Source of the DNA: Leptolyngbyaceae cyanobacterium JSC-12
GTDB taxonomy: Bacteria; Cyanobacteriota; Cyanobacteriia; Leptolyngbyales; Leptolyngbyaceae
Assembly (NCBI GenBank): GCA_000309945.1
Contig: CM001633.1
Location: 1,076,723 to 1,140,722 of the forward strand
Direction: 5' to 3'
Length of the DNA: 64,000 nt
The notes below the pieces were generated by a model that saw only the letters and a list, made by a program, of their open reading frames with translations, was not told the origin of the DNA and did no database searches. Numbering within the stretch: position 1 is the stretch's first letter; every line of letters begins with the position of its first letter. Below, piece after piece: positions 1-64,000 of the stretch. A program made the translations under genes and the position numbers.

Positions 1-893
1 GTGGATTTTCAGCCTTTTCAGAACAGTTGCCACCCGAAAAAGTAGTGACTTTGCTGAACCTGTATTTGGGAGCAATGGCAGATGTGATTGATCACTACAA
101 AGGCACCATCAATGAATTTATTGGAGACGGTATTTTCGTTATGTTTGGCGCACCGATCGCTCGTGCCGATGACTCTCAACGTGCGATCGCCTGCGCTGTT
201 GCCATGCAACTCGCTATGAAAGTAGTGAATGAACAAAATCAACAGCTAGGGCTGCCCATGATTGAAATGGGGATTGGTATTAATACAGGCGAAGTGGTCG
301 TTGGCAACGTGGGTTCGCAAAAACGAGCCAAATACACCGTCGTTGGAAGCCAAGTCAATTTAGCAGCCCGGATCGAATCGTACACAGTGGGTGGACAAAT
401 TCTCATTTCCGAAAACACCTTGCGAGATGCAAACTATGACATTCAAATAAATAGCGAACTTCAAGTAGAACCGAAAGGAATTCGCGCCCCGATCACGCTC
501 TACGAAATTAGCGGAATTGGGGGTAAATACAATCTCTTTTTACCAACAACCAATACTCTTTGGATTGATGTGCATCCAGCCATACAACTGGAATACACAA
601 TTTTGGAAGGGAAACACGTGATTGGTCATCTGTTTCAAGGAACATTGACTCGACTATCGGCAACGGAAGCAGAATTGCAAACTGCCTATGATCTGGAGTT
701 GTTAAGTAATCTCAAACTGCATTTGTTAACCAATTCAAACGCCTCAGCCTCAATAGAGACCCAACCATCAGGAGATTTTTATGCCAAAGTGATTCGTAAA
801 CTGGATCTGAGCAATCAGCGGTTTTTGATTCGCTTCACCTCGATTCCGCCTGAAGTTGAGGTTATATTGCAATCATTACGGCAACCTGCATGA
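1..893 (+). CDS. class III adenylate/guanylate cyclase, C-terminal part (5' partial)
   Basis: The reading frame is open from base 3, so the gene begins before the window. It opens with GFSAFSE, the second half of the first metal-Asp motif; that Asp itself lies outside. The second metal Asp is in the GDGIFVMFG motif, and the Asn/Arg transition-state pair is in VNLAARIES. The base-selecting position in the YTVVG motif is Thr rather than Asp, the class IIIb signature of bicarbonate-responsive cyanobacterial cyclases, so cAMP is the likely product. After the catalytic domain (about residue 170 of the visible part) follow about 120 residues that resemble a PilZ fold but lack a clear RxxxR and D/NxSxxG, so c-di-GMP binding is doubtful. 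The N-terminal sensory part cannot be seen. Confidence 0.9.
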   Translation, partial: GFSAFSEQLPPEKVVTLLNLYLGAMADVIDHYKGTINEFIGDGIFVMFGAPIARADDSQRAIACAVAMQLAMKVVNEQNQQLGLPMIEMGIGINTGEVVVGNVGSQKRAKYTVVGSQVNLAARIESYTVGGQILISENTLRDANYDIQINSELQVEPKGIRAPITLYEISGIGGKYNLFLPTTNTLWIDVHPAIQLEYTILEGKHVIGHLFQGTLTRLSATEAELQTAYDLELLSNLKLHLLTNSNASASIETQPSGDFYAKVIRKLDLSNQRFLIRFTSIPPEVEVILQSLRQPA

Positions 894-954
894 TAGGTTG
901 ATAAATCGTCTTTATCGTTGGAGTTGCGGGTTCATCGTCGAGTTGAGGAACTTT

Positions 955-1281
955 ATGTTTGAAACCGTTTTTATCATCTTGATGGGCTTGATCCCTGGGT
1001 TGCTTTCGTCTTACCTGGTAACAACCAAAATTCGCAAGTATAGCCGAGCACGCTATCAGGCAGCACTAGAAGCCTCAGCTCAGACAGCACTACATCCCTA
1101 CCTGCAGGCACAAGATTATCGCTATGTGGAGGGTTTAGGTTACATCGTGGGAGATCTAAGTTGTCAATTTAATGCACGATCAGCGTACTTGCGATGTGCA
1201 GTTAACCCATCGGGACCATGCAGAGACTGCCCCCACTACGAACCCCTAACTTTTCCAGAGGAACAGAATTTGACGTTTTAA
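955..1281 (+). CDS. DUF6464-like cyanobacterial conserved protein
   Basis: This is a 108-residue protein starting at an ATG preceded by a GAGG ribosome site. It has an N-terminal membrane helix of about 20 residues followed by a basic stretch, then a soluble part ending in CAVNPSGPCRDCPHY, three cysteines that could bind metal or form a disulfide. The pattern Y(I/V)GD-x-SC-x-FNARS followed by CAVNP is what I remember for DUF6464, a family of unknown role restricted to cyanobacteria. The frame is open upstream to about 856, overlapping the cyclase end, but the ATG at 955 has the better ribosome site and gives a normal membrane anchor. Function unknown. Confidence 0.8.
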   Translation: MFETVFIILMGLIPGLLSSYLVTTKIRKYSRARYQAALEASAQTALHPYLQAQDYRYVEGLGYIVGDLSCQFNARSAYLRCAVNPSGPCRDCPHYEPLTFPEEQNLTF

Positions 1282-1313
1282 GCTAGCCTTAACAAGGCGT
1301 CTTCAAACTGGTT

Positions 1314-2861
1314 ATGATCTTTCCCGATTTTTCTCAATTTGCTGAACTGGCACAGCAGGGCAATTTCGTCCCGGTGTTTCAGGAATGGGTTGCTGACTTG
1401 GATACGCCAGTATCTGCGTGGTATCGCGTGTGTGCTGGGCAACCATACAGTTTTTTACTGGAATCGGTAGAAGGTGGCGATCGCGTTGGGCGCTACAGTT
1501 TGTTGGGATGCGATCCGCTGTGGGTGTTTGAGAACCGAGGCGATCGCACCACTCAGACTTATCGAGATGGCACAGTTCAGCAGTTCGAGGGCGATCCATT
1601 TGCGGCATTGAGTCAGTGTTTAGAACCCTATCATCCGGTGCAAGTACCACAACTACCCCCTGGTATTGGCGGATTGTTTGGCTTTTGGGGCTATGAGTTG
1701 ATTCATTGGATTGAGCCTCGCGTCCCTGTGTATCCCATCACCGATCAGGATTTGCCAGATGGCTTATGGATGCAGGTGGATAATTTGCTGATTTTTGATC
1801 AGGTGAAGCGGAAGGTATGGGCGATTGCCTATGCTGATTTGCGTGACCCTAACACTAACCTGGAAACGGCCTATCAACAAGCCTGCGATCGCGTCACGCA
1901 ACTGGTGAACAAACTCCAATCACCTCTATCAGAGCAGGCGCATTTGCTGGAGTGGACATCTCCCGATGCTCGTAAAGAAGCAGGAGCCAGTTCTGCACTC
2001 AGCTACACCAGCAACTTTACCCAGGCAGATTTTTGTGCTGCCGTTGAACAAGCCAAAGAGCATATTCGATCTGGGGATATTTTTCAGGTAGTGATTTCAC
2101 AACGGCTCTTTACCGAGTTTGTCGGAGATCCTTTTGCCCTGTATCGATCGCTGCGGTTAGTGAACCCCTCTCCTTACATGGCATATTTCAACTTTGGTGA
2201 TTGGCAAATCATTGGCTCCAGCCCTGAAGTAATGGTGAAAGCAGAACGCAATCCCACCAATAAAACAGAATTGATCGCCACAGTGCGCCCAATCGCAGGC
2301 ACGCGCCGCCGGGGCAAGACTGCCGCAGAAGATGCAGCCCTGTCAGCCGACCTCCTGCAAGATCCGAAAGAAATTGCTGAACACGTGATGCTGGTAGACT
2401 TGGGGCGCAATGATCTGGGACGAGTTTGCGTCAATGGCACCGTTCAGGTAGACGAGTTGATGGTAATTGAATCTTACTCGCACGTGATGCATATTGTTAG
2501 CAATGTTATTGGTAAACTGGCTCCTAACAAAACTGCCTGGGATTTGCTCAAAGCCTGCTTTCCAGCCGGAACAGTGAGCGGTGCCCCTAAGATTCGGGCA
2601 ATGGAAATCATTCATGACCTGGAACCCTGTCGGCGTGGTCCCTATTCCGGTATTTATGGCTACTACGACTTCGAGGGACAGTTGAATACAGCGATCGCCA
2701 TTCGCACAATGGTGGTTCGCAGCCAGGGGAATGGCAACCACACTGTTAGCGTCCAAGCTGGAGCGGGACTCGTCGCCGATTCAGTGCCTGAACTGGAATA
2801 CGAAGAAACTCTCAACAAAGCACGTGGCATGTTAGAAGCTATTCGCTGCCTAGAAACCTAA
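1314..2861 (+). CDS. trpE: anthranilate synthase component I
   Basis: 515 residues. The enzyme converts chorismate plus ammonia (from the TrpG glutaminase) to anthranilate, the first step of tryptophan synthesis. The LLES-VEGG element near residue 48 is the tryptophan feedback site. The chorismate-binding domain fills the C-terminal half, with RPIAGTRRRG, DLGRNDLGRV and PAGTVSGAPKIRAMEII all intact. Length is normal for stand-alone TrpE, and no fused TrpG domain is present. No trpG or other trp genes are adjacent, as usual in cyanobacteria where trp genes are scattered. The Trp-binding motif argues for TrpE over PabB. dxr follows after 68 nt on the same strand. Confidence 0.95.
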   Translation: MIFPDFSQFAELAQQGNFVPVFQEWVADLDTPVSAWYRVCAGQPYSFLLESVEGGDRVGRYSLLGCDPLWVFENRGDRTTQTYRDGTVQQFEGDPFAALSQCLEPYHPVQVPQLPPGIGGLFGFWGYELIHWIEPRVPVYPITDQDLPDGLWMQVDNLLIFDQVKRKVWAIAYADLRDPNTNLETAYQQACDRVTQLVNKLQSPLSEQAHLLEWTSPDARKEAGASSALSYTSNFTQADFCAAVEQAKEHIRSGDIFQVVISQRLFTEFVGDPFALYRSLRLVNPSPYMAYFNFGDWQIIGSSPEVMVKAERNPTNKTELIATVRPIAGTRRRGKTAAEDAALSADLLQDPKEIAEHVMLVDLGRNDLGRVCVNGTVQVDELMVIESYSHVMHIVSNVIGKLAPNKTAWDLLKACFPAGTVSGAPKIRAMEIIHDLEPCRRGPYSGIYGYYDFEGQLNTAIAIRTMVVRSQGNGNHTVSVQAGAGLVADSVPELEYEETLNKARGMLEAIRCLET

Positions 2862-2929
2862 AGCATGAATTAAATTTGGTGACAGTCCAATCGTAAGATA
2901 GGGGGGAGATGTAAGTAGGAACCGCGATT

Positions 2930-4111
2930 GTGAAAGCAATTTCTCTCTTAGGATCAACTGGCTCCATCGGCACCCAAACTTTGGATATTGCTGCTCAATA
3001 TCCAGATGAGTTTCAGATTGTTGGGTTAGCTGCCGGACGCAATGTTGAATTGTTGGCGCAACAGGTGCGGCAATTTCGTCCCAAAATCGTTGCTATTTGT
3101 GAGGAAGAGAAATTCGCAGACCTGAAGGATGCGATCGCTGATCTTAATCCCCAACCAATTCTACTAGCAGGCGAAGATGGCATCGTTGAAGTTGCCCGCT
3201 ACAGCGCAGCCGATGTAGTCGTGACCGGAATTGTCGGTTGTGCCGGATTGCTGCCCACCATTGCTGCTATCCAGGCTGGGAAAGACATTGCCCTTGCCAA
3301 TAAAGAAACCCTGATTGCAGGCGGTCCCGTTGTCCTGCCTTTGATCCAGCAATACGGTGTAAAACTGTTGCCTGCTGATTCTGAACACTCCGCTATTTTC
3401 CAATGTTTACAAGGGGTACCCAAAGGCGGATTGCGCCGCATTCTGTTGACAGCATCCGGCGGAGCATTTCGCGATTTGCCTGTTGAAAAACTTGCCCATG
3501 TCACTGTTGCCGATGCCCTCAAACATCCCAACTGGTCAATGGGGCGCAAAATCACTATCGACTCCGCCACCCTGATGAACAAAGGGTTGGAAGTGATTGA
3601 AGCTCATTACCTGTTTGGCATGGATTATGACCATATTGACATCGTGATTCACCCCCAAAGCATTATCCATTCACTGATTGAGTTGCAGGATACATCTGTA
3701 TTGGCGCAACTGGGCTGGGCAGATATGCGTTTGCCCTTGCTCTATGCCCTGTCTTACCCAGAGCGAATTGCTACTGATTGGAAACCATTGGATCTGGTGA
3801 AAGCGGGAGATCTCACTTTCCGTGAACCTGATCATCACAAATATCCCTGCATGAAGTTAGCTTATGCGGCTGGGCGAGCAGGGGGGTGTATGCCTGCGGT
3901 GCTAAATGCTGCCAATGAGCAAGCCGTTGCCCTGTTTCTGGATGAAGCTATCCGATTTTTAGAGATTCCCCAACTCATTGAACGAGTGTGCGATTGCTAC
4001 CATGCTCAAAACCGTAGCGCTCCCACCCTGGAAGACATCATTGCCGCTGACCAGTGGGCACGGCAAGAGGTATTAGCAGCAAGCCAACAACTTACAGTTG
4101 CAATTGGGTAA
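2930..4111 (+). CDS. dxr: 1-deoxy-D-xylulose-5-phosphate reductoisomerase
   Basis: 393 residues, beginning at a GTG that directly encodes the canonical [19 protein letters not shown] start, preceded by TAGGA. It catalyses the NADPH-dependent rearrangement and reduction of DXP to MEP, the committed step of the plastid-type isoprenoid pathway that feeds carotenoid, chlorophyll phytyl and quinone synthesis. NADPH loop GSTGSIGTQ, substrate and metal motif [23 protein letters not shown], and the flexible-loop region with [21 protein letters not shown] are all present. Full length, no anomalies. Confidence 0.96.
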
Positions 4112-4184
4112 TCAAAAACGTGCTATGACGGAACCAGGGAAGGCTAAAGGATCAGAACGATAGTCCGCATTGCTGCTTTGCGTC

Positions 4185-4400
4185 ATGAATATTGTTCTCT
4201 TAATTGCTGCTATTATTGTGACCTTTTTGGTTTTCACCTGGCTTGTGAAGGTGGTAAGAGCTACGATTGGTACTGCGATCGCGATCGCAGTACTCGTTTT
4301 GCTATTGCAACTGTTTTTCGGAATTGGTCCAGCACAAGTATGGCAGTTAGTCAGCCAGTTCTTCCAAGTTATCTGGCAGACGATAACGGGCACTCGTTAG
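4185..4400 (+). CDS. small hydrophobic membrane protein
   Basis: 71 residues from the ATG at 4185; an in-frame TTG at 4170 is a weaker alternative. Two hydrophobic segments are visible: residues about 3-22 (IVLLIAAIIVTFLVFTWLVK) and about 27-45 (IGTAIAIAVLVLLLQLFFG), the second followed by an amphipathic stretch ending QTITGTR. It looks like a two-helix inner-membrane or thylakoid protein. It sits between dxr and mnmE on the same strand. I do not recognise a named family; small two-helix proteins of this kind are common in cyanobacteria. Confidence 0.6.
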   Translation: MNIVLLIAAIIVTFLVFTWLVKVVRATIGTAIAIAVLVLLLQLFFGIGPAQVWQLVSQFFQVIWQTITGTR

Positions 4401-4408
4401 ACAACCCC

Positions 4409-4436
4409 ATTCTTTACAGAAAATTCTTTACAGTAA
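4409..4436. repeat. 14-nt tandem duplication
   Basis: ATTCTTTACAGAAA is followed immediately by ATTCTTTACAGTAA, differing at one position. It lies 9 nt after the stop of the small membrane protein gene, and is one of several such duplications in spacers of this window. Confidence 0.8.
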
Positions 4437-4578
4437 GCACTAAAGATTAAATAAATCGACAAATACCAAAGCCTTCGATTCCATAACTGTTGATAACTGA
4501 ATGCCTTCTCTTCAAGAAATTGCTACTGAGTTATCAGACTGGTCTAATGGAGTTATTCAGTAACTCGATTGCCACACC

Positions 4579-5949
4579 ATGTTGAACCGGGGAGATACTA
4601 TCGCGGCGATCGCTACTGCCATTGTCCCAGAGCAAGGCAGCGTCGGCATTGTGCGCATTTCCGGTTCGCAAGCCGTAGCGATCGCGCAGCAAATTTTTCA
4701 TCCACTTGGGCGACCTCCGTGGGAAAGCCATCGCATCCTCTACGGCACTATTCGCCATCCTCAAACCGGGCAAATTGTGGATGAAGCTCTACTATTATTG
4801 ATGCTGGCTCCCCGATCTTACACCCGTGAGGATGTGGTGGAGTTTCATTGTCACGGCGGCATTATGGCAGTGCAACAGGTATTGCAGCTTTGTATCGCTC
4901 AGGGTGCACGGCTGGCAGAACCAGGAGAATTTACCCTGCGAGCCTTTTTGAATGGCAGGTTAGATCTTACCCAGGCAGAAAGCATTGCTGATTTGGTGGG
5001 TGCGCGATCGCCTCAAGCTGCCCAATTTGCCCTTGCTGGCTTACAAGGCAAACTCGCTCATCCCATTCGTCAACTACGCGCGATATGTATTAATATTTTA
5101 GCAGAGATTGAAGCCCGCATTGATTTTGAAGAAGACTTGCCGCCACTGGATCAGGAAGACATCAAACGGCGATTGCAACAGGTGTTGGATGAGGTGGAAC
5201 AAATTCTGGCGACGGCAGAGCAGGGTGAATTGCTGCGATCAGGCTTAAAGGTAGCAATTGTAGGTCGTCCTAATGTGGGCAAATCTAGCCTGCTGAATGC
5301 CTGGAGCCGCAGCGATCGCGCCATTGTTACCGATCTACCCGGCACCACTCGCGATGTCGTGGAATCCCAACTCGTCGTCAGTGGCATCCCAGTGCAAGTA
5401 TTGGATACTGCTGGCATTCGTGAAACGGAAGATCAGGTAGAAAAAATTGGAGTGGAGAGATCGCGTCAGACTGCTCAAAAAGCTGACCTGATTCTACTTG
5501 TGATCGATGCATCCCTAGGCTGGACCGACGATGATCAGGCAGTTTACGAACAAGTACGCGATCGCCCCCTGATTCTCATCACCAATAAAATTGATCTGGT
5601 GGAGACTGTCCCCAGCCTGCCCACCTTGCCGATACCAGTCGTTAAAACTGCAGCGGCACTGAATCAGGGGATTGACGCACTGGAAGATGCCATCCTGAAA
5701 ACCGTTCAAGCAGGTAAACTAAATGCCCTGAATCTCGATCTAGCCATCAATCAGCGACAAGCAGCAGCCCTAACTCAAGCCAGACAGGCACTGCAACAGG
5801 TGCAACTCACGATCACCCAAGAATTACCATTAGACTTCTGGACAATCGACCTACGCAGTGCCATCCATTTCCTCGGACAGGTGATTGGCGAAGAGGTAAC
5901 CGAATCTGTCCTTGATCAAGTCTTTAGCCGCTTCTGTATTGGGAAATAA
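4579..5949 (+). CDS. mnmE: tRNA uridine-5-carboxymethylaminomethyl modification GTPase
   Basis: 456 residues. With MnmG it installs the cmnm5 group on wobble U34 of certain tRNAs, using methylene-THF. N-terminal THF-binding domain (FHCHGG near residue 95), central helical domain split by an inserted G domain with P-loop GRPNVGKSS, switch II DTAG and specificity motif NKID, and the catalytic C-terminal CIGK tail. Length and domain order are normal. The ATG at 4579 gives the standard N-terminus ([10 protein letters not shown]). A spacer of 178 nt precedes it. Confidence 0.96.
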
Positions 5950-6020
5950 ATAAAAGAGTCAAGTCCCAGCAGAATCTCAGACATCAGCGAACCAGGATAA
6001 AGTCCTGCAACCTCTCTATG

Positions 6021-6443
6021 TCAGGCGCTTTTGTTGAGAAATGGTTCTAACCAGGGCTGAAACTGATCTCGGCGGAACACCTGTGCCCGTTGACGATAAT
6101 CAAACCGAACCAGGCTAGGTAGTCCATGCTTCCCAACACAATCCCGCAGCCAGGAGGCAATTCCTTGCCTATTATCCGATGCCATTTCAGCCTGGAATGG
6201 TCCGTACATTAACACCAACGTACTATTCGTTTTGAGTGGGGCATCCTGCTCAATCAGACTCGCAAGCCAATTTGGGTTAGAACTGGAGGTGTCTTGAACT
6301 CGAAGTTCAGTCCATGCCAGGTTACGACGGTCTCGAAGAGGTTTATCAGAACTGCGTCGTGATCTAGCGGGCTGGGGAACATTAGACTGATACTCTGAGC
6401 GAGAATCTGAATGCGATCGCCGACGAACGCGCTTTTGAGTCAT
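6021..6443 (-). CDS. conserved hypothetical protein with basic N-terminal tail
   Basis: 140 residues on the minus strand, convergent with mnmE. GGAG lies just before the ATG. Residues 1-40 are rich in Arg, Ser and Lys and probably disordered; the rest is a compact alpha/beta-looking domain (STLVLMYGPFQAEM, GIASWLRDCVGKHGLPSLVRFDYRQRAQVFRRDQFQPWLEPFL). The acidic C-terminal domain and its position after mnmE suggest a real gene. I do not recognise the family and assign no function. Confidence 0.6.
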   Translation of the reverse strand: MTQKRVRRRSHSDSRSEYQSNVPQPARSRRSSDKPLRDRRNLAWTELRVQDTSSSNPNWLASLIEQDAPLKTNSTLVLMYGPFQAEMASDNRQGIASWLRDCVGKHGLPSLVRFDYRQRAQVFRRDQFQPWLEPFLNKSA

Positions 6444-6920
6444 AAAACTCCTAATTTGATAAACAATAAACCATTCGACTCCCTCCCTTGCATTCTCTGG
6501 GCGACAGGAGAGAGTCGTTGGCTAAAAATACTGACAATTACAGTCCTTTTGGTCAAGAATACTCGCTTGGCAATCCCAAACCATCTGCGAAAAACATATC
6601 CGCCCTGGCTAGTCAGCAATCAGGCTTTTTACCCGACCAACGGAGAATGAACGACTACTACAGGACTGCCATAGCTAGCTAAATACTAACCATATTTCAC
6701 ACAAAGCGACAATTGTTTTCCAAACAAAATTCTGCAAAATCCAATATCTTCAAAGAGCCGTCTATCATAAAGATCATGTCAGAACTAAAGAGCGTAACGC
6801 CTCGTGCGACCCGAAGCTGTAACAAACAGCACACAATTAACTGGATTGCAACGATACAGTTTATCGTTTCTGAATACGCTAGCGTGATCTGACACTCTTC
6901 CAGAACGATTCAGTAAAACC
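6444..6920. other. 477-nt gene-poor spacer upstream of gltA
   Basis: No convincing gene. Two open frames on the plus strand (about 6411-6682) have no ribosome site and atypical composition, and overlap the minus-strand gene. The right part, AT-rich, should hold the gltA promoter and contains the inverted repeat listed at 6850-6868. Confidence 0.6.
6850..6868. promoter_or_regulatory. inverted repeat upstream of gltA
   Basis: AACGATA and TATCGTT form a perfect 7-nt inverted repeat with a 5-nt spacer, ending 52 nt before the gltA start codon. It could be an operator or a short hairpin in the leader. No regulator is assigned. Confidence 0.4.
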
Positions 6921-8057
6921 ATGACAGTCTGTGAATACCGGGCAGGGCTAGAAGGCATTCCTGCAACTCAATCCAGCATCAGTTTTGTGGATGGGCAACG
7001 CGGCATCCTGGAATATCGGGGCATTCCGATCGAAAAACTGGCGGAACACAGCAATTTCATCGAGACCGCCTACCTCCTTATTTGGGGAGAACTGCCAAAC
7101 AAGGAGGAACTTAAGCAGTTTGAACACGAAATTACCCATCATCGACGGCTGAAGTATCGTATCCGCGACATGATGAAATGCTTCCCAGAGGGGGGACACC
7201 CCATGGATGCATTGCAAGCCTGTGCTGCTGCGTTGGGATTGTTCTACTCACGTCGGGCCCTAGATGACCCCGCTTACATTCGGGCAGCTGTCGTGCGATT
7301 GCTCGCCAAAATTCCCACCATGGTCGCTGCCTTTCAGTTGATGCGAAAGGGAAATGATCCGGTGCAGCCTCGCGATGACCTAGGATACTCCGCAAACTTT
7401 CTCTATATGTTAACGGAGGAAGAACCAGATCCCCTTGCTGCCCATGTGTTTGATGTTTGCCTGACGCTCCACGCCGAGCACACCATTAACGCATCAACTT
7501 TCTCGGCAATGGTAACGGCATCGACTCTGACTGATCCCTATGCAGTGGTGGCATCAGCAGTAGGGACACTGGCAGGACCGCTACATGGTGGAGCCAACGA
7601 AGAGGTCATCTTTATGTTGGAAGAAATTGGCTCGGTTGAGAATGTTCGCCCTTACATTGAACATTGCATCGAGAAAAAGCAGAAAATCATGGGATTTGGT
7701 CACCGAGTCTATAAGGTAAAAGATCCTCGCGCCACGATTTTGCAGAACCTGGCACAGCAGCTATTTGTCAAATACGGGGAAGACAAGTTCTACGAAATCG
7801 CAGTCGAAATGGAGCAAGTCGTTCATGAGTTGCTCGGTCACAAGGGAATTTATCCCAACGTCGATTTTTATTCTGGCTTGGTTTACCGCAAGTTAGGCAT
7901 TCCTACAGATTTGTTTACACCCGTGTTTGCAATTTCTCGAACTGCTGGTTGGTTAGCCCACTGGAAAGAGCAACTGAACGAAAATCGGATCTTTCGCCCT
8001 ACTCAAATCTATACAGGCACCCACGCTGCTGAATATATTCCAATTGATGAGCGCTAG
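6921..8057 (+). CDS. gltA: citrate synthase
   Basis: 378 residues. It condenses acetyl-CoA and oxaloacetate to citrate, feeding 2-oxoglutarate synthesis and hence nitrogen assimilation in cyanobacteria. The catalytic triad is visible: His in LAGPLHGGANEEV, His in GFGHRVYK, and Asp in PNVDFYSG. The LHAEHTINASTF motif is also present. Length fits the short dimeric type of Gram-positive bacteria, archaea and cyanobacteria rather than the NADH-inhibited long enzyme. The gene stands alone and is followed by a strong intrinsic terminator. Confidence 0.95.
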   Translation: MTVCEYRAGLEGIPATQSSISFVDGQRGILEYRGIPIEKLAEHSNFIETAYLLIWGELPNKEELKQFEHEITHHRRLKYRIRDMMKCFPEGGHPMDALQACAAALGLFYSRRALDDPAYIRAAVVRLLAKIPTMVAAFQLMRKGNDPVQPRDDLGYSANFLYMLTEEEPDPLAAHVFDVCLTLHAEHTINASTFSAMVTASTLTDPYAVVASAVGTLAGPLHGGANEEVIFMLEEIGSVENVRPYIEHCIEKKQKIMGFGHRVYKVKDPRATILQNLAQQLFVKYGEDKFYEIAVEMEQVVHELLGHKGIYPNVDFYSGLVYRKLGIPTDLFTPVFAISRTAGWLAHWKEQLNENRIFRPTQIYTGTHAAEYIPIDER

Positions 8058-8150
8058 AGCAATCAGCAACGGGGTGATGGGTCACAACCCTCTTGCGCTC
8101 TCTCAAACTGCTTGTCAGCATGATTTACAGTGACGATTTTCAGGAACTCC

Positions 8151-8184
8151 AACCCTCAGACAGATTGCTCTGGGGGTTTCTTTC
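8151..8184 (+). terminator. intrinsic terminator after gltA
   Basis: AACCCTCAGA pairs with TCTGGGGGTT (10 bp, one G-U) around an 8-nt loop and is followed by a T-rich tract (TTCTTTCT). It lies 94 nt after the gltA stop and separates it from the ndh operon. Confidence 0.85.
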
Positions 8185-8326
8185 TATGCAAGGCTAGCTT
8201 ATTGGCTGACACCTATTGCTGCGTAGTAATTTATTGAGCTAAATCTATAGCGATCGCCGCTCGATTCAAATCTATAACGATTTTTTTAACGGTGTATACT
8301 AAGGACGCAAGCGCCGAGCGGAACAC

Positions 8327-9442
8327 ATGGAAGGAATTGATTTACAGCAAACATTTATTCGTTCTCTGACCGAGCTTGGAATCCCTTCAGGGGCTGCCAA
8401 GGCAATCTGGATGCCGTTGCCAATGTTGCTCATGATCATTGGTGCAACGGTTGGGGTATTGGTAACTGTATGGTTGGAGCGTAAAATCTCTGCCGCAGCC
8501 CAACAGCGCATTGGTCCTGAATACATTGGACCTCTGGGTGTGCTAGCACCCGTTGCCGATGGTTTGAAGTTAATTTTTAAGGAAGACACTGTTCCTGCCA
8601 AGTCTGACCCCCTCCTCTTTACCTTAGGTCCTGTTATTGTTGTCATTCCAGTTTTTCTGTCCTATCTTATTGTTCCCTTTGGGCAGAACCTCGTTATTAC
8701 AAATGTCAGCATGGGAGTTCTACTCTGGATTTCGCTATCAAGCGTGGTTCCGATTGGGTTGCTGATGTCTGGCTATGCTTCCAACAATAAATATTCACTC
8801 TTGGGAGGTTTACGGGCAGCCGCTCAGTCGATTAGCTACGAAATTCCACTGGCGCTGGCGGTTCTGGCCGTCGCCATGATGTCTAATTCGTTAAGCACTG
8901 TAGATATCGTTGATCAGCAGTCTGGATACGGTATTTTGGGCTGGAATATTTGGCGACAGCCCGTTGGTTTTCTGATTTTCTGGATTGCTGCTTTAGCTGA
9001 GTGCGAACGTATTCCGTTTGACTTACCAGAAGCAGAAGAGGAATTAGTGGCTGGCTATCAAACAGAATATTCAGGGATGAAGTTTGCTTTATTCTATCTG
9101 GGTTCCTATGTCAACCTGGTACTTTCAGCGCTGCTTGTCTCGGTTCTATACCTCGGTGGATGGGAAAGTCCAATTCCTACATCCTTGATTGCTAATCTGA
9201 TGGGAATTAGTGAAACGAGTGCCTGGCTAGAGATTGTTGATGCTTCAGTTGGTATCACGATGACACTGTTAAAAGCCTACTTCCTGGTGTTTATTGCCAT
9301 TTTGCTGCGTTGGACTGTGCCAAGAGTACGAATCGATCAGTTGTTAGACTTGGGTTGGAAGTTCTTACTACCGGTTTCGCTGGTGAATTTACTTCTAACA
9401 GCAGCCTTAAAGATCGCTTTCCCAGTTGCCTTTGGTGGTTAG
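8327..9442 (+). CDS. ndhA: NAD(P)H-quinone oxidoreductase subunit 1
   Basis: 371 residues, about eight membrane helices. It is the NuoH/ND1 homologue of photosynthetic NDH-1, joining the peripheral arm to the membrane arm and forming part of the plastoquinone pocket. Conserved loops [21 protein letters not shown] and the acidic loop [25 protein letters not shown] are intact. It is the first gene of the conserved cluster ndhA-I-G-E seen in cyanobacteria and plastids; ndhI follows after 57 nt. Confidence 0.96.
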
Positions 9443-9499
9443 GCACTGGAGAATTGCTCGACCTCAATTTCCTAAACTAGACCTTCAAATGGTAGAACT

Positions 9500-10090
9500 A
9501 TGCTGAAGTTTCTCAAGCAAGTTGGTGATTACGCCAAAGAGACCGTTCAAGCTGCAAAATACATCGGGCAAGGACTTTCCGTTACCTTTGATCATATGCA
9601 GCGGCGTCCTGTGACAGTGCAATATCCTTATGAGAAGCTGATTCCGTCCGAGCGGTTTCGTGGGCGCATCCATTTTGAATTTGATAAGTGTATCGCCTGT
9701 GAAGTTTGCGTTCGTGTGTGTCCCATCAACTTACCAGTGGTTGATTGGGAGATGAACAAGACGACCAAGAAAAAACAACTGAAGCACTACAGTATTGACT
9801 TTGGAGTTTGTATTTTCTGTGGCAATTGTGTAGAGTACTGCCCTACTAATTGCCTGTCAATGACGGAAGAATATGAGCTTTCTACCTACGATCGCCACGA
9901 GCTAAATTACGATAATGTGGCACTGGGTCGCTTGCCTTATAAGGTCACGAATGATCCGATGGTGACACCGTTACGAGAACTGGCTTACCTGCCGAAGGGT
10001 GTGACGGAACCCCATGGGTTGCCGGAGAATGTGCGTCGAGCAGGATTGCGCCCAGAGGAAATTTTGGAACAGGAACAGTCCAATAACTAG
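9500..10090 (+). CDS. ndhI: NAD(P)H-quinone oxidoreductase subunit I
   Basis: 196 residues. It is the NuoI/TYKY homologue carrying two [4Fe-4S] clusters that relay electrons, from ferredoxin in cyanobacteria, toward plastoquinone. Ligands are in [12 protein letters not shown] and [12 protein letters not shown], each with the CxxCxxCxxxCP layout. The C-terminal extension after about residue 150 is typical of the cyanobacterial and plastid form. The last codons and stop lie inside a 20-nt tandem duplication. Confidence 0.96.
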
Positions 10091-10118
10091 ATTAGAAATC
10101 CAATAACTAGATTGGAAA
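10079..10118. repeat. 20-nt tandem duplication over the ndhI stop
   Basis: TCCAATAACTAGATTAGAAA is followed directly by a second copy with one change (TTGG for TTAG). The first copy contains the ndhI stop codon, so the duplication copied the gene end into the ndhI-ndhG spacer. Confidence 0.85.
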
Positions 10119-10169
10119 ACGGTAAAGGTTCGACTAGTGGCTGTTAACGCCAACTTGAGGAGAAACGTT

Positions 10170-10808
10170 GTGAATTTAGCGGAAGGGGTTCAACTGGTAT
10201 CGCTGGGCTTGCTGTCTTTCATGATGTTGGGGGCAGCCCTGGGAGTAGTGTTGCTGACAAATGTTGTCTATTCAGCGTTTTTGCTGGGTGGCACCTTTGT
10301 AAGTGCAGCTGGAATTTATCTGCTGCTAAATGCAGATTTTGTCGCAACTGCCCAGGTTCTCATCTACGTCGGTGCAGTTAACGTTCTGATTATTTTTGCC
10401 ATTATGCTGGTAAACAAGCGACAAGACTTTGCACCACTGCCCAACGCCTGGATTCGAAAATCTGCAACGGCAGTTGTATGTTTCGGGTTGTTTGCGCTAC
10501 TAGCAACGATGGTTTTGGTTACTCCGTGGAGTGTTTCGGTTGAGGCTGCAACAAGCTCTGCGATTGTTGAGATTGGTAAGCACTTCTTTACAGATTTTCT
10601 CCTGCCATTTGAGCTAGCCTCGGTGCTGTTGCTAATGGCGCTGGTTGGAGCGATTATCTTGGCACGCCGCGAGTTTCTACCAGAGGGCGCGGTTTCTGCG
10701 CAGCAGTCTCTGTTGACTTTGCCAGAACGTCCTCGTGAGTTGGCTGGGGTCAATCCAGCTAGTCCTGATCGTCCCATCGCTTCTGCGCCTTCTGACCAAA
10801 ACGGTTAA
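10170..10808 (+). CDS. ndhG: NAD(P)H-quinone oxidoreductase subunit 6
   Basis: 212 residues from a GTG at 10170 with GAGGAG seven bases upstream. This start gives MNLAEGVQ, the usual NdhG beginning; an in-frame GTG at 10137 would add 11 residues but has no ribosome site. NuoJ/ND6 homologue with five membrane helices, including the conserved DFVATAQVLIYVGAVNVLIIFAIML segment with its pi-bulge helix of the proton-pumping region. The C-terminal 40 residues are hydrophilic and variable. Third gene of the ndh operon. Confidence 0.94.
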   Translation: MNLAEGVQLVSLGLLSFMMLGAALGVVLLTNVVYSAFLLGGTFVSAAGIYLLLNADFVATAQVLIYVGAVNVLIIFAIMLVNKRQDFAPLPNAWIRKSATAVVCFGLFALLATMVLVTPWSVSVEAATSSAIVEIGKHFFTDFLLPFELASVLLLMALVGAIILARREFLPEGAVSAQQSLLTLPERPRELAGVNPASPDRPIASAPSDQNG

Positions 10809-10815
10809 GCGCTAG

Positions 10816-10845
10816 TAAGTGCTAGGAATTTAAGTGCTAGGAATT
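10816..10845. repeat. 15-nt tandem duplication between ndhG and ndhE
   Basis: TAAGTGCTAGGAATT occurs twice head to tail with no mismatch, 8 nt after the ndhG stop and just before the ndhE ribosome site region. Confidence 0.85.
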
Positions 10846-10852
10846 AGGGTTT

Positions 10853-11158
10853 ATGCAACTTCAATATTTTTTGATTCTGGCGGCTGCGCTATTTTGCATT
10901 GGGATTTACGGGCTGATTAACAGTCGTAATGCTGTTCGGGTGTTGATGTCAGTTGAGTTAATGCTAAACGCTGTAAATCTTAACTTGATGGCATTCTCTA
11001 GCTACCTCGATCCTCAGAGTGTTAAAGGACAGGTGTTTACGGTGTTTGTAATTGCGATCGCAGCAGCGGAAGCAGCAGTTGGATTGGCGATCGTCCTGGC
11101 AATTTATCGCAACCGTGACACAGTGGATATGGAGCAGTTCAACTTGCTGAAGTGGTAG
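10853..11158 (+). CDS. ndhE: NAD(P)H-quinone oxidoreductase subunit 4L
   Basis: 101 residues, three membrane helices; NuoK/ND4L homologue of the NDH-1 membrane arm. The conserved buried glutamates that take part in proton translocation are seen in [16 protein letters not shown] (helix 2) and [18 protein letters not shown] (helix 3). Last gene of ndhA-I-G-E; the NAD kinase gene follows after 102 nt on the same strand. Confidence 0.96.
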
Positions 11159-11260
11159 ACGTTCGTTGTTTCCTCCTCTAAATTCTTGTTTGAATGAGGT
11201 TGTTAATTGCTGGTATTTGTACACTAGCGACTAACGATTCACATTTAAATACGGAAAAGC

Positions 11261-12187
11261 GTGCAACTCAAGCAAGTTATTATTGCCCACAAAGCGGGTG
11301 ACCCCGCTAGTCAGAGATGCGCAGAGCAATGCGCCCGTCAATTGGAAGAACGGGGTTGTCATGTTCTGATGGGACCAACAGGTCCCAAAGATAATCCTTA
11401 CCCAGTGTTTCTTGCGTCTGTCTCTCAAACTATCGATTTAGCGGTTGTATTAGGGGGGGATGGCGCAGCCCTGACTGCTGCCCGGCATTTAGCCAGCTCC
11501 AAAGTCCCCATTTTGGCAGTCAATGTGGGGGGGCATTTGGGTTTTTTAACCGAACCTTTGGAATCATTTGTACCGTCTGAAAAAATTTGGGAACGGTTAA
11601 CCCAGGATTGTTATGCAGTGGAGCGCCGAATGATGCTCCAGGCAACAGTGTTTGAGGGCAACCGAACAAATTTGGAGCCAATGAGCGATCGCTACCTGGC
11701 GTTGAATGAAATGTGTGTAAAGCCAGCCTCGGCAGATCGGATGCTAACCTCTATTTTGGAGATGGAGATTGATGGGGAAGTAGTGGATCAGTATCAAGGT
11801 GACGGGCTATTGGTTGCGACGCCAACTGGATCAACCTGTTACACTGTCGCAGCGAATGGACCAATCGTGCATCCTGGGATGGATGCAATTGTCATCACGC
11901 CAATTTGTCCTCTCAGCTTATCGAGCCGCCCGATTGTGATTCCGCCCGGTTCAGTGGTCAGCATTTGGCCCCTGGCAGACCGAGAATTAACAACCAAACT
12001 TTGGATGGATGGAGTGCTGGCAACCTCCATCTGGCCGGGACAGCGGGTAGACATTCGAGTAGCAGAGCATCAGGCACAGTTCATTATTCTGCGAGAGAAC
12101 TATTCTTACTACCAGACTCTGCAAGAAAAACTACTGTGGGCAGGGGCACGCATCCGCTACAACAATAGCCATCGCAATGGCAATTAA
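11261..12187 (+). CDS. nadK: NAD kinase
   Basis: 308 residues from a GTG start. It phosphorylates NAD to NADP, the electron carrier of photosynthesis. Key motifs: LGGDGAALTAAR (catalytic GGDG), NVGGHLGFLTE, and DGLLVATPTGSTCYTVAANGPIVHP in the glycine-rich C-terminal domain. Most cyanobacteria carry two NAD kinases; the paralogue is not in this window. Its position downstream of four NDH-1 genes on the same strand may allow co-expression, but the 102-nt gap leaves room for its own promoter. Confidence 0.94.
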   Translation: MQLKQVIIAHKAGDPASQRCAEQCARQLEERGCHVLMGPTGPKDNPYPVFLASVSQTIDLAVVLGGDGAALTAARHLASSKVPILAVNVGGHLGFLTEPLESFVPSEKIWERLTQDCYAVERRMMLQATVFEGNRTNLEPMSDRYLALNEMCVKPASADRMLTSILEMEIDGEVVDQYQGDGLLVATPTGSTCYTVAANGPIVHPGMDAIVITPICPLSLSSRPIVIPPGSVVSIWPLADRELTTKLWMDGVLATSIWPGQRVDIRVAEHQAQFIILRENYSYYQTLQEKLLWAGARIRYNNSHRNGN

Positions 12188-12190
12188 CCG

Positions 12191-12218
12191 TGTTCTTCAA
12201 TCTCTGTTCTTCAATCTC
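12191..12218. repeat. 14-nt tandem duplication after nadK
   Basis: TGTTCTTCAATCTC is present twice in perfect tandem, 3 nt after the nadK stop codon. Confidence 0.85.
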
Positions 12219-12302
12219 TAAGTTTGCTCTGTTAGTCTTCTGTTAGCCTATAGTCGTTGAAGAGCCTCTTTTAGTCTTTAGACCATCGGAGAGCGAGATT
12301 TA

Positions 12303-13949
12303 GTGAATGGTATTCATGCTTCAGAAGCCGCTTCTCTTCTAGCTTTAGGGCAAGTAAACAAGTTACCAGATAACTGGCAAAAAGAGGGCAATCTGGCGAT
12401 CGCACCCTCCACTCCCTTTACTATCAGTTCGAACCAACGGTTTGTGATTGCGGGCACAGCTTGGTTCCCCCAGCAAAAAAGTTGCAATCCGCTGGAATGG
12501 ATTGCCCAACAATGGCAACAGCTAGAATCAAACACTTGGCAAACCTTGATAGGAGCATTTGCAATTGCAGTGTGGGATCGGGAACAGCAAGCTCTGTGGC
12601 TGGGGCGCGATCGCTCCGGCATCCAAACCCTTTACTACACCATTAACGGCTCCACCCATTGGATTTCTGATCAACTGCGTGCCTTAAATTCCTACCGCTC
12701 CAACCAGTTAGACTATGTAGCCCTGCGAGATTACCTCACCTGTGCTTTTGTATCAGGTAGTCGAACGCTCTGGGAGGATGTGCGCGAGGTGCGTCCAGGA
12801 ACAGCAGTGCAATTGCCAGAGGGTACGATTCATCCCTATTGGCAGTTGCAAGAGCAGGTAGAGAACGAAGAACAGCCCTTGGAGTGGCATGGAAGTCGTC
12901 TGCGTAGCTTACTCGATCAAGTTGTTCAGGAATATTTGCCCAGGGAACCTGTAGGCGTGTTTCTTTCCGGCGGGTTAGATTCTAGCAGCGTAACGGCGCT
13001 AGCTGCAAAATTTCATGCTTACCCAGTTCATACTTACTCAATTCACTTTGGCAAAGATTGCCCTAATGAACTGGAATTTTCGAGCCTGGTAGCTGAACAT
13101 TGTGAAACTCGCCATCATATTTTGGAAATTCCCTTCAATACCATGTGGAATGCCCTACCTGAAACAATGGCAAACCTGGATGATCCAATTGGAGATCCCC
13201 TTACCGTTCCCAATTTGTTGCTGGGACGATTGGCAAAAGAGTCGGTAGGAGTAGTGCTAAATGGGGAAGGGGGCGACCCTTGTTTTGGCGGACCGAAAAA
13301 TCAGCCAATGTTGATCAACAGCCTTTACAGTAGCGTGACTCAGCAGGAGGCATTGCAGGCGTACCTGATCTCCTTTCAGAAATGTGCGGTCGATTTGCCT
13401 AACCTGCTGAAACCAGATATATGGTCAAAGGTTCAAGCTGAATCGTGGATTTTTTCGGATGACCTCAACTCTTCACAACGCTACTTGAATCGTCTGATGG
13501 CATTGAACATTAAGTTCAAAGGGGCAGACCATATTTTGACAAAAGTGAATAATTTAACCAGAGCGGCAGGACTGATTGGACGATCGCCCTTGTTTGACCA
13601 ACGGATAGTGGAACTGAGTATGCAAATTCCTCCAGAGCACAAGCTATCAGGAGTTCAAGAAAAAGCCGTGCTGAAACAAGCGGTTGCTGATTTACTGCCT
13701 GAGGCGATCATTCACCGTCCCAAAAGTGGCATGATGGTTCCCGTTCAGCTTGGATTTCGAGAATACTGGAATCGCCGAGCCAAATCTTTACTGCTGAGTC
13801 GCCGCGCGGCGATCGCACCTTATCTAAATCAATCTCTGATTCGAAACTGGCTGAATTATCAGGGTGATACCTGGAATCGTTACGGAGTTAAACTTTGGCT
13901 CTTAGTCAGTCTAGAATTCTGGCTCCAGGCAAATCATCAGACTGAGTAG
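12303..13949 (+). CDS. asparagine synthase-like protein without glutaminase cysteine
   Basis: 548 residues from a GTG start; an in-frame TAG at 12279 rules out any long N-terminal extension. Residues about 1-190 resemble the class II amidotransferase fold but only its second half is well conserved (LIGAFAIAVWDREQQ, LGRDRSGIQTLYY); the MCGI start with its catalytic Cys2 and the RGPD region are missing. The C-terminal part is an AsnB-type ATP-pyrophosphatase with PP-loop FLSGGLDSSSV and NGEGGD. It therefore cannot use glutamine by the usual route. Possible jobs are ammonia-dependent amidation or amide/lactam closure as in beta-lactam synthetase and lasso cyclases; no lasso partner genes are nearby. 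Substrate unknown. Its 3' end overlaps the convergent amidohydrolase gene by 13 nt. Confidence 0.85.
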   Translation: MNGIHASEAASLLALGQVNKLPDNWQKEGNLAIAPSTPFTISSNQRFVIAGTAWFPQQKSCNPLEWIAQQWQQLESNTWQTLIGAFAIAVWDREQQALWLGRDRSGIQTLYYTINGSTHWISDQLRALNSYRSNQLDYVALRDYLTCAFVSGSRTLWEDVREVRPGTAVQLPEGTIHPYWQLQEQVENEEQPLEWHGSRLRSLLDQVVQEYLPREPVGVFLSGGLDSSSVTALAAKFHAYPVHTYSIHFGKDCPNELEFSSLVAEHCETRHHILEIPFNTMWNALPETMANLDDPIGDPLTVPNLLLGRLAKESVGVVLNGEGGDPCFGGPKNQPMLINSLYSSVTQQEALQAYLISFQKCAVDLPNLLKPDIWSKVQAESWIFSDDLNSSQRYLNRLMALNIKFKGADHILTKVNNLTRAAGLIGRSPLFDQRIVELSMQIPPEHKLSGVQEKAVLKQAVADLLPEAIIHRPKSGMMVPVQLGFREYWNRRAKSLLLSRRAAIAPYLNQSLIRNWLNYQGDTWNRYGVKLWLLVSLEFWLQANHQTE

Positions 13950-15184
13950 GCTTGATCCAATTTCAAAAAAGTTTTTAGCAGCACATTTGCACCCTGTTCG
14001 CACTCTTCAGGGGAGGTATATTCTTCTTCAGAATGGCTAATGCCGTGGCGGCTAGGAACAAAGATCATGCCCATATCCGTAATCCGACCAATTTCCTGAG
14101 CATCATGCCCGGCGCGACTGGGAAGCTGAATATGCTGAATTCCCATCTCCTCACACACTTGTTCGATCGCATCCATGATGTGAGGTGCAGCCAGAGTTGG
14201 CTGAATATGCAACGTTTGACGCAGAGTGATCTCAGTTCCAGTTGTCGCTGCGATCGCCCGAATTTCTTCCTTGAGTTTTTCGATCAACGCTTGCAAATGA
14301 GCATCTGACAAATCCCGCAGGTCAATTCGTAAATCTACTTTGCCAGGAACTGTATTAGTAGCATTGGGAGAAACATTCAAAAATCCCACAGTCGCAACCT
14401 GATCGCCCGGAGTTTCTACTGCCAGTCGATTCACCGCCAGTACGATGTGTGAAGCAGCAACCAAGGCATCTTTCCGCATATTCATCGGTGTGGTTCCTGC
14501 ATGGTTGGGACGCCCCACAATATCCACAGCAAAGCGATACTGCCCTACTACCCCAGTCACCACTCCAATCGGAGTTTTGAGATGTTCCAGCACGCCTCCT
14601 TGCTCCACATGCAGTTCAACAAAGGCAGCAATCTGGGAGCGATCGCGCACCGCAGTTTGAATTTGCTCCCAGTTTCCGCCTGCTTTCTCCAAACAAGGTT
14701 GAATGGGAGTACCATCCAGACGGCAATAGTAATCAGGTCCTTCTTTAATCTGCCCTGACATAGCCTTTGACCCAATCACCGAGCGCTCTTCATCCGTAAA
14801 TACAATCACTTCCAACGGGTGATGCAGACGAAGGTTGTTCTCGTGTAACACTCGCACCACTTCAATTCCTGCTAACACCCCCAGGCAGCCATCAAAGTAA
14901 CCACCGACTGGAACGGTATCAATGTGAGACCCGGTTGCGATCGCGGCGGCATCGGGTTGTTTCCCAGCATAGCGCCCAATAATATTCCCAGCGGCATCCA
15001 CCCGAACCGTCATGCCAGCTTCCTCCATCCACATATGAACAAGCTGGCGCGCTAATAAATCATCACGGGTAAAGGCAATTCGACAAACACCACCATTCGG
15101 GAGTTTTCCAACGTCAGCAAGTTGATGGATGCTGCGATAAAGGCGATCGCCATTCACCACCAGCGGCATCGTTGCAACAGTCAT
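13937..15184 (-). CDS. M20-family amidohydrolase, allantoate amidohydrolase / carbamoylase type
   Basis: 415 residues. The ATG at 15184 has GGAGG five bases upstream; earlier in-frame codons are poorer. Bimetal site motifs typical of the family: GSHIDTVPVGGYFDGCLGV, TDEERSV, LHVEQG, the dimerisation-domain GRPNHAGTTPM, and GHDAQEIGRI near the C-terminus. The family contains allantoate amidohydrolase, ureidoglycolate amidohydrolase and N-carbamoyl amino acid hydrolases, which sequence by eye does not separate. The neighbouring urate-degradation genes favour allantoate amidohydrolase (allantoate to ureidoglycine, CO2 and ammonia). Cytosolic. It is the downstream end of a run of minus-strand genes led by gntR. 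Confidence 0.85.
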   Translation of the reverse strand: MTVATMPLVVNGDRLYRSIHQLADVGKLPNGGVCRIAFTRDDLLARQLVHMWMEEAGMTVRVDAAGNIIGRYAGKQPDAAAIATGSHIDTVPVGGYFDGCLGVLAGIEVVRVLHENNLRLHHPLEVIVFTDEERSVIGSKAMSGQIKEGPDYYCRLDGTPIQPCLEKAGGNWEQIQTAVRDRSQIAAFVELHVEQGGVLEHLKTPIGVVTGVVGQYRFAVDIVGRPNHAGTTPMNMRKDALVAASHIVLAVNRLAVETPGDQVATVGFLNVSPNATNTVPGKVDLRIDLRDLSDAHLQALIEKLKEEIRAIAATTGTEITLRQTLHIQPTLAAPHIMDAIEQVCEEMGIQHIQLPSRAGHDAQEIGRITDMGMIFVPSRHGISHSEEEYTSPEECEQGANVLLKTFLKLDQAYSV

Positions 15185-15335
15185 GTGCACCTCCAAATAA
15201 AAACCAGATTAATCATCCGCGAATACTACTATTGGCCAATTACCTTCCCCCGGAACAGGGTTCTGAGGATTCTCATCTGCGTTTGGAGCGGCGATAGTAA
15301 AGCACAATACCGGGTAAAAAAGCGATCGCCACGTC

Positions 15336-17168
15336 CTAGAAACTGAATTGAGCACGCAGATTACCAACAAACACAGTTGGATTGCTATCAAAATTATTGG
15401 GATTAAAAATGGCGTAGAACGCCGGAACTAAAGCCAAGTTGTCATTAATTGGGTAGTAATAAGATGCCTCCAATTCGTATTGAGTACCACCATCCCCAGC
15501 CCCCGACAGTAAGAAGCGAGTGCCAGAAAGATAATCAAACGGAACGACAAAGGATAGCACACCTAATGCTCCCTTCTTACCCAGATCAGGGAAGCCCAGC
15601 CCCGCCTGGAATGACTGAACCCGGATCTTGCCACCGCTTCGAGCCGAGTTGCGGGGATTAATATCCGTCACACCATAGGAATACCGCCCAAACACGCCGA
15701 AGTTCTTGGTAATCAGCCAATCAAAGTTAGCAACAAACGTATCAGCTCCAGAATCTTTCAATTGCCCACCAAACCCATCATCTGCATAGCCGTAGGGAAG
15801 TGGTTCTCCAGCTGCACCCCCAATAAAGCCATTGGTTGGTCGGAGGCTTGAACGGTTATAGATCAGTCGTAAGTTAAAACTACGACTAGGCGAAAATAGC
15901 AGTTGAGCAGTTATGGTATTCGTACTGTTAAACAAACCAAATGCCGGATTGCTGGACGTGTTAAACCCAACTGCTGGATTCAAGAATTCAGTGTTTTCCG
16001 CCAGATAGGCAGCCGTGAACTGAAACTGAGGGTTAATTGTCCAAACAACAACTGCACCGGAGCCGCGATCAACTGCATTCATCAGGGTACTACCGTTTGA
16101 CTGGAAACTCGATGCTCCAGTTAGGAAAAAGGTAAAGCGGTTCGCATCAAAGTAGCGGTAGTGGTTGACACGAGGTCCAATCACGACTCGCAGGTTATCG
16201 CCGACTGGGAACTGATAAAAGAGTTCGCGAATCGAGACATTGGTAGCATTGACAACCCCCGTTTGATCTAGGAAGGGAGTGCCCCAGGAGTTAAAGAACC
16301 CAGCAGACACAAATTGGTTCGCTGGAGAGTTACCATTCCCTGCAACTAATTGAGTAACCAGTAAATCTTTTCCAGTAAATGAGGTGTTGAAGTTGAGGAA
16401 AGTGTAGTACCCAAAGGTGATTTCAGGGTTTTGCCGCTGGACACGGGTGGGACGATTGTTAGCATCTCGTTGAGGTGGGGCAAAGGCACTGTTAGGCGCT
16501 CTTAGCGATCGCTCAGCCGTGACATCATCTCCAGCAAACGCCCCCGTCAGGTTAAACCACACATTTCCAGTTAACTTTGTAGTGGTTGAAAACTGCTGCT
16601 TTTCTAGAGTTGCTGTGCGAACTTCCAGGGCTTCTACCGAACCACGCAACGCAGCCAACTCAGCAGCAAATTCTTCTTGCAGCCGTTTGACAACTTCCAA
16701 ATCTTCTTTCCTAACAAAATCAGCCGTTGCCGCTGCGATTAATTCCTGAATTTTATCCAAACAGGCATTTAAACCAGCCGCAAACTCATAACGGGTAAGT
16801 GCCCGGTTGCCACGATAAGTTTTATCGGGATAGCCAACGATACAGCCATACCGCTCAACCAACGACTGCAATGCCTGGAATGCCCAATCTGTTGGGTTAA
16901 CATCCAAAAATTGAGACACTGAGGTTACTTGCGCCATCCCACGAGAACGGTCTGATTGGTTTAAATCTGCAATGGTTGGAACTTGCTCCATGCCACTACT
17001 GGGTTGAACAGCCGTAAATGCATTCCAATCTGCTGCGATCGCGCCATTGTCAGACCCTATCCTCCCAGTGCCCAGAACTTGATCAGCCAGCGATGGAAAT
17101 CCTGCAAGCAGCACGGTTGCCCAGGCAACGATGGGAATAGGGACAGCAAACTTCCAAGTTATGAACAT
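15336..17168 (-). CDS. SLH-domain outer-membrane porin (OprB / iron-uptake porin type)
   Basis: 610 residues from the ATG at 17168. An upstream GTG at 17189 lacks a ribosome site. Signal peptide of about 28 residues ends near PSLADQ. An SLH domain follows (DVNPTDWAFQALQSLVERYG to LTRYEFAAGLNACLDKI), then a short coiled coil (EDLEVVKRLQEEFAAELAAL), then a beta-barrel of about 400 residues ending in Phe (RAQFSF), as expected for an outer-membrane protein. This is the common cyanobacterial porin architecture; members are annotated as carbohydrate or iron-uptake porins, but substrate is rarely known. Its place inside the purine cluster and the GntR-type palindrome 53 nt upstream suggest it passes purines or ureides across the outer membrane. 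That role is inferred. Confidence 0.9.
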   Translation of the reverse strand: MFITWKFAVPIPIVAWATVLLAGFPSLADQVLGTGRIGSDNGAIAADWNAFTAVQPSSGMEQVPTIADLNQSDRSRGMAQVTSVSQFLDVNPTDWAFQALQSLVERYGCIVGYPDKTYRGNRALTRYEFAAGLNACLDKIQELIAAATADFVRKEDLEVVKRLQEEFAAELAALRGSVEALEVRTATLEKQQFSTTTKLTGNVWFNLTGAFAGDDVTAERSLRAPNSAFAPPQRDANNRPTRVQRQNPEITFGYYTFLNFNTSFTGKDLLVTQLVAGNGNSPANQFVSAGFFNSWGTPFLDQTGVVNATNVSIRELFYQFPVGDNLRVVIGPRVNHYRYFDANRFTFFLTGASSFQSNGSTLMNAVDRGSGAVVVWTINPQFQFTAAYLAENTEFLNPAVGFNTSSNPAFGLFNSTNTITAQLLFSPSRSFNLRLIYNRSSLRPTNGFIGGAAGEPLPYGYADDGFGGQLKDSGADTFVANFDWLITKNFGVFGRYSYGVTDINPRNSARSGGKIRVQSFQAGLGFPDLGKKGALGVLSFVVPFDYLSGTRFLLSGAGDGGTQYELEASYYYPINDNLALVPAFYAIFNPNNFDSNPTVFVGNLRAQFSF

Positions 17169-17220
17169 AACTGTCTGTAAACTCCTCACATAGCAATGGT
17201 AGAAAAAGCGATAGAGAGTG

Positions 17221-17239
17221 ACTGTATCCTGTATACAGT
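17221..17239. promoter_or_regulatory. GntR-type palindromic operator upstream of the porin gene
   Basis: ACTGTATCCTGTATACAGT is a 19-bp palindrome (16 of 18 paired positions). On the minus strand its core reads GTATACAGGATAC, identical to the core of the site at 20649-20661 and one base from the site at 19256-19268. It lies 53 nt before the porin start. Confidence 0.75.
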
Positions 17240-17310
17240 GCCCCGCTTTTTACACTCATTAGAAGTTACCCCTCCATTAACTTCTGTATAGCGGAATACA
17301 CCTATTCGCC

Positions 17311-17808
17311 TTACGCAATCAGGCTTTCTAAGCGGAATCGGGCAATTTGACTAATTTCGGCGATCGCTTGCTGACGTTCAGCGTTTGCATCATTTTGCAA
17401 ACGTTGCTCAAAAGTTTGCAAAATGCTGGTCTTTGTATGATTTTTGACGGCAATGATAAACGGGAAGCCAAACCGTTCCCGATATTGTTGATTGAGTGAC
17501 TGGAAACGCTCAAATTCATCGAGAGAGAGACGATCCAGACCTGCCCCTGCCTGCTCCTGTATTGAGGCTTCTGCCATTTTCGCTTTACTGCCTAAATCAG
17601 GATGGGCACAAATTAATCGTAGTTGGTCTTCTTCACTCAAGCGATGAACAATGCTGACCATCGTTTGATGTAGATCCTCAATACTGGTGAAAGGGCGGCG
17701 TTCCCAGGCAGTCTGCGCGATCGCAGGAGTGTCTTCAAACACTGCACCTAATGCATCAATAAACGCCACCTGAGACATTTGATTGAGTTCAGCAATGGAG
17801 TAAGGCAT
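17311..17808 (-). CDS. uraD: 2-oxo-4-hydroxy-4-carboxy-5-ureidoimidazoline decarboxylase
   Basis: 165 residues, full length. It decarboxylates OHCU stereospecifically to S-allantoin, the third step of urate breakdown. Diagnostic motifs: catalytic His in AHPDLGSKAKM, the SIQEQAGAGLDRLS element, and FGFPFIIAVKNHTK. Partner enzymes for the previous two steps (HIU hydrolase and FAD-dependent urate hydroxylase) are 6-8 kb away on the same strand. It lies between the porin gene (142-nt gap with the operator) and the AtzF-C-like gene (180-nt gap of GA-rich low-complexity sequence). Confidence 0.94.
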   Translation of the reverse strand: MPYSIAELNQMSQVAFIDALGAVFEDTPAIAQTAWERRPFTSIEDLHQTMVSIVHRLSEEDQLRLICAHPDLGSKAKMAEASIQEQAGAGLDRLSLDEFERFQSLNQQYRERFGFPFIIAVKNHTKTSILQTFEQRLQNDANAERQQAIAEISQIARFRLESLIA

Positions 17809-17988
17809 TGGGGGATGAGGAAATAGAGAATGAGGGAGGATGAGGGGATAGAGTATCGGTTAGGAATTAGCGGTTGAACACTGAGTATCGGTAGTTTGGC
17901 AGAGTCTGCTATCTCAAACTCTGGTATTTTCAGATCCCCCTCACTCCTTATCTACCTTATCTCCCTTGCTTGCTGACTTCTATCTCCT

Positions 17989-18399
17989 CTAATGAGAAAC
18001 AGGTTGAAGACTGGCTTTGTAAGCTGCCCAACCGCCTAAATGGGAAATATCCATCCAACTATATTGCTCTACAAGTTCACGGGGATAAAGGAAAGCGATC
18101 GCAGTTCCACCGTCTTGCAGTTTGACTTCTGTGGGATACATATTGGGCGGTTCGTTTGCAGCAAGATAGGCAAACTGTTCCTGAGTCATCTCATAAATTT
18201 CGCCAGGAATCGAGATGCCGCCAGTTTCCACTTCATAAATTGCGGGATGCCAACCATCTGCCGCAGAGTGCAGGCGGTAGCAGGGTTGAGTGGCGGCTTC
18301 TTGAATAAATTGAGCTGATTGCAAGTTGCCATGATCGGGTTGTCCCCGTAAAGCAGAGCCACAAATAAACACACGTTTAGTCTTAGAGTGTTCTGTCAT
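17989..18399 (-). CDS. stand-alone AtzF C-terminal-like (gamma-glutamylcyclotransferase fold) protein
   Basis: 136 residues. The start VFICGSALRGQPDHGNLQ and the later GEIYEMTQEQFAYLAA and PTEVKLQDGGTAIAFLY blocks match what I know of the C-terminal domain of allophanate hydrolase (AtzF), which has a gamma-glutamylcyclotransferase-like fold. Here it stands alone without the amidase domain. In full-length AtzF the domain processes or channels a decarboxylation product; the role of the free-standing form is not established. Context between uraD and the GntR gene suggests a ureide or urea-derivative substrate. The ATG at 18399 gives a sensible N-terminus. The alternative is a generic GGCT-family enzyme. 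Confidence 0.75.
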   Translation of the reverse strand: MTEHSKTKRVFICGSALRGQPDHGNLQSAQFIQEAATQPCYRLHSAADGWHPAIYEVETGGISIPGEIYEMTQEQFAYLAANEPPNMYPTEVKLQDGGTAIAFLYPRELVEQYSWMDISHLGGWAAYKASLQPVSH

Positions 18400-18494
18400 A
18401 GTCCAACTGAGGTTTAAGTCAACTTAAGGCTTGAATCTTGAATAAGGTTTAGGCAATGAATTCAGGAATAAACCAAAAACTTGAACCAAAAGAC

Positions 18495-19217
18495 TTAGGA
18501 GGGATTCTGAGATCGCTCAAATTCAGTCTGCTGAGATTCCAGTTGTTTAATTTCTTGGGTAACTCGCTCTTTGCTGGCAATCAGGTGAAACTGAATAGCT
18601 TGAGTGGCTGCAACGGGATCGCGATCGCGAATGGCTTCATAAATACGTCGGTGTTCACTACGAATTTCCAATACACCTGGATTATGTTCCATCGTGCGCA
18701 GACGCAAAAGTGCCATCTTGTCGAACACCTGAGCTAGTATTTGCACCAACCAGGCATTGCCAGATCCCTCTGCCAGCAACCGATGAAATTCATAGTCCAT
18801 ATGGAGCAATTGATAATTGGTCAGCGGGTGAGGCTGTTGTCCCAGCTTTTTCTCTGCCTGTTGCACAGTAAGCTCTAGTTGGGATAACTGATTTTCTGTA
18901 ACGTTACGGCATGCCTCTGAAACAGACAATTGTTCTAGCGCAATTCGGCAGTCATAGAGCTGAATTGCATCGGTAACCGAAAGTTTGGCAACCCGAACTG
19001 CACCACTGCTATCCGTGGTTACCAGGTTTTCTCGCTGAAGTTGCCGAATTGCCTCTCGAATTGGTGTTCGACTGACATGCAACATTTCGGCAAGCTGGGT
19101 TTCCACTAACCGTGTTCCAACAGCTAATTCTCCTGAAAGAATGGCATTACGCAACGCTTGATATGTTTGCTCATGCAAGGACTGAGCACGCTTCAACGGT
19201 CTGGACAAGAGAGCCAA
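18495..19217 (-). CDS. GntR/FadR-type (FCD) transcriptional regulator
   Basis: About 240 residues. A TTG at 19217 has AAGGAG eight bases upstream; the alternative GTG at 19226 would overlap that ribosome site, so the start is uncertain by three codons. N-terminal winged helix (TYQALRNAILSGELAVGTRL, LHVSRTPIREAIRQLQREN). C-terminal FCD domain keeps the metal ligands seen in the family: Asp and His in MDYEFH, His in EHRRI and His in FHLIA. It is divergent from the MFS gene, and the 13-bp perfect palindrome lies between them. Three copies of that palindrome at transport genes make it the likely local regulator of the purine island. Ligand unknown; a urate, allantoin or ureidoglycolate effector is inference. 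Confidence 0.92.
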   Translation of the reverse strand: MALLSRPLKRAQSLHEQTYQALRNAILSGELAVGTRLVETQLAEMLHVSRTPIREAIRQLQRENLVTTDSSGAVRVAKLSVTDAIQLYDCRIALEQLSVSEACRNVTENQLSQLELTVQQAEKKLGQQPHPLTNYQLLHMDYEFHRLLAEGSGNAWLVQILAQVFDKMALLRLRTMEHNPGVLEIRSEHRRIYEAIRDRDPVAATQAIQFHLIASKERVTQEIKQLESQQTEFERSQNPS

Positions 19218-19255
19218 GCTTGACACTCCTTAGGTACAACTTAGAACCAGCATTT

Positions 19256-19268
19256 GTATACAGTATAC
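19256..19268. promoter_or_regulatory. GntR-type operator between gntR and the MFS gene
   Basis: GTATAC-A-GTATAC is a perfect 6-1-6 palindrome in the 75-nt divergent region, placed so that a bound repressor could block both promoters. It matches the cores at 17224-17236 and 20649-20661. Confidence 0.75.
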
Positions 19269-19292
19269 TACCTTAAACTTCTTTGCCAATTC

Positions 19293-20480
19293 ATGTTGCA
19301 ATTTATGTCCACTTATCCGGCTGAACCGTTGGGACGAAATACTGTTTGGCTAATGGCGATCGCATGCCTCGTTTCGATTGGCAGCTTGTATTACAACCAA
19401 CCATTGCTGCCTCTGATGAGCAAAACATTTCAAGTATCAGTGGTTCAGGTGAGCGCGGTTCCTACATTGACTCAGATGGGATATGCGCTGGGCATGTTGT
19501 TGTTTATCCCGCTGGGTGATTGCACACACCGCCAACGATTAATCGTGCTTCTGAGTGGGCTAAATGCGATCGCACTAGTATTGATAGCAGTTGCCCCTAC
19601 ATTTGGCTGGCTTGCGTGGATGAGTTTTGTGAATGGGATGACTGCGGTGGTCCCCCAACTCCTGGTACCGTTCGCAGCACAACTGGCATCCCCAGACCAA
19701 CGAGGGCGCATTGTCGGCATTGTCATGGGGGGTTTATTGGGTGGAATTGTTTTCAGTCGCATTGCTGGAGGCTTCGCGGGTGAATGGTTGGGCTGGCGCT
19801 CCATCTTTTGGATAGCGGCCGTGCTCATGGTTGGGTTAGCCGTTGTGTTATCGCGAAACCTTCCTATCCTGACTTCAACAATCGCTCTATCTTATGGGGC
19901 ACTGATGCGATCGCTATTAGGCTTGCTAGCACACTATCCCCTTCTGCGAGAAACTTCTTTGACCGGGGGCTTATTTTTCTCAATCTACTGTGGCTTTTGG
20001 GCGACTTTGCCATTTTTACTAGAACAACCGCCGTTTGAGCTTGGCAGTCGGGTTGCAGGCTTATTTGGACTGGTGGGCATTGTGGGCACACTGGCAGCTC
20101 CAATAGTGGGCAAAATTGCAGACCGCAACACTCCTCGACTCACTGTTGGGATCGCAATGCTTTTCCTTACCCTTGCCTTACTAATTTTGTGGCAATTTCG
20201 TATATCCATCGGAGGGTTATTGCTTGGAGCCATCTTGCTGGATCTGGGCGTTCAAACCGGGCAAATCTCGAATCAAACCCGAATTTACAGCCTGCCTGCA
20301 AATGCACACAACCGTCTGACAACTGTTTACATGGTGTCTTATTTTCTTGGTGGGTCTTTTGGTTCCTGGCTTAGCTCTTACGGATGGAAAGTGGCAGGGT
20401 GGACGGGAGTTTGTGTTATTGGCTTAACTGCCACAGGAATTGCGCTAGCAGTTTATATCGCTCACCGAAAAACCCACTGA
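19293..20480 (+). CDS. MFS transporter
   Basis: About 395 residues and 12 predicted membrane helices. The N-terminal YNQPLLPLMSKTFQVS and the loop GDCTHRQRLIVLLSG (motif A region) place it in the major facilitator family, drug/proton-antiporter-like branch. The frame is open to 19254 but that region is the operator, so translation must begin later; ATGs at 19293 and 19305 are both possible and neither has a good ribosome site. Divergent from gntR. Possible roles are import of a purine or ureide or export of a toxic intermediate; sequence does not say which. Confidence 0.88.
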   Translation: MLQFMSTYPAEPLGRNTVWLMAIACLVSIGSLYYNQPLLPLMSKTFQVSVVQVSAVPTLTQMGYALGMLLFIPLGDCTHRQRLIVLLSGLNAIALVLIAVAPTFGWLAWMSFVNGMTAVVPQLLVPFAAQLASPDQRGRIVGIVMGGLLGGIVFSRIAGGFAGEWLGWRSIFWIAAVLMVGLAVVLSRNLPILTSTIALSYGALMRSLLGLLAHYPLLRETSLTGGLFFSIYCGFWATLPFLLEQPPFELGSRVAGLFGLVGIVGTLAAPIVGKIADRNTPRLTVGIAMLFLTLALLILWQFRISIGGLLLGAILLDLGVQTGQISNQTRIYSLPANAHNRLTTVYMVSYFLGGSFGSWLSSYGWKVAGWTGVCVIGLTATGIALAVYIAHRKTH

Positions 20481-20592
20481 TTCTCAACCAGATTGCGCGT
20501 TCTCGCTGTAAATTTAGATTTCTACTAACCCCTCTACCTCTACAAACTTGACTTCTTGTCAACCCGACTAAAGGTAGAAAAACTATTCAACT

Positions 20593-20606
20593 GTAGTCAG
20601 AAATAC
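20593..20606. promoter_or_regulatory. possible NtcA box upstream of the ABC operon
   Basis: GTAGTCAGAAATAC fits the nitrogen regulator NtcA consensus GTA-N8-TAC exactly. A TAAACT box begins 17 nt later, closer than the 22-24 nt usual for class II activation. Such matches are expected by chance roughly every 4 kb, so the call rests mainly on context. Confidence 0.3.
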
Positions 20607-20645
20607 AGAATAGAACCTGAAGCTAAACTTCAATAGTCCGAAAGG

Positions 20646-20664
20646 TTTGTATACAGGATACAAA
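20646..20664. promoter_or_regulatory. GntR-type operator upstream of the ABC importer operon
   Basis: TTTGTATACAGGATACAAA is a 19-bp palindrome with mismatches only around the centre, about 90 nt before the substrate-binding protein gene. Its 13-bp core is identical to the porin-promoter site read on the other strand. Confidence 0.75.
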
Positions 20665-20754
20665 AATCGTGTCGAGATCTTGATGCGTGGAGTTTTGGGC
20701 GATCGCGCCTGCGCATTATCAGCAGTTGGAGATTAGGAACACAATCGGAGAATT

Positions 20755-21888
20755 ATGGTGAAGATACTGACATTCCTACATTCAGCAAAGCTTGGACTCA
20801 TTGCTGCATCTCTCATTCTGTTTGCAGGCTGTAGTTCCACCACGCCTCCCGCTAACACCGCCAATTCTTCACCCGCGGCAACCACAGCAGCAAATACCGA
20901 TAACAAAACGCTGAAAGATGTACGGGTGCAACTTTCCTTCTTAATGCAAAGCCTGGATGCTCCTCTGATTGTGGCAATCAATAAAGGGTATTTTGCTGAA
21001 GAAGGGCTGAATGTGACCTATGAGCGGGGTTTTGGTAACGTTGACACCATTAGCAAGCTGGGCACAGGCAAGTTTGACCTTGCCTTTAGCGACATGTATA
21101 ACGCAATGGATTTCAACGACAAAAACCCAAATGACAAAATCATCGCCGTTGCCATTACCCAAAACAAAGCTCCATTCGCGGTCATAGGTTTCAAAGATAA
21201 GGGGATCAACACCCCCAAAGACTTAAACGGGAAGAAATTGGGTGCACCTGCTGGAGACGGTCCTCGGAAGTTGTTCCCGCTGTTTGCTGAAGAGGTGGGT
21301 GTGGATGCAAACTCAGTTGAATGGACGACGATGGAACCCAAATTGCGGGAAACCTTTTTGTTGCAGGGCAAAGTCGATGCCATTAGTGGATTTTCCACTT
21401 CTGCGCTGCCCAGTCTATTAAAAGGTGGCAAGAAAATGGAAGATATCAGCCTCTTCTACTACACCGAGAACGGGTTGAATTTTTATGGCAATGCAATTCT
21501 AACGAAAGCCTCGTTTGCCAAGCAAAATCCTGACGTGGTCAAAGCCTTTGTTAAGGGCTATTTCAGAGGGTTGCAAGATGTCCTAAGAGATCCATCGGCT
21601 GGATTAGATGCTGTTCTGGCGGCCGATCAAAGTAAATTGATGGATCGCAATGCTGAGAAGATTCGGATGGAGATCGGTTTGAAAGACCTGTACATCACTC
21701 CAGAAGTGGAAAAGAATGGGCTGGGAGGCCTAGACCCCAAACGGATGGAGGCAACGATCGCGCAAACAGTTGCTGGGTTCAAACTTAAAACTAAGCCCAC
21801 CATTGCTGATATTTATACCGATGAGTTCTTGCCCCCTAAAGAGCTACGGGCACTCCCGCCTGCAAGCGATCGCAAGCCTTTAAGCTGA
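20755..21888 (+). CDS. ABC transporter substrate-binding lipoprotein, NMT1/THI5-like (NitT/TauT family)
   Basis: 377 residues. The signal peptide ends in lipobox LFAGC (Cys at about residue 24), so it is a lipoprotein on the periplasmic face, followed by a Ser/Thr/Ala linker. The body is an NMT1/ThiY-type periplasmic fold (LDAPLIVAINKGYFAEEGLNV, DLAFSD, INTPKDLNGKKLGAP, GKVDAISGF). Members bind sulfonates, nitrate, pyrimidine precursors and riboflavin, and some are found in purine clusters. First gene of a three-gene importer (98 nt and 46 nt spacers) preceded by a GntR-type operator. Urate, allantoin or another purine product is the inferred ligand. Confidence 0.9.
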   Translation: MVKILTFLHSAKLGLIAASLILFAGCSSTTPPANTANSSPAATTAANTDNKTLKDVRVQLSFLMQSLDAPLIVAINKGYFAEEGLNVTYERGFGNVDTISKLGTGKFDLAFSDMYNAMDFNDKNPNDKIIAVAITQNKAPFAVIGFKDKGINTPKDLNGKKLGAPAGDGPRKLFPLFAEEVGVDANSVEWTTMEPKLRETFLLQGKVDAISGFSTSALPSLLKGGKKMEDISLFYYTENGLNFYGNAILTKASFAKQNPDVVKAFVKGYFRGLQDVLRDPSAGLDAVLAADQSKLMDRNAEKIRMEIGLKDLYITPEVEKNGLGGLDPKRMEATIAQTVAGFKLKTKPTIADIYTDEFLPPKELRALPPASDRKPLS

Positions 21889-21986
21889 TTCACACGTTCG
21901 TTAGACGGGCTGGCATTTGATAATACACAATGCGAGCCTATCTATGTTCTATTTACTGCTTTCTACGCTAAACACCCCCACCGCTT

Positions 21987-22817
21987 ATGGTACAGCCAAC
22001 CGTTGATCCTACCTTGCCCGATTCGCGATCGCTCGATACAACTCCTTTACTGGAATTTGATCAGGTGGGGCTGGAATATCCCTTTGAGGGAAACATGCGT
22101 CGTATTATCCAGGAAGTGACGCTCTCCATCAAACCAGGGGAATTTGTGTCCTTTGTGGGTCCAAGTGGGTGTGGCAAAACATCTATCCTGCGCATGGTTT
22201 CTGGCTTAAATCCAGCACCGATTGGCGAAATTCGCTATCGCGGGCAGAAGATTAGCAAGCCCCTAAAAAATGTGGGCATCGCCTTTCAAAATCCAGTTTT
22301 ATTGCCCTGGCGCAATACCCTTAACAATGTGATGCTGCCGCTGGAAATTGCGCAACCTTACAAGCGTGACTTTAACCAGAAGAAAGACCAGTACATTCGT
22401 ATAGCACAAGACTTACTGTCCACCGTCCGCCTGCAAGACTTTCAGAAGCAATATCCCTGGCAACTATCAGGTGGGATGCGGCAGCGGGCATCTTTGTGCC
22501 GAGCGTTGATTCACCAACCTGAGATTTTGCTGTTGGATGAGCCATTTGGAGCGCTGGATGCCTTCACACGAGAAGAGATGTGGACGATGCTACAAGCGTT
22601 GTGGATGCGGGTAAAGTGTGTGGGCATTTTGATTACGCACGACTTGCGGGAAGCGGTCTTTTTGTCGGATAAGGTGTATGTCATGAGTCCACGTCCCAGT
22701 TCCATCATCTACACAGAAGCAATCAACCTACCCCGTCCTCGCACTCTGGAAATGGAACTTTCAGACGAGTTCAATCATTATTTCTCCAACATTCGTCGGC
22801 ATATTCATCATAATTAG
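21987..22817 (+). CDS. ABC transporter ATP-binding protein (NitT/TauT type)
   Basis: 276 residues. Walker A GPSGCGKTS, Q-loop in GIAFQNPVLLPWRNT, signature LSGGMRQRA, Walker B LLLDEPFGALD and switch His in ITHDLREAV are all intact. The LPWRNTLNNVMLPLE wording is typical of the SsuB/TauB/NrtD group. Energises the importer formed with the lipoprotein upstream and the permease downstream. Confidence 0.95.
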   Translation: MVQPTVDPTLPDSRSLDTTPLLEFDQVGLEYPFEGNMRRIIQEVTLSIKPGEFVSFVGPSGCGKTSILRMVSGLNPAPIGEIRYRGQKISKPLKNVGIAFQNPVLLPWRNTLNNVMLPLEIAQPYKRDFNQKKDQYIRIAQDLLSTVRLQDFQKQYPWQLSGGMRQRASLCRALIHQPEILLLDEPFGALDAFTREEMWTMLQALWMRVKCVGILITHDLREAVFLSDKVYVMSPRPSSIIYTEAINLPRPRTLEMELSDEFNHYFSNIRRHIHHN

Positions 22818-22863
22818 CTGCTATTCCCCTACAAAAACCATCTCCAGGAGGGCGATCGCTGCG

Positions 22864-23640
22864 ATGAAATCTTTCAACTTCAACAAATTTCTCACGTCTA
22901 AGTCAGCTAGCTTTATCTTGCCATTCATTGCAACGATTTTATTGTTTGCAATCTGGGAGCTTGCCGTGATTCTTTTCAAGATTCCGCCCTTTAACCTGCC
23001 ATCACCTACGAACATTTTCCAATCGATGGTAATATTTGCTCCTCAGATTTTGGCAAACTCCTTTCGCACCCTCTGGACAACGTTGCTGGGGTTTGCGGTG
23101 GCAGTGGTGGTAGGTGTCATTCTGGGATTTATGATTGGCTACTCCAGGGTTGCCTACCTAACGATGTATCCGCTGCTTGTAGCGTTCAATACGATTCCTA
23201 AAGCGGCGATCGTGCCCTTGCTGGCTATCTGGTTTGGGGCAAATGCTATTCCTGCAACCATTACAGCCTTCTTACTGGCGTTTTTCCCGATTGCTGTCAA
23301 CGTGGCGCTTGGCTTAGATACAGTCGAACCAGAAATGAAGGACGTGTTGCGATCGCTGGGCGCGACCCAGGTTGAAACCTTTCAGAAAGTTGGCTGGCCC
23401 CATACGCTGCCCTATATCTTCGCCTCATTAAAGATCGCTGCATCGTTTGCCTTCATCGGGGCAGTAATTTCTGAATCCGTTGCGTCCAACGCCGGACTCG
23501 GCTATTTGATTGTGCAAGCAACTGCCGATTTCAATGTACCACTCGCATTTGCTGCCCTAATTGTTCTTGCAATTATGGGGGTGATTCTCTATACCTTCTT
23601 TGTGTTTATCGAGAAAAAGGTAATTTACTGGGCACGTTAG
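22864..23640 (+). CDS. ABC transporter permease (NitT/TauT type)
   Basis: 258 residues, six predicted membrane helices. The EAA loop is visible near LRSLGATQVETFQKVGWPHTLPYIFASLK, the site of contact with the ATPase. GGAGG lies upstream of the ATG. Third and last gene of the importer, followed by a hairpin that may terminate the operon. Confidence 0.93.
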   Translation: MKSFNFNKFLTSKSASFILPFIATILLFAIWELAVILFKIPPFNLPSPTNIFQSMVIFAPQILANSFRTLWTTLLGFAVAVVVGVILGFMIGYSRVAYLTMYPLLVAFNTIPKAAIVPLLAIWFGANAIPATITAFLLAFFPIAVNVALGLDTVEPEMKDVLRSLGATQVETFQKVGWPHTLPYIFASLKIAASFAFIGAVISESVASNAGLGYLIVQATADFNVPLAFAALIVLAIMGVILYTFFVFIEKKVIYWAR

Positions 23641-23683
23641 AGTCACCTGAAGTAGGGCTTTAAAGATGTAGAGAAAGATATAG

Positions 23684-23706
23684 AGGAGCGATCTAATCTC
23701 GCTCCT
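23684..23706 (+). terminator. possible terminator after the ABC operon
   Basis: AGGAGCGA pairs perfectly with TCGCTCCT around a 7-nt loop, 43 nt after the permease stop. The following tract (TCGTTGCTC) is only weakly T-rich, so termination efficiency is uncertain. It also lies just beyond the end of the minus-strand small ORF. Confidence 0.5.
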
Positions 23707-23714
23707 TCGTTGCT

Positions 23715-23858
23715 CTATGCGTGGTCTTTGGAGCTAGAGGGACGAAACCAGGCTAGATAGCGGTAATTGGGATGAACATGACCTTCAGGTTCAGGATGTT
23801 CCTTAGTTTCTGGAAGAATCTGTTCGCTAGTTAAGTGACGACGATTAAAAAGTTTCAT
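23715..23858 (-). CDS. 47-residue small protein
   Basis: An ATG-started frame of 47 codons begins MKLFNRRHLTSEQILPETKE and continues with an acidic, His/Pro-containing stretch (HPEPEGHVHPNYRYL) ending AWFRPSSSKDHA. The composition looks protein-like, soluble, with no membrane segment or cysteines. It is convergent with the ABC permease gene and lies upstream, on the same strand, of HIU hydrolase (191-nt gap after... its own stop faces the ABC operon). The ribosome site is weak (a run of Gs, GGGGG, about 11 nt upstream). I do not recognise a family. Confidence 0.5.
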   Translation of the reverse strand: MKLFNRRHLTSEQILPETKEHPEPEGHVHPNYRYLAWFRPSSSKDHA

Positions 23859-24049
23859 ACTCACACCCCCATTCTGCAAAACACTTCTCATATCTGTATT
23901 ATAAGATACCGTTTATTATTTTCATGACAAAACTTTATAAGTTATGATTTTTTGACACTGCCAGGATGAGCAATCAAATTTTTCAGGTCTTGTTTTGTTT
24001 AGACCTCAGGCAGTTTGGAGTGTGTTTTTTTTAGATTAAAAGGAATAGT
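23859..24049. other. AT-rich spacer
   Basis: AT-rich sequence between the 3' end of the HIU hydrolase gene and the start of the 47-residue ORF. It contains TGTATTATAAGATAC at about 23896, which resembles the GntR-type operators but with a wrong spacing. No gene seen. Confidence 0.5.
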
Positions 24050-24412
24050 TTAACTACCTCGATACGTACTATATGACCAGGGCGAGGTTAATAGCGGAAC
24101 GTGATAGTGTGCAGTAGGATCAGCAATGCCAAACTGAATTGGAACTCGGTCGAGAAAGGGTGGATTTGGAGTATTCACTAGAAACTGGGAAAAATATTCT
24201 CCAACCATAAAAACCAGTTCATAGATTCCTGGTTGAAATTCGTCATCGATGAGGAGTGGATTATTAGTACGTCCATCTGTATTGGTGATTGTGGTTTTCA
24301 GCAAGGTTCTTTCCTGCGATCGCGCATCCACTATCCAAAGCTCGATGGTCATATTGGCGGCTGGTTTGCCGTGGGCAGTATCTAGAACGTGCGTCGTTAA
24401 CTTTCCTGACAT
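24050..24412 (-). CDS. uraH: 5-hydroxyisourate hydrolase (transthyretin-like)
   Basis: 120 residues, family length. It hydrolyses 5-hydroxyisourate to OHCU, the second step of urate breakdown. The N-terminal motif [14 protein letters not shown] and the C-terminal tetrapeptide YRGS, which forms part of the tetramer active site, are both intact; [19 protein letters not shown] is typical. No signal peptide, so cytosolic. It starts 14 nt after the stop of the urate hydroxylase gene and is surely cotranscribed with it. Also named hiuH or pucM in other systems. Confidence 0.95.
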
Positions 24413-24426
24413 TCTTATTGCTCCTC

Positions 24427-25587
24427 TTACCTCAAGGGTCCTCCCAGAATGACTTTTGCGATCGCGCGTCTCACATCTGCTGGGCTTTCCTGACTCAGTT
24501 GGTCATACCATTTTTGGGTAATCTCAGGATCTTTACCGTGAATTTGCTCTGCCCGTTTACGCGCTTTTTGCACCACAGCACCAGTACGTTGCACCCGTTC
24601 TGCCTCATACCGCTTCAAGGCATCTTCGACACTTACCGTAGTACTCATCAAATAATTTGTTAAGACCAGTGCATCTTCAACTGCCTGACAACCACCTTGC
24701 CCTAAATCGGGACAGGTGGCATGAGCCGCATCACCTAATAAGGCAACACGCCCCCGAACCATTTGCTCTAATGGTCCCAGGTCATGAATTAGCACTCGGT
24801 TTGTCTTTTCAGGATCGAGACGTTGAATCAACCGTTGCACTGGCTCTGCCCATCCCCCAAAAAATTTTGTCAGATCATCCCGGATGTCTCCTGGTTGCTG
24901 GGCTTCGTCCTTAGACATAGGCATATCGAAGAAGAAGTAGAAGCGATCGCCCGCGACTGGCATCATGGAGGCGCGTTTATGTTCGCCTACATAAATTGCC
25001 CAGGTGTCTTTAGGGGCTAAATCTTCACTCACCGGAACCAGCCCGTTCCAGTTCACATAACCACCATACTTGGGCATTACATCTTCATCCAGGACATACT
25101 TGCGACAGTTAGAGCGAATGCCATCAGCCGCAACTAGCAAATCGCCTGTTGCCCGATGCCCATTCTCGAAAATTGCTGTGACCTGGTGATCGTCTTGCTC
25201 AACTCCGATGCAGGGATAGCCTAATTTCACTTCTCCCGGAAACGCTTTCAACAGCATTTGTTGGAGATCGGTGCGAGCAACGGGATAAGGACGCTGTCCG
25301 ACTTCATGCACAAGTGGCAACAGGTCAATAGCATTTAGCAGTTCGCCAGTAGCCGTGCGATACTCCATACAATTCATTTGCCCACCAATCGCGGCAATCT
25401 CCTTGCCTAACCCTAGCCGATTGAGCACTTTCACACCATTTGACCAGAGAGAGATCCCAGCTCCAGCGGGACGTAGTTCAGACACTCGATCATAAATCTC
25501 CACCTCATAGCCTGCTTGCTTCAAGGCAATTCCAGCGGTTAAGCCACCCATGCCTGCTCCTATAATGATGACCTTTAGGCTATCCAT
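24427..25587 (-). CDS. hpxO: FAD-dependent urate hydroxylase
   Basis: 386 residues. FAD-binding motif [19 protein letters not shown] at the N-terminus, DG motif ([16 protein letters not shown]), and the second FAD motif [19 protein letters not shown] define a class A flavoprotein monooxygenase. Length and wording match HpxO of Klebsiella, which oxidises urate to 5-hydroxyisourate with NADH and O2. Partnership with the adjacent HIU hydrolase makes urate the likely substrate over salicylate-type aromatics. AGGAGG precedes the ATG. No palindrome like the three GntR sites is visible upstream. Confidence 0.92.
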
Positions 25588-25650
25588 GCGGGTTATTTCC
25601 TCCTAGTTGCTGCCGCGATCGCGAGTTGTCGTCACGTTATTAACTATCAT

Positions 25651-25938
25651 TCATTCTTCGAACGGGTTAGAAAATGGGCGGGGTGGCGGCTCCCGTTCCT
25701 GGTTAGCTAGGTCAGAGGGTGGGCGATCGCTACTCCATGCCCACCAGGCTTGCTGGCATTCACATAAGTAAAATTCTTGCCATTTACGACGATGGTCTTC
25801 TGTAAAAACGGGCGATCGCCGGTTAATCCAAACCCGGGTAGCAACTTTGCTGCTAGCTCGACACGCTGGGCAACAAAATTCTGATGCATGAATCGCTTTT
25901 TCTGACCAGATAGGCGGGGTTGGATCAAATGCTTCCAT
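25651..25938 (-). CDS. conserved cyanobacterial zinc-ribbon-like protein
   Basis: 95 residues from the ATG at 25938; an upstream GTG would add three. Two cysteine pairs, CCPAC near residue 22 and CEC near residue 65, with basic residues between (RKWQEFYLCECQQAWWAWS), suggest a small zinc ribbon. The MEAFDPTPPIWSEKAIHASEF beginning and the WAWSSDRPPSDL block are strongly protein-like and I believe conserved in cyanobacteria. C-terminal tail is Pro/Glu rich. It lies 63 nt upstream of hpxO on the same strand, but a link to purine metabolism is not shown. Function unknown. Confidence 0.7.
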   Translation of the reverse strand: MEAFDPTPPIWSEKAIHASEFCCPACRASSKVATRVWINRRSPVFTEDHRRKWQEFYLCECQQAWWAWSSDRPPSDLANQEREPPPRPFSNPFEE

Positions 25939-26123
25939 ACAGCGCACTCAGTAATCACTCATCTATTATCAATGTTCAATCTAAGGAGTTGAATTTCCAC
26001 CAATCTAATTAAGTTTTGAAAATTCTCAGCAGATTCTGTTATGCCAAACCTGAGGTTGTCGAATATTTTGGTTATGTTCAATTCGGTTGCACCAACTGCC
26101 CTACCAGCGCGAGGAACCCTCCC

Positions 26124-27851
26124 ATGACAATCCTTAATTTAATCTCGTTTCTTGGCATTTTTGGGTTGTGTTTTGTTGCCTGGATATTTTCAGAAAACCG
26201 CAGTATGCGCTATTTCCCCTGGCGAGTAGTGATTACGGGGATTTTGCTGCAATTGGTATTGGGAGCCTGTGTCTTCATCATTCCGGGAACACGGGATGTG
26301 TTGAGAGTATTTAGTGATCTGCTCAACGTGATTTTTGATGCAGCCGATGCTGGGGCACGATTTGTCTTTGGGCGCAACATTGTGCCTGTAACAGGTGAAC
26401 CAGCCGATATCAATTTGGGTTATATTTTCGCGTTTCGAGCCTTGCCAACGGTGATTTTTTTCTCTGGATTGATGGCACTACTTTACAACATTGGCGTCAT
26501 TCAGGTGATTACCAATATCTTCGCCAAAATTTTCTATGTTGTGATGCGGTTAAGCGGGGCTGAAGCATTAAGCGGGGCTGCCAATATTTTTGTGGGAATT
26601 GAGGCAGCGATCGTAGTCAAGCCCTTCTTACCCAAAATGACTCGGAGTGAATTATGCGCCATCCTTGCTTGTTGCTTTGGCACGGCAGCATCATCCACCC
26701 TGGCAATTTATGTAAGTTTCCTCAAGCCTGTGTTTCCCAACATTCTGGGACACCTGGTTTCAGCTTCAATCATGGCCATTCCGGCATGTTTTGTCTTGTC
26801 CAAGATTTTGGTACCGGAAACAGAAGTGCCACTGACAATGGGCGGATTACCAAAAGAGCGAAAGGAGTCGCGCTTGCGAACAGCAACCAGTCAGCAGCAA
26901 TTGCTGGAAGATGCTGATCGCGCCCCAATGGTAGATGTGCCCACAACTGATGAAGATGAGGAAATCACGCGGCTATTGCGGGGTGAATCATCCTTATCAG
27001 ACAAGTCAACACCTAGTTCTGTTGAGTCGGATGTGGTTGAAGCGGACGATGACTTAGAAATGGTTGCTGGAGAACCGATGGAGCGGGTTAGTCCACTGGA
27101 TGCGGCGATCATTGGAGCACTGGATGGGGTCAAGATGGCAGTGTCGATCGCGGCTGTGCTGATCCTGATTCTGGGCTTGGTTTACCTGATTAATCAATTC
27201 TTTGCCGCATTAGCTAATATTCCGGGCGGTATTGGCGAAATTTTCAAAGTGGTGACGTTAGCTAATATTTTGGGGGTGTTGTTCTTACCATTTACTTTCT
27301 TGACTGGGGTTTCGCTGGATTGGAATGAACTGTGGCAATCTTCCGTGATTATTGGGCGACGCTTATTTGAAACGGCGATCCCGCCTTACCAAGCATTGGC
27401 GCAGGCTGGCGCAATTCCAGTGGAGCAGGGTGGCTTGAGCGATCGCGCCGTAGTAATCATCAGTTACGCACTATCCGGCTTTGCCCATCTTGCCTCAGTT
27501 GGCATTTTTGTCGGTGGCACAATTGCTCTCATCCCCTCTCGCCGTAAAGATATATCTGAACTTGGTTGGAAAGCACTTTTCGTTGGCACCCTAGCAACCT
27601 TAATGATTGCGGCTGTATCTGGAGTCTTTTTTACACCAGGCAACATCAACATTCTCGGTAGTCCAGAAGTTCCTGCCCCTGCTACCAGCCCATCCCCCAC
27701 TCCCATCCCATCCCCATCACCAGTTGTCAGTCCCAGCCCCGTTCCCCCAGCAGCATCCCCCACCCCCACTGCGACAGAATCTCCTATACCAGCAACGCCA
27801 GCATCTCCAGTTCCCGAGTCCCCTGCTCCATCACCTAGCCCGACGTTGTAA
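26124..27851 (+). CDS. NupC/CNT-family nucleoside transporter with long loop and Pro-rich tail
   Basis: 575 residues from the ATG at 26124, with GAGGAA seven bases upstream; the longer open frame to 26016 encodes a non-membrane, cysteine-rich stretch and is unlikely. The concentrative nucleoside transporter fold is clear: GANIFVGIEAAIVVKPFLPKMT, GTAASSTLAIYVSFL, and the C-terminal gate and core segments ending ALSGFAHLASVGIFVGGTIAL. Two oddities: an acidic, probably cytosolic insertion of about 100 residues (around residues 235-345) and a 60-residue Pro/Ser tail. Family members import nucleosides with Na+ or H+. Next to the purine island, it may supply purine nucleosides. Confidence 0.9.
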   Translation: MTILNLISFLGIFGLCFVAWIFSENRSMRYFPWRVVITGILLQLVLGACVFIIPGTRDVLRVFSDLLNVIFDAADAGARFVFGRNIVPVTGEPADINLGYIFAFRALPTVIFFSGLMALLYNIGVIQVITNIFAKIFYVVMRLSGAEALSGAANIFVGIEAAIVVKPFLPKMTRSELCAILACCFGTAASSTLAIYVSFLKPVFPNILGHLVSASIMAIPACFVLSKILVPETEVPLTMGGLPKERKESRLRTATSQQQLLEDADRAPMVDVPTTDEDEEITRLLRGESSLSDKSTPSSVESDVVEADDDLEMVAGEPMERVSPLDAAIIGALDGVKMAVSIAAVLILILGLVYLINQFFAALANIPGGIGEIFKVVTLANILGVLFLPFTFLTGVSLDWNELWQSSVIIGRRLFETAIPPYQALAQAGAIPVEQGGLSDRAVVIISYALSGFAHLASVGIFVGGTIALIPSRRKDISELGWKALFVGTLATLMIAAVSGVFFTPGNINILGSPEVPAPATSPSPTPIPSPSPVVSPSPVPPAASPTPTATESPIPATPASPVPESPAPSPSPTL

Positions 27852-27922
27852 TTTCGGACTAGTGAAGGTCCTACGCATGGTATGGTGTCTTGGCATAAGT
27901 CCTGCATCCTAACTCTGCGTTC

Positions 27923-29572
27923 ATGACCCGGATAAATGTCTTTTCGAATATCAGGCTCTTGTGGGAAAAGCACCAAGATGAGCTAAAGCCAGTCTTGATT
28001 CTGGCAGCGGCGTTTTTTGTAGGGGTGCTCACCGTTGCGTTACACCGCTACTTTACGTTTTATGCCTCCTACGATCAGGGTATTTTTGCTCAACTGTTTT
28101 GGAATGGCATTCACGGACGCTTTTTTCAAAGTTCGCTATCTTCTGGCTTGTCTGGGGCGGTCGTGCATGATGGGCAAGTACCAACTGTTTTCTATCATCG
28201 ATTGGGGCAGCATTTTGACCCAATTCAGTTGATATGGCATCCATTTTTTGCCTTGTTTCCGAATGCGGCAACGCTAGTGATGTTGCAAACAGCATACGTC
28301 ACAGTCGCGGGATTGGTACTTTACACGTTAGCGCGCCACTATCTAAAGCCATCCTTATCTTGGATGATTGTGGCTGGATTTTACGGTTCGGTCGCAGTCA
28401 TCGGTCCAACGTTATCCAACTATCATGACCTGAGCCAGATTCCACTGTTTCTATTCACGCTGTTTCTAGCATTTGAAAAGCGCTGGTGGTGGCTATTCTG
28501 GCTAATGGCAGTGTTCACCGTACTAGCACGACAGGATGCAGGAGTAACATTGTTTGGGGTTGGACTGTATCTAATCCTTAGTCGGCGGCATCCCTGGGCA
28601 GGCGTGGGACTGTGTAGTTTGGGGTTTGGCTATGTGATAGTGGCGAGCAACGTCTTTATGCCGATGTTCTCTAAGGATGTTTCGCAACGGTTCATGATTG
28701 AGCGGTTTGGGCATTTTGCGAACGGGAACGAAGCGTCTAGTCTGGAGATTTTGTGGGGGATTCTAACTAATCCGGGGCGGTTGCTTAGGCATCTATTGTC
28801 AGCACCGGATCAAAAGATTTTTTACCTGTTTGGGCAAACCCTGTCGCTGGTATTTGTGCCGTTGATTTCGCCAAGTGCCTGGGTGCTGATCAGTCCCCCA
28901 TTGGCTCAATTGTTTTTGCAGGGGGGACAGTCACGATTTTCGATCTATATTCGCTACGCTATTACGCTGGCACCGGGTTTATTTTATGGGGCAATCTTGT
29001 GGTGGTCAGTGCATCAGGATCGCTTTAGACTCCGATTTCGCAAAATTTGGACAGGTTTCATTATTCTGTCGTTGCTAATTATGCTGTTGAAGAATCCTCA
29101 TCGGGCCTTTTACTTTGTGGTGCCGGATTCGTTTCAACCCTGGGTGTACGTGCCACTGATGCGCCAATGGGAGCATGCTGCTCAGGTGCGATCGCTGATT
29201 CAGCAAGTTCCGCCCAATGCCTCTGTTTCTGCCACCACCTACATCATTCCGCACATGGCAACCCGCCGCGCGATCTTGCGAGTTCCATTTTTGCAATATC
29301 GAGATGATGACCAACAGGTGAAAGAGGTGGACTACATTTTGATGGATTTATGGCAATTAAACCAGTATCAGCCAGCGTTTCGCGAAGAACGTGGCTACCT
29401 GCGAGATCTACTGTCACAGACTGAATATTGGATGACACAGAAGAACTATGGCATTCAAGCGATCACAGATGGCGTGATCTTAATGCAGCGAGGTGTTTCG
29501 TCTAAACCGGAACTGCTCAAAACCTGGGAAGAACTTCGCCAAACGTATCAGTCTACATTGAAACCTCAGTAA
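27923..29572 (+). CDS. DUF2079 polytopic membrane protein
   Basis: 549 residues, about ten membrane helices. YASYDQGIFAQLFWN near residue 48, then HFDPIQLIWHPFFALFPN and the C-terminal soluble part with VSATTYIIPHMATRR fit DUF2079, a GT-C-glycosyltransferase-like membrane family. The Asp in the first extracytoplasmic loop (YDQG) is where GT-C enzymes hold their catalytic acid. A lipid-linked sugar transfer role is plausible but not shown. It follows the nucleoside transporter by 71 nt; the pairing looks accidental. Confidence 0.88.
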   Translation: MTRINVFSNIRLLWEKHQDELKPVLILAAAFFVGVLTVALHRYFTFYASYDQGIFAQLFWNGIHGRFFQSSLSSGLSGAVVHDGQVPTVFYHRLGQHFDPIQLIWHPFFALFPNAATLVMLQTAYVTVAGLVLYTLARHYLKPSLSWMIVAGFYGSVAVIGPTLSNYHDLSQIPLFLFTLFLAFEKRWWWLFWLMAVFTVLARQDAGVTLFGVGLYLILSRRHPWAGVGLCSLGFGYVIVASNVFMPMFSKDVSQRFMIERFGHFANGNEASSLEILWGILTNPGRLLRHLLSAPDQKIFYLFGQTLSLVFVPLISPSAWVLISPPLAQLFLQGGQSRFSIYIRYAITLAPGLFYGAILWWSVHQDRFRLRFRKIWTGFIILSLLIMLLKNPHRAFYFVVPDSFQPWVYVPLMRQWEHAAQVRSLIQQVPPNASVSATTYIIPHMATRRAILRVPFLQYRDDDQQVKEVDYILMDLWQLNQYQPAFREERGYLRDLLSQTEYWMTQKNYGIQAITDGVILMQRGVSSKPELLKTWEELRQTYQSTLKPQ

Positions 29573-29576
29573 AACC

Positions 29577-29747
29577 GTGAATCATCCATCTACCACTTAC
29601 AAACCCAGCATTATCGATCAAAACAGTGGAGGCTATCAAGAATTCCTTAATCTTAAACACAATGCATACTCCAAAACCGCCTGGCAAAAACGACTTGATT
29701 TTTACGAGCAGCCAGGTTCATCAACCTATCTTCATCAGTTAAAGTGA
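29577..29747 (+). CDS. possible 56-residue small protein
   Basis: A GTG-started frame of 56 codons (MNHPSTTYKPSIIDQNSGGY to GSSTYLHQLK) lies 4 nt after the DUF2079 stop. Composition is polar and plausible, but there is no ribosome site, and the region just downstream has a 6-bp hairpin (ACAGCC/GGCTGT, 29751-29768). It may be a relic or chance frame. Confidence 0.25.
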   Translation: MNHPSTTYKPSIIDQNSGGYQEFLNLKHNAYSKTAWQKRLDFYEQPGSSTYLHQLK

Positions 29748-29821
29748 AGGCACAGCCATTCACGGCTGTAAGTCACTAGCGTCCAGGCAATCGAGGGACA
29801 ATCATAAAGATTTTTGGCATC

Positions 29822-29847
29822 AATATCTGAATACCTGTTCAGATGTT
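29822..29847. promoter_or_regulatory. SmtB/ArsR-type 12-2-12 operator
   Basis: AATATCTGAATA and TGTTCAGATGTT flank CC as an imperfect 12-2-12 inverted repeat (10 of 12 pairs), the signature of SmtB-type zinc-sensing repressors. A -10-like TAAAAT directly follows, and the metallothionein start codon is 37 nt downstream. No smtB gene is adjacent. Confidence 0.75.
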
Positions 29848-29883
29848 AAAATAAACTAGAAATGATTGTTTTGGAGACTTGTC

Positions 29884-30051
29884 ATGACTACGGTGACTCA
29901 AATGAAATGTGCTTGCCCAGATTGTTTGTGTATTGTCAATCTCAGCGATGCTGTGATGAAAGACGGCAAAGCTTATTGTGGAGAAGCCTGTGCTAATGGA
30001 CACCCAGAAGGGGCAGGCTGCGGTCACACTGGCTGTGGGTGCCATTCTTAA
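29884..30051 (+). CDS. smtA: bacterial metallothionein (SmtA/BmtA family)
   Basis: 55 residues with nine cysteines. The order MKCACPDCLCIVNLSDAV, YCGEACANGHPEGAGCGHTGCGCH matches cyanobacterial SmtA, which wraps a Zn4Cys9His2 cluster and also has a zinc-finger-like YCGEACANGH segment. It buffers zinc and cadmium in the cytosol. GGAG lies upstream of the ATG at 29884. Its operator fits control by an SmtB/ArsR repressor that would release DNA when zinc is in excess. Confidence 0.95.
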   Translation: MTTVTQMKCACPDCLCIVNLSDAVMKDGKAYCGEACANGHPEGAGCGHTGCGCHS

Positions 30052-30172
30052 GCCCAGTCCAAATCACAAAGCGCAGCAAGAATAACTGACCGGACGTAAA
30101 ATACAACCGACTTTGTACGGTTTGCCTCAATGTTTGAATGATTGGCTAGATCTACATTAAGAGTGTGGACGA

Positions 30173-30218
30173 GTAAATTCAATAACTGATGAAAGTTAAT
30201 CTAAGTTATTGAATTTAC
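30173..30218. repeat. 15-bp perfect inverted repeat
   Basis: GTAAATTCAATAACT and AGTTATTGAATTTAC form a perfect 15-bp stem with a 16-nt loop, AT-rich, 113 nt before the hsp20 start codon. No T-tract follows on either side, so it is not an ordinary terminator. Confidence 0.9.
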
Positions 30219-30330
30219 TATCCATCTAAACAGTCGTTTAGTAACAGTTTGCAATCTGGAACAAAACAATCCATCTTTCGGATTAGTTAATTGTTGTTTG
30301 CTACTGAGAACGATTTACGAGGTGAGATTT

Positions 30331-30795
30331 ATGGCAATTATTCGTTGGCAACCCTGGCAAGAGTTTGATGCATTGCGTCGTCAATTTGATGATTTGTTTG
30401 ATGAGCTAGCACCCATTAGCCGCGTGAGCAGCAGAATAAATGGACATGCTTGGTCGCCTGCAATCGAGTTGAAAAGCACCGATGACGCAGTCATCTTACG
30501 GGCTGAACTTCCTGGTATCAAAGCAGATGATCTGGACGTTCAGGTAACTCGTGAAGCTGTTTCGATTTCTGGCGAGTACAAGTCTGAAACTAAGACGGAA
30601 GATAAAGAACATCAAATCCATCGCTCTGAGTTCCGGTATGGCAGTTTTCAACGTATGATTCCTCTGCCAGTAGCCGTTCAAAACGATCAGGCGAAGGCTG
30701 AATTCAAGGATGGAATTCTCACCCTAACCTTGCCGAAAGTAGAAGCTGAGAAGCCCAAAGTGGTCAAGGTTTCTGTGAATGGTGATGCATCGTAA
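30331..30795 (+). CDS. hspA: small heat shock protein, Hsp20/alpha-crystallin family
   Basis: 154 residues from the ATG at 30331 with GAGGTGA upstream; a longer frame to 30298 exists but lacks a ribosome site. N-terminal arm IIRWQPWQEFDALRRQFDDLF, then the alpha-crystallin domain (WSPAIELKSTDDAVILRAELPGI to DGILTLTLPK) and the short C-terminal tail. ATP-independent holdase that binds unfolding proteins and, in cyanobacteria, thylakoid membranes. dnaK lies 326 nt downstream on the same strand, so refolding partners are near. No CIRCE element is seen before it. Confidence 0.94.
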   Translation: MAIIRWQPWQEFDALRRQFDDLFDELAPISRVSSRINGHAWSPAIELKSTDDAVILRAELPGIKADDLDVQVTREAVSISGEYKSETKTEDKEHQIHRSEFRYGSFQRMIPLPVAVQNDQAKAEFKDGILTLTLPKVEAEKPKVVKVSVNGDAS

Positions 30796-30856
30796 GCCAG
30801 TTCGCCATGTTTGGTTTGAGTGATTAAGTAATGAGTATTATCTAATCCACGAGTTG

Positions 30857-30892
30857 AGGCTGGAGATCAAACTAACGTGATCTCTAGCCTTT
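30857..30892 (+). terminator. intrinsic terminator after hsp20
   Basis: AGGCTGGAGATCA pairs with TGATCTCTAGCCT (13 bp with one G-U) around an 8-nt loop, followed by TTCC. The stem is strong although the T-tract is short. It separates hsp20 and dnaK transcripts. Confidence 0.75.
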
Positions 30893-31121
30893 CCATGTCT
30901 AGGTATACTATCTTCCTTCCTTTTTACCCCCCCAAACAGGTACGGTAAATACCCCTTCATCAGAAGGTGCGATCGCGCTCAGTATATAAGGAGGCATGTC
31001 TTGCAGTGCGGTCTTGGGTTTTCCTTAATGCCGCATCACGGCTCTTCAGCGTGGCGAGTCAGTAGCCATCCTCGACATTATTTCTGTGTAATTTTTCGTA
31101 GTTAATGGAGCTGAAGCACTC
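30893..31121 (+). promoter_or_regulatory. dnaK upstream region
   Basis: No gene of credible length is seen. A -10-like TATATA is at about 30980 followed by AAGGAGG and a 10-codon mini-frame that is probably chance. The leader would be over 100 nt. No CIRCE (TTAGCACTC-N9-GAGTGCTAA) is present, so HrcA control is not supported. Confidence 0.4.
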
Positions 31122-33038
31122 ATGGCAAAAGTTGTCGGAATTGACCTTGGGACCACGAACTCTTGTGTTGCTGTGATGGAGGGTGGCAAACCAACTGTCA
31201 TCGCCAATGCCGAAGGTTTTCGGACGACTCCCTCGGTTGTTGCATTTGCCAAAAATGGCGATCGCCTGGTAGGGCAAATTGCCAAGCGCCAAGCCGTTAT
31301 GAACCCTGAAAACACCTTCTACTCGGTTAAGCGGTTCATCGGTCGTCGGTTTGAAGAAGTCGCCAACGAAATGACCGAAGTCTCCTACAAAGTTTTGAAC
31401 GTCGGTAACAACGTTAAGTTGGATTGTCCCGCCAAAGGTGAGCAGTTTGCCCCGGAGCAAATCTCAGCGGAAGTACTGCGCAAGCTTAAGGAAGATGCCA
31501 GCAAATATTTGGGCGAAGACGTGACCCAGGCAGTTATTACCGTTCCCGCTTACTTCAACGACTCGCAACGACAAGCAACAAAAGATGCTGGCAAAATTGC
31601 TGGGTTGGAAGTCCTGCGGATTATCAATGAACCCACGGCTGCATCGCTTGCCTACGGGCTAGACAAAAAGAGTAACGAAACGATTCTTGTGTTTGACCTT
31701 GGAGGCGGGACGTTCGACGTTTCCATTCTGGAAGTGGGTGACGGCGTATTTGAAGTGCTGGCAACCTCTGGTGATACTCACCTGGGTGGAGACGACTTTG
31801 ACAAGAAAATCGTAGATTACCTAGCTGAAGAATTCCGTAAGACAGAAGGCATTGATCTCCGTAAAGATAGACAAGCACTACAACGCCTCACTGAGGCGGC
31901 TGAAAAAGCCAAAATCGAACTTTCCAGTGTGACTCAGGCAGAAATTAACCTACCCTTCATTACTGCAACCCAAGACGGGCCCAAACACCTGGACACAACT
32001 CTTACCCGTGCCAAGTTTGAAGAACTTTGCTCTGACCTGATTGATCGCTGCCGTGTTCCCGTTGAAACTGCTCTGCGAGATGCCAAACTCAGCAAAGAAA
32101 ATATCGATGAAGTGGTGATGGTTGGCGGCTCTACCCGGATTCCTGCAATTCTGGAACTGGTAAAACGCACTCTAGGCAAAGATCCCAACCAAACCGTGAA
32201 CCCAGATGAAGTGGTTGCCGTTGGGGCTGCAATTCAGGCAGGTGTCTTGGCTGGGGAAGTTAAAGATATTCTCTTACTCGATGTCACACCCCTCTCATTA
32301 GGTGTAGAAACCCTGGGTGGCGTCATGACCAAAATCATTCCCCGCAACACTACAATTCCCACCAAGAAGTCGGAAGTATTCTCAACGGCAGTGGATGGTC
32401 AAAGTAATGTGGAAATTCACGTTCTGCAAGGGGAACGGGAACTGGCAAATGATAACAAGAGTCTGGGAACCTTCCGTCTGGATGGTATTCCTTCAGCTCC
32501 CCGTGGTGTTCCTCAAATTGAAGTGACCTTTGACATTGATGCAAACGGAATTTTGCAAGTTACAGCAAAAGACAAGGGCACTGGTAAAGAGCAATCCATT
32601 AGCATCACTGGAGCTTCAACTTTACCGAAGGAAGAAGTGGAACGCATGGTGAAAGATGCTGAACGCAATGCTGCGGCAGATAAAGAGCGTCGAGAAAAAA
32701 TTGACCTCAAGAACCAGGCAGATACTTTGGCCTACCAGGCAGAAAAACAGTTGGGTGAACTTGGTGACAAAGTTCCCGAAGCCGACAAAACTAAACTAGA
32801 AGGCTTGATCAAAGACCTGAGAGAGGCAGCTAGCAAGGAAGACTTCGATCGCATCAAGTCTCTCACAACTGAACTACAACAGGCGCTTTACACCATTGGC
32901 AGCAATATTTACCAACAAGCTGGCGGTGCGTCTCCAGGTGATGGCAGTTCTTCTGATCCTGGTGCTGGGTCTTCTGCGGGAGCAGGCAGCAGTGGTGAAG
33001 ATGACGTGATTGATGCTGACTTCACCGAATCCAAGTAA
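31122..33038 (+). CDS. dnaK: Hsp70 chaperone DnaK
   Basis: 638 residues. The ATPase domain has [43 protein letters not shown] and [10 protein letters not shown]; the substrate domain starts after the linker [19 protein letters not shown]. The C-terminal tail ends with the acidic DDVIDADF. Length fits the essential DnaK2 type of cyanobacteria rather than shorter or longer paralogues. It works with DnaJ and GrpE (not here). Single gene followed by a terminator. Confidence 0.96.
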
Positions 33039-33051
33039 TTCAGTAATTCAG
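33036..33051. repeat. 8-nt tandem duplication over the dnaK stop
   Basis: TAATTCAG occurs twice in tandem, the first copy containing the dnaK stop codon TAA; this duplicates the stop region as in ndhI. Confidence 0.7.
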
Positions 33052-33085
33052 TAGTGTCTGACTCTCAAGCTCCATAACGAAATGA

Positions 33086-33119
33086 AGGGTTGATGGATTA
33101 TTCCTCAACCTTTTCTTTT
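33086..33119 (+). terminator. intrinsic terminator after dnaK
   Basis: GGTTGATGG pairs with CCTCAACC (one bulged T) around ATTATT, followed by TTTTCTTTT. Confidence 0.75.
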
Positions 33120-33145
33120 GGGAAAGATTTCTTTTGGGAAAGATC
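33114..33145. repeat. 16-nt tandem duplication
   Basis: TCTTTTGGGAAAGATT is followed directly by TCTTTTGGGAAAGATC, one mismatch. The first copy overlaps the T-tract of the dnaK terminator. Confidence 0.8.
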
Positions 33146-33168
33146 TGTTATGTAGCTTGGAACATAAT

Positions 33169-33198
33169 CAAAAAAGCTCTGGCTTCAGAGCCAGAGCT
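33169..33198 (-). terminator. intrinsic terminator for the DUF4278 gene
   Basis: AGCTCTGGCT and AGCCAGAGCT form a perfect 10-bp stem with a 4-nt loop. On the minus strand it is followed by TTTTTT, so it ends transcription coming from the DUF4278 gene, about 125 nt after that gene's stop. Confidence 0.85.
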
Positions 33199-33323
33199 AA
33201 CTGATAAGTAACCCATGTCAGAGTTACCAATGTCCTGGAGAGAGGTTCATCAACCATCCTTCAGGTAAAACATCCGAAAAATACTATCTATGCTGAAAGT
33301 GATGTTCTTCTTGCTCTTAAACA

Positions 33324-33776
33324 TTAGCTGAGAGCAACATGGCTACGATCATAATCTGCCCATAATGCAGAATCGATCTCACCTTGAACTTGGTTCCAGT
33401 AGTTAGCCAGGTTACCGGAGAAACCTAACTCTTTAGCAGTACGAGATAGCATAACATGATGCCGATTTCTCACTGCTTGACTGTGACCATAGGTCAATAA
33501 ACGAGCCTTGTCTTCAACAGAGATTGCCGCAGGTGCAGCAGCTTCAACGACAGGGGCAACCGCAGGTACGGTAGCTTCAACGTCAGCAATAGGCTGATGG
33601 CTGTAGCTAGCTCCGCGATATTTGAAAATTGCACCCAGGCGTTCCACTTTGGCGACTTCACCACGACGATAAGAGGCACCACGAAACTTCAGGTCAACAC
33701 CAGCCTGTGGATATTCAGCGCTAACAGGATTAGCAGGATTGTAGTCGTACTTAACACCGCGATAAGAGAGTTGCAT
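33324..33776 (-). CDS. DUF4278 repeat protein
   Basis: 150 residues from the ATG at 33776 (GGAGG upstream). Three copies of the short motif (L/F)x(Y/F)RG-x-x-Y are at about residues 3, 27 and 47 (LSYRGVKYDYNP, LKFRGASYRRG, FKYRGASYSHQP); that is DUF4278, known only from cyanobacteria and often strongly expressed. An Ala/Val/Pro linker joins this to a helical C-terminal domain (KARLLTYGHSQAVRNRHHVMLSRTAKELGF). No signal peptide. Function unknown. The strong terminator and ribosome site suggest high expression. Confidence 0.85.
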   Translation of the reverse strand: MQLSYRGVKYDYNPANPVSAEYPQAGVDLKFRGASYRRGEVAKVERLGAIFKYRGASYSHQPIADVEATVPAVAPVVEAAAPAAISVEDKARLLTYGHSQAVRNRHHVMLSRTAKELGFSGNLANYWNQVQGEIDSALWADYDRSHVALS

Positions 33777-34071
33777 ATTCGCCTCCAAGATCTGTTTCGA
33801 TTGATTTTGAGGCGCGTTCCTTCGGGATGTCTCCCTACTTCCGTCTCCCTTGAGGCTTGAGAAGCACTAGAGAGGAGATGAACGATTTACTTTTCTGTAT
33901 CTATTTTTACAGTTTTCTGGCTAAAATGCCACCTTTTTACAAAAGTTTACATATTCCTGGGTTTGTGGTTGACGCGATCGCAGGTTGGCATTTCAGTGTG
34001 GTACCGGACGTATGCCAGTGCTAACCACCTAATGATAGAGTCTACACGGAGGGTCTTAAGGAAACGAATTG
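33777..34071. other. divergent promoter region
   Basis: 295 nt between the DUF4278 gene (minus) and the zinc dehydrogenase gene (plus). AT-rich centre; no gene, GntR-type palindrome or clear regulator site seen. Confidence 0.5.
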
Positions 34072-35118
34072 ATGAAAGCGCAGGTGTTTCGTGGAGTTAA
34101 CCAGCTCAGTTATGAAGAGCTTCCAGTGCCAGAAATTGCTGGAGATGAAGTACTGGTTCGAGTCAATGTGGTGGGACTGTGCCAATCGGACATCAAAAAA
34201 ATTCGCTATCCGTTGTATGAACCGCCCCGAATTTTTGGACATGAAACGGCGGGCACGATCGCCGCAGTTGGTTCGGATGTACAAGGGTGGAGTGTAGGCG
34301 ATCGCGTAGTCGTGCTGCATCACATTCCCTGCATGCACTGCGCCTACTGTTTGAACGAAAACTACTCCATGTGTGCTACCTACAAAAACATCACGACCAC
34401 GGCAGGCTTTGTACCCAGTGGCGGCGGCTTTGCTGAATACGTAAAAGTGCCAGGGCACATCGTGCGCAATAGCGGGCTGATCTCAATTCCTGATGATGTG
34501 ACGTTTGAGCAGGCAAGCTTTGTAGAACCAACTAATTGCTGTCTCAAGGCAGTTAAGAAAGCGCAGGTTCAGCCTGGACAGACTGTGCTTGTAACAGGCG
34601 CAGGTCCAATTGGGTTGATGTTCATTATGTTGGTGAAATATTTCGGGGCACGCGCGATCGCCACGGATTTACTTCCCTCTCGCATTGAAAAAGCCCTGAG
34701 CGTGGGTGCGGATGCTGCCTTTGATGCTCGCGATCGCGATTTGCCAGCCAAAATTCATGCCATGACGGGTGATATGGGAGTAGATACCAGCCTGCTCGCC
34801 GTTCCCAGCGACAAAGCTTTTTTCCAAGCCCTTGACTGTACCCGTAAAGGCGGCAAGATTCTGTTCTTTGCAGAGTTCCCGGATGAAGTGGAAATCCCGA
34901 TTAATCCCAATATTCTTTATCGCCGGGAAATTGACTTAATGGGCAGTTACAGTTCCTCTTATCGGGTCCAGCAATTGGCAGCAGACGTTGTGTTCAACAA
35001 GCGAATTAATGTGGATGCGTTAGTCAGCGATCGCTATCCCTTAAAAGACCTTGCTGCCGCGGTAGAGCAGGCGATCGCGCCCACTCCAGAAACATACAAA
35101 ATTTTGATTTATCCATAG
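34072..35118 (+). CDS. zinc-dependent medium-chain alcohol/polyol dehydrogenase
   Basis: 348 residues from the ATG at 34072 (AAGGA upstream). The MDR fold is clear: catalytic zinc ligands Cys in VVGLCQSD and the GHE motif His/Glu, structural zinc cysteines in CMHCAYCLNENYSMC, and an NAD(P)-binding Rossmann motif VTGAGPIGLMF. Closest in style to threonine/L-iditol dehydrogenase-like proteins; substrate not predictable by eye. It precedes ureidoglycolate lyase by 26 nt, so the two are probably cotranscribed, which raises the idea of a hydroxyacid or ureide-related substrate. No stronger claim is made. Confidence 0.88.
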   Translation: MKAQVFRGVNQLSYEELPVPEIAGDEVLVRVNVVGLCQSDIKKIRYPLYEPPRIFGHETAGTIAAVGSDVQGWSVGDRVVVLHHIPCMHCAYCLNENYSMCATYKNITTTAGFVPSGGGFAEYVKVPGHIVRNSGLISIPDDVTFEQASFVEPTNCCLKAVKKAQVQPGQTVLVTGAGPIGLMFIMLVKYFGARAIATDLLPSRIEKALSVGADAAFDARDRDLPAKIHAMTGDMGVDTSLLAVPSDKAFFQALDCTRKGGKILFFAEFPDEVEIPINPNILYRREIDLMGSYSSSYRVQQLAADVVFNKRINVDALVSDRYPLKDLAAAVEQAIAPTPETYKILIYP

Positions 35119-35144
35119 ATTCTGCGGAAAGACGAGCTTTTGCC

Positions 35145-35687
35145 GTGGATCAATCCCTATCGCCTGCTCCCACACCACTTATGGAAACCTATCTGCTGCT
35201 TAAACTCCACCCTCAACCCATTACCCCAGAAACGTTCCGACCTTTTGGACAGGTCATTTCCGCCTCAGAAGATGGGGAACTGCATGGTTCAGCCGATGCT
35301 CAACTACAACTGCAAAACGGCATCCCCCGTTTTTACATCATGCGACTGCATCATAGAGGGTTGAAGTTTGGCAAAATTACTCGCCATCAGCAAGTGACTC
35401 AATGCTTAGGATCTCTCAATGGGCAAGAATGGTTCATTGCTGTTGCGCACCCCAGCGACGATCCTATTCCAGATTGGGAGAGCATCACTGCTTTTCGGAT
35501 TCCAGGCAATTGCTTCATTAAGTTAGAAATGGGTACATGGCACGCTGGTCCTTATTTTGAAGCCCCAACCGTCGATTTTTATAACCTGGAATTGAGCGAT
35601 ACTAATATTGTCGATCACGACACCTGCAATCTCCTGGAAACCTACGGCGTTGAATATGAAATTATGCCCTCTGCCTTGATGTTTTGA
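35145..35687 (+). CDS. allA: ureidoglycolate lyase family protein
   Basis: 180 residues from a GTG at 35145; an ATG at 35181 (168 residues) is possible and neither has a clear ribosome site. The block KLHPQPITPETFRPFGQVIS near the start, FYIMRLHHRGLKFGKITRHQQVTQ in the middle and the metal/active site region IKLEMGTWHAGPYFEAP fit AllA, which splits ureidoglycolate to glyoxylate and urea. That is the last step of allantoin degradation, started by the island at 13.9-25.6 kb. It is about 9.5 kb away from hpxO and shares no obvious operator with it. Confidence 0.85.
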   Translation: MDQSLSPAPTPLMETYLLLKLHPQPITPETFRPFGQVISASEDGELHGSADAQLQLQNGIPRFYIMRLHHRGLKFGKITRHQQVTQCLGSLNGQEWFIAVAHPSDDPIPDWESITAFRIPGNCFIKLEMGTWHAGPYFEAPTVDFYNLELSDTNIVDHDTCNLLETYGVEYEIMPSALMF

Positions 35688-35707
35688 ATATTGTTTGAAG
35701 TTGAATC

Positions 35708-36376
35708 ATGTCTCAACCCAGTCGTCAGTGGGATGCCGGTCGATTTCTCCAGACTCTTTCCTACTTTGAAGCCATTCCCGTTGTTAGTTGGTTGCAACAG
35801 ATGTTTTTTGGTTCCAATCCTCCCCCACTGCCCCAACCCCAAGCAGGTGTAATTTTCGATTTCAGTCAGCCATCTGAAGCGTTGACCCAAACCTGGGGTG
35901 CCCTGGATGATGTGGTCATGGGGGGGGTCAGTGCCAGTTCCATGCAATGGCAGGGTGAAGCAGCACTATTTGCAGGGTATGTGTCTACTGCTAACTCTGG
36001 TGGATTTGCCTCGGTTCGCACCCGCAACTTTGAACCACCGCTGAATCTAACTGGCTCCACGGGCATTGAGCTTCAGATGAAGGGTGACGGGCAGCGTTAT
36101 AAGTTTCTGATCCGAGATGAAGATTCCTGGGATAGCCTTGCCTATGCTTACTCGTTTGATACAGTACCAGATCAATGGATGACCGTGCGGATTCCGTTTA
36201 ATCTGATGGCTCCGGTGTTTCGTGCCAAAACGGTGAATACTGGACAAACTCTCAACCCAGGAAGAATTCGATCGCTCCAGTTGATGCTCAGCAAGTTTGA
36301 ATACAACGGTGCCCTCAATCCCCATTTTCAACCCGGTGAGTTTCGCTTGTTGGTGAAGGCGATCGCGGTTTATTGA
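35708..36376 (+). CDS. CIA30-domain protein
   Basis: 222 residues. FDFSQPSEALTQTWGALDDVVMGGVSASSM is the start of the CIA30 domain (complex I intermediate-associated protein 30), followed by the characteristic GGFASVRTRNF, GIELQMKGDGQRYKFLIRD and RIPFNLMAPVFRAKTVN blocks. A galactose-binding-like fold is expected. In mitochondria the family assists complex I assembly; cyanobacterial and plant members are linked to thylakoid or photosystem functions. The first 45 residues are a variable extension with no clear signal peptide. 20 nt after allA. Confidence 0.88.
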   Translation: MSQPSRQWDAGRFLQTLSYFEAIPVVSWLQQMFFGSNPPPLPQPQAGVIFDFSQPSEALTQTWGALDDVVMGGVSASSMQWQGEAALFAGYVSTANSGGFASVRTRNFEPPLNLTGSTGIELQMKGDGQRYKFLIRDEDSWDSLAYAYSFDTVPDQWMTVRIPFNLMAPVFRAKTVNTGQTLNPGRIRSLQLMLSKFEYNGALNPHFQPGEFRLLVKAIAVY

Positions 36377-36378
36377 AT

Positions 36379-36735
36379 CTAAATTCCCAACTTTTGGCGA
36401 ATCACCTCGTCTTTGTCACGAAAACCAACCAGCACAGCCACTCCATCTTTGACAAACAGCGGACGTTTTAGCAGCATGGCATCGTTGGCAAATGCTTCTA
36501 CCCATTGGGCATCGGTCCAGTCATCCTTGGTCGTGCCCAATGCCCGATAGGATTGTCCTGAGGTGTTTCGCATGGGCTTTGAGCCGAGGGCATCTACCCA
36601 TTCCTGAATCATGGCTTGGGTGGGCGGTTGCTCTTTGGTGTTGATGAATTCGTAGTCAACGCCGTTGCTCTCCAGCCAGGCGAAGGCCTTTTTGCAGGTG
36701 CCGCAGTTGGGAATTCCGTAAACTTGAATGGACAT
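36379..36735 (-). CDS. Spx/MgsR/ArsC-family (YffB-like) protein
   Basis: 118 residues. YGIPNCGTCKKAFAWLESNGV has the CxxC motif of the ArsC/Spx thioredoxin-like fold. Length and the wording PMRNTSGQSYRALG and RPLFVKDGVAVLVGF match YffB-like members. Likely a redox-active reductase rather than a dedicated arsenate reductase; Spx-like regulation is also possible. Its stop codon lies 3 nt from the convergent CIA30 stop. Confidence 0.88.
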   Translation of the reverse strand: MSIQVYGIPNCGTCKKAFAWLESNGVDYEFINTKEQPPTQAMIQEWVDALGSKPMRNTSGQSYRALGTTKDDWTDAQWVEAFANDAMLLKRPLFVKDGVAVLVGFRDKDEVIRQKLGI

Positions 36736-36764
36736 AAGGGGTTAGAGATTTTAGATTTCGGATT

Positions 36765-37274
36765 TTAGATTACACGATCGCGGGATTGATTGATGTAGGC
36801 GTGGTTGACTAAACGCGGTATGCAATCGCTGACGTTGAGTTGGCTTGCTAGTTCTACATCAGCCGCGAAGCCTCTGGCAATTAATTCTTTCCCAGAGCCG
36901 CAGTTGGCAAGTGAGATAGCAAGATAGTCTTTTGCCTGGTGGAATGCGGCGATCGCGGCTTCAGCTGGGAGAAGGCAACACCAGGCGAGTCTCGGCAGGA
37001 ATCGACAGCAACGAAGCTGGGGAGAGAGGGAATAACCAGACGCGCGATCGCGTCCTGCCAGTTCTGCCTGAAGGGATTGGGCATAAGCGAGTGCTGAGTC
37101 ATCTTTCCAGCAGTAGGGAAAGGCGATCGCGCCATTGCAGGTGGCTATGTCTACACTGATAGAAAACGACAACACATCGACAATCACTACTACATCGCTG
37201 ATGGGCGCTAATTGGGTAATCCCTGCTACACCCCATTCACACCGCAAATTAAATTCTGCCTGTGTAAAGGTCAT
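36765..37274 (-). pseudogene. degraded 2-phosphosulfolactate phosphatase-like gene (comB family)
   Basis: The open frame gives 169 residues instead of about 240. The start (VVVIVDVLSFSISVDIATCNGAIAFPYCW), GYSLSP at about residue 80, and the end (CGSGKELIARGFAADVELASQLN) are good ComB sequence. After GYSLSP the frame breaks: the expected continuation ASLLSIPAETRLVLPSPS is encoded in another frame at 36964-37017 on the minus strand and then hits a stop. The family's next 60 or so residues are missing, with the match resuming at AEAAIAAFHQAKDYLA. So there is a frameshift plus an internal deletion. The reading frame happens to stay open across both lesions. An enzymatically active product is unlikely. 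Its ATG overlaps the helicase stop by 4 nt. Confidence 0.7.
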
Positions 37275-39733
37275 TTATTTGCCCACTGTTGTTTCATCCG
37301 CTCGATGCGTTCCAACAAACTCTCGTTAGACATGCGCGAGTTGAGCCGTTCAACCAGCAGCGGAAAGGCAAAGGGCGATGGACGTTTGGTTTCTTTCCAC
37401 ACCAAGGTGAGCTGACGCAAGCGATCAAGTGTTTTTTCCAGCCGATGTACTTCTAGTTGCTCATTCAGCACTTCCATTTCTGCCTGTTTCAGCAATAAAT
37501 TATCCGGTTCGTATTTGGTAAACACCTCATAGATGAGAGATGAACTGATTTGCAATTGACTCGATGTTTTTTTAGCAGAAGGATAGCCTTTGAACACTAG
37601 TCCTGCTATTTGAGCAATGCCACGAAATTTTCGACTTGTGAGTTCAGAAATATTCAATCCTGACTTAATATCATCATTCAGCGAGTCTAGACTAAAAAAA
37701 TCTTCTGAGAAAAGTTCTCTAAATGGATAATCTTTTGGTGCTAAGATTTCAAAACCATAATCATTCACCGAAATTGTAAAGGTTGTCTGCTTCTGTTTGG
37801 CAAAGCGATACCCCCAGAGGAAGCCCAAGCCTTCATGCACAAATCGCCCTTCAAATGGAAAGACATACAGATGTTGCCCTTCACGAGTTTTGCAACACTC
37901 AATTAAGAACTCATTACAAGCTGGAAGGTGAGAAATTCGGCTCTGAGCTTGCAGGATGGGTAATAAGCGATCGCACTCTTCATTTTGTCTGGGATACTCC
38001 TTAACTCGTTCAATCTCTTGTCTTAAATGAGTACTTAATGTATCCGATATTGCCAAATTCCCACCTGCCCAGGTAGGCGTAATTGTAGTTTTTTTCTTCG
38101 CAGCTTTGACATACACTACCATATCCTTCATCATAAAAAACTCTAATTGCTTCCCGGCGAAGAAGAACACATCGCCCGGTTGCAGTTTAGAGACAAAGCC
38201 TTCTTCCACCGTGCCAATCGTGCCTTGAGTCATGTAGCGAATTTGCACGAGCTGATTTGAGGTAATAGTACCAATGCCCATCCGGTGCATTCGGGCAATT
38301 TGGGCATCCGCAACACGATAAACGCCATTTTCTTGCACCACTTTTTTATAGCGAGGATAGGCACCTAAACATTTGCCCCCATGTTCAATAAACTCCAAAA
38401 TCCAGTGAAATTCTGAGTCTGTGAGATTGGCGTAAGATACGGTTTGCCGAATGGCGTTAAGAGTCGATTCTGGTTGAAATCCATCACCACAAGCGAGTGT
38501 GACTAAATGCTGAATCAAAACATCATAAGGTTTATTCAATGGTCGGCGAGACTCGATCGCGCCCTGTTCCAGCCCATGTCGAAAGGCTGAAATTTCCAGA
38601 AGTTCCAGGGCATTGGTGGGCAGAAAGAAGATTTCAGAGGTGCCTTGTGGAACGTGTTGCGATCGCCCCGCTCGTTGCAGCAATCTTGCAATATTTTTGG
38701 CACTACCAATTTGCACCACCTGCTCTACAGGCTGAAAGTCTACTCCCAAATCCAATGATGAAGTACAAACTACCCATTTAATCCGCCCCTCTTTTAACCC
38801 CGCTTCGATCGCCGCTCGTTCACTAAAATCAATCGAACTGTGATGCAATGCAATCTTATCAGCATGATCTGGCATCGCAAATGAAATTGCCTGATACCAG
38901 CGCTCAGACTGAAATCGAGTATTGGTAAAAATCAACGTAGACTTGCGAATATCTAAGGCGCTGACTAGTTCTTCAAATAAATGTAGACCTAAATGACCCG
39001 CCCAGGGAAAAGTATCTACTGACTCTGGCAAAATGCTCTTAATTACCGTGTCTCGCTTCAGATGAGTCTGCACAATCACAGGCTTTGCATTCAATCCCAC
39101 CGCTGTTTGTGCCGCTTCTTCCACATTGCCCAGCGTTGCCGATATAGCCCAGGTTCGCACTGCTGGACACACACTCCGCAAAAAGGTCAAACACAATTCT
39201 GTTTGTGTACCGCGCTTGGAACTCATGAGTTCGTGCCATTCATCCAAAACTACCAGCCGCAATGACTTGAACAACTGATCTGCTTCTTTGTAAGACAGCA
39301 TTAGCGCCAGCGATTCTGGAGTGGTGACTAGAATTTCCGGCATATTTTTTAATTGCCGCGTTTTCCTGAAACTGCTGGTGTCACCAGTGCGCGATTCCAC
39401 TCGCAAATTCCAACTCATTTCCAGAATCGGGCGGCGAATCGATTGTTCAATATCGCGAGAAAGTGCCCGCAGTGGCGTGAGGTAGAGCAGTTGCAATCCG
39501 GTTGTGGGAGTTTCCAACATTTCCGCGATCGCCCCCATTACCGCCGCGTAGGTTTTGCCGGAACCAGTAGGCACCTGAATCATCCCGCTGTTGCCTGCCC
39601 AAAAAGCTTCCCAGGCTTCCTGCTGAAATGGTAATGGTTGCCATCCTTGCCGCTCAAACCAAGCTTGAATTGGTTGCAGGCGATCGCGAGCAACATATGC
39701 CCGTAACTTTTCAACAGATTCAGATGGATTCAT
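37271..39733 (-). CDS. ligase-associated DEXH-box helicase (Lhr-like)
   Basis: 820 residues. SF2 motifs are complete: Walker A QVPTGSGKTYAAV, DEWHE (DExH), SATLG, TSSLDLGVDF and QRAGRSQH. The C-terminal blocks FRGIAQIAGLVFKGYP, DPDN-like EPDNLLLKQAEMEVLNEQLEV and PFAFPLLVERLN are those of the ligase-associated DNA damage response DEXH helicase rather than classical long Lhr. In many bacteria it sits in an operon with an ATP-dependent ligase, an exonuclease and a phosphoesterase. None of these is in the window, so it is an orphan copy. Start codon ATG at 39733 overlaps the upstream ORF by 14 nt. Confidence 0.92.
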   Translation of the reverse strand: MNPSESVEKLRAYVARDRLQPIQAWFERQGWQPLPFQQEAWEAFWAGNSGMIQVPTGSGKTYAAVMGAIAEMLETPTTGLQLLYLTPLRALSRDIEQSIRRPILEMSWNLRVESRTGDTSSFRKTRQLKNMPEILVTTPESLALMLSYKEADQLFKSLRLVVLDEWHELMSSKRGTQTELCLTFLRSVCPAVRTWAISATLGNVEEAAQTAVGLNAKPVIVQTHLKRDTVIKSILPESVDTFPWAGHLGLHLFEELVSALDIRKSTLIFTNTRFQSERWYQAISFAMPDHADKIALHHSSIDFSERAAIEAGLKEGRIKWVVCTSSLDLGVDFQPVEQVVQIGSAKNIARLLQRAGRSQHVPQGTSEIFFLPTNALELLEISAFRHGLEQGAIESRRPLNKPYDVLIQHLVTLACGDGFQPESTLNAIRQTVSYANLTDSEFHWILEFIEHGGKCLGAYPRYKKVVQENGVYRVADAQIARMHRMGIGTITSNQLVQIRYMTQGTIGTVEEGFVSKLQPGDVFFFAGKQLEFFMMKDMVVYVKAAKKKTTITPTWAGGNLAISDTLSTHLRQEIERVKEYPRQNEECDRLLPILQAQSRISHLPACNEFLIECCKTREGQHLYVFPFEGRFVHEGLGFLWGYRFAKQKQTTFTISVNDYGFEILAPKDYPFRELFSEDFFSLDSLNDDIKSGLNISELTSRKFRGIAQIAGLVFKGYPSAKKTSSQLQISSSLIYEVFTKYEPDNLLLKQAEMEVLNEQLEVHRLEKTLDRLRQLTLVWKETKRPSPFAFPLLVERLNSRMSNESLLERIERMKQQWANK

Positions 39734-39986
39734 CGAGTAACTTGTTTAGCAGGGCGTAAATGTCCTTTTTGTCTCTATCCTTGCGTCTGCAAACACCAAC
39801 AACTAAACCGAGAATTCGTCGAATCTTACATTCGATTGAGTAAGGTACCTCACTCGTAGCCTTAGTGTGTTTTAGCAAGCTTCCAGGAAATCGTATTTCC
39901 TTGTCCGGAATAAGAATACTTTGACGTAGCCTAGCTACAAACTCGGTACCTGTGAGAATGTCCAGAATCTCGAGCAGTTCAGTCAA
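39720..39986 (-). CDS. hypothetical protein or 3' gene fragment
   Basis: An open frame of 88 residues from a TTG (LTELLEILDILTGTEFVARLRQ to DIYALLNKLLDESI) overlaps the helicase start by 14 nt. The frame remains protein-like upstream (DGSPVIASLSDTH) until a stop near 40026, with no ATG or GTG and no ribosome site. A 17-nt tandem duplication sits just beyond that point. It may be a real small gene with an odd start, or the 3' end of a gene damaged by the duplication. No family recognised. Confidence 0.35.
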   Translation of the reverse strand: MTELLEILDILTGTEFVARLRQSILIPDKEIRFPGSLLKHTKATSEVPYSIECKIRRILGLVVGVCRRKDRDKKDIYALLNKLLDESI

Positions 39987-40024
39987 GTGTGTGTCGCTGA
40001 GAGATGCAATTACTGGAGAGCCAT

Positions 40025-40058
40025 CTTACATGATGATAATACTTACATGATGATAATA
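40025..40058. repeat. 17-nt tandem duplication
   Basis: CTTACATGATGATAATA occurs twice in perfect tandem at the upstream edge of the truncated-looking ORF at 39720-39986. Confidence 0.9.
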
Positions 40059-40343
40059 GGGTCATCCGCCAATTCATTGGATAGGTTAGGTAGTTGTTGT
40101 TGGGCTTAGGCAAGCGTAAGCTGCTTGGGCATGACAATCATGGAATGAAGGATGGTTTGGTTACTCAAATGGCAGCTACCATTGCCCAGCAAAAAGGGCA
40201 AGCTTTAAATAATAATTTTCAAAAACAAATAAATGGGTTAATGTTTGAGTTGCTAGGTTTAGTTCTTGATCTGAGGTAATAAAAATCAGTTGAGCGGCTT
40301 GAGATAGGGGATGTGCCCATTCTTGACCGTTAGATTTACCAAT

Positions 40344-40465
40344 AAAAAACCGACGGTTTCGTGAGAAACCGGTCGGCAGTCGTGTGTTCCCTGTTGATGA
40401 CTCGGCTATAGTTGAGTCTCCTTTAGTATGTCTAGAAGAGGATGAAGTAGGAGCGATCACGATCA
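40344..40465 (-). ncRNA. candidate small RNA ending in an intrinsic terminator
   Basis: On the minus strand a hairpin (CCGAC-GGTTTC paired with GAAACC-GTCGG, one bulged G, 4-nt loop, 40350-40376) is followed by TTTTTT. A second stem (GACTC/GAGTC, 40399-40418) lies upstream, and a perfect CRP-type site is at 40474-40489. No ORF with a ribosome site lies between promoter region and terminator, so a transcript of about 120 nt is likely non-coding. The 5' end is a guess. It could instead be the 3' UTR of the EamA gene, whose stop is at 40563. Confidence 0.4.
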
Positions 40466-40473
40466 GCAATTTA

Positions 40474-40489
40474 TGTGATCTTTATCACA
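40474..40489. promoter_or_regulatory. CRP/SyCRP1-type binding site
   Basis: TGTGA-TCTTTA-TCACA matches the consensus TGTGA-N6-TCACA at every fixed position. Cyanobacterial SyCRP1 (cAMP receptor protein) uses this consensus. It could activate the candidate minus-strand RNA or a plus-strand transcript into the intergenic region. Confidence 0.65.
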
Positions 40490-40562
40490 ACCCAATCATG
40501 GTTAAGAATCCTCTCTGGCAAAAAAGATGAGATGATTGTGCTAGCCAATTAAGCATTTGATG

Positions 40563-41459
40563 CTAGCCTTTGATGGCGATCGCAACCCCTATCAACAGTA
40601 CGAGTGCTCCTAATAACACAGGTGCAGGGGGAATTTCCTTAAACAAGAGAAAACCCAGCCCACTAGATAATACAGGTTCAAACAAAATCACCAAACTTAC
40701 GATGGTCGGCGAAATCCACCGCACTGCCCAATTAAAACTAGTATGCCCAAGCAGTTGGGGGATAAATGCCATCAGCGTAATGTAACCATAAACCGTTGGT
40801 GAGTAGCTGGTGTAGCTGGTTCCAAGCACCAGTGGTAGTGGCAACAGAGCGATTGCTGCCATGCTATAGGCAACCACGACATAACTGCCAATGCTCAAAC
40901 CATTACGCTGGGCTTCTCGCCCCAATAAAAAGTACAAACTTGCTGCCCAGGCTCCGGCCAGTGCCAAGCCATCCCCTAGTAGAGGATTACTCCCCGTTGC
41001 AGTGGGCTGAATGCCGCCTAGCCCAATCAAAACTCCGCCCAGCAGCGCAATTCCGATGCCTGCGAGCATTTTGTGAGTCGGGATTTCTCCCAACCAGACC
41101 CAGGACAGTAGCGCTACCCAAACTGGATTGGTGGTCACGAGGGCTGTGGAAGCGGCGATCGAGGTGAATGCAAGGGAAGTAATCCAGGTGGCGAAATGGA
41201 CAGCCAAAGCAACGCCAGCCGCGATCGCATAGCTTATCCCTACTGAAGTCGGTTTGGGTTGAGTGACTGAACCCCAGGCTGGAAGCAGGATCATTGCGGC
41301 AATGCTCAATCGTAGAGCAGCCAAAACCAGGCTAAACCCAACACTCTGCTCGGCAGCCGCATGCATTGCCAACCGAACTAAAGGAGCCGCCGTCGAGACT
41401 GCCAAAACGCCGAGTGTTAGTGTCAAGTTCAGGTGCCACGGGGTAGGGCGCTCGCTCAC
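40563..41459 (-). CDS. EamA/DMT-family transporter
   Basis: 298 residues with ten predicted helices arranged as two EamA repeats (first about residues 12-145, second about 158-296). Signature elements: ALVTTNPVWVALLSWVWLGE at the end of repeat one and ISPTIVSLVILFEPVLSSGLGFLLFKE at the end of repeat two. Typical cargo is amino acids or other metabolites for efflux; substrate unknown. Its ATG overlaps the stop of the DUF928 gene (ATGA), so it is translationally coupled to the CHAT-CHASE2 unit. Confidence 0.93.
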   Translation of the reverse strand: MSERPTPWHLNLTLTLGVLAVSTAAPLVRLAMHAAAEQSVGFSLVLAALRLSIAAMILLPAWGSVTQPKPTSVGISYAIAAGVALAVHFATWITSLAFTSIAASTALVTTNPVWVALLSWVWLGEIPTHKMLAGIGIALLGGVLIGLGGIQPTATGSNPLLGDGLALAGAWAASLYFLLGREAQRNGLSIGSYVVVAYSMAAIALLPLPLVLGTSYTSYSPTVYGYITLMAFIPQLLGHTSFNWAVRWISPTIVSLVILFEPVLSSGLGFLLFKEIPPAPVLLGALVLLIGVAIAIKG

Positions 41460-42298
41460 TTCACTAGCGGTTGAGATGCAATTTGCTCCAGATTAAAGTT
41501 TTGCTTGGATTTATCACTATTGGTGATGCCAGCCAATAACTCTTGCCAGGACCGGGTCAGTTCAGGATCTTGTGGACGTTGCAACCGCAACTTAGCTAAG
41601 GTTGTCAGTGCATCGTACCAAAAGCCATTTTGGGCATAAAGTCTGGCGTTTTCAATAGATGGCTTGGCTGTGAGTTGTGCGGCGGCAGGCAGGCGATCGC
41701 GAATCACAATCGCAGTAATGTTAATATTGTCCGTGCTGGCAGCCGTCGCTGATTTACATTCCAGCGCAAAGTACCAGCGATAGCGTTTTCCAGGTTGCAG
41801 GGCTGGAGCAGTCCTGGGTAGTGTCAGGCTAATGATTCCCGGTTGGTTGGGGAGCGTTACCGACTCTTCATAAATAGTCCTGCCTGCATCTTCGTCATCA
41901 ATCGAGAGCTTCGCTGGGATTGCCGGATTGCTATACGGAACGTACACCCAGAACGTGGGACGTTCGAACGTAGTGTATCCCCAGACATTGACCAGAGGTG
42001 GACGGTTTTCTCGCCCTGGTTCGTAAATCTCTTCAAAGGGTACGATCGCCGTGAGCGGTAAGGCTGTTGCCGGACACACTGCCTGACCTCCTACTGTGCG
42101 ACTCCCACCGCCGCGATAACGTCCACTGGGAGCTGGTCCTGACACCTCCCGCCGCACATACACCACTCCTGGTGTGCGTTGTGCTATGTGAACAGGGCGT
42201 AATTGAGCGGAGGTAATAGGTTGGAACAATGACAAACTGCCAAGCGCGATCGCCATACCCACACTGCCAAAAACAACTGATTGAAAGATGAATTTCAT
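41456..42298 (-). CDS. DUF928 secreted protein
   Basis: 280 residues. The ATG at 42298 has AGGAGG upstream. A signal peptide of about 30 residues (MKFIFQSVVFGSVGMAIALG to QPITSA) directs export. The mature part has TVGGQAVCPATALPLTAIVP, then ERPTFWVYVPYSNPAIPAKLSIDDEDAGRTIYEESVTLP and GKRYRWYFALECKSA, the pattern of DUF928, with two cysteines that could form a disulfide. In cyanobacteria DUF928 genes commonly lie beside CHAT/CHASE2 genes, as here. Role unknown; a periplasmic partner of the CHASE2 sensor is a reasonable guess. Confidence 0.9.
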   Translation of the reverse strand: MKFIFQSVVFGSVGMAIALGSLSLFQPITSAQLRPVHIAQRTPGVVYVRREVSGPAPSGRYRGGGSRTVGGQAVCPATALPLTAIVPFEEIYEPGRENRPPLVNVWGYTTFERPTFWVYVPYSNPAIPAKLSIDDEDAGRTIYEESVTLPNQPGIISLTLPRTAPALQPGKRYRWYFALECKSATAASTDNINITAIVIRDRLPAAAQLTAKPSIENARLYAQNGFWYDALTTLAKLRLQRPQDPELTRSWQELLAGITNSDKSKQNFNLEQIASQPLVK

Positions 42299-42308
42299 AA
42301 AGTCCCTC

Positions 42309-44825
42309 CTAGCGCGAATAAACAAGGTTTAGCGACTGAACGGGCTGGCGAGTCAGTAAAATAGCGACTCCTGTACTACTGGCTCCCAATGTCAGGGCGG
42401 CTGGCACAAACGGCACCCAGCCTCCCAGCAATATCAAAATGCCAACACAGATTCCGTAAAGCACTCCGGTCGATAGTCCAATCGCCAGGGCAACTTGAGG
42501 CATTACCACAGACCGCGACTTCCGAGCACAAAGCACCCATGCCAGCAAGCCACCTGCGATCGCCCAGCTACCAATCCAGATCCCATCAATCCAGGGCGAC
42601 CACATCCACAATAAGGGACGACCATCAAGAACTGCACTTAAGATTTGGCTAAGTTTGTGAGCGTGCACAAACACACCGGGAACCCGTTCATCTAGCCCAA
42701 TTCCATAAGGCGTTTTGAAAACATCGCGATCGCGAGCCGTTACCCCAATCAGCACAATCCGTCCTGCAATCAACGTCTGCAATTCTTCAGCCCTGGGCGG
42801 ATGATCCGTTGCCAAAAACCAGCGCAGAGGTTTGGATTTTGCTACCTCACTGGGACGGCGAGTTGCCCGGTAATTCAGCAAAATTTGAGTGCCGTAAGCA
42901 TCCCCGGTTAACCCCTGGTAGGCACCTTGGCGCGATCGCAACCGAGAAAACATCACCTCATAGGGTTGCCAGTTTCCCGTCGCTGAGCGCCCATTTTTAT
43001 TGAAGTAGCCATGAGGAGCAGTTAGTAACTGCTGAGGTTGCTTGCTGAGATAGACTTTAAAGTTCTCATCCCACTCTTTGGCAAAACCAGTATGTTGTCC
43101 ATCAAAGTAGGGCTGTAGATAGCGCAGGGCTAGTTCGACATTAAATGCGGTTGGCACCTGACAGCGCGATTCCACCTGGCTTTTAGGTGACATCGCCAGC
43201 AAATGACGACGCACTACTTCATCTGCATCCATCACAAAATCACTAAACCCCACCCGGAAACTCTCCGGGGGAATTTCAGGCGGTGGTTGAATGCCATAGG
43301 GATTGGCTTTGTCATATCCCACTTTGCAGATAGCAACCAGGTTAGGATTATCACGCAGTTGGGCAATCAGTTGCGGATACTGAGCAGCAACTTTTTCATC
43401 TCGATAAACATCCAACCCAATCGCTGCAGGCTTGTGAGCATTAATCAAGGTCAGTAGTCGCGTCAGGTTGCGGTCTGAAATAGAACTCCCCCGCAAGTTT
43501 TCTGTTTGCTGCTGTAAGCGCACATCTTCGTCGTCAATGGTGACAATAAACAGGCGAGGATCAGGAACTTCTTCGGGGCGCAACCGGGTCATCTGATCAA
43601 ATGCGGCAAACTCCAATCCTTGCAGCACGCCCCCAGCACGCAACCCACTTACTATCCCCCCGATCGCTAGACTGGCAACCATCGCGATTGTCAGCGATCG
43701 CCGAATGGAAAAGGGGACAAATTGAGGTTCGGGTTCAGGCTCAAGCTGAACAAAATCATTCCAGGTAGGCGGAGTAACTGCCGGATGTTGGCAGATCAGC
43801 GGCAACCAGGTGGCACAGGGAAATTGGTCTTCCAACCCCTGCAAGCGTTCTCGTGCTTCTCGCACAGCCAGGTAAAGGGGCATGCCTTTGGCATACTTAT
43901 CTAAAAAATATTTCAAGAACTCCTGCGCAACCCGATCCGGAACGGGTTCTCGCATCACAATGATTTGTGGAATCCGGAGGTCAGCAAGTTCTCGCGCCAA
44001 CCCTAACCCATCGCAAGAGTTAAAGATTGCCAGTTGCAACCCGTTTTCTACTGACTTTCGCAGAGCATACTTCAATTCACTAATAGTGAGACTGTCGGTT
44101 TTGTTGAGATAAATTTTGCCGCTCTGGCGATCGCCATGGCTGGAACTATGCCCTGCAAAAAACAGAATATCCCACGGTTCCCGCCAGAGTTCATCCGTCA
44201 AATGTTTACGCTCAGGCTCAACCAGGGTTGACACTTGGGCGTAGGGCAGGCTGGCAAGAAGCGCCTGATCAGCTTGAGTATCAATGCCATTGCTGTTGCC
44301 AATTACGGACAGAATGTTGACATGGGCTTTGTCTTGCGATCGCACAGGAGAGGGAGCATCCGTATTAAGTGCACTAATGGCAAATTCCGCCTTGGAATAG
44401 CGCTCCAAAAAATCCAGTAAGTGCCAGGGCATTTGCCGCAACTGGCTATCTTCAGTCTGTAAAATAATGCGAATCGTTTCATCAGGCGATAATCGTTCCA
44501 GCCATTTTTCTCGCAAAGGGCGGAACTCTTCTGCCAGTAGCCAGGTATTAAATCGCGCTTTCAATAGTTGGGCAGCATGAATGCAATCTGCAGTCAGCGA
44601 AACGTTAGGGTTTTGTCCTTTCTTAGCATGAATGCGATAGCGCGAATCCAGCCGCCAGTAAGCATCCTGCCAGCGACTGTAATACAGCGGCATTTCTGGT
44701 AGGGGTGGCAGTTTCCCCGTCGTTTCAACAAAGGGACGTTCTCCCTCATGCCCAATTTGTAACATTGCCGTAAATCCGTGGTCAAAGCTGCCATCAATAA
44801 ATTTCAGGATGACTAGTTTACCCAT
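42309..44825 (-). CDS. CHAT-CHASE2 transmembrane protein
   Basis: 838 residues from the ATG at 44825 (TTGGAGG eight bases upstream). N-terminal half is a CHAT domain, the caspase-like protease family, with the likely dyad His226 in FFAGHSSSHG and Cys271 in FNSCDGLG. A membrane helix near residue 385 leads to an extracytoplasmic CHASE2 sensor domain (about 400-720, beginning GLEFAAFDQMTRLRP), then three closing helices. The protein therefore could sense a periplasmic signal and control a cytosolic protease-like domain. It forms a unit with DUF928 downstream (10 nt) and DUF1822 upstream (106 nt). Target and signal are unknown. Confidence 0.93.
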   Translation of the reverse strand: MGKLVILKFIDGSFDHGFTAMLQIGHEGERPFVETTGKLPPLPEMPLYYSRWQDAYWRLDSRYRIHAKKGQNPNVSLTADCIHAAQLLKARFNTWLLAEEFRPLREKWLERLSPDETIRIILQTEDSQLRQMPWHLLDFLERYSKAEFAISALNTDAPSPVRSQDKAHVNILSVIGNSNGIDTQADQALLASLPYAQVSTLVEPERKHLTDELWREPWDILFFAGHSSSHGDRQSGKIYLNKTDSLTISELKYALRKSVENGLQLAIFNSCDGLGLARELADLRIPQIIVMREPVPDRVAQEFLKYFLDKYAKGMPLYLAVREARERLQGLEDQFPCATWLPLICQHPAVTPPTWNDFVQLEPEPEPQFVPFSIRRSLTIAMVASLAIGGIVSGLRAGGVLQGLEFAAFDQMTRLRPEEVPDPRLFIVTIDDEDVRLQQQTENLRGSSISDRNLTRLLTLINAHKPAAIGLDVYRDEKVAAQYPQLIAQLRDNPNLVAICKVGYDKANPYGIQPPPEIPPESFRVGFSDFVMDADEVVRRHLLAMSPKSQVESRCQVPTAFNVELALRYLQPYFDGQHTGFAKEWDENFKVYLSKQPQQLLTAPHGYFNKNGRSATGNWQPYEVMFSRLRSRQGAYQGLTGDAYGTQILLNYRATRRPSEVAKSKPLRWFLATDHPPRAEELQTLIAGRIVLIGVTARDRDVFKTPYGIGLDERVPGVFVHAHKLSQILSAVLDGRPLLWMWSPWIDGIWIGSWAIAGGLLAWVLCARKSRSVVMPQVALAIGLSTGVLYGICVGILILLGGWVPFVPAALTLGASSTGVAILLTRQPVQSLNLVYSR

Positions 44826-44931
44826 TGCGATCGCCTCCAACCAGGCAAAAGTCAAGCGCGGGGGCTAGGAGCGAGCAGCCAATCACATGACTCATACTCA
44901 GCCTTTCTGCTCTGATGCTCGTACTTAACTA

Positions 44932-45864
44932 TTAGATGACAAACGCTTGAGTATCCTGAAAAGAATTCAGGCGCATTTGCAAATGAAATACCTCTCCTGA
45001 GGCTCCATCAATCTGCAATTCTAGAAAATCTTCGTTACCCGTTGCCGTCGCATCGATGACCACATTACCGGTATCATCCAAAATTGCCATCTGTAATCCT
45101 GGCGGCAAGTTGGGGTGATTATCTACAGGATGAAGTTGGAGCCGAATTGCGATTTGCTCGGCGGTTTCAGCCTGCATATCTACAACTAAGGCAATGGCTT
45201 GATCTCCCAGCATAATTCGCTTAGCCCGCCGCACTGAGTTACGTCGAAAAGCATAAGCATGACTGAGTTCAGACGGTGTCAACACTTGCTCAACAGCTTG
45301 CCAGCCTGCTGCGATCGCCTGCTGTCCACTTTGGAGCGTATTTTGCAACCAGGTGCTGAGATTGGTCAGCGTGCGTTCAACAGGGGAGGAGCGCAGAGCA
45401 TCCAGGTGCTCCAGCAGTTCTTCCGGCGATCGCAAGTCGCTCAACGACAGTTCTTCATCCGTTGCAGCAGGGACAAAACCAAGAATCTGCGCTGCCTGAG
45501 AGGACTCATCCAGCTGCACCACCACATATCCAATCCGGTCTTCCCAGGTTTCTGCCGGAACCTGACACCGTTCCTCGTTTGGTTTCACTGGACGACACTC
45601 CAGGCGTCCTACCCCTGGCAACTCCAGATCGGCAACATCGGTGCAGGTTCGCATAACGGGATTCCAGCTATCGCCTGCAGACAGATTCGTAGGAATATCC
45701 ATTAGCTGCATATAGTCCTGAGTCACCAAAACCGCCAGGGTATTCAACCGCACCTGTTCCGCTTTGGTTGGAGTAGGTTGTTGATTCGCAAACCCCTGGG
45801 CAATTTGGCGTGCCCCTTGAGTAATTGGGAGGGGCAAAGCGAACTCATAGATATCGTGTGTCAT
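44932..45864 (-). CDS. DUF1822 protein
   Basis: 310 residues, cytosolic, acidic. The beginning (FALPLPITQGARQIAQGFANQQ) and YVVVQLDESSQAAQILGFVP, the central QVLTPSELSHAYAFRRNSV and the beta-rich C-terminal end (IALVVDMQAETAEQIAIRLQLHP, LPPGLQMAILDDTGNVV) match DUF1822, a cyanobacterial family found next to sigma-like and CHAT genes. Such proteins look like CHAT partners or substrates, or stress-sensor adaptors, but no function is proven. 15 nt after the sigma-like gene. Confidence 0.88.
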   Translation of the reverse strand: MTHDIYEFALPLPITQGARQIAQGFANQQPTPTKAEQVRLNTLAVLVTQDYMQLMDIPTNLSAGDSWNPVMRTCTDVADLELPGVGRLECRPVKPNEERCQVPAETWEDRIGYVVVQLDESSQAAQILGFVPAATDEELSLSDLRSPEELLEHLDALRSSPVERTLTNLSTWLQNTLQSGQQAIAAGWQAVEQVLTPSELSHAYAFRRNSVRRAKRIMLGDQAIALVVDMQAETAEQIAIRLQLHPVDNHPNLPPGLQMAILDDTGNVVIDATATGNEDFLELQIDGASGEVFHLQMRLNSFQDTQAFVI

Positions 45865-45879
45865 AGTGATGAATCCTCA

Positions 45880-46509
45880 TTAGCTAGTAATATATCCCTC
45901 GGACTCACCAAACTTACGCAATCGTGGCATACATTGTCGGCGATAAAAACTGCTGAGAGTCGGAATGGCAATACCGTATTCTTCAGACAGTGCTTTCCAA
46001 CTGGATTCTGAGAGCAGCCGCCGCAAAATTAACACCTGACAGGTCACTTCAGGATGCCCCTCAATATGCAACCGCCGTAATTCCCCGTCCGGATCGTGCT
46101 GCGCCCAGGCCTTCACCTTCTCCCAAACAGGTTCTACGTCTCCTCGTTCATCAGCTAGCCCTTCAGTAATGTCTACGACCTCACCATCTTTGTCTTGCCA
46201 GGACGAGATTTCCTTTTTGCGGCGTTTTTGCGTATCAATATAAAAGTCTTGTAGGCGACGCTTAAGATAAGCATTTAGCCAGGTTGCCACGCTGCCGAGA
46301 TCAGGATTGTAAGCGCTACAAATATTCTTGCAAAAGTAAACCCAGGTTTGCTGCAAGGCATCTTGATAATAAGCAACGCTCTCCCGCCAAAGCTTGTTAG
46401 AAACAGCACGAATTACTTTTGTGAGATAGCGTTGCCGTGCAGAACTACCAGGTGGATGGCGACATGCTTCGGTGACCCACTCGCGCAACTGGATATCGAA
46501 ATCGCTCAT
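45880..46509 (-). CDS. sigma-70-like regulator of the CHAT-CHASE2 unit
   Basis: 209 residues. Region 2-like segment YYQDALQQTWVYFCKNICSAYNPDLGSVATWLNAYLKRRLQDF and a region 4-like C-terminus (SWKALSEEYGIAIPTLSSFYRRQCMPRLRKF) mark it as a divergent sigma-70-type protein. No anti-sigma gene is adjacent; instead DUF1822 and CHAT-CHASE2 follow in the same direction. It may drive its own operon or other genes in response to the CHAT branch. Whether it binds RNA polymerase is unproven. Confidence 0.85.
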   Translation of the reverse strand: MSDFDIQLREWVTEACRHPPGSSARQRYLTKVIRAVSNKLWRESVAYYQDALQQTWVYFCKNICSAYNPDLGSVATWLNAYLKRRLQDFYIDTQKRRKKEISSWQDKDGEVVDITEGLADERGDVEPVWEKVKAWAQHDPDGELRRLHIEGHPEVTCQVLILRRLLSESSWKALSEEYGIAIPTLSSFYRRQCMPRLRKFGESEGYITS

Positions 46510-46647
46510 GCTAATTAGTACAGAAAGATGGGGAAGTAAGGTTGAATAGTAGGTGAACAGCAGGTATTGAACATGCCTCTTTCAGAAGAAAGTCCCACAG
46601 AATTTACTCTAAAAGTTTTTCTAATTATGAAGCAAAGGACTGGCACT

Positions 46648-47058
46648 TTAGCGATCGCAGACATAGTTCAGAACAGTACTAGCGCTACTGCCTGCTCTGG
46701 GCTGAAACAGTGCACCATTTTCGCCGTAGCTAAAGCGTTTAATCACTTTGCGTTCTTTGTCGTAAGCTGTGATCTGGCGCAGCCGCTGAGTTTTACTAGT
46801 GCAGTTGGCTGACCAGTTGAGCACAACTCCATGCACAGGTTTATCAACCGATTCTTCTAAGAATGCGTTGTTAGGCTGAGGAAACTCGCGATACTCCCAA
46901 TAAAACACTGCATCTGCCTTGCGCTGAATAGAGCTTTGATCAATCAAAAAGCGATCGCCCACAACATTCTGCGTCACGCTTTCCCACTCTGCAGCGATCG
47001 CAGGCGGCACCCCCCCCAACAGCCCAACCCCCAACATCACTTCTGCAAATTGCTTCAT
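46648..47058 (-). CDS. secreted surface-adhesin E-like protein
   Basis: 136 residues from the ATG at 47058 (AAGGAG upstream). Signal peptide MKQFAEVMLGVGLLGGVPPA cut near IAA-EW. Mature pattern: WESVTQNVVGDRFLIDQSSIQRKADAVFYWEYREF, with later cysteines in ANCTSKTQR and NYVCD. That fits a small exported beta-domain seen in surface-adhesin E proteins. Role unknown. It is on the same strand as its neighbours but separated by over 60 nt on each side. Confidence 0.75.
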   Translation of the reverse strand: MKQFAEVMLGVGLLGGVPPAIAAEWESVTQNVVGDRFLIDQSSIQRKADAVFYWEYREFPQPNNAFLEESVDKPVHGVVLNWSANCTSKTQRLRQITAYDKERKVIKRFSYGENGALFQPRAGSSASTVLNYVCDR

Positions 47059-47125
47059 CGCTTCATTCTCCTTCCCAATTCCACCACCCGTTGCGCTGGG
47101 CAAACATTACTCGGACGGTTGAGTT

Positions 47126-48181
47126 TTATCTGGCTAAACTGGCTGCTTCCAAAATTGAGCGCTCTAGCAACAGACCATTCACGGTTTTATAATCGGCAAT
47201 CTTCCAAACGCCATTATCTGACATGAAGGTGAATCGCACTCGTTGGCTGGAAAAGTCGGTTTGATTGGGGTCGATCATGCCACTACGATAGAGAGTGCGA
47301 TCTTCTGTGACATTTACTTCAATGGTGGCGCGATCGCGGGCAACGACAAACCGCTCAATCGAATCCACATTTTGTACTCCGTATCGAAAATATGCCCGGT
47401 TGCTTTTCAGCCAATTCAGCACACCATCTGGCTTGACCAACGCCGCAAGTAATTCTCCCGTTGTCAGATCAACAACCTGCTGCTGGTCATAAGGTGGGGC
47501 AAAGACTTCCGTTTTAGCTTGCAACCAGCGATTAATCAGCGCAACAGCTCGTTGTTCATTAAACGCATCGGAGGGCGGGGCAGAAGGAATAACCACAACC
47601 GCAGCAGGAGCTTTGGCAGCAGGAACCGTCGCTGTGGCGGGAGGTGCTTTGGGTGGAACCAGCTTCGTGGAGGGCTTGGGAGCGGTATTACTGGGGGTAG
47701 GAGCCGATTTTGTTGGTGGATTGGGAGCAGTAGCAGTCGGGTTGGGAACAGTTGGTTTGGTTGACGGAACAGCTTTGAGAGTAGTGACAGTAGGAGCAGG
47801 TTTAGAGCTGGTGGCAGCAGGCGATGTAGGAGATGGAGTAGGGGTGGGAGATGGGGAGGATTTTCCCAGGTAGTTTTCGACGTTGCGGATAGCCTGAGTG
47901 GCATAGATATCTTCGGGGCGTTCGTCGAGAGCGCGTTTGAAGTAGATCAGGGCAGTTGCATAGTCGCGGCGGTTAGTAGCAGCGTACCCAGCTTGCATAT
48001 AGCGATCGTAAAAGGTTGAACTTTTACTAGGGGAGGTGGAGGAAGGTGCGGAAGATGGCGTTTGAGCGATCGCAGAGAATAAACCGAACTGCCCATACTG
48101 AAGTTGTGCTGGAACAGAGACGATGCCAAGCCCAACCGTAAATCCAACGGTCAGAATGAATTCACGAAAACGTATCACCAT
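47126..48181 (-). CDS. secreted or membrane-anchored TPR plus IMS (DUF4101/ARC6-like) protein
   Basis: 351 residues. An N-terminal hydrophobic stretch (about residues 8-28) is a signal peptide or anchor. Residues about 60-100 form one TPR-like unit (QAGYAATNRRDYATALIYFKRALDERPED). A long Pro/Ala/Thr linker of about 100 residues follows. The C-terminal 130 residues are an IMS domain as in the ARC6 division protein (INRWLQAKTEVFAPPYD, RVRFTFMSDNGVWKIADYKTV). Periplasmic location is inferred. It is not the cell-division protein Ftn2 itself, which is longer and J-domain-like. Confidence 0.8.
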   Translation of the reverse strand: MVIRFREFILTVGFTVGLGIVSVPAQLQYGQFGLFSAIAQTPSSAPSSTSPSKSSTFYDRYMQAGYAATNRRDYATALIYFKRALDERPEDIYATQAIRNVENYLGKSSPSPTPTPSPTSPAATSSKPAPTVTTLKAVPSTKPTVPNPTATAPNPPTKSAPTPSNTAPKPSTKLVPPKAPPATATVPAAKAPAAVVVIPSAPPSDAFNEQRAVALINRWLQAKTEVFAPPYDQQQVVDLTTGELLAALVKPDGVLNWLKSNRAYFRYGVQNVDSIERFVVARDRATIEVNVTEDRTLYRSGMIDPNQTDFSSQRVRFTFMSDNGVWKIADYKTVNGLLLERSILEAASLAR

Positions 48182-48217
48182 ATCTGCTTACCATTTTTTG
48201 TTGCCTAACCGATGATG

Positions 48218-50065
48218 CTAACGCCATCGCTGGGTGTTACGGCTAAATTTTGTATCTTGAACGACGTTTCCTACTCCTTTGATAATGCCACGCCCAATCA
48301 ATCCGATACCGCGCCCAATCACCTCTGTCAGAATATAAACAACCCCACTGCCAACAAAGGAAATGGCAGACCGTAGGCGAGGGGCGATCGCGTCGCGGGC
48401 TTCGAGCGCAAGGGTAACTGCCAAACCCACTCCTGATAGTTCATCTAACTCCTGGTTGCGAGGCGAGTAAACGGAGGTTTTGACAATTCCCAACTCGCCG
48501 AATACGAATAAATTGTAGCGACTTTCAAAAATTGCGGTAGGTTCCTTAAAGTAGCGATTAATGCGGTATTTCCAGGAAAGATTGTTACGGAATCGTTCGA
48601 TTTCGCGGGTAGACAACAGACGGCGATCGTAGAAATTCTGCTTTACTGCCACCACATTACCAAAGCGATTCAGCAGGGGTTGAATCACAGCATTCCCCAC
48701 CTGAATTATTAAATTTTGCAGCAGGGCTTCCATTCGAGTCATCGCTTCTACCGTGCCTACTGCGTAAGTCGTCTCATCCACCATCAGCGGCACCTGAAAC
48801 AGCAGATGAGCCAGGAAATCTGTCACCATCGGAATTTTGCTTAAGATTTCTGCCTGCACCACATCGCTATCCTGCAAGAGTACACTCACCATTTCAACGG
48901 GCGGTTGCATCAGGCGATCGCTGGGAGAATCCCCCAGAGGCAGCGTGTAGTAGCGTCCAAAGAAATCAGTCGTCGTTGCCCGCCACACATCCTCAAGAAT
49001 CAGCGATTGTTTGTTGGCAAGCTGGGTAAATTCCATCTGGGAAAAGCGCAACTCCGCCAACACCTCTTCTAGCTTGCGTAAAACAAGGGTCAGCAGCTCA
49101 CGCTTGCGGTCTTCCCGCAAAATATCAATCTCTAATGGAACATCTGTCAGATTCCGCACCCCAAGCTGGAGTTTGGCAAAAGTGGTATCAAACAGAGAAG
49201 CCTGGATGTTACGCAGGGCAGTGCTTTCGGGCTGGAGAACAATCGGTTCAATGGGAGCCTCCGCTGGGGGAGCAACGCGCGGTGGTAAAGGAGAGACAGG
49301 GAGCGGAGAGGTCAGGGGGGATGATGCGACAGGAGGCACGGCAGATGAGAATCCTGAACGTTCTTCGGAGGTAGTAAGCAGGCGCTTAATAAGCCAGCGA
49401 GAGGCTCGGAGTTCGCGACGGCGACCTGTGAGGAACAGTTGATCAAGCAGAGTGAGGTTGGGGTCGGCTAATTGGGCGTTAATTTGGGCGATCGCGGCAT
49501 CAATCTGTGCCAATCCCGATTGCCGCAAGTTCCGTCGCACCCGTCCCAAGAGGCTGGGAGCATCAACCATTGGCTGAGAGGTTGTGGCAGAGGCAAAAGC
49601 TTGAGCCACCGACTCCATGCCCTGCACCCAGAAGGGATATCCCGCAGCCACTTGCCGCATAGCCAACACTAGGTCAGCAATGACTGTATCTTTGCGACAG
49701 TAGCCCAGGGCACCAGCTTGAAATGCCGCAGATAACAACACGGGATCTGCCACAGTACTAATGGTCAGAATCGGTAAATTGGGATACTGGCGACGCAGAT
49801 CGCGGCAGAGAGCGATCGCAATCGCTGTATCGGGAGGCAAGTCCAGGCTCAAGATGATGAGGTCGAGCGGAATTTTGCCCATGGTTTCAGTCGGATGCTG
49901 ATCAAACCATTGCTGCAGCCCCCGCAATGCCGCCCTATCCGAATCTGCTTCTAACACAAGTTGCACATCTGAGTAGGGTGCAAGACGGTCTGCGAGTTCC
50001 TGTCGAAATTGGGAATCGCTATCAATGAGCATGACATTGAGGGTAGCGGGAGATTGGGAGATCAT
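48218..50065 (-). CDS. response-regulator-like DUF3685 (Ycf55-like) protein
   Basis: 615 residues. Residues about 8-140 are a receiver-like domain (VMLIDSDSQF, ILTISTVADPVLLSAAFQAGALGYCRKDT). At the phosphoacceptor place the sequence reads DLIILSLDLP, so Ser stands where Asp is usual, and the N-terminal acidic pair is also incomplete. Lys of the RKDT element is kept. The C-terminal 450 residues match DUF3685, the Ycf55-like domain of cyanobacteria and red algal plastids (DDYR-type segments such as LLSTREIERFRNNLSWKYRINRY). No DNA-binding domain. Probably a phosphorylation-independent pseudo-receiver. Confidence 0.85.
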   Translation of the reverse strand: MISQSPATLNVMLIDSDSQFRQELADRLAPYSDVQLVLEADSDRAALRGLQQWFDQHPTETMGKIPLDLIILSLDLPPDTAIAIALCRDLRRQYPNLPILTISTVADPVLLSAAFQAGALGYCRKDTVIADLVLAMRQVAAGYPFWVQGMESVAQAFASATTSQPMVDAPSLLGRVRRNLRQSGLAQIDAAIAQINAQLADPNLTLLDQLFLTGRRRELRASRWLIKRLLTTSEERSGFSSAVPPVASSPLTSPLPVSPLPPRVAPPAEAPIEPIVLQPESTALRNIQASLFDTTFAKLQLGVRNLTDVPLEIDILREDRKRELLTLVLRKLEEVLAELRFSQMEFTQLANKQSLILEDVWRATTTDFFGRYYTLPLGDSPSDRLMQPPVEMVSVLLQDSDVVQAEILSKIPMVTDFLAHLLFQVPLMVDETTYAVGTVEAMTRMEALLQNLIIQVGNAVIQPLLNRFGNVVAVKQNFYDRRLLSTREIERFRNNLSWKYRINRYFKEPTAIFESRYNLFVFGELGIVKTSVYSPRNQELDELSGVGLAVTLALEARDAIAPRLRSAISFVGSGVVYILTEVIGRGIGLIGRGIIKGVGNVVQDTKFSRNTQRWR

Positions 50066-50108
50066 TCGCGATTGGTTGCTGTTCGCACCAATATACTATG
50101 AGTTCTGA

Positions 50109-51869
50109 ATGCCATGTGTCCTGATGCATCCAATGCATGTTGTTTTGCTTTTAATCTGGGTAGTGATCGCGACCTTCCTGCGATTCACCAATCTTGCCGA
50201 TAAGCCTTTATGGACTGATGAATTTTCTACATTGGTTTTTAGCCTGGGAAATAGTTTTTTGACAGTCCCACTAGATCAAGGACTAACCCTTCATGAATTA
50301 TTGCAACCACTCCAGCCCAACCCCCAGGCAACCATAGTCTTTGTTGTCCAGCGATTGTTCAGCGAAAGTAATCACCCGCCACTTTACTTCATGCTGTCCC
50401 ATCTCTGGTTACGGCTGTTCCCGCCTGAAAATGGATTTGTATCTGTATGGGCAGCGCGATCGCTGTCGGTGTTCTTTGGCATCTTGGCTGTACCTGCGAC
50501 ATTTGGACTCAGTTGGCTGGCGTTTCGCTCTCGCATTGCAAGTCATCTGGCAGCCGCATTCATGGCATTTTCTCCGTTTGGCGTTTACCTGGCGCAAGAA
50601 GCACGGCACTATACCTTAGCAGTCTTGTGGATTCTGGCATCCCTCAGTTGTTTGGTGTTGGTTGCTCAATTCATTCAAACAAGTCGGCGAATTCCCTTTT
50701 GGCTCTGCTTCCTGTGGATTACGGTTAATGGACTGGGCATCGCCACCCACTATTTCGTTCTACTCACTCTTCTCGCCCAAGCGATCGCCCTCCTCCTCTG
50801 GCTCTATTTCCCACCGTTTCCTCCCTTACCCACCTTCACTCACCTTCCCCGCCTTTTGCTCATCGCCACTGGCACCCTTGCCGCTGCCCTAGTCTGGTTA
50901 CCCATTTTACTTAGCATCCGAGGCACCGAACTAACTCGTTGGCTTCAGGCAGGCGAGTTTGACAAATCAACCTGGATTGATCAACTGCTACGCTTTGCCG
51001 CAGGGCTAATTACCATGCTTTACCTGTTACCCATTCAAGCCGTGCCCTTACCTGTGGCGATTGCCTCTGGCGTATTGCTGCTTCTGCTCATTTGCGGAAC
51101 TGTACCCATGTTGCTGCGAGGCTGGAAAAAACAAGCTCAACTGTCAGAAAATCGCTCAATGTTGGTGTTATTAGGTAGTTTTGTGGGAGTTGCGATCGCA
51201 CTTTCCCTGCTACTGACCTTTGGCTTTGGGGTTAATTTTGCCAGCGTGTTTCGCTACCAGTTCTTCTATTTTCCAGCAGTGATTGTGCTGGTTGGGGCAG
51301 CACTGGCAGCAGTCCACAGACAAAAACTGGAAGCTAGAAGCCACAGGGCAAACGGCTGGGGGCAATGGCAGTTTTTATATCCGGGTGACTGGTTGAGTTG
51401 GTATGGCAAATGGGCGATCGCACTTGTTCTGCTGTTCAGCTTCCTGGGTGGCATCACAGTGGCGATGGACTGGGGCTACCAGCGAACTCACCGACCTGAC
51501 AAAGTAGCAGCAGCCATTCATCAGGTATTTGAATCTCCAGCTCTGGTTGCCATTCCGCACAAAACCCACGGACATACAGGACGCTTGATGGGTATTGCCT
51601 GGGAGTTGCAGCGATTAAGCATAACAAAGGCAAAGCAAACAATGTTTCTCCTGGCGCATGTTCCAGAGCAAGATCCTCAGCCTGCGATCGCGGCACTTCA
51701 ACGCACAGTGCAAGCCCTCCCACGTCCATTAGATGTTTGGCGCGTGAATTTTCGCAGTCAGACAAATCCCCTTTCTCATGCAGCATTGTCTCAAGCAGGT
51801 TGCCTTTCAGCCTCAAAACTGCTCTCAGTAGATGGTTATCGCTACCAGAAATATGAATGTAGGGAGTAG
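50109..51869 (+). CDS. glycosyltransferase family 39-like membrane protein
   Basis: 586 residues, about eleven helices. After the first helix comes ADKPLWTDEFSTLVF, the acidic first loop (DE) where GT-C/GT39 enzymes keep catalytic carboxylates, then SNHPPLYFMLSHLW, the typical HPPLY motif. A soluble C-terminal tail (after about residue 475) closes it. It likely moves a lipid-linked sugar onto an extracytoplasmic acceptor. Start at 50109, 50124 or 50133 cannot be decided; the later ATGs are better spaced to the first helix. Divergent from the DUF3685 gene (43-nt gap). Confidence 0.85.
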   Translation: MPCVLMHPMHVVLLLIWVVIATFLRFTNLADKPLWTDEFSTLVFSLGNSFLTVPLDQGLTLHELLQPLQPNPQATIVFVVQRLFSESNHPPLYFMLSHLWLRLFPPENGFVSVWAARSLSVFFGILAVPATFGLSWLAFRSRIASHLAAAFMAFSPFGVYLAQEARHYTLAVLWILASLSCLVLVAQFIQTSRRIPFWLCFLWITVNGLGIATHYFVLLTLLAQAIALLLWLYFPPFPPLPTFTHLPRLLLIATGTLAAALVWLPILLSIRGTELTRWLQAGEFDKSTWIDQLLRFAAGLITMLYLLPIQAVPLPVAIASGVLLLLLICGTVPMLLRGWKKQAQLSENRSMLVLLGSFVGVAIALSLLLTFGFGVNFASVFRYQFFYFPAVIVLVGAALAAVHRQKLEARSHRANGWGQWQFLYPGDWLSWYGKWAIALVLLFSFLGGITVAMDWGYQRTHRPDKVAAAIHQVFESPALVAIPHKTHGHTGRLMGIAWELQRLSITKAKQTMFLLAHVPEQDPQPAIAALQRTVQALPRPLDVWRVNFRSQTNPLSHAALSQAGCLSASKLLSVDGYRYQKYECRE

Positions 51870-51970
51870 AGATGATGTGGATGGGTGCAACTCTTTTTGC
51901 TATCCTAGATGAGGCTTGGACGTACTCTTAGTTCTAGTGCTAGGATAAGGGTCTCAAGTAACCTTTACGC

Positions 51971-52051
51971 GCGGATGTGGCGGAATTGGTATACGCGCAC
52001 GTTTGAGGGGCGTGTGGCTTTGCCTTGCGAGTTCGAGTCTCGCCATCCGCA
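51971..52051 (+). tRNA. tRNA-Leu (anticodon GAG)
   Basis: 81 nt. Acceptor stem GCGGATG/CATCCGC pairs perfectly, discriminator A. Anticodon stem CACGT/GCGTG with loop TTGAGGG gives anticodon GAG, reading CUU/CUC leucine codons. A long variable arm (class II, TGGCTTTGCCTTGCGA region) and T-loop GTTCGAGTC are present. The 3' CCA is not encoded. A T-rich tract (TTGTTTTATTTG) follows. Confidence 0.95.
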
Positions 52052-52094
52052 TTGTTTTATTTGTTTCATGGGTTTGAACGATCGCTCCTCCCTC

Positions 52095-52661
52095 TTAGTC
52101 ATCTTCTTGCAATCCAGTTTTTAGCTTGCTTAAACCCAAGCGAATTCTAGTTTTCACTGTCCCTAACGACATACCCGTTTGAGCAGCAATCTGGCTTTGA
52201 GTTAACCCCTGGTAGTAAGCAAGCTCAATCACGAGGCGTTGTTCTTCAGGAAGCGTCTTCAGCACTGACAAGACGCGATCGCGCCGTTCAGAAATCATGG
52301 CTTCCTCAATCGGAGACTCGATGGGCGATGCAATCTGGATATCTGAAAGATTCGTAACAGTGAGCAATGATGAGGTGTAACATTGCTGTTTGCGCACCCG
52401 ATCCAATACTCGGCTGCGAGCTAACATAAACAGCCAAGTGTCTGCTCTACTTTTTGTACTAGTGTAGCGATCAGCAATGCGCCAAACCTGGGCAAATACT
52501 TCCAGAACCACTTCTTCACTTTCTTCGATCGACCTCAAACTCCTGAATGCCAGAGAGTAGATAATACACGCATAGCGATTGTATAGCTCAGAAAGCGCGG
52601 CTTGGTCACGATTGGCAATTCTGGCAAGCAGTGAGGCATCATCCAGGGATAGCGGCTCCAT
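52095..52661 (-). CDS. ECF-type sigma-70 factor
   Basis: 188 residues from the ATG at 52661. Region 2 is clear (LYNRYACIIYSLAFRSLRSIEESEEVVLEVFAQVWRIADRY) and region 4 has the helix-turn-helix LTQSQIAAQTGMSLGTVKTRIRLGLSKL. Sigma-3 is absent, as in ECF factors. No anti-sigma factor gene follows within the window, so control may be distant or by another route. Divergent from the copper ATPase gene. Confidence 0.93.
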   Translation of the reverse strand: MEPLSLDDASLLARIANRDQAALSELYNRYACIIYSLAFRSLRSIEESEEVVLEVFAQVWRIADRYTSTKSRADTWLFMLARSRVLDRVRKQQCYTSSLLTVTNLSDIQIASPIESPIEEAMISERRDRVLSVLKTLPEEQRLVIELAYYQGLTQSQIAAQTGMSLGTVKTRIRLGLSKLKTGLQEDD

Positions 52662-52866
52662 CAACAGGCAAACTTTTCAAGTTGATGGGGAAATTGTAAT
52701 CCATTTATCAGTCTTAAGATAGATGCACTGAGGGTGCCTGCGGACTCAAAAGCAAACCTGCAAACCTACCAGGCGATCGCGGTGAACTTTTTTGCCATCG
52801 TGCTTGACTCTCTAGTGGACTGGAGACTTCAGGATAGGGATAACTCAAAACTCAGGAGGTTTCGTG

Positions 52867-55209
52867 ATGGAAACCGCAACCCTCAAACTACGAGGAATGA
52901 GTTGTGCCTCCTGCGCCAACATCGTTGAAGTTGTGATTCGTTCAGTTCCGGGAGTCAGCACTTGTAGTGTCAACTTTGGGGCTGAACAAGCATCAGTACA
53001 ATACAATCCTAGCCAAACAGACCTTGCCACTATTCAAGCTGCCATAAATGCTGCGGGTTATTCGGCTCTTCCCCTGCAAGATGATGTACTGGCTCCTGAG
53101 AATGATGCCGAACGACGAGAACAGCAGGCTGAGAATCGGCAACTGAGCCGGAAAGTCTGGATCAGCAGCATTATCAGCACCCTGCTGGTGATTGGTTCTC
53201 TGCCCATCATGACAGGATGGCAAATTCTGTGGCTACCTATGTGGTTGCACAATCCCTGGTTACAGTTAGTGCTAACAACTCCAGTTCTCTTTTGGGCAGG
53301 CAGTTCCTTTTTTGTCAATGCCTGGAAAGCCTTCAAGCGACGCACTGCCACCATGGATACGCTAGTGGCGATCGGGACAGGAACCGCTTACCTCTATTCG
53401 TTGTTTCCAACCATACTGCCGCAGTGGTTTATCGCCCAGGGACTCAGCCCAGATGTGTACTTTGAAGCAGCAGCCGTCATTATTACGTTAATCTTGTTAG
53501 GCAGGCTGCTGGAAAATCGGGCAAAAGGGCAAACCTCAGAGGCGATTCGGAAGCTCATTGGCTTGCAAGCAAAAACAGCCCGTCTAGTTCGCAATGGTCA
53601 AGAAGTGGATATTCCCATTGCGGACGTGGTCGTTGGAGATGTGATTTTGGTGCGTCCAGGCGAAACGGTTCCAGTTGATGGTGAAATTTTGCAGGGAACA
53701 TCCACGATTAACGAAGCAATGGTCACTGGAGAAAGTCTGCCTGTGAAGAAACAGCCTGGTGATGAGGTGATTGGCGCAACGATCAACAAGACAGGCAGCT
53801 TTCAATTTCGGGCAACACGGGTGGGAAAAGATACCTTTCTGGCACAGATCGTTAAGCTAGTGCAGCAAGCACAGGGATCAAAAGCACCAATTCAACGGTT
53901 GGCAGATCAGGTCACGGGTTGGTTTGTGCCTGTTGTCATTGCAACTGCGATTCTCACATTCATTCTCTGGTTTAACCTGATGGGCAATGTCACCATGGCG
54001 CTGATGACGATGGTGGAAGTGCTGATCATTGCCTGCCCCTGCGCACTGGGGCTAGCCACTCCCATGTCAATTATGGTGGGGACAGGGAAAGGAGCGGAAA
54101 ACGGCATTTTGATCAAAGGGGCAGAAAGCCTAGAAATAGCCCACAAGCTGCAAGTGATCGTGTTAGACAAGACTGGCACTATTACGCAGGGTAAACCCGC
54201 CGTTACCGATTTCCTCACAGTTAATGGTACAGCGAACCAGAATGAATTCAACCTGTTGCAGTTAGCCGCCGCCGTTGAACGCCATTCAGAGCATCCTCTG
54301 GCAGAAGCCGTTGTGCAATACGCCCGATCGCAGCTTGCTGAAGCAGGGGGCAATCAAACGTTACCTGATGTCCAGGCATTTGAAGCTGTAGCAGGTAGTG
54401 GCGTGCAAGGTACCGTGTTGGGTCAGCGCGTACAAATTGGTACATACCGTTGGATGATCGAACTGGGAATTGATCTAAGCTACTTGCAACAAGACTGGCA
54501 GCATCTAGAGTATCTGGGCAGAACTGTAATTTGGATGGCAGTCAATGGCAAGGTGGAAGCAATTATGGGAATTGCAGATGCCGTCAAACCTTCGGCTGCT
54601 TCTACCATTCGCACCTTAAAACGAATGGGGTTGGAAGTTGTGATGCTCACTGGAGACAATCGCCGCACGGCAGAAGTAATTGCGCGTGAAGTGGGAATTG
54701 AATCCGTTCTGGCAGAAATTCGGCCTGACCAGAAATCAGCCGTGGTTGCCGCCTTGCAGCAAGGAAACAAAGGGATAGGGCAATGGTGCGATCGCCAATC
54801 GTCCCAATCTCCACCCCATCCTTGCTCTCAAATCGTGGCTATGGTCGGGGATGGCATTAATGACGCACCTGCCCTGGCTCAAGCCAATGTGGGAATCGCC
54901 ATCGGCACTGGAACAGATGTGGCGATCGCTGCCAGTGATATCACGTTGATCTCAGGAGATTTGCATGGCATTGTCACCGCCATTCAACTCAGTCGCGCTA
55001 CCATGCGAAATATTCGGCAAAATCTATTTTTTGCATTTATCTACAACGTTGCTGGCATTCCCATCGCCGCTGGCATTCTCTATCCATTCTTTGGCTGGCT
55101 TCTAAGTCCTATGATTGCTGGAGCAGCAATGGCATTTAGCTCTGTTTCAGTCGTCACCAACGCTTTACGATTGCGAAATTTCCAACCCAAGCTACGCGGC
55201 GAGAGTTAA
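52867..55209 (+). CDS. copper-transporting P1B-type ATPase (PacS/CtaA type)
   Basis: 780 residues from the ATG at 52867, with AGGAGG upstream. N-terminal heavy-metal domain GMSCASCANIVE, transport motif CPCALGLATPMS, VTGES actuator loop, phosphorylation site DKTGTIT, SEHPLAEA and MVGDGINDAPALAQA hinge. Moves Cu+ toward plastocyanin and cytochrome oxidase maturation; CtaA versus PacS cannot be decided. Just before MVGDGIND an extra 24 or so residues (GNKGIGQWCDRQSSQSPPHP and CSQ, 54766-54831) interrupt the usual joint; the DNA there includes a HIP1-like GCGATCGC. The frame is open, so the protein may still work. Confidence 0.95.
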   Translation: METATLKLRGMSCASCANIVEVVIRSVPGVSTCSVNFGAEQASVQYNPSQTDLATIQAAINAAGYSALPLQDDVLAPENDAERREQQAENRQLSRKVWISSIISTLLVIGSLPIMTGWQILWLPMWLHNPWLQLVLTTPVLFWAGSSFFVNAWKAFKRRTATMDTLVAIGTGTAYLYSLFPTILPQWFIAQGLSPDVYFEAAAVIITLILLGRLLENRAKGQTSEAIRKLIGLQAKTARLVRNGQEVDIPIADVVVGDVILVRPGETVPVDGEILQGTSTINEAMVTGESLPVKKQPGDEVIGATINKTGSFQFRATRVGKDTFLAQIVKLVQQAQGSKAPIQRLADQVTGWFVPVVIATAILTFILWFNLMGNVTMALMTMVEVLIIACPCALGLATPMSIMVGTGKGAENGILIKGAESLEIAHKLQVIVLDKTGTITQGKPAVTDFLTVNGTANQNEFNLLQLAAAVERHSEHPLAEAVVQYARSQLAEAGGNQTLPDVQAFEAVAGSGVQGTVLGQRVQIGTYRWMIELGIDLSYLQQDWQHLEYLGRTVIWMAVNGKVEAIMGIADAVKPSAASTIRTLKRMGLEVVMLTGDNRRTAEVIAREVGIESVLAEIRPDQKSAVVAALQQGNKGIGQWCDRQSSQSPPHPCSQIVAMVGDGINDAPALAQANVGIAIGTGTDVAIAASDITLISGDLHGIVTAIQLSRATMRNIRQNLFFAFIYNVAGIPIAAGILYPFFGWLLSPMIAGAAMAFSSVSVVTNALRLRNFQPKLRGES

Positions 55210-55210
55210 C

Positions 55211-55609
55211 ATGATCCACACATTAGCCTTAATTAGCAGCATCCCCAGTTTCGCAGTTCTACTGGGCGTCCTATCTGGCACTGCGATTGCAGCAAGATAC
55301 CCACAGTCTGTTCCCCAAATGTCCCACTCGGATCAGATAGACATAACCGTTATCAACTTTGATCGGACAACAATTGTCAGCCAGCCTTTCCAGGCTAAGG
55401 GTTGCGATGGCAGCGATTGTTCTGATCTGACTAACCATCGCGAGCCTATGCAAACTGATTCAACTGGGCAAACTGGGCAGTTTCAGCAAATCGACCAACC
55501 CCAATGGGTGAAATCTATCATCACCGTAGGCGGATTAGGATTGATTGGGTTAGAACTTTGGTGGTTCTTACTTAGTCAACCCAAATCTCATAAACTGGAT
55601 GGGCACTAA
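55211..55609 (+). CDS. small bitopic membrane protein next to the copper ATPase
   Basis: 132 residues from the ATG at 55211, one base after the ATPase stop, so it is almost certainly cotranscribed and coupled. One hydrophobic segment near residues 3-25 (LALISSIPSFAVLLGVLSG) and one near 105-122 (SIITVGGLGLIGLELWWFL) flank a hydrophilic loop carrying a cysteine pair in KGCDGSDCSD. The pair and Met/His residues (QMSHSDQ) could bind copper. I do not recognise a family with certainty; the closing helix resembles anchors of some cupredoxin-domain proteins, but no cupredoxin fold is present. Confidence 0.7.
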   Translation: MIHTLALISSIPSFAVLLGVLSGTAIAARYPQSVPQMSHSDQIDITVINFDRTTIVSQPFQAKGCDGSDCSDLTNHREPMQTDSTGQTGQFQQIDQPQWVKSIITVGGLGLIGLELWWFLLSQPKSHKLDGH

Positions 55610-55630
55610 ATCTGAATTAAGACTATCTTT

Positions 55631-56587
55631 TTAGGATTCCTCGTATTTTTCGTAAGCGGCAACAATTCGCTGTACCAATGGGTGACGCACCACATCGGCT
55701 TTAGTAAGATGACACATGGCAATACCCTCAACAGATTGCAGCACCTTCTGCGCTATTGCCAAGCCAGACATTTGGTTGGAGGGTAAGTCAGTTTGCGTCA
55801 GGTCTCCTGTGACAACCATGCGAGAACGAAACCCAAGCCGAGTCAAAATCATTTTCATCTGCGATGGCGTAGTATTCTGCGCTTCATCCAGAATCACAAA
55901 AGCGTTATTGAGGGTACGTCCCCGCATATAGGCAATAGGGGCAACTTCAATCACTCCCCGTTCCATCAAGCCCGGAATTTTTTCAGAATCGATAAACTCA
56001 AACAACGCATCATATAGAGGGCGGAGGTACGGATTAACTTTTTGTTGCAAGTCTCCTGGCAGGAAGCCTAATTTTTCTCCAGCCTCCACGGCGGGACGGG
56101 TCAAGATCAGGCGTTCACACTCATTATTCAACAGCGCTTGTACGCCCAATACGGCTGCCAGAAAGGTTTTACCAGTTCCAGCAGGTCCGATGCAAAACGT
56201 CAAATCATGGGTGCGAACAGCTTGAATGTATTGGCGTTGCCGGAAGGTTTTCGCCCGAATTTCTTCCCCACGACGGGTTCGTGCCAGCACATCTCTGTAG
56301 AGATCTTTCAGCTCATCCTGTTGCTCGGTATCGATCGCGTGTCGAGCGGTCAGAATATCAGTTCCAGAGATAGTTTTGCCCTGGCTCCAAAAATTTTCTA
56401 AGGCAGAAACTAGGCGTTGGCTCAGTCTCACCTGGTTCTCAGTGCCGGAAATCAACAACTCTTGCCCCCGTAACACCAGCGTTGCTCCAGTCTGGCGCGA
56501 CAGCAGTTTCAAGTTTTCCTCTCGCTCACCAGCGAGGGCGATCGCGCTGTCTATACTGGGGAGTTGAATCGTTAAGGCTTCTACCAT
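55631..56587 (-). CDS. phoH: PhoH-family ATPase
   Basis: 318 residues. N-terminal part looks KH-like, followed by the PhoH P-loop GPAGTGKTFLAAVLGV, Walker B VILDEAQNTTPSQ and RMVVTGDLTQTDLP. An RNA-associated ATPase (PhoL-like), possibly RNA helicase or maturation factor. It ends the cluster rpsP - KH - phoH on the minus strand, the order known in many cyanobacteria; gap to KH gene 143 nt. Confidence 0.92.
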   Translation of the reverse strand: MVEALTIQLPSIDSAIALAGEREENLKLLSRQTGATLVLRGQELLISGTENQVRLSQRLVSALENFWSQGKTISGTDILTARHAIDTEQQDELKDLYRDVLARTRRGEEIRAKTFRQRQYIQAVRTHDLTFCIGPAGTGKTFLAAVLGVQALLNNECERLILTRPAVEAGEKLGFLPGDLQQKVNPYLRPLYDALFEFIDSEKIPGLMERGVIEVAPIAYMRGRTLNNAFVILDEAQNTTPSQMKMILTRLGFRSRMVVTGDLTQTDLPSNQMSGLAIAQKVLQSVEGIAMCHLTKADVVRHPLVQRIVAAYEKYEES

Positions 56588-56730
56588 GCAAAGCGACTGC
56601 TCCGCTGAACAGTCGAAGATCTAGAATTTAACAGCTTACTCAGCCTATCCATCAAGTTAGTTGCAGTGAATGACAACTCCCACTCTAGCGAAAATTTCAA
56701 ACCAACCAGCACCAAAATCAGCAAGGAAGG

Positions 56731-57126
56731 CTAGGAGCGTCGAGCAGGTCTTGAAGGGCCTCGTTTAGCAGGGGAGCGGCGCGGCGGAGGTTTGTCTGCC
56801 CCATCTCGCTCTGTCCACTCGCTGCTTTGACTGGAGGCAGTTCCTCCATAAACATCAAGATAAACAGAGTGTCCATACATTTGGGCGATCGCTTCTATAA
56901 TCGTCCGAATTGCTTGGATATTGCGACCACCACGACCAAAAACACGCCCCTTATCCGTTCCGTCAAACGCCAGCCTCACCCAAATTCGAGGCTTATTAGG
57001 TGAGATTTCGCAATCTAATTTCAGCGCATCGGATGATTCTAAGAATGGTTGAATCAGGAAGCGAATTAACGTTTCGTAATTGGGAGAGATCATTTCGGCA
57101 GCAACAACTCTAAAGGGTTCAGGCAT
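56731..57126 (-). CDS. khpA: KH-domain RNA-binding protein (KhpA/YlqC-like)
   Basis: 131 residues from the ATG at 57126. The KH fold has the GxxG loop in [17 protein letters not shown] basic, Ser/Pro/Arg-rich tail follows ([16 protein letters not shown]), longer than in Gram-positive KhpA. The start overlaps the rpsP stop by 8 nt. Binds small RNAs or rRNA intermediates in other bacteria; gene pairing with S16 is conserved. Confidence 0.9.
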
Positions 57127-57367
57127 TAAGTTGCTCAAATACCTTCTGTTTTTCGAGAATGCTGCGGACTGTATCCGTTGGCTGCGCCCCTTCCTTCAAC
57201 CGCTTAATAATTGCGGGTACATCTAACCGAACTTCATCGCTCCGAGGGTTGTAGAACCCTAACTCTTCGAGTGGACGCCCATCACGGCGAGAAGTACTAT
57301 GCATTGCTACAATTCTGTAGCTCGCTTCCCGCTTCTTACCGAATCGCTTGAGTCGCAATCTGATCAT
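57119..57367 (-). CDS. rpsP: 30S ribosomal protein S16
   Basis: 82 residues. [21 protein letters not shown] and [16 protein letters not shown] are the family signature. First gene of the minus-strand cluster with KH and phoH; ffh, often upstream of rpsP, is not here. alr is divergent after a 268-nt gap. Confidence 0.97.
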
Positions 57368-57398
57368 GCTGCTTTAGGTTTTCTATCCTGCTAAGTGG

Positions 57399-57420
57399 TT
57401 TGAACACAATTTGAACACAA
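57399..57420. repeat. 11-nt tandem duplication upstream of rpsP
   Basis: TTTGAACACAA occurs twice in perfect tandem, 32 nt upstream of the rpsP start, in its likely leader or promoter. Confidence 0.8.
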
Positions 57421-57635
57421 CTTTAAACGGTAATGCTGACCTATATAAAGTCATGGACTACTGATTGTATCACGTAAACACAAACTTCCTCAAAGGAAAC
57501 GATGGAACTTTGTCCAATTCATTCAGGTTGATTGACCTATTGGCTTCCCGCATCTATCCTGGCAGCATCGAATCAGACCGTTCGCTGAGTGCTTTTGAGT
57601 GTTAGTTATTGTCTGTGATGTGAGGATAGTGTGAG

Positions 57636-58835
57636 ATGTTAAGTTGGGATCAAAGTCCAAGTTTGGCGCGGATGAGACAGGAGCGGGCCTGGGTTGAAGT
57701 GAATCTGGCAGCATTGTCTCACAACGTGGGGCAAGTAAAGCGGTTGTTGCTACCCCGCACTGAGTTAATGGCAGTGGTAAAAGCAGATGCATACGGACAT
57801 GGAGCAGTGACAGTCGCCCAAACAGTGCTCCAGGCAGGTGCAAACTGGCTGGGCGTAGCGACAATTCCGGAGGGTATCGAGTTGCGGGAAGCTGGAATTC
57901 AGGCTCCGATCCTGATTTTGGGCGCAACCAATACTCCTGATCAGATTCGGGCGATCGCTCGCTGGAATTTGCAACCAACCCTTTGTACACCGAAGCAAGC
58001 CCTGATTTTCTCAGAAACCATGACGCAGTTGCCTAAACAATCCCCCCTCCCAGTTCACCTTAAGCTGGATACGGGTATGTCACGATTGGGAACGGCTTGG
58101 GAAGCCGCCACTGAGTTTGCTCAATTAGTACAACGACTGCCCCATCTCGCCATTGCCAGCCTTTATTCTCACTTGGCAACGGCTGAAAACCTGGATCAAA
58201 CAGTTGTAAATCAGCAGCAACAACGCTTTGAGCGAGCGATCGCGCAGATTCGCGAGGCAGGCATTACCCCACCCAAATTGCATCTAGCAAACTCCGCTGG
58301 GACTCTGACCGATACAAGGTTGCACTACGATCTGGTGCGCGTGGGACTGGCACTGTATGGACTGTATCCTGCTGAGCACTTGCGATCAGTGCTGGCGCTA
58401 CAACCTGTTCTCCAGGTGAAAGCCCGTGTCACTCAGGTCAAAACGATTCAGGCAGGAACTGGCGTGAGCTATGGGCATCGTTTTGTGGCGGACCGAGACA
58501 TGCGAATTGCAGTAGTGGCGATCGGGTATGCCGATGGTATTCCTCGCAACCTGTCGAACCAGATGACTGCTCTGATTCGAGGACAGCGCGTTCCTCAAAT
58601 TGGCGCAATTACGATGGATCAGCTCATGCTAGACGTGAGCCGTGTTGCCAATCTGCAAGAAGGTGAAGTGGTGACGATTTTAGGACAAGATGGCGATCAG
58701 TTCATTTCAGCAGATGATTGGGCAAACGCCCTCGGCACTATTTCCTGGGAAATTTTGTGCAGTTTCAAGCATCGTCTACCACGGATTGCCGTGAATCAAC
58801 CTCTACGCGATCGCTCCCTGGAATCGACTCGTTGA
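57636..58835 (+). CDS. alr: alanine racemase
   Basis: 399 residues. PLP lysine in AVVKADAYGHG (Lys near residue 49), second catalytic base Tyr in GVSYGHRF. Makes D-alanine for peptidoglycan. Length and domain order (TIM barrel then beta domain) are standard. Weak ribosome site at the ATG; another ATG at 57672 gives a shorter form that would still keep the barrel start, so the start is uncertain. Confidence 0.95.
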   Translation: MLSWDQSPSLARMRQERAWVEVNLAALSHNVGQVKRLLLPRTELMAVVKADAYGHGAVTVAQTVLQAGANWLGVATIPEGIELREAGIQAPILILGATNTPDQIRAIARWNLQPTLCTPKQALIFSETMTQLPKQSPLPVHLKLDTGMSRLGTAWEAATEFAQLVQRLPHLAIASLYSHLATAENLDQTVVNQQQQRFERAIAQIREAGITPPKLHLANSAGTLTDTRLHYDLVRVGLALYGLYPAEHLRSVLALQPVLQVKARVTQVKTIQAGTGVSYGHRFVADRDMRIAVVAIGYADGIPRNLSNQMTALIRGQRVPQIGAITMDQLMLDVSRVANLQEGEVVTILGQDGDQFISADDWANALGTISWEILCSFKHRLPRIAVNQPLRDRSLESTR

Positions 58836-59002
58836 GAGAACCAGGGATTAGGGGCTGGGGGTTAGGGTGGGGAGTGATGACACTCCTCATCTCCTCTACC
58901 TTCCTCATCTCCCTGACTTTGCTTTCTTTGTCTTCTCCTGGCTTTTGACTCCTGACTCTTAATCCGCAATCTCAAATCCTGCTGCCTTCCGTTCCCCTGC
59001 CT
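58836..59002. other. low-complexity spacer
   Basis: G-rich (GGGATTAGGGGCTGGGGG) then C/T-rich sequence with no gene. Similar G/A-rich and C/T-rich runs appear at 17809-17850 and 62163-62240. Confidence 0.6.
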
Positions 59003-59803
59003 ATGCTGTTCAATCTCCTCGCCGAACTTTCACTTGAAACCAAGCCGTCTGACCTGTATGAAGTGCTTTCCGGCATGGTAGTAGTGTTGTTGCCCCGGAT
59101 TGTCTGGGCAATTCTGATTTTGCTATTGACCCGGTTCGCGATCGGTATCAGTCGTCAACTCAGTCGTCGGTTTCTCAACCCGGTTGAACCTACGATTCGT
59201 AAGTTCTTTATTCAAACGGCTGAGGTGCTGACGCTGATTGTGGGAGTAGTAGCAGCGCTGAATGTGTTGGGAATTCAAACAGCAACACTGGTAGCAATTT
59301 TGGGGGCAGCGGGGTTGGCAGTGGGGCTAGCATTGCAAAGCAGTTTGTCTCACTTTGCAGCAGGGGTAATGCTGGTAAGCTTCCGCCCATTTGAGGTGGG
59401 TGATTTTATTGATGGGGCTGGCGTGGCTGGCGTGGTAGATAGCATCGGCATTTTTTCTACAACGGTGATCACGCCTGATAACGTGAAAATTGTGGTACCC
59501 AACAATAACTTGTTCACAGGTACGCTGAAAAACATGACGGGGATGGGCACACGACGAGTGGATTTGGAGGTGAATATTGGTGATCGCCCAATTGAACCTA
59601 CGATTACTCACTTGCTGTCCTTAGTACAGCCTCACCCGCTGATTCTGAATGACCCCAAACCTACTTGCAACGTCGCTTCTATCACGCCCGATGCCACTAT
59701 TTTGTATCTCCGACCCTGGTGTGCAACAGAAGTGTACGAACAAGCCAAATCTGAGATGCAGCAGCTTGTGAAGGAATTTTTGAAGGAATCTCCAGTGTCA
59801 TGA
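59003..59803 (+). CDS. MscS-family small mechanosensitive channel
   Basis: 266 residues: three membrane helices with the pore-lining glycine/alanine pattern ILGAAGLAVGLALQSSLSHFAAG, then the cytoplasmic vestibule (FRPFEVGDFIDGAGVAGVVDSIGIFSTTV). Releases solutes on hypo-osmotic shock. The short N-terminus and single extra helix fit the compact cyanobacterial type. Confidence 0.93.
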   Translation: MLFNLLAELSLETKPSDLYEVLSGMVVVLLPRIVWAILILLLTRFAIGISRQLSRRFLNPVEPTIRKFFIQTAEVLTLIVGVVAALNVLGIQTATLVAILGAAGLAVGLALQSSLSHFAAGVMLVSFRPFEVGDFIDGAGVAGVVDSIGIFSTTVITPDNVKIVVPNNNLFTGTLKNMTGMGTRRVDLEVNIGDRPIEPTITHLLSLVQPHPLILNDPKPTCNVASITPDATILYLRPWCATEVYEQAKSEMQQLVKEFLKESPVS

Positions 59804-59824
59804 GCAACCTTGCTCACAACTCGT

Positions 59825-60442
59825 ATGACCTATTACCAGCAACAATCCAACGCCTTCCCTCTTAGCTATCTCAACGATTTGCGGGGTAAAATCTTGTCCT
59901 GTCCTTATTTCGCTGTGAACAACCTTAATCGGGATTTTGTTGGCACGAAGGGGTTTTCAGTGGTGTTTCAGCGATCGCACCTGGAGCAGGTAGAACAGCA
60001 GTTTCCTTTTTTCAAACCCTATCTCGACAAAGCACTGGAGCCTGGTTGCAATGCATTTTACCTGAATCCCCTCTTGCTGAAGCAGGGTTCTCGTGTAGAT
60101 CCGCATATTGATCGTTCCCTGCGCTCCTACTGCAAAACGATCCATCCCCCCACACTGGTGAGCGTGCTATACGTGCAGGTGCCAGTAGATTTGCGGGGTG
60201 GCGAGTTGATATTGTGTGATCGCAAACAGCAGGTCGGCTGCATTTCGCCCAAAGCCAATACGCTGCTGCGATTTCAAGGCGATTTAACCCATTCCGTTAA
60301 CCCGGTACAGGTGTTGGGAGAACGCCTGAGCCTAGTGTGTGAACAATACAACCTGGATGAGATTGAACTGCAAGACATTCCAAATTTCACCGTAGAATCT
60401 AGAGCCACCAAATCTAAACAGCGAGGAAGAGACAACAAGTAA
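59825..60442 (+). CDS. 2-oxoglutarate/Fe(II) oxygenase-like protein
   Basis: 205 residues from the ATG at 59825. Iron facial triad: HxD in DPHIDRSL and distal His in DLTHSV; Arg in GERLSLVCEQY would bind 2-oxoglutarate. VPVDLRGGELILCDRKQ and the double-stranded beta-helix layout fit. Substrate unknown. It follows mscS by 21 nt on the same strand. Alternative TTG at 59810. Confidence 0.8.
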   Translation: MTYYQQQSNAFPLSYLNDLRGKILSCPYFAVNNLNRDFVGTKGFSVVFQRSHLEQVEQQFPFFKPYLDKALEPGCNAFYLNPLLLKQGSRVDPHIDRSLRSYCKTIHPPTLVSVLYVQVPVDLRGGELILCDRKQQVGCISPKANTLLRFQGDLTHSVNPVQVLGERLSLVCEQYNLDEIELQDIPNFTVESRATKSKQRGRDNK

Positions 60443-60446
60443 ACCA

Positions 60447-62162
60447 TTACCGCCGTCTCCACCAAACGAAAAACGCTGTACCAAAACCCAGAAGTGGCAG
60501 GATGACCAGGGCTAACCAACCAGCGATCGCAGCTTGCGGCGGTGATAGGGTAATCCGGCGATTCTTGGCTTCTTTAGGACGAATCGACAGGGCTGGTTGA
60601 TCGTCCTGGCTTAACCAGCGTACTGAGTTAAGAAACACGTCCCCGTTCACCACCTGATTAAAAAAGCCATCTGTAGCAAAGGTAGAATTCCCAATCACAA
60701 CCAGACGCGATTCGGGCTTCTTGTCATCAGTTTTGGTCTTGTCATCAGTTTTGGTCTTGTCATCAGTTTTGGTCGCTTCACTGGTAGGGGACGGAGAAGG
60801 GGCAGGAGAGGAGGAGGATGGAGAAGCGGTGGGAGTAGGAGAAGGGCTAGGTTTAGCCGTAGCGGGTTGGGCAACAGGACGACTGAGGGCAATCCCCAAT
60901 ACCAACGGCCCCTGCTGGTCTTTGCCCTGGTCAAACTGTAGTGGAGTGGACTTCAAATCGCTTTCTGCCCAACTGCGATCGCTGGTAAACAGAATTGGAG
61001 TCGATGTTATACCTTTGGCTTGAGCCACTCCCAATGGACGCGCCAATGAATAAAAGGACAAATTGCCTTGCAGTTCTCTAGTAATGGGGTGGTCGCCATA
61101 CTGCGTTACGATCGCATCAGCGGGACCCAACCCAGCTAATCCCTGCGCGGAAGAATCCACCACTACACGCTGATCTAAATCCACACCCCACTCTTTCAAC
61201 AGCAATGTCAGTTTTAGATCCGTTTCGGTGGGATCTACCAGCAACAATACGTTACCACCCCGCGCCAGATAGGTTTTCAACGCTTGCAATTCCGCATCCA
61301 GGAAAGGTTTTTGCGGTCCTGCAATCACTACTACATCCGCATCTTGAGGCACCTCTTTAGTCGATGCCAGCACCAATGGTTTGCTATCCAGATTTTTCTC
61401 GTTCAGCAATTTTACTGCTTCCGCCATTGCTCCCTGTCCTGCTTCAATTGGGCGTTCTCCATGCCCCTGCACAAAGTAAACCTTTCGGCGGCGATCGCTG
61501 GTAATTTGTTCCAGCGCATTTGTTAACCGCACTTCCGAAAGCCGTTGCCCTGCTTCAATCGGATTATTCGATGCGCCTACTGACACTGTTTGTACAAATT
61601 GTTTCCGTCCCGTTTCAGGGGATTCCAGCACCACATCCCCTGAACTCTTAATTTCCAGCCGCTTTGCCAGCGAGGGTTGTGCCTGCGGATCAACAAATTC
61701 GTAGGTCAGGCGATCGCCCAACCGCCGATAACTTTCCAGCAACTCTCGATCTTGCGCTTCAGCTTGGGGTGTAAACACCCATACTTTCACAGGTTGGGGC
61801 AAGTTTCGCACAATCTGTTGCGTTTCTGGTGCTAGCGTAAATGCCTGATTTTCTGTCAAATCTACCCGTGCTGGAGTTCGCACCGCCAGAACATTAATAA
61901 ACCCCAAAATCGCCAGCACTGCCAGGGTTGTCAACACCGCATTCGTACCCACCTGAGTTGATCGCCGTCCCAAAAACGAGTCAGCATCTGCTTTTCTACC
62001 CTGCTGAAACAGCCAGAACCCAATCATCACAACTCCAGCCGCAATCAGCCCTAGCGGAATCGCTGTCCAGCCTGCCACAACTCCGGCTGAGATACCAGCA
62101 ATGATCAACATGGGACCCAGCCAGTAGAGATACTTAAGATTTTTGCGAGGAAAGTTCTTCAT
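60447..62162 (-). CDS. GldG-family ABC auxiliary protein
   Basis: 571 residues. Two N-terminal helices (about 10-30 and 52-75) anchor a large extracytoplasmic domain; another helix ends the protein. The ABC-type auxiliary fold shows in KVYFVQGHGERPIE, ARGGNVLLLVDPTETDLK, and the Pro/Ser/Thr linker that holds the 18-nt triplicate. With the permease and ATPase upstream it forms a GldFG-like exporter whose cargo is unknown; in Bacteroidetes the homologues serve gliding, in cyanobacteria they are often secretion-associated. Confidence 0.88.
   Translation of the reverse strand: MKNFPRKNLKYLYWLGPMLIIAGISAGVVAGWTAIPLGLIAAGVVMIGFWLFQQGRKADADSFLGRRSTQVGTNAVLTTLAVLAILGFINVLAVRTPARVDLTENQAFTLAPETQQIVRNLPQPVKVWVFTPQAEAQDRELLESYRRLGDRLTYEFVDPQAQPSLAKRLEIKSSGDVVLESPETGRKQFVQTVSVGASNNPIEAGQRLSEVRLTNALEQITSDRRRKVYFVQGHGERPIEAGQGAMAEAVKLLNEKNLDSKPLVLASTKEVPQDADVVVIAGPQKPFLDAELQALKTYLARGGNVLLLVDPTETDLKLTLLLKEWGVDLDQRVVVDSSAQGLAGLGPADAIVTQYGDHPITRELQGNLSFYSLARPLGVAQAKGITSTPILFTSDRSWAESDLKSTPLQFDQGKDQQGPLVLGIALSRPVAQPATAKPSPSPTPTASPSSSSPAPSPSPTSEATKTDDKTKTDDKTKTDDKKPESRLVVIGNSTFATDGFFNQVVNGDVFLNSVRWLSQDDQPALSIRPKEAKNRRITLSPPQAAIAGWLALVILPLLGFGTAFFVWWRRR
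60721..60774. repeat. 18-nt triplicate inside the GldG-like gene
   Basis: TTGTCATCAGTTTTGGTC occurs three times in perfect tandem. On the minus strand it encodes repeated TKTDDK units in a linker. An in-frame expansion. Confidence 0.9.
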
Positions 62163-62318
62163 CGATCAAGTAGGGAATGGGGAATAGGGGATAAAGTCTA
62201 GGAAAGGTGAAGAAGATAGAAGGGTAAAAAGACAGAGCTTAGGGATTAGGGAAAACTTTAGACCTGTGACACCCTATACCCTGCTTCAACTTCTGGCTCG
62301 TGACTTCTGGCTTCTTCT
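62163..62318. other. spacer between ABC permease and GldG genes
   Basis: 156 nt of G/A-rich low-complexity sequence (GGGAATGGGGAATAGGGG) with no gene. Despite it, the three ABC genes probably form one transcription unit. Confidence 0.5.
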
Positions 62319-63107
62319 CTAGCTTCTCTGGAACCTGAACACATTTATGGACTGGGCAGTCAGAAAGATTCCCAGGAGGATATAGCTACCAAACAGGATC
62401 AGGCTGCTACTGTCTAAAATGCCCTGTGCTAGGTTGTTGTAGTGCTTGAGCAGAGACAGGTGCCCAAATACAGTACCAATCCAACCGCCGATTTCTTGCC
62501 CTACACCGTCAATAATCCACAGAAACAAAACTAGAGCAAAGGTAAAGATGGCAGCAAGGATAGTGCTGTCAGTGAGGGAGGAGACGAACATCCCTAATGA
62601 GAGCACGGCGGCAGCGAGGAGAACTAAACCCAGGTGTCCCAGCAGAATAACAGAAAGGCTAACGGGTGGATTGGTGGCAGTCAGGACAATTAGCTCGTAT
62701 ACCAGCATGGGCAATAGCAGCGTAATGAAAAAAGTGACGACTGCCAGCAGTTTGCCGATCGCCACTGCCCAATTGGTCACGGGTGAGGTTGCCAGCAGTT
62801 CCAGCGTGCCGCGTTTGCGTTCCTCAGCATACAAACTCATGGAAAGAATGGGTAGAACAAAGAGGGCGATCGAACTCAGGATGCCGAGAAATGATTGAAA
62901 AAATTGAATGGGAGCATCGATCGCACCCTGGTATCCGGCAGCATCAGCGTAGGCAATGCGCTGAATTGTAACGTTGAGAATGAACACAAAGAATAATCCA
63001 GACAAGAGCCAGAACACCCCTGCCACTACGTATGCTAGCGGGGATGCAAAGTAGCTCTGTAGCTCCCTGCGGTAGATTGCCACAATATTTGCCAGAATCA
63101 CTCGCAT
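62319..63107 (-). CDS. ABC-2-type permease (GldF-like)
   Basis: 262 residues with six predicted helices. RRELQSYFASPLAYVVAGVFWLLSGLFF at the start and MSLYAEERKRGTLELLATSP (the cytosolic coupling segment) are typical of ABC-2 GldF/NatB-like permeases. Starts one base after the ATPase stop, so translationally coupled. Pairs with the ATPase upstream and the GldG-like protein downstream. Confidence 0.92.
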   Translation of the reverse strand: MRVILANIVAIYRRELQSYFASPLAYVVAGVFWLLSGLFFVFILNVTIQRIAYADAAGYQGAIDAPIQFFQSFLGILSSIALFVLPILSMSLYAEERKRGTLELLATSPVTNWAVAIGKLLAVVTFFITLLLPMLVYELIVLTATNPPVSLSVILLGHLGLVLLAAAVLSLGMFVSSLTDSTILAAIFTFALVLFLWIIDGVGQEIGGWIGTVFGHLSLLKHYNNLAQGILDSSSLILFGSYILLGIFLTAQSINVFRFQRS

Positions 63108-64000
63108 TTACACTGCTTCTCCTGTGGTTTCGGTTGGTTCATCGGATTCGTTCATTTCGGTGCCAGCCTCTAGGGGGTCCTCTTCTGTAGTGAGTTGCAA
63201 GAACACATCCTCCAAACTTGCCTGAATGCGGCGCATCTCAAACAACCCCAGTCCTGCCTCAACGATCGCGGCTGCTAGTTCGCGTCCAGGCAATTCTGTT
63301 CCAGATTCAGCCGTCACCTTCAGCTTGTGGCGACCTGCGGGTAAGTCTGTCGTCAGGCGATCAATGGTTTTGACTCCGTGAATCGTTTGTAACTGCGGCT
63401 GCACAGCGTCTATATCGCCTTCAATCTCCAATTCATAACCAGAGCCACCCATGAGTTGAGCCATCAGGCTTTCCGGGGAATTGGTTGCCACCACTCGCCC
63501 CTTGTTGATAATTGCGACTCGGCTACAGGTCATGCTGACTTCCGGCAAGATATGAGTTGAGAGAATCACTGTGTGGTTACCTGCCAGATTCTTGATCAGA
63601 TTGCGAACTTCAATAATCTGGCGGGGATCTAGCCCAACAGTCGGTTCATCCAGAATAATGACGGGCGGATCGTGGACGATCGCCTGGGCAATCCCTACTC
63701 GCTGCCGATAGCCCTTGGAAAGCTTGCGAATCAGTGACTTGCGGCGGTCAGTCAGGCTGGTTTTCTCCAGAGCCAATTCCACATACCGAACGCGATCGCC
63801 CGCACTCACTCCCTTAATTCGCGCCACGAAATGCAAAAAGCTCTCCACCGTCATATCGGTATACAAGGGTGGTGTCTCTGGCAAATACCCAATTCGCTGC
63901 CGCACTGCCATTGAATCTTCATGCACTTCATAGCCTGCGACTTTGGCAGTGCCAGAGGTGGCGGGTAAGTAACCCGACAAGATCCGCATCGTCGTGGTCT
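63108..64000 (-). CDS. ABC transporter ATP-binding protein, N-terminus missing at window edge
   Basis: About 297 residues visible, open to the window end. The first visible residues TTTMRILSGYLPATSG follow directly on the Walker A, whose beginning lies outside. Visible: LSKGYRQRVGIAQAI (signature), VIILDEPTVGLDPRQ (Walker B), HTVILSTHILPEV (switch His). An acidic tail ends the protein. Drives the GldF/GldG-like exporter. Confidence 0.93.
   Translation of the reverse strand, partial: TTTMRILSGYLPATSGTAKVAGYEVHEDSMAVRQRIGYLPETPPLYTDMTVESFLHFVARIKGVSAGDRVRYVELALEKTSLTDRRKSLIRKLSKGYRQRVGIAQAIVHDPPVIILDEPTVGLDPRQIIEVRNLIKNLAGNHTVILSTHILPEVSMTCSRVAIINKGRVVATNSPESLMAQLMGGSGYELEIEGDIDAVQPQLQTIHGVKTIDRLTTDLPAGRHKLKVTAESGTELPGRELAAAIVEAGLGLFEMRRIQASLEDVFLQLTTEEDPLEAGTEMNESDEPTETTGEAV

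Follow-up and report, generated by a model that had tools for sequence, protein, structure and literature searches.

How might a predicted membrane protease with an outward-facing sensor act on transcription in a cyanobacterium? The question is raised by a group of genes in Leptolyngbyaceae cyanobacterium JSC-12, lying in a window (the whole stretch of DNA that was analyzed) of 64,000 nucleotides. Our answer, for which we see an even chance, is that the locus without its EamA gene is a protease-switched sigma-factor circuit.

An eLife study of EACC2-caspases from 2021, whose first author is reportedly Kaur, bears on this locus. The available part of that study (PMC8195603) puts in print a grouping of ECF sigma factor, DUF1822, and caspase-CHASE2 proteins and describes EACC2-caspases as having an N-terminal caspase-like module and a variable C-terminal part, for which CHASE2 is named. 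As in the window, a caspase-like domain with an exchangeable sensor is linked to ECF sigma factor and DUF1822 genes. Linking an ECF sigma system to a caspase is therefore a published idea, and the locus is a further case of a predicted system; what is added here is evidence for DUF1822 as an inhibitor, for its faithful pairing with the sigma factor, and for the association of DUF928, which is absent from the main text of PMC8195603, with CHASE2.

Layout of the locus

Open reading frames (ORFs), called mechanically throughout, and Pfam matches confirmed the five closely packed minus-strand genes of a first-pass annotation. The gene for a 209-amino-acid sigma-like protein (45880 to 46509), predicted to be a divergent ECF-type factor with sigma2-like and sigma4-like domains and a flexible linker between them, is separated by 15 bp from that for a 310-amino-acid DUF1822 protein (44932 to 45864; E = 7.8e-73), our proposed anti-sigma factor. 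The third gene encodes a CHAT-CHASE2 protein (CHAT, E = 3.3e-18; CHASE2, E = 6.2e-55). Its listed ORF (42309 to 44855) starts at a TTG, and an in-frame ATG lies 10 codons inward at 44825, matching the position at which many aligned relatives begin; read from this ATG (42309 to 44825), the protein has 838 amino acids, and the catalytic residues numbered His236/Cys281 from the TTG become His226/Cys271. An exported DUF928 protein, the proposed periplasmic partner of CHASE2, is encoded next (E = 4e-49); its ORF spans 41456 to 42325, and its start is likely the ATG at 42298, behind AGGAGG and 10 bp past the CHAT-CHASE2 stop (gene, 41456 to 42298). The DUF928 gene overlaps by 4 bp an EamA-family transporter gene (40563 to 41459; E = 4.6e-23), and both fall outside the span of 42309 to 46509 quoted in the first-pass annotation. 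No Cas7-11 or CRISPR genes were identified by Pfam among eight genes scanned from 40563 to 50065.

The transporter, which had been counted as part of the unit, lies outside the conserved part. Among the matches listed by blastp against the ORFs of 60 and 79 loci, EamA recurred beside DUF928 only in L126, the closest relative among those matches (76% identity), and we rejected it as a conserved member.

The sigma-like protein

Sequence matches were weak (Pfam sigma, E = 0.083 and 13.1 bits against a cutoff of 24; NCBIfam sigma70-ECF, E = 3.9e-5 and 23.3 bits, under the 42.9-bit cutoff), so the predicted fold carries the identification. A Foldseek search with the AF2 model (pLDDT 88.7; pTM 0.51) returned ECF sigma factors as its three best rows (top E = 0.06), and all 50 VIA rows were sigma factors or chains taken as the sigma subunit. 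Rows for region 2 had Z scores of 9.2 to 10.4 at 1.9 to 3.3 Å, including sigmaE region 2 (4lup_A; Z = 10.4, rmsd 1.9, 86 aligned), and region 4 was matched by 3hug_E (Z = 6.3, 4.0 Å). The tool warns that Z scores below about 13 can arise by chance for helical folds, and the case therefore rests on the list being uniformly sigma factors. Judged by this model, the protein is almost certainly an ECF-type sigma factor.

Hydropathy identified no membrane-like segment in the sigma-like protein or in the DUF1822 protein of the window. A search of 44 upstream regions for an autoregulatory ECF promoter of the form GGAA(C/T)...GTC gave one match, and the top counts for dyads shared among 44 such regions were 7 (A-rich), barely above simple shuffles (6); these regions thus yielded no such promoter. 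One upstream block common to the window and L126 has a single occurrence genome-wide when up to 3 mismatches are allowed.

DUF1822 as a regulator of the sigma factor

DUF1822 was matched in 244 of 386 genomes, 230 of them over the cutoff. We examined 64 DUF1822 genes (two of them short second copies) in 60 hand-picked stretches that were spread over families and leaned to high scores, here called the DUF1822-first set. A sigma-like gene lies upstream, within four genes, in 52 of the 64. Conservation of gene order had been named beforehand as a check that could refute the proposed unit, and the order was found to be conserved, both here and in the CHAT-linked genes described below. On a DUF1822 tree of 129 rows, from which three pieces shorter than 250 amino acids were dropped, sigma type changed only once among the 92 labeled rows (45 short, 47 long; 37 rows without a sigma label omitted), versus 27 to 36 changes in 20 shuffles. 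Sensor type changed 10 times (10 to 15 in shuffles; 12 to 15 in 200 further shuffles), which is below chance yet far above the single change of the sigma factor. On a tree of CHAT domains, sigma type changed 8 times (shuffles, 14 to 21). These are FastTree trees without careful support, with rows weighted to CHAT-CHASE2 by the choice of loci. DUF1822 has been faithful to its own sigma factor in evolution.

The AF2 model of the window DUF1822 (pLDDT 89.0) has an alpha/beta N domain (residues ~1 to 160), a flexible linker (~161 to 210) that includes W172, W188, and R207, and an Ig-like C domain (211 to 310). The fold search gave a known-fold match in the C domain only, an Ig/MG-like sandwich with Z scores of 6 to 7 that may reflect merely a common arrangement, and a profile search of the PDB gave no credible match. 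Csx30 was absent from the rows listed by the fold search, which does not bear on whether the two are related. Pfam identified no zf-HC2 domain in this protein. The available account in PMC8195603 calls DUF1822 a TPR protein, whereas no TPR was matched in the DUF1822 of the window; that account of DUF1822 contains neither an anti-sigma role nor a faithful pairing with the sigma factor.

Zinc-binding transmembrane anti-sigma factors form a general family; the window DUF1822 is soluble and without a zinc motif. Its deep-branching relatives are different. We chose 25 loci, mostly with better scores, from the 386-genome search; they belong to small genomes of another class in the same phylum. There, the DUF1822 N domain is part of membrane proteins: a membrane-like segment is present in 11 of 11 proteins. 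Of the 64 ordinary DUF1822 proteins, 8 were also scored as having a hydrophobic segment. The motif HxxxCxxC follows the N domain within 75 residues in 9 of 23 deep-branching proteins versus 1 of 32 other ORFs (the remaining two loci, L236 and L240, yielded no row). As all nine motif-bearers are among 12 stretches that were taken wider, the count to quote is 9/23 and not 9/12; a stricter zinc pattern recovered eight of the nine, and a later pattern recovered all nine. Pfam zf-HC2 was matched in three of nine proteins scanned, one over the cutoff; in L219 and L246, DUF1822 was matched in the genome search and unmatched in full-length Pfam scans. A sigma-like gene adjoins DUF1822 in 11 of the 12 wider stretches, the twelfth ending at a contig edge, and when 128 ORFs were searched with the long-sigma model at E = 0.01, these 11 neighbors were the sole matches. 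The nine motif-bearing proteins thus resemble the zinc-binding transmembrane family in their zinc motif, in having a membrane-like segment, and in lying beside a sigma-like gene.

That sigma type changed only once and that these relatives have zinc-motif and membrane forms support a role for DUF1822 in regulating the sigma factor. We are confident that DUF1822 regulates the adjoining sigma factor, and we regard an anti-sigma function as likely. With the deep-branching forms taken into account, the family is probably one of anti-sigma factors, although the deep lineage may use the zinc part instead of the DUF1822 domain as its sigma binder. In the DUF1822-first set, all 64 proteins lack HxxxCxxC, which leaves the region that binds sigma putative.

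CHAT-CHASE2 and its partner DUF928

Hydropathy gives membrane-like segments at residues 387 to 408, 758 to 777, and 787 to 825 of the CHAT-CHASE2 protein, which fit the annotated topology of CHAT inside and CHASE2 outside; residues ~1 to 110 lie N-terminal to CHAT. The catalytic pair annotated as intact, His226/Cys271, belongs to strongly conserved motifs: in the DUF1822-first set, all 26 CHAT-CHASE2 proteins have both FAGHS and the Cys motif unchanged. A second, CHAT-CHASE2-first set, drawn from the best of at least 572 relatives, comprises 81 proteins, every one with the Cys motif and 79 with FAGHS; of the two exceptions, L147 has GHT, and in L187 the motif is missing. A profile search of the PDB with CHAT-CHASE2 gave nothing at E = 0.01.

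The pairing of DUF928 with CHASE2 proposed at first annotation was supported. DUF928, which has one hydrophobic segment near its N terminus, is present in 23 of 25 CHASE2 cassettes of the DUF1822-first set and in 0 of 16 with other sensors, and it adjoins CHAT-CHASE2 in 72 of 79 loci of the second set (the best 79 of at least 572 relatives). The pairing holds also where CHASE2 is joined to cyclase or histidine kinase outputs. DUF928 tracks CHASE2, not CHAT, and it is probably a partner of CHASE2. The JSC-12 genome also has an orphan CHAT-CHASE2/DUF928 pair (L112).

Other CHAT proteins carry Peripla_BP_6, STAND/WD40, NACHT, TPR, or pentapeptide modules, which favors an input that can be exchanged. 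Among 15 such proteins, both catalytic motifs are missing from L096 and FAGHS from L087. The STAND, NACHT, and WD40 modules of these close relatives could suit an immune-like conflict device, in which sensor-triggered caspases would cleave themselves and the sigma factor would be the transcriptional arm of a death or anti-invader response. In L193 and L199, moreover, the sigma part ends an 858-amino-acid ORF with a segment that, by eye, resembles a NACHT-like NTPase. The sensors, however, also include CHASE2 and Peripla_BP_6, which are typical environmental-sensing domains; four proteins of the locus had no match at E = 0.01 to the models of PADLOC-DB 2.0.0, and the deep-branching DUF1822 relatives resemble membrane anti-sigma factors. 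We consider such a device unlikely, even though the families and the argument are identical to those in the available part of PMC8195603, from which this reading comes.

From protease to sigma factor

In the circuit that we favor, DUF1822 would keep hold of the sigma factor inside the cytoplasm; the parts that bind would probably be its N domain and the linker stretch with W172, W188, and R207. A periplasmic ligand, presented or modulated by DUF928, would bind CHASE2 and activate CHAT, which would cut DUF1822, most plausibly in the flexible inter-domain linker; the freed sigma factor would then allow transcription of its target genes.

Three systems, as described in the available parts of their sources, offer precedents. 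In type III-E CASP, the CHAT protease Csx29 cuts Csx30, an inhibitor of the ECF factor CASP-sigma (PMC10028731). Like the window, that system combines a CHAT protease with an intact catalytic pair, a third protein, and an ECF sigma factor, and DUF1822 may parallel Csx30; in contrast, Csx29 is a TPR-CHAT protein activated by RNA through Cas7-11, and the window CHAT has a membrane CHASE2 sensor instead. The CHAT protease HetF of Anabaena cuts PatU3, which limits the transcription regulator HetZ (PMC12288457); its sequence combines TPR with a single predicted membrane segment (PMC8406250). HetF is likewise a cyanobacterial membrane protease, with a homologous CHAT domain bearing GHS and FNSC motifs; HetF-like CHAT domains share 24 to 30% identity with that of the window (E = 4e-10 to 1e-15). 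The window protein scored 28.6 bits against the HetF model NF045509 (cutoff, 1200), in the CHAT region only, HetF has no match to the CHASE2 model, and the sources on the HetF system name no sigma factor, whereas the window has one. In CalpL-CalpT-CalpS, a signal-activated protease cleaves the anti-sigma factor that is paired with an ECF sigma factor (PMC11417357), but CalpL is a Lon protease with a SAVED sensor for cyclic oligoadenylate rather than CHAT with CHASE2. We judge the chances that CHAT cuts DUF1822 to be about equal either way.

The available precedents speak against a different target, since in them the protein that is cut is the inhibitor. CHAT could instead cut the sigma factor, as an off-switch or for maturation, with DUF1822 as a sigma adaptor or chaperone. 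The AF2 model of the sigma-like protein has a low-confidence inter-domain segment (residues 116 to 124), and DUF1822 of photosynthetic cyanobacteria has no recognized sigma-binding domain, both of which would suit such an arrangement. We think it quite improbable, as the zinc-motif and membrane forms of DUF1822 beside sigma-like genes point to inhibition.

Linkage bears on whether the protease and the sigma/DUF1822 pair form one device at all. CHAT lies downstream of DUF1822 in 41 of 64 genes of the DUF1822-first set, and DUF1822 lies upstream of CHAT-CHASE2 in 56 of 79 loci (the best 79 of at least 572 relatives). This adjacency is kept in many families even though their sensors differ greatly, and CHAT is distributed over the DUF1822 tree in a clearly nonrandom way (10 changes; shuffles, 25 to 31). 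Yet each pair is also found alone: CHAT is absent within three genes of 21 of the 64 DUF1822 genes (two more end at contig edges), 15 long-sigma cases and one short-sigma case of sigma/DUF1822 have no CHAT match, and DUF1822 is not directly upstream of 23 of the best 79 CHAT-CHASE2 genes among at least 572 relatives (two at contig edges). Nor did we find a CHAT-specific signature in DUF1822. In the linker, whose variable alignment is uncertain, W172, W188, and R207 are kept in CHAT-linked and CHAT-less members alike, and the R207 position is R in 25 of 25 proteins of the CHASE2 group, 15 of 16 with other CHAT proteins, and 21 of 23 without CHAT. We therefore rejected a CHAT-specific cleavage site at these residues; R207 looks more like a binding motif. 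Two modules that share only an operon, with sigma/DUF1822 as a regulatory pair and CHAT-CHASE2/DUF928 cutting something else as HetF does, would explain the solitary pairs, but given the preserved adjacency and the distribution of CHAT we judge this improbable.

A broader reading, which we hold tentatively and at somewhat less than even chance, is that DUF1822 is an anti-sigma family across the cyanobacterial phylum. Its deep form would be membrane bound and would partly carry a zinc motif, and its photosynthetic form would be soluble, would be without the zinc motif, and would answer to CHAT proteases, in the membrane or the cytoplasm, whose sensors can be swapped (CHASE2 with DUF928, periplasmic binding domains, STAND/WD40, NACHT, and TPR).

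Implications

DUF1822, DUF928, and CHAT-CHASE2 are widespread in Cyanobacteria, and among 5.39 million papers the first two are named in two and one, respectively. Should DUF1822 prove to be an anti-sigma factor and CHAT the protease that relieves it, many anonymous loci would become one signaling route, and CHAT proteases would gain a further regulatory role beyond CRISPR and heterocyst development. DUF928 would be a candidate for the half of CHASE2 receptors that lies outside the cell, also in cyclases and histidine kinases. If the phylum-wide anti-sigma reading is true, cyanobacteria would have a common protease-to-sigma route beside their two-component systems, and with it a non-CRISPR counterpart of Csx29-Csx30-CASP-sigma.

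Organization of the locus in JSC-12

The window lies at G000:C1:1076723-1140722 in the 5.53-Mb, single-contig cyanobacterial genome of JSC-12 (G000), and its minus strand carries, in order of transcription, genes for a 209-aa sigma-like protein, DUF1822, CHAT-CHASE2, DUF928, and an EamA transporter. The sigma-like and DUF1822 genes are 15 bp apart, 106 bp separate the DUF1822 stop from the likely CHAT-CHASE2 ATG, CHAT-CHASE2 is followed after 10 bp by the DUF928 ATG (preceded by AGGAGG), and EamA overlaps DUF928 by 4 bp. The numbering of His226 and Cys271 in the first-pass annotation is correct when CHAT-CHASE2 is counted from its ATG start.

A further, separate sigma-like gene (window 52095-52664, minus strand) matched the long-sigma model (E 3e-10). 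The first open reading frame (ORF) of the window (27-893, plus strand), taken with locus L113, encodes the cyclase portion at the C terminus of a CHASE2-cyclase; next to this gene, just beyond the window, lies another DUF928 gene. Elsewhere in the genome, an orphan CHAT-CHASE2/DUF928 pair (L112, about 1833-1836 kb) and a long-sigma/DUF1822 pair without CHAT (L052, about 4143 kb) might act jointly in trans. At 203-213 kb (L115), CHASE2 and DUF928 survive as broken remnants interrupted by in-frame stops, and fragments of CHASE2 are repeated. The HetF-like gene of JSC-12 (G000:C1:2851316-2854261; L210, L212) is an open frame of 1002 aa, two separate parts of which match HetF with a score below the HetF cutoff.

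Conservation of linkage

The cassette had been proposed as one signaling unit, and the linkage of its sigma-like, DUF1822, CHAT, and DUF928 genes proved to be conserved when counted from either DUF1822 or CHAT-CHASE2. Among 64 DUF1822 genes in 60 stretches hand-picked for spread among the listed DUF1822 places, plus the window, a same-strand sigma-like gene lay within 4 genes upstream in 52 (24 short, 28 long), was absent in 10, and was unjudgeable at contig ends in 2; CHAT lay within 3 genes downstream in 41 (25 with CHASE2, 16 without), was not found in 21, and was cut off in 2. For the best 79 of at least 572 CHAT-CHASE2 relatives, taken as named loci, DUF1822 was present on the same strand within 2 genes upstream in 56, DUF928 within 3 genes in 72, and a same-strand sigma-like gene within 5 genes upstream in 31; several other loci (e.g., L165, L176, and L179) had a long-sigma/DUF1822 pair next door on the opposite strand. 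In some Nostoc (L129, L140), a large gene lies between sigma and DUF1822, similar in size to the gene for a TPR-CHAT protein that occupies this place in L104 (8784-11618), giving the latter cassette two CHAT proteins.

An 858-aa ORF with a sigma-like part at its C end was found upstream of DUF1822 and CHAT-CHASE2 in L193 (4409-6985) and L199 (130-2706); ahead of the sigma part, an apparent NACHT-like NTPase and HEAT-like repeats were recognized by eye. Relatives of the CHAT-CHASE2 protein are also found on cyanobacterial plasmids: 56 of 72,556 records matched, 9 of them covering at least 80% of the query, and DUF1822 was annotated under 1 among the 25 matches listed.

On the DUF1822 tree (129 rows), sigma type (45 short, 47 long, 37 unlabeled) needed 1 change, which is the minimum, compared to 27 to 36 in 20 shuffles. 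CHAT presence needed 10 changes (shuffles, 25 to 31), as did sensor type (shuffles, 10 to 15; 200 further shuffles, 12 to 15). On the CHAT-domain tree (122 rows), the corresponding values were 8 for sigma type (shuffles, 14 to 21), 8 for sensor type (12 to 15), and 7 for DUF1822 presence (22 to 25). Based on these counts, sigma and DUF1822 form a stable core, around which proteases and sensors move more freely, yet nonrandomly.

DUF928 and the input modules

The pairing of DUF928 with CHASE2 suggested by the first-pass annotation was upheld: in the DUF1822-first set, DUF928 occurred near 23 of 25 CHAT-CHASE2 cassettes, 0 of 16 cassettes with CHAT lacking CHASE2, and 1 of the remaining 23 (L055), where it adjoins its own CHAT-CHASE2 gene. 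Across eight genomes, 24 of 36 DUF928 genes had a CHASE2 gene no more than 5 kb away; with one draft genome excluded, the count was 22 of 34, versus 0.59 of 34 when genes were placed at random (at most 6 in any of 2000 trials). Domain scans of nine CHASE2 proteins that lack CHAT and are encoded near DUF928 showed a nucleotide cyclase in five, a histidine kinase in two, and no further domain in two. Since DUF928 is tied to CHASE2 also where the output is a cyclase or histidine kinase, it most likely serves the sensor and not the protease. No paper pairing DUF928 with CHASE2 was found in the open-licence PMC literature.

Fourteen of the 15 CHAT proteins besides CHAT-CHASE2 in the DUF1822-first count were domain scanned, leaving out a fragment (L070). 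Peripla_BP_6 was detected in 5, nSTAND1 NTPase in 2 (one with WD40, the other with a GUN4 match below the cutoff), TPR in 2, NACHT in 1, pentapeptide repeats ahead of CHAT in 1, HEAT and PsbP-like in 1 each (both below the cutoff), and nothing further in 1. The input module of the CHAT proteins is exchangeable.

Identity of the sigma-like protein

Sequence searches with the sigma-like protein were weak (Pfam E 0.083), and a profile search against the PDB gave ECF SigK as the top match (E 0.0012). The AlphaFold model, with 23 relatives as input, had a pLDDT of 88.7 and a pTM of 0.51; the first three Foldseek rows for this model were ECF sigma factors (best E 0.06), and no row reached E 0.001. 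In a second look with VIA, each of the 50 listed rows was either a sigma factor or a chain from an RNA polymerase complex that we take to be the sigma subunit (the title of 9n9q_C does not name sigma). The -10-binding domain of sigmaE (4lup_A) had a Z of 10.4 at 1.9 A over 86 residues, a size of Z value that can arise by chance in helical folds, and the sigma-fold assignment is therefore drawn from the uniformity of the VIA list rather than from single Z values. It is the AlphaFold model, not the sequence, that makes the case for the 209-aa protein as a predicted sigma factor.

DUF1822 and its deep-branching relatives

In the DUF1822 model (pLDDT 89.0), an alpha/beta domain at the N terminus is joined to an Ig-like C domain by a flexible region (about residues 161-210), which inserts make larger in some relatives. 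DUF1822 bears a TPR label in a passage of PMC8195603, whereas the DUF1822 of the window had no TPR match.

Weak DUF1822 matches in small genomes of another class of the same phylum, probably nonphotosynthetic lineages, cover chiefly the N domain. The motif HxxxCxxC, within 75 residues behind this domain, was present in 9 of 23 deep-branching proteins (starting at residue 198-204), whereas only 1 of 32 other ORFs had it at any position; it was found in 0 of 64 ordinary DUF1822 proteins. The anti-sigma domain zf-HC2 (Pfam) was matched in 3 of 9 deep-branching proteins scanned, above the cutoff in L216 (E 1.3e-6) and below it in L217 and L245, and by eye the corresponding stretch of the other deep-branching proteins seems a degenerate form. 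Twelve wider stretches take in all nine motif bearers; in 11, a same-strand gene of 187-296 aa lies directly behind DUF1822, and the twelfth ends at the contig edge. All 11 genes match the long-sigma model, with E values between 5e-3 and 7e-10; at E 0.01, none of the other ORFs in the set of 128 matched it. Sigma70 region 4 was matched in the six neighbors scanned, above the cutoff in 4, though in 3 of those by about one bit or less. A membrane-like segment follows an acidic stretch in 11 of 11 of the DUF1822 proteins with such a neighbor (two segments in L245), and 3 of the 4 scanned at full length end in a TonB-like match (1 above the cutoff). As read from sequence, this is the predicted build of a membrane anti-sigma factor. 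No paper naming DUF1822 an anti-sigma factor was found in the open-licence PMC literature.

Proposed mechanism and relation to known systems

CHASE2 with DUF928 would sense outside the cell, CHAT, with its catalytic residues intact, would act inside, and DUF1822 would hold the sigma factor. We infer that CHAT may cut DUF1822 because of the linkage and three studied systems: Csx29-Csx30-CASP-sigma (PMC10028731), HetF-PatU3-HetZ (PMC12288457), and CalpL-CalpT-CalpS (PMC11417357). Against such cleavage, W172, W188, and R207 in the linker are conserved both with and without CHAT, a pattern that would fit a putative binding element no less than a putative cleavage site, and the sigma/DUF1822 and CHAT-CHASE2/DUF928 pairs each also exist alone.

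The eLife 2021 paper on EACC2-caspase proteins is reportedly by Kaur. In passages of that paper (PMC8195603), these proteins have variable C termini, CHASE2 among them, most TRADD-N-independent cases have DUF1822 and an ECF sigma factor linked to them, and autopeptidase activation plus a transcriptional step is proposed. As far as those passages describe it, the JSC-12 locus is a member of the kind predicted there. The locus is real, conserved, and coherent in function, and its outline was already known; what this analysis adds are arguments for regarding DUF1822 as an anti-sigma family and CHASE2 with DUF928 as a sensor pair that is portable.
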